From assembly GCA_946482585.1 (NCBI GenBank), contig CAMLSI010000243.1:1-7863 (forward strand): a stretch of DNA of 7,863 nucleotides, given 5' to 3'. This DNA is from an uncultured Lysobacteraceae bacterium. GTDB lineage: Bacteria; Pseudomonadota; Gammaproteobacteria; Xanthomonadales; Rhodanobacteraceae. Below are positions 1 to 7,863 of this stretch, piece after piece (position 1 is the first letter of the stretch; the number at the start of each line of letters is the position of its first letter). The notes under the pieces are model-generated. The model was not told the DNA's origin, ran no database searches, and saw only the letters and a list, made by a program, of their open reading frames with translations. The translations under genes and the position numbers were made by a program.

Positions 1-1
1 G

Positions 2-682
2 CCGATCCTGGACCAGATGGCCGGCGTCTATGCCTATCTCGCGGCATTCGCCGACGTGGGTCCGCCGGGCCCGCTGAACACGCAATACCGGGCGCTGCAG
101 TGCCGGAACCACTGGGCACTGGTCTCCGACGCCGTCGGACCGGGAACCGTCGGCGGCGAAACGCACGCCATGCACCACGAGACCTGGCTCGCTCACGACA
201 AGACCGGCGCGTTGCTGGCCAAGCACCTCAGCTACCGCATCACCGCAATACCCCTGCCGCGCGCGCTGCGCCGGATCCGGATCGCCGATTACCAACGCTT
301 CGAACCGCTGGCGTTCGAGGCTGCCACTCCGCTCGCGCCGGCGGAGCTCCCGCCCACCACGCGCGCGCCGACCTACCGCGCGATGATGTGCGCGCAACGA
401 CCGCTGCGCATCACACAGTTCTCCAAGCGACTGATCACGCGCCTGTCGCCGGCCACGGAACTCGCGCGATTCGTACTGCAGCCGGAAGCACCTCCTGACG
501 CGAATGGCGAATGCGCCGCTGCCGTCATCGACATCGATATCACGAGCAGCGATCCTCACATGCTTCCTTACGTCGACGATTGGATGCGCAACGAAGACGG
601 CGTGGAAGGTTTCGAGGTGCTGCCGGTCGAACGGCCGGTGATCGGCCCGCACTCGCGCCGATTTCGCGTCGTGTTCCGCTGA
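2..682 (+). CDS. Hypothetical protein, 3' part (5' end outside window)
   Basis: The reading frame is open from the window edge and ends in TGA at 680-682. The first internal Met is at 17, but no Shine-Dalgarno sequence precedes it and the frame stays open upstream, so the gene probably begins outside the window. G/C-rich third positions throughout support real coding. About 226 residues are visible. I do not recognise the family. There is no clear membrane segment or signal peptide in the visible part. The first residues (ILDQMAGVYAYLAAF) faintly resemble the last helix of a class I cytochrome c domain, which often reads AVYAYL followed by prolines, but no CXXCH heme motif is visible here. 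The rest is mixed alpha/beta with a late acidic stretch (VIDIDITSSD, about residues 170-180 counted from position 2). It is separated from the next intact gene by a pseudogene on the other strand. Confidence 0.7.
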   Translation, partial: PILDQMAGVYAYLAAFADVGPPGPLNTQYRALQCRNHWALVSDAVGPGTVGGETHAMHHETWLAHDKTGALLAKHLSYRITAIPLPRALRRIRIADYQRFEPLAFEAATPLAPAELPPTTRAPTYRAMMCAQRPLRITQFSKRLITRLSPATELARFVLQPEAPPDANGECAAAVIDIDITSSDPHMLPYVDDWMRNEDGVEGFEVLPVERPVIGPHSRRFRVVFR

Positions 683-779
683 CGGGGCTGCGTCGATCGC
701 GCTGCGCGCCGAGCTCGTCACATCTGCCGGCGCTCTGCCCGCCGCTGTACCCCGACGACGTCCGGCGCGTCGCAACCGC

Positions 780-1105
780 TCAAGGCCCGCGCCGTTTCGC
801 CCGAGGCGTCATGTCGGAATGCAGCAAGCCCTCTCGCGCACCGGGTTTGGTGTAGAGCGTGATCGTCGGCTCGTCGCCGTAGTCCGCTTGCACGACGATG
901 ACGTAAGCACCGCGCCGCGGCGATCGCCCGGAGTTCCTCGATCAATGCGGTGGCAATGCCTTCGCGGCGGTGCGCGTCCGATACCGCAAGGTCGTAGACT
1001 AGATCTCGCTGCGTGCCTGCTCGAACTTGTGCAGCACGTAGGCGGCGAGCCCGCCGACGACTCAGCCCGCTCATCGGATCGCCGAAGGCGAACACCGCTA
1101 CTTCC
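780..1105 (-). pseudogene. Degraded GNAT acetyltransferase, AAC(3)-I-like
   Basis: Read on the minus strand, three adjacent frames together rebuild the C-terminal two thirds of a GNAT acetyltransferase resembling the aminoglycoside 3-N-acetyltransferase I group. Segment 1061-1000 gives VVGGLAAYVLHKFEQARSEI. Segment 999-913 gives [20 protein letters not shown] and continues EELRAIAAA; this is GNAT motif A, with the acetyl-CoA-binding R-R-x-G-I-A signature. Segment 911-780 gives [20 protein letters not shown] and ends [14 protein letters not shown] followed by 11 residues and a TGA. The frame breaks are at about 1000-1001 (one base lost, creating TAG) and about 912 (one extra or two missing bases). 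A third break near 1062 separates a possible earlier strand (VAVFAFGDP) at about 1070-1105. The N-terminal third of the usual ~150-residue protein is not recognisable. Functional AAC(3)-I enzymes acetylate aminoglycosides, and chromosomal relatives often have unknown substrates. No single frame could give an active enzyme. Confidence 0.82.
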
Positions 1106-1350
1106 GGAGCGCATTGTCCGACGCCAGACGCATGGAGCCGCTCCCGGAATCGGAGACCGCGTTTTTCATGACGGCGCAAGACCTGCCGATCCGTGTCGAG
1201 CGGGGCGGCGACGGGCCCGTCGTCGGATTCACGCTAGTGCGCGGAGCGAACAGCTATCCCGCCAAACGGGTGGCGCCGAAGGGACAGCCGGCTACATCCG
1301 GCGCGCAACCGGACCGGACACACAGGCGTCCGTTACCGCTCACAGTCATC

Positions 1351-1357
1351 GAGGAAA
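1351..1357 (+). promoter_or_regulatory. Ribosome binding site deciding the lipoprotein start
   Basis: GAGGAAA lies 8 nt upstream of the ATG at 1366. It supports that start over the longer in-frame ATG at 1114, which would overlap the antisense acetyltransferase remnant and put 84 residues in front of a good lipoprotein signal peptide. Confidence 0.7.
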
Positions 1358-1365
1358 CCCCAGCC

Positions 1366-1875
1366 ATGTTCGATCGTCTTGCCTGCCGTATCGCGTTGCT
1401 CACTCTGTCGTCGCTGGCGTTGGCGGCCTGTGCGGGCATGTCGGATCGACCGACAGCGGACATCGTCGCGTCGAAGCTGGCCAAACCGCGCCAGGTCGTC
1501 CGTATCGATCTGCCGGGCACTGTCGCCACGATCGCGGGCCGACTGGAGACAACCGGCAAGCCGTGTACCGCGTCGACGATACGCGCGTCGGGCGACATGC
1601 CCAGCGGATCCGGCGGCATCGTGTCCATCTCGCCGACGATTCGTCAGAACCTCGAGCGCGGCGTCACGAACGACGGCGGCGTGTGGCTCGCGTTGCGCAT
1701 GGACAGTTCGCTGCACCTCGTCGCGTTCGGCGTGCTGCTCGAACAGAAGGACGCGGAGCGCGTCGAAGCCAAGGTCTTTCCCGCCGATTCGCAGAAAGTC
1801 CCTGCGATCACGGCCGCCCTCGAATCTGGCATGCTGTTCTGCGCGTGGCGCGAGCTCAACTATCCCTATGACTGA
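1366..1875 (+). CDS. Small lipoprotein, unknown function
   Basis: A 169-residue protein with a classical type II (lipoprotein) signal peptide. It has a short N-terminus with Arg4 and Arg8, a hydrophobic core at residues 9-21, and the lipobox L19-A20-A21-C22. Cys22 would be lipidated and become the mature N-terminus. The next residue is Ala rather than Asp, which by the usual rule points to outer-membrane sorting. The mature part holds Cys67 and Cys159, which could form a disulfide in the periplasm. It contains beta-like segments (QVVRIDLPGTVATIAGRL at 43-60 and GVWLALRMDSSLHLVAFGVLL at 105-125). The start is set by the GAGGAAA ribosome site. I do not recognise a family. It stands alone, with a pseudogene upstream and a convergent membrane gene downstream, so context gives no functional hint. 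Confidence 0.85.
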   Translation: MFDRLACRIALLTLSSLALAACAGMSDRPTADIVASKLAKPRQVVRIDLPGTVATIAGRLETTGKPCTASTIRASGDMPSGSGGIVSISPTIRQNLERGVTNDGGVWLALRMDSSLHLVAFGVLLEQKDAERVEAKVFPADSQKVPAITAALESGMLFCAWRELNYPYD

Positions 1876-1975
1876 ACGCGCCGCACGGCGTCGCGCCTCG
1901 CTGCCGCGCGCGGCGCACTGACCACGGCACGGGCGCGGCCGACTCGTCGGAGGCGATTCGCCATCGGCATCCGGA

Positions 1976-2686
1976 TCATTCGCGGTGGGCGGCAATCGCG
2001 GCCTGCACGTCTGCCTGCTTGCCATGCTTGGCGATGTAGCGATCAATCGCATCGCCCGACAACGCGAGGCCCGCGAGCGCGACGATCCAGAGCATCGCTT
2101 CGCGCGCACCGCGCTGCAGCCTCGTGCGCCAGCGCGCGTAGCGGTCACCGAGACGTCTACCCAGCAGCACATGCAACGCCAGCAGCAGCATCGGCGGCGC
2201 GACGAAGATCGCGTCGTAGACCAGCAGCCATGACAACCATTGCACGGCAGGCCATTGGGCCGAGGTCATCAGCGTCGTCGCGGCGAAATACGGCAGCGCG
2301 GTCACCAGTTCCACCGCAGTGATGGTCATGCCCAGCAGTGCCATGCCGGCAAGACCGCCGGCTCCTGGCAGCGACGGTTCGACCGGCTCCCCACCGGCCT
2401 TCGGCGCGAAGATGCCGTAGCCCAGCAGACCCAGTCCGATCGCGAGCTGGATGGCCAGCGCGACCGGATGGCTGAGCGCGTCGCCGAACACGCGCATGGC
2501 CGTGCTCAATCCCAGCATCAATCCGATCCCGAGAACGAGATAAGCCACGAGGATGCCACCGACGTAAGCGATGACCCGCGGCACCGCGCCGGGTTGCGAC
2601 AACAGCCAGAGCGTCACCGCCAGCGCCGACGGATTGAGGCTGTCGATGACGGCGAGGCCGAGCACGGGAATCGTCGGATCGGTCAT
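1976..2686 (-). CDS. GAP/Sap-family six-helix membrane protein
   Basis: A 236-residue integral inner-membrane protein. The N-terminus (GLAVIDSLNPSALAVTLWLL, residues 10-29) carries the D-x-x-N-P signature typical of the GAP / sulfolipid-1-addressing protein (Sap) family. I recall that family as part of the LysE-like transporter superfamily, with export or envelope lipid roles known only in mycobacteria. Hydrophobic helices lie at about 7-29, 38-60, 72-95, 109-135, 148-173 and 197-216. A polar, proline-containing loop (about 96-108) separates the two halves, and the tail is basic/polar. The Met at 2686 is chosen because the conserved motif follows within 13 residues. The frame stays open to 2914, but that stretch is translated intergenic repeat (ARPGCEA twice) and should not be annotated as protein. 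No convincing ribosome site precedes the ATG. The substrate is unknown. Confidence 0.85.
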   Translation of the reverse strand: MTDPTIPVLGLAVIDSLNPSALAVTLWLLSQPGAVPRVIAYVGGILVAYLVLGIGLMLGLSTAMRVFGDALSHPVALAIQLAIGLGLLGYGIFAPKAGGEPVEPSLPGAGGLAGMALLGMTITAVELVTALPYFAATTLMTSAQWPAVQWLSWLLVYDAIFVAPPMLLLALHVLLGRRLGDRYARWRTRLQRGAREAMLWIVALAGLALSGDAIDRYIAKHGKQADVQAAIAAHRE

Positions 2687-2764
2687 GCGGATGCGGGGAA
2701 CGCCAGCGGAGTAGCGGGAGTGTGCCTGCTCGAGCCCGTCGCGTGTGACGGTCCCACATGGGCG

Positions 2765-2808
2765 GGCTTCGCAACCGGGGCGGGCATCGTGGGTGTCCTG
2801 GAGTTGTT
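2765..2808 (+). repeat. 44-bp direct repeat, copy 1, with GTGGGTGTCC core
   Basis: Identical to 2867-2910 (102 bp downstream). It runs from GGCTTCGCAACCGGGG through GGGCATC to the core at 2789-2798 and the tail TGGAGTTGTT. A related GTCGCGTGT lies upstream of each copy (2738-2746 and 2848-2856), with an 8-bp length difference between the units. It lies in the divergent gap between the GAP-family gene and the TPR-like gene. Confidence 0.9.
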
Positions 2809-2826
2809 GTGAGTGTCCTGGAGTTG
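2809..2826 (+). repeat. Partial repeat, degenerate core plus tail
   Basis: GTGAGTGTCC followed by TGGAGTTG: the same core and tail as the flanking 44-bp repeats, with one core mismatch. It directly abuts copy 1, as if only the core-tail half had been duplicated. Confidence 0.75.
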
Positions 2827-2866
2827 CTGTCCTGCCAGCTCGGGCCAGTCGCGTGTCACCGCCCCC

Positions 2867-2910
2867 GGCTTCGCAACCGGGGCGGGCATCGTGGGTGTCC
2901 TGGAGTTGTT
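2867..2910 (+). repeat. 44-bp direct repeat, copy 2, with GTGGGTGTCC core
   Basis: Identical to 2765-2808, with its core at 2891-2900. Its right edge is followed immediately by sequence that reads as coding in the frame of the downstream TPR-like protein (SIADAGSAGASER, then the Met at 2949). Confidence 0.9.
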
Positions 2911-2948
2911 CCATCGCCGATGCCGGCAGCGCCGGCGCATCGGAACGG

Positions 2949-4043
2949 ATGCAGTTCTACGCGACCTCGGCGGGCTGTTTCTACGGCCTGGCGATGCGAG
3001 ACGAGGCCCAAGCCGCCGTGGCCACGGTGATGGCGCTGTCCACGCCGGCGAGCACGAACGAAACCGACGCCGAGAGCCTCGCCCGCGCGGCGCTCATCGA
3101 CGGCCAACTCGCCAGTTCCCGCGGCGAGTATGCCAAGGCACGGGAACGCTACACCGTCGCCGCCGCAGCGGCGGACCGCGGCCGGATCTTCTGGCTGCGA
3201 TGGAGCGCGCTGCGCTACCTCACCGAGGCGTCCATGAATTCCCGCGACTGGCCGGCCGCGCGCGCGTCCGCGCAACACATGGTCGCCTTGAGCACGGATT
3301 TGCGCGGGCGCGACAGCGCCGAGCGTATCCAGGCGTCCGTCACTCTCATCACGATCCTGCGCAACAGCGGTCAACGCGCCGAGCTGCCCCGGCTGCTCGA
3401 CGACGTCGAGGCGTCCGTGCGCCGTGTGCGCGAAGCGGGCGCCTATGAGATTCCCTTCTACCTGCAGACGGACCTCGACTTCGCCGCCGCCGATATCGCC
3501 TTCGACACCGACCGCGATGCCGACTGCGCGCAACGCGCCGATGCCGCGATCGGGGTGCTCAAGCAGCACGACGGCTATCTCACCAACCGCTTCAACCTCC
3601 TCCTGCAGTCCGGTTTCTGCCACTTCGCGCTGCGCCACGCGTCAGCGACGCTGCAACGCGCCGAAGAAGCGCTCGACATCGCGCATCAGCGTATGCGCGA
3701 CAACCACTTGGCCATCGCAGCTCCGCTGCGCCTCATTGCGCTGGCACACCTTGCCGCGGGCGATCTGCCGCAGGCACGCGAGGCCCTGTCCCGGGTGCTG
3801 GACGAACGCCGGCAGGCACCGGCGCCGCGTCCCGTGTTCGACCTCGGCCTCCTGCTCGCCGACGCCCTGCTGTCGCAGCACGAAGGCTGCGCGGTGCGCG
3901 CCCGGATTGCCGGAGCGCTGGGTCGCTTCGGCCTGGCCTACGGCCCCACGGAAATGCGGTCGAACCGGGTCGCGCAACTGCTGCGGAACGAACTCGCGAA
4001 GACGCCGCCGCCGGTCGGAGCCGCCTGTCCGTTCCGCAACTGA
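2949..4043 (+). CDS. TPR-like all-helical protein, possibly 5'-truncated
   Basis: A 364-residue protein from the Met at 2949. It is predicted almost entirely alpha-helical, with alternating A/L/R-rich helices in the TPR/MalT style: AALIDGQLASSRGEYAKARE (about 47-66), FWLRWSALRYLTEASMNSRD (81-100), and a late pair around APLRLIALAHLAAGDLPQAR (258-277), whose G-D-x-x-x-A pattern is typical of TPR helix B. There is no signal peptide, membrane helix or catalytic motif. Such arrays usually form the C-terminal sensing or scaffold part of larger regulators (MalT/LuxR-type, CadC-type winged helix, protein kinases, GGDEF proteins), but no effector domain is present. The frame is open upstream through the repeats to 2745; that part is translated repeat. 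The first residues look like the middle of a domain and only a weak GGAACGG precedes the Met, so the gene may have lost its 5' end at the repeat edge. The frame itself is clearly coding; function is unknown. Confidence 0.72.
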   Translation: MQFYATSAGCFYGLAMRDEAQAAVATVMALSTPASTNETDAESLARAALIDGQLASSRGEYAKARERYTVAAAAADRGRIFWLRWSALRYLTEASMNSRDWPAARASAQHMVALSTDLRGRDSAERIQASVTLITILRNSGQRAELPRLLDDVEASVRRVREAGAYEIPFYLQTDLDFAAADIAFDTDRDADCAQRADAAIGVLKQHDGYLTNRFNLLLQSGFCHFALRHASATLQRAEEALDIAHQRMRDNHLAIAAPLRLIALAHLAAGDLPQAREALSRVLDERRQAPAPRPVFDLGLLLADALLSQHEGCAVRARIAGALGRFGLAYGPTEMRSNRVAQLLRNELAKTPPPVGAACPFRN

Positions 4044-4062
4044 CGCGGCACTGCCGCGCAGA

Positions 4063-4241
4063 GCGCGGGGACGTTGCCGGTAGCGCGGGCACGCGCGAAT
4101 CGGCGAGGGTCATCGTTCAGTGCTGTCGTCCGGCGCTGTCGGCAGCATCGTTTTGTGGGTGTCCAGAAATTCTTCCCGTCCGGATCGCCATCCGGCGGCC
4201 AGGGGGTGCAACGGTGACGGGCATTGTGGGTGTCCCGAATT
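4063..4241 (+). repeat. ~180-bp intergenic repeat unit, copy 1
   Basis: Begins GCGCGGGGACGTTGCC and matches the unit at 4267-4447 with only about ten differences by eye. In order it contains a GTAG-headed short palindrome (4080-4096), a stretch ending GGCAGCATCG, a GTGGGTGTCC core at 4155-4164 with tail AGAAATTCTTCCCGTCC, a small perfect hairpin (CCGGAT-CGCC-ATCCGG), and a second core at 4226-4235 preceded by GCAT with tail CGAATTTGG. A shortened tail copy, GTCCCGAACTTGG, follows at 4248-4260. It begins about 20 bp after the TPR-like stop codon. Confidence 0.9.
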
Positions 4242-4266
4242 TGGCCGTCCCGAACTTGGCCCCAGC

Positions 4267-4447
4267 GCGCGGGGACGTTGCCGGTAGCGCGGGCACGCGC
4301 GAATCGGCGGTGGTCATCGTTCAGTGCTGTCGTCCAGCGCTGTCGGCAGCATCGTCTTGTGGGTGTCCAGAAATTCTTCCCGTCCAGATCGCCATGTGGC
4401 GGTCCAGGGTGTGCAACGGTGACGGGCATTGTGGGTGTCCCGAACTT
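4267..4447 (+). repeat. ~180-bp intergenic repeat unit, copy 2
   Basis: Second copy, about 204 bp after the first. Its cores are at 4359-4368 and 4431-4440, and its GTAG-headed palindrome is at 4284-4300. Differences from copy 1 are scattered single bases plus small indels, so the duplication is old enough to have diverged slightly. The hairpin arm differs (CCAGAT / ATGTGG), with one change compensated and one pair lost. Confidence 0.9.
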
Positions 4448-4521
4448 TGTCCCGAACTTTGTCTCCCGAACTTTGCCCGGCATTGTGGGTGTCCCGAACT
4501 TTGCCGGTGTCCCGAACTTTG
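4437..4521 (+). repeat. Short-period array of TCCCGAACTTTG
   Basis: Five copies of TCCCGAACTTTG follow the second large unit, ending at 4449, 4461, 4475, 4503 and 4521. The first two are spaced exactly 12 bp apart. A complete core (4485-4494, preceded by GCAT) lies before the fourth copy and a partial core (CCGGTGTCC) before the fifth. The array looks like a core-tail junction that has multiplied locally. It ends 65 bp before the LuxR-type gene and occupies its upstream region. Confidence 0.9.
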
Positions 4522-4586
4522 CCCTCCGGCGCGGGGCCTCGATCACGCTGGCCCCGCCTCGTCCCGCCGTGGCACGCTTCCGCGCG

Positions 4587-5009
4587 ATGACCGGACTCTG
4601 GAAACCCATCGTCGGCTATGGCGCGCTGCTCGCGGTCGGGGCGATCGCGCTGCAGTGGCTCGACTACCAGCGGTTGGCGCGGCTGCATTCGGGCGACGTG
4701 GTGCTGTTCGTCGTCGCGACGGTGTTCCTGGTACTCGGCATCGTGCTCGGCGTGCGCGTGTTCGCGCGGCCGGCGCCGGAGCCGTTCGACGGCAACCCCA
4801 AGGCGCAAGCGGCGCTCGGCATCAGCGAACGCGAACTCGAAGTCCTCCGCGAGATCGCCGCAGGGCACTCGAACAAGGAGATCGCACAGCGGCTGTCCGT
4901 CTCGCCCAACACGGTGAAGACGCATGTGGCGCGGCTCTATGAAAAGCTCGGCGCGAAACGACGCACCGACGCCATCCTCAAGGCGCGCGAGCTTGGTTTT
5001 TTGGAGTGA
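4587..5009 (+). CDS. Membrane-anchored LuxR-type HTH regulator
   Basis: A 140-residue protein with two N-terminal membrane helices (about 7-24 and 37-59), a short linker, and a complete LuxR/FixJ-type helix-turn-helix at about 78-140. The HTH shows the usual signature: ISERELEVLREIAAG, then SNKEIAQRLSVSPNTVKTHV with the recognition helix, then LYEKLGAKRRTDAI. It lacks a receiver or autoinducer-binding domain, so it would bind DNA from the inner membrane, or after release from it. The ATG at 4587 is chosen because the membrane helices follow it directly; a GTG at 4569 would add six residues, and neither has a strong ribosome site. The frame remains open to 4224, but that is translated repeat. 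A DUF4199 gene follows 92 bp later on the same strand. I recall small TM-LuxR proteins commonly pairing with DUF4199 proteins in Xanthomonadales. The signal and targets are unknown. Confidence 0.88.
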   Translation: MTGLWKPIVGYGALLAVGAIALQWLDYQRLARLHSGDVVLFVVATVFLVLGIVLGVRVFARPAPEPFDGNPKAQAALGISERELEVLREIAAGHSNKEIAQRLSVSPNTVKTHVARLYEKLGAKRRTDAILKARELGFLE

Positions 5010-5087
5010 TTTCACCGGAATCACCCATTCGGACGATTGCCTGCGGCGCCGACGATGCGGGTCAATGCGGCCATTCGCCCATCCCCC

Positions 5088-5093
5088 AGGAGA
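5088..5093 (+). promoter_or_regulatory. Ribosome binding site of the DUF4199 gene
   Basis: AGGAGA lies 8 nt before the ATG at 5102, by far the best Shine-Dalgarno sequence in the window. It fixes this start against the longer in-frame ATG at 5006. Confidence 0.85.
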
Positions 5094-5101
5094 CGTCACC
5101 C

Positions 5102-5632
5102 ATGCTGCGCAAGATCCTGTCCTACGGCGCCCTCGCCGGCCTCTTCGCCGGCGGCTGTCTGTCCGCGATGGCCATCCTGCTGGCCAGCAAAGGCATGCTG
5201 GAATACGGCGAGGTCGCCGGTTACCTCACGATGCTGATCGCGCTGAGTGCGGTGTTCGTCGCCATCAAGCGCCACCGTGACCGCGCGCTCGGCGGCGTGA
5301 TCGGGTTCTGGCCAGCGTTCGGGTTGGGGCTCGGCATCAGCTTCGTCGCGAGCCTGTTCTACATGGCGTCGTGGGAACTCGCCGTCGCGGTCACCCAGGT
5401 CGATTTCGCGACCAGCTATTCCGATTTCCTGATCGACCAGGAAAAGGCCAAAGGCGCGAGCGCCGAAGCCATCGCAAAACTCAGCGCCGAGATGGAGCAC
5501 TTCAAGGTGATGTACGCCAACCCGCTGATCCGGTTGCCCATGACCTTCCTCGAAATCTTCCCGGTCGGGCTGCTGGTGTCCCTGGCATCGGCCGGCCTGC
5601 TGCGCAACCGCGGATTCCTCCCGGCGCGGTAA
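5102..5632 (+). CDS. DUF4199 family membrane protein
   Basis: A 176-residue inner-membrane protein with helices at about 5-27, 39-56, 68-98 and 143-166, matching the usual four-helix DUF4199 layout and length. The N-terminal YGALAGLFAGG helix and the lysine/glutamate-rich segment between helices 3 and 4 (about 108-138, including FLIDQEKAKGASAEAIAKLS) are typical of the family. The biochemical role of DUF4199 is not established. The start is set by the AGGAGA site. It lies 92 bp downstream of the membrane LuxR-type gene and is probably co-transcribed; partner membrane proteins suggest a shared envelope response, but this is inference from adjacency. Downstream, two hairpin repeats separate it from the convergent peroxidase gene. 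Confidence 0.85.
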   Translation: MLRKILSYGALAGLFAGGCLSAMAILLASKGMLEYGEVAGYLTMLIALSAVFVAIKRHRDRALGGVIGFWPAFGLGLGISFVASLFYMASWELAVAVTQVDFATSYSDFLIDQEKAKGASAEAIAKLSAEMEHFKVMYANPLIRLPMTFLEIFPVGLLVSLASAGLLRNRGFLPAR

Positions 5633-5679
5633 CCTCACCGAATACCCGCCGCCGCGAAGGCTGGTGCGAAGTGCAGACG

Positions 5680-5726
5680 AAATCAAGGACACCCACAATT
5701 GCATGAATGTGGGTGTCCCGATTCGC
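5680..5726. repeat. 47-bp hairpin repeat, copy 1 (inverted cores)
   Basis: Two cores face each other: GGACACCCACA (5687-5697), a 10-nt loop (ATTGCATGAA), then TGTGGGTGTCC (5708-5718). This is a perfect 11-bp stem. The whole 47-bp unit is identical to 5736-5782. It lies 48 bp after the DUF4199 stop codon in a convergent gap and could act as a bidirectional transcription terminator or mRNA-stabilising hairpin. There is no T-run on either side, so intrinsic termination is uncertain. Confidence 0.9.
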
Positions 5727-5735
5727 ACCTCCGCT

Positions 5736-5782
5736 AAATCAAGGACACCCACAATTGCATGAATGTGGGTGTCCCGATTCGC
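5736..5782. repeat. 47-bp hairpin repeat, copy 2
   Basis: Exact duplicate of 5680-5726, starting 56 bp later, with its stem at 5743-5753 / 5764-5774. Complete identity over 47 bp, including the loop, implies recent duplication or strong conversion. The 9 bp between the copies (5727-5735) are not repeated. Confidence 0.9.
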
Positions 5783-5788
5783 CCGCCG

Positions 5789-5818
5789 GTAGCGTGTGCT
5801 CGCGAAAGCGAGCGCACG
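5789..5818. repeat. GTAG-headed REP palindrome
   Basis: GTAG at 5789-5792 is followed by an 11-bp stem (5793-5803 with 5808-5818, one G-T wobble) closed by a GAAA tetraloop, then ATCG. The GTAG tetranucleotide head beside a GC-rich palindrome is the signature of REP elements mobilised by RAYT (TnpA-REP) transposases, for example the SMAG elements of Stenotrophomonas. It matches the REP at 7800-7829 in head, stem start and the trailing ATCG. Confidence 0.8.
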
Positions 5819-5895
5819 ATCGAGGCGGTGAGACGACCCGGTACTCCTCGGTCCTGCAGTCGCCGCGACGACCGCAGGCCGCACTGATCCAGGAC

Positions 5896-7572
5896 TTACT
5901 CGAACCCCGTGCGGAAGATCAGGTCGGCATCGCCGAACACGGTGATCTGGAACGCTTGCGTGATCGCCAGGCTGTTCGCCGCGCCCGGGTCGGCGATGTA
6001 GAAGCGCCCGTACAGCGTCTGGCCCAGCAGCGTGGGATCGTTGCCCAGATTCACGTTGACCGATCCCGAACCACCGCCGCTTCCGGCACCGCCGAGGGCG
6101 ATGGCATGGCTTGCGAAATCGCCAGCGGGGATGGTGGTCTGCAGGCCCGGATCGCTATGGGAAATCACCAGCGTCGCGGCAGCGCCGCCGAGGGCGTTCG
6201 CCACGGAGACGGTGAAATTGGTATTGCCCAGCAACGGCGGTTCGAGCGCGCCGATTTGCGGCACGACATTGCCGGACCCCGCCCGCGCAGTGCCGACGAT
6301 ATGCGGAATCCGATCGCTTTCGGTGAACAAGGTCGGGCGCTGGAACGGACCCGCTTCAGCGGCCACGCGCGGGTCGGTCATCGGTCGCCTCAGGAAGGCC
6401 ACCAGATTGGCTTTCTGCTGCGGCGTCAGGTTGCGCGGGCGGACGCGCGGATCCTTGTTCGGCGCGGTGAAGTCACCGCCGCGGTCATAGAAGTCGACCA
6501 CCTGTTCGAGCGTGGCGAAGCGACCGTTGCTCATGTACGGCGCGCGCAGCTCGGCGTTGCGCAGACTCGGCGTGCGGAACGCGCCGCGGTCCGCCGGGTT
6601 GTTGGTCTGCACGAATCGGCCGAGGTCGTCATCGACGGGCCTCACGCCGATGTAGTGAAACTGATTATCGCTGATCAGCGGACCCGCATGACAGGCCGCG
6701 CAATCGTTGGCGACGAACACCTGCTGGCCGGCGCGCTCCGCGTTGGTCAGCGATGGCGTGCCGCCGCGCTCCGCATCCAGCGGGGTCTGTGTGGCATTCA
6801 ACGTGCGCTCGTACGCGGCGATCGCCATCGCGATGCGCGCCGCAGTGATATCGCGGCTGCCGAAGACTTCGGCGAACAGCGCGGGATAATTCCGGCCGGC
6901 GATCCAGGCCTCGAGCGCATCGGGCACGTTCAGCGCCAGCGCCAGCGGGCGCGCCGATGTCAGGCGATGGCCGATCGTGTTGACGGTCGCGCCGCTGAAG
7001 GCCATTTCGACGGTGTTGACCAGCGGACCCAGCGCCTGATTTTCCAGAGCCCCACCCTGCGGGATCAGCACCTGCGCAGTGAGCGGGTCCACGAACGCAC
7101 CGCCGGCGCGGCCATCCCAGAACAGCAGCGGCGGATAGGCCGCGTTCACCGCCGACGGCGAGCGGCGGGTGCCGACCTGCGCGGCCATGCCGAACGGCGC
7201 TATCGACTGATAGAGCCCGTCCGCGCCGTGCGCCGGCACGCCGGCCGAAGCGCGCAGATCGTCGCCGGTGCCCAGCAGGCCGTCGCGCCCCGGATTGATG
7301 CTGCCGGACATGGCCAGTGCGGTACGCGGATCCCCGCCGCCGCCGAAGGGTCGATGGCAGGTGCCGCAGGCGACCGTCCCGGTGATCGACAGCTGCTCTT
7401 CCCAGAACAGGGCGGTGCCCAGCTGGATCTTCGCCGCCGTCTGCGGATTGCCCGCCGGAATGGGCGGGGGGCCCAGCGGCGGAGGCGGCGGCGGACCACC
7501 CTGACTGCGCGCGTCGGTCGCGCCCAGCAGGGCCAAGAACCCGATCCCGCAGGAAAAGAGCGTCGTCTTCAT
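5896..7572 (-). CDS. Secreted di-heme cytochrome c peroxidase (CcpA/MauG family)
   Basis: A 558-residue periplasmic or exported protein. It opens with a Sec signal peptide (about 1-21), then a proline-rich linker (27-39). The di-heme peroxidase core carries heme motifs C69-G-T-C72-H73 and C291-A-A-C294-H295. Other family hallmarks are GTRRSPSAVNAAYPPLLFWD (134-153), PLVNTVEMAF (183-192), and RTPSLRN followed by APYMSNGRFATLEQVVDFYD (333-363). Met347 in APYM is a candidate distal ligand to the high-potential heme; the residue after it is Ser where relatives usually have His. Such enzymes reduce hydrogen peroxide with electrons from small cytochromes or cupredoxins, while MauG relatives oxidise protein substrates. 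After residue ~420 there is an extra ~135-residue beta-rich domain with a Gly/Ser stretch, ending IFRTGFE. The Met at 7572 is chosen because GGGGGA lies 8 nt upstream; the ATG at 7578 is only 2 nt from it. The frame stays open to 7857 through repeats, which are not coding. Confidence 0.93.
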   Translation of the reverse strand: MKTTLFSCGIGFLALLGATDARSQGGPPPPPPLGPPPIPAGNPQTAAKIQLGTALFWEEQLSITGTVACGTCHRPFGGGGDPRTALAMSGSINPGRDGLLGTGDDLRASAGVPAHGADGLYQSIAPFGMAAQVGTRRSPSAVNAAYPPLLFWDGRAGGAFVDPLTAQVLIPQGGALENQALGPLVNTVEMAFSGATVNTIGHRLTSARPLALALNVPDALEAWIAGRNYPALFAEVFGSRDITAARIAMAIAAYERTLNATQTPLDAERGGTPSLTNAERAGQQVFVANDCAACHAGPLISDNQFHYIGVRPVDDDLGRFVQTNNPADRGAFRTPSLRNAELRAPYMSNGRFATLEQVVDFYDRGGDFTAPNKDPRVRPRNLTPQQKANLVAFLRRPMTDPRVAAEAGPFQRPTLFTESDRIPHIVGTARAGSGNVVPQIGALEPPLLGNTNFTVSVANALGGAAATLVISHSDPGLQTTIPAGDFASHAIALGGAGSGGGSGSVNVNLGNDPTLLGQTLYGRFYIADPGAANSLAITQAFQITVFGDADLIFRTGFE

Positions 7573-7580
7573 CGGCATGT

Positions 7581-7586
7581 TCCCCC
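7581..7586 (-). promoter_or_regulatory. Ribosome binding site of the peroxidase gene
   Basis: On the minus strand GGGGGA lies 8 nt before the ATG at 7572 (protein begins MKTTLFS) and only 2 nt before the in-frame ATG at 7578 (MPMKTT). Spacing favours the later start. Confidence 0.6.
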
Positions 7587-7674
7587 AACCGGCCCCCCTG
7601 TGGACCGCTGGAGCACACGATGGCGGGAGACTGTGCAGAAACGATGGAGAGGATTCAGGGCCTCGAGTCCGGCC

Positions 7675-7772
7675 CGGGATTGAGGACGGGATTGAGGACA
7701 CCCCACAAGTCGGGATTGAGGTACCCACAAAAGGGGCGGGATTGAGGAGGCGGGATTGAGGACACCCACAAA
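7675..7772 (-). repeat. Five-copy CGGGATTGAGGA array with cores
   Basis: CGGGATTGAGG(A) occurs at 7675, 7687, 7711, 7737 and 7751 on the plus strand. Read on the minus strand, the element is a GTGGGTGTCC core followed by the tail TCAATCCCG. One core is exact (7760-7769) and preceded by GCATTTT on the minus strand. Two are damaged: one with an extra C (7696-7706) and one missing two bases (7720-7728). The array occupies the upstream region of the peroxidase gene, about 100-200 bp before its start codon. Confidence 0.88.
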
Positions 7773-7799
7773 ATGCTCGCGCCGCCGATCCCGCCCTTC

Positions 7800-7829
7800 G
7801 TAGCGTGCGGTCGCCATAGGCGACCGCAC
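7800..7829. repeat. GTAG-headed REP palindrome
   Basis: GTAG at 7800-7803 is followed after one base by a perfect 11-bp stem (GTGCGGTCGCC at 7805-7815 with 7819-7829) around an ATA loop, then CATCG. It has the same architecture as the REP at 5789-5818 and lies about 230 bp upstream of the peroxidase gene. The two REPs bracket that gene. Confidence 0.82.
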
Positions 7830-7863
7830 CATCGGGTGTTCCGGCTTTCCGCACCACCGCGAT

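Follow-up and report, generated by a model that had tools for sequence, protein, structure and literature searches.

A single intergenic 10-mer, GTGGGTGTCC, recurs along a contig of an uncultured Lysobacteraceae bacterium, and each cluster of copies is followed by short tails of its own. What kind of element joins a constant core to tails that change from one locus to the next? We call the whole stretch of DNA that was analysed (7,863 nt) the window. The 12 exact copies reported in the initial annotation were all recovered at the same positions and on the same strands; on average 0.01 copies are expected and none of 200 shuffles reached 12. The seven called genes, which occupy 72% of the window, overlap with none of these copies, in agreement with the intergenic location described before.

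Repeat arrays in the window

The copies group into four arrays. The tails, short and particular to each array, are as earlier described.

Array A, 2723..2910, plus strand: cores at 2789 and 2891
Array B, 4059..4523, plus strand: cores at 4155, 4226, 4359, 4431 and 4485
Array C, 5680..5782, no single strand: two copies (5680-5726 and 5736-5782) of a 47-nt back-to-back doublet
Array D, 7675..7769, minus strand: one full core, 7760-7769

Array A also holds a decayed core at 2809 (GTGAGTGTCC) and three copies of the tail TGGAGTTG[TC]T. A unit of about 80 nt is repeated there, with 2765-2808 identical to 2867-2910 and 2723-2755 82% alike to 2833-2865. In array B a 147-nt unit is repeated with 93% identity at a spacing of 204 nt, and the tails are AGAAATTCTTCC (two copies) and CGAA[CT]TT[TG]G (seven copies, four behind 3-7 nt of core). 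The array C doublet has outward tails TTGATTT on the left and CGATTCGC on the right and folds as a hairpin (z -4.9); it is the only one of the four arrays built as doublets. The tail of array D, TCAATCCCG, has five copies, of which four follow just 2-8 nt of core. Altogether the listed tail forms occur 21 times in the window; a full core precedes 12 of these and just 2-8 nt of core the other 9, so that tail copies outnumber cores. Canonical GTAG hairpins adjoin arrays C and D.

Cores beside a Y1 transposase gene in relatives

In Lysobacterales relatives the same core adjoins the gene for an HUH/Y1 transposase of about 320 aa. Within 250 nt of 68 such genes, several from the same genome, the core TGGNTGTC was found 130 times facing outward and twice facing inward (68 of 70 loci; L108 and L164, with more than one gene stretch, were excluded). 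By comparison, 28 other Y1 genes from nine of the same genomes had two outward and one inward copy within 500 nt (28 of 30 loci; L235 and L237 were excluded for internal stops, and 6 of 36 Y1_Tnp matches gave no locus). We regard the association of the core with the transposase genes as strong, and the outward orientation at one family (130 versus 2) speaks against the DNA-uptake signal suggested previously.

Beside the genes the core consensus is TGNNTGTCY. The generic core was absent on 25 of 136 gene sides. Three loci (L177, L178 and L182) have no hit with one core pattern because that pattern demands C or T in the final core position; L177 and L178 do carry TGGGTGTC with A or G after it. 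When the two ends of a gene are compared, the variable core bases coincide in 27 of 46 cases (null 13.7), and core distances correlate only weakly with protein distances (r 0.16). A GCAT placed 1-6 nt upstream, proposed as part of the consensus, is present in 10 of the 12 window copies (all but 5687 and 5743, both on the minus strand) yet does not hold generally: across 111 gene-flank ends the upstream logo holds only A, A, A and T, at about 45-50% each, from -5 to -2. Tails are shared within one array but not between loci, and the left and right tails of one gene share at least 6 nt in only 3 of 46 pairs (L126, L157 and L163).

Two other origins of the core were weighed against these observations. 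The arrangement GGACACCCAC...GTGGGTGTCC resembles inverted ends and the 8-10 nt tails have the size of a target duplication, as if the core were the terminal inverted repeat of a DDE insertion sequence or MITE; the rarity of shared left and right tails and the Y1/HUH protein encoded next to them make this extremely unlikely. We found no described IS or MITE terminus in the literature of which the copies could be fragments, and among the matches listed for the 10-mer or its complement no title dealt with such a repeat. An independent regulatory or structural repeat family, in or beside which transposase genes merely insert, would leave unexplained that the cores point away from the gene on either side, that their variable bases agree between ends and that the core is absent from other Y1 genes of the same genomes. 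We consider it improbable, even though gene-less arrays are common, the window included, and GTAG hairpins lie beside two of the window arrays.

The transposase beside the arrays matches TnpA_Y1 subclass 2.3, a placement made by the motifs, length, insertions and taxonomy of Table 1 in PMC6006769. Both histidines (HxH) and YVDLNP are invariant in 33 of 33 aligned proteins, and in a rougher set of 65 translated stretches the HxH pattern occurs in 58 and the Y pattern in 63. The genes in relatives encode an HuH motif of the NHYH kind with the Y motif YVDLNP, and a Y1/HUH catalytic fold of the TnpA_REP kind. Quentin et al. 2018 (PMC6006769) give subclass 2.3 a median length of 325 aa, to which our proteins are near, and the two sets are further alike in HxH, YVDLNP and Alteromonadales records. 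The homologue search was restricted to scoring the 7,993 candidates with the most words in common; in phage records the protein had no match at 1e-40.

Our main reading, to which, together with the mode of array growth proposed below, we give a probability of about 0.7, is that a REP-like but hairpin-less Y1 (RAYT-like) transposase element of subclass 2.3 has GTGGGTGTCC as its outward-facing end. No subclass 2.3-type transposase gene was found in the window, which differs from the gene loci in having orphan arrays only; its arrays are best read as orphan, non-autonomous copies. The "small non-autonomous element" of the initial annotation holds in part, as the end of such an element.

Genome-wide, GTGGGTGTCC was counted against a reversed-sequence control in 13 chosen relatives and in 7 comparison genomes without a transposase match. 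An excess over the control appeared clearly in G331 (124/26), G022 (68/8), G027 (39/6), G039 (26/7), G019 (19/1) and G264 (18/2) and mildly in G203 (23/13), G374 (20/12) and G175 (12/6), but not in G082 (12/12), G137 (12/10), G377 (11/12) or G199 (9/7). The count lay below the control in all 7 comparison genomes, and the 8 genomes examined among those carrying a cytochrome peroxidase related to that of the window (25 loci) showed no enrichment. Of 19 genomes with at least three TTGTGGGTGTCC, five had no transposase gene match (G039, G199, G265, G322 and G346). In viral contigs GCATTGTGGGTGTCC was found at 21 loci. Because a number of arrays sit near the ends of contigs, their count in draft assemblies may be too low.

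Boundaries and joints of tandem duplications

Exact tandem duplications were scanned with units of 9-399 nt and a first copy ending 2-40 nt past a core. Of 100 found, 83 end 7-14 nt past the core; the start points vary, lying anywhere between the tail and about 300 nt upstream, and units as long as 313 and 340 nt obey the same end rule. A pyrimidine (C or T) stands two bases before the 3' cut in 43 of 45. For 61 units of at least 12 nt, microhomology of 0, 1, 2 and 3 nt was seen in 37, 12, 6 and 4, against 33.6, 17.3, 6.7 and 2.3 expected of homology-free joints; the duplication joints thus have no microhomology beyond chance. Chance 9-nt repeats elsewhere likewise have little microhomology, and it is therefore the longer units that carry the no-homology argument.

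Two sister Pseudoalteromonas replicons differ by such duplication events. No clean empty site was found: same-genus genomes were too divergent at the sites compared, four plasmid searches returned close matches solely in the two sister replicons, and a candidate site in P. shioyasakiensis was not clean.

The cores could still mark a transposase element while the tails multiply through ordinary polymerase slippage or misalignment wherever DNA is fragile or nicked, with the enzyme contributing nicks at most. Slippage often yields short direct repeats with units of 9-20 nt, and the chance 9-nt repeats have similar joints; against it stand the 83 of 100 ends at 7-14 nt past the core, the joints of the longer units with no microhomology beyond chance, the C or T before the cut and the same rule in the 313- and 340-nt units. 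We judge slippage unlikely, and the "replication slippage" proposed earlier is disfavoured because the core sets the 3' boundary and the joints need no homology.

The best reading is instead that the arrays are non-autonomous ends of a RAYT-like element, which the transposase multiplies locally as it cuts and rejoins DNA. The enzyme would recognise the core on single-stranded DNA, cut on its 3' side one base beyond a pyrimidine, and join the cut 3' end to an upstream cut on the sister or a neighbouring strand. Each event would copy core and tail, or tail alone, in place. From the boundaries and joints we infer this part of the enzyme in array growth. The tails are neighbouring DNA copied in place, and in this respect the earlier "recombination hotspot" holds in part as well. 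Back-to-back doublets like array C are probably the movable miniature form.

Relation to known repeat systems

Hairpins, guides and motifs of known Y1 systems were sought at the ends. Against mononucleotide shuffles, 110 ends showed no hairpin (mean folding z -0.1; one below -2), compared with 16 of 105 below -2 in control DNA 300 nt away; window ends in arrays A, B and D gave z of 0.01, -2.11, 0.78 and -0.81. GT[AG]G at the foot of a stem-loop, as in REP sequences, was not found, and no more than 28 of 110 ends had GTAGG on their upstream side. The 60 nt upstream showed no significant guide-to-tail complementarity (p 0.13). IS200/IS605 elements such as IS608 and ISDra2 are described (PMC6006769, PMC8266576) as having a small transposase, subterminal hairpins and cut sites set by guide pairing; here neither hairpin nor guide pairing to the cut site was found.

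The repeats resemble those of REP/REPtron systems (RAYT subclasses 2.2, 2.4, 2.5 and others) in being inverted around a Y1 gene, outward on both sides in the relatives, and present elsewhere in the genome. They differ in that single ends are hairpin-less and the core lacks a GT[AG]G anchor; the descriptions of REP systems consulted mention no variable tail whose outer boundary is fixed. Array C alone in the window resembles a REPIN, with two inverted repeats forming one hairpin. TIRYT/TIRtron systems (Di Nocera et al. 2013, PMC3733652) likewise surround a RAYT-like gene with inverted repeats that are not REPs, some of them in dimers or clusters. These repeats share GGGGWSAS, and subclass 2.1 accounts for 20 of the 26 examples (PMC6006769), whereas here the core is TGNNTGTCY, in whose letters GGGGWSAS cannot be read, and the gene is of subclass 2.3. 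Subclass 2.1 genes have CTGACCCC-like cores.

In PMC6006769, 2.1 and 2.3 are the only class 2 (RAYT-like) Y1 subclasses without a known REP-like sequence, and Quentin et al. report there no REP-like repeat for 2.3; in contrast, we found an outward-facing linear core with local tails beside the gene. Subclass 2.3 thereby gains a cognate DNA end, one that a hairpin search missed since the ends are hairpin-less.

Tandem REPIN clusters also include flanking sequence in their copies, and Bertels and Rainey 2011 (PMC3116915) put forward a second mechanism by which clusters form; the REPINs there are hairpins. The fixed boundary past the core and the homology-free joints suggest what that mechanism could be. 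With odds that we would put at about even, subclass 2.3 would be a sequence-directed machine for non-homologous tandem duplication, with a hairpin-less linear core, a pyrimidine-N cut at a set distance and rejoining to a similar upstream site that turns the target flank into a private array. If the arrays record single-strand cutting and joining, cut-site preference can be read from genomes, and the origin of such repeat clusters and the effect of these transposases on host genomes become testable. If the proposal is true, other Y1 families (TIRYT, RAYT) may act likewise with other cores, which would explain the tandem REPIN clusters.

Core copies and genes of the window

The 12 exact copies of the 10-mer core that the initial annotation had counted in the window were recovered at the same positions, compared with a mean of 0.01 in shuffles, and its placement of them between genes also held, with 0 of 12 inside called genes. 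The relevant features are as follows:

2723-2910, array A, core/tail array
2949-4043, TPR protein of 364 aa, starting just 3' of array A
4059-4523, array B, core/tail array
5680-5782, array C, two copies of a back-to-back doublet
5896-7572, minus strand, di-haem peroxidase (CCP_MauG)
7675-7769, array D, core/tail array

The tail forms listed for the window, each private to its locus, occur 21 times, 12 times following the full core and 9 times following 2-8 nt of it. As single-stranded DNA, the array C doublet forms a strong fold (z -4.9). A canonical REP-kind GTAG plus hairpin adjoins array C at 5789-5818 (z -3.0) and another adjoins array D at 7800-7829 (z -5.0); the gaps holding these two arrays are common to two repeat types.

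We found one relative of the TPR protein, 60% identical and labelled Rhodanobacteraceae (P0002). Because its alignment begins only at about residue 76 of the long open reading frame (2745-4043), array A may have displaced the 5' end of the TPR gene or taken its place. Relatives of the di-haem peroxidase occur in many groups, MAGs of Lysobacterales among them. We assign the window to Lysobacterales, probably Rhodanobacteraceae. The peroxidase ends in FRTGFE, which we take to be a C-terminal tail found on other secreted Lysobacterales proteins.

The core and the subclass 2.3 transposase gene in relatives

Matches to TTGTGGGTGTCC occurred in 160 of 398 genomes of the order, mostly one or two per genome; some of the 160 held many, often 20-60 nt apart. 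Among 20 fetched regions, most clusters of at least two cores combined a constant core with a locus-private tail. GTGGGTGTCC was counted in 20 chosen genomes, with its reversed form as the control. Counts were clearly raised in six (G331 124/26, G022 68/8, G027 39/6, G039 26/7, G019 19/1 and G264 18/2) and mildly in three (G203, G374 and G175). They were not raised in G082, G137, G377 and G199, and all 7 comparison genomes lacking a match to the transposase, a Y1/HUH protein that matches TnpA_Y1 subclass 2.3 (RAYT-like), had counts lower than the control.

A profile search for this protein matched 94 of the 398 genomes, and at least three TTGTGGGTGTCC copies were present in 14 of these 94 compared with 5 of the 304 others (Fisher 3e-6). 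We then counted cores in the flanks of 68 gene loci (136 sides). Within 250 nt of the gene, TGGNTGTC pointed outward 130 times and inward 2 times; at 250-500 nt the counts were 39 and 3, and beyond 750 nt the outward excess was gone. Where exact TGGNTGTC was missing, flanks carried variants, ATGGCTGTCC, ATGCCTGTCC and GTGTGTGTCC among them, and the tails were often duplicated. The generic core NTGNNTGTCY (243 outward, 10 inward) was present on 111 of 136 sides. Of 46 genes, 27 had the same variable core pair at both ends (null 13.7; maximum of 10,000 shuffles 24), and core distance correlated weakly with protein distance (r 0.16, p 0.0014). By contrast, 28 other Y1 genes (Pfam Y1_Tnp) from 9 of 10 of these genomes had 2 outward cores and 1 inward core within 500 nt. 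Thus, the core link is specific to subclass 2.3.

The gene also occurs on 13 plasmid or chromid records, seven from Pseudoalteromonas and one each from Shewanella, Aeromonas, Catenovulum, Vibrio, Photobacterium and Saccharobesus; generic cores in its flanks there pointed outward 30 times and inward 6 times. In one region (L087, 1177-1677), an open frame adjoining a subclass 2.3 gene contains an in-frame two-core array; this frame ends in CHLFRHTMAT, presumably a tyrosine-recombinase-like C-terminus.

Boundaries, joints and polymorphism of tail duplications

Exact identity 3' of two cores on the same side was bimodal (283 pairs), extending 0-3 nt in 110 pairs, 7-14 nt (most commonly 8) in 160 and other lengths in 13. 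Between loci it averaged 0.42 nt (4,906 pairs). Exact tandem duplications with a unit of 9-399 nt whose first copy stops 2-40 nt beyond a core were sought in gene flanks, clusters, the window and Pseudoalteromonas loci. There were 100 distinct events, and in 83 the first copy ended 7-14 nt past the core. For the 45 with an unambiguous joint, the 5' end lay between 1 nt inside the tail and 302 nt upstream, most commonly at TGGGTG|TC (13 of 45). Across 124 flanks, the first 500 nt held 57 duplications of 12-100 nt, on 36 sides, compared with none at 900-1400 nt.

Microhomology of 0, 1, 2 and 3 nt was seen at 45, 19, 10 and 5 of 83 joints, compared with 45.7, 23.6, 9.1 and 3.1 expected if none is needed; the remaining four had 4, 5, 8 and 9 nt. 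For the 61 units of at least 12 nt the counts were 37, 12, 6 and 4 (expected 33.6, 17.3, 6.7 and 2.3). A weakness is that 9-nt repeats arising by chance in other DNA have little microhomology as well; the argument is therefore carried by these longer units and the fixed boundary. C or T stood two bases before the 3' cut in 43 of 45 cases (null 60%; 0 of 20,000 draws), and T two bases before 8 of 13 5' cuts outside the core (null 23%, p 0.002).

The sister replicons of Pseudoalteromonas piscicida 2515 and sp. NC201 share 95-99% identity in most of the long blocks compared and differ at core/tail sites. At a first doublet, 2515 carries, relative to NC201, a 13-nt duplication of the tail on one side; on the other it carries a 26-nt core-plus-tail duplication and a tail copy. 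A second site in 2515 has a tail duplication. At the third, a 313-bp duplication in NC201 ends at the tail end and begins immediately outside sequence related to the transposase gene. Three further sites have insertions or synteny breaks at or adjoining tail ends, and five single cores, which may lie in coding sequence, are the same in the two replicons. Separately, P. shioyasakiensis SDCH90 has about 0.77 kb beginning at a three-core array (L252, 4377-5148), in place of about 60 nt in strain A316 (L253); this is possibly DNA captured by such ends.

By eye, flanks of other, TIRYT-like Y1 genes (L211, L214, L218, L223 and L229) carry CTGACCCC-like or TGGCACC-like cores followed by short, locally repeated tails. 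Tail copying as in subclass 2.3 may also occur in this family, whose inverted repeats are described as unrelated to REPs (PMC3733652).

Proposed mechanism and relation to REPs

The comparisons establish cognate ends, their orientation, a set 3' boundary, a free 5' boundary, homology-free joints and polymorphism. We infer that both cuts and the joint are made by the neighbouring enzyme on single-stranded DNA, much as TnpA_REP in vitro cleaves and transfers strands at C|T on both the 5' and the 3' side of the REP (PMC8266576). If so, each event would copy core and tail in place, and an upstream cut within the core would copy mainly the tail. The tail would be the first stretch of target DNA past the core and would therefore be private to its locus; the same-genus genomes and plasmid records compared held no occupied/empty site pair proving this origin.

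The 110 ends examined had no hairpin, showing no more folding than shuffles (mean z -0.1; 1 of 110 below -2), whereas DNA 300 nt further out folded more (16 of 105 below z -2). GTAGG was present in the upstream 60 nt at 28 of these ends and downstream at 5 of 110, and is possibly a relic of the REP GTAG. A hairpin is a defining feature of REPs, and the subclass 2.3 repeat, being without one, lacks that feature; this would also explain why structure searches missed it. PMC3116915 describes REPIN clusters as tandem repeats including flanking sequence and suggests a second mechanism. In the open-licence literature searched, we found neither a description of a subclass 2.3 repeat nor one of tails cut at a set distance.

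The association of the core with the subclass 2.3 gene is strong, and the enzymatic cut-and-join mechanism, still unproven, is testable. We conclude that the finding is real and that this system is a variant of the RAYT/REP kind.
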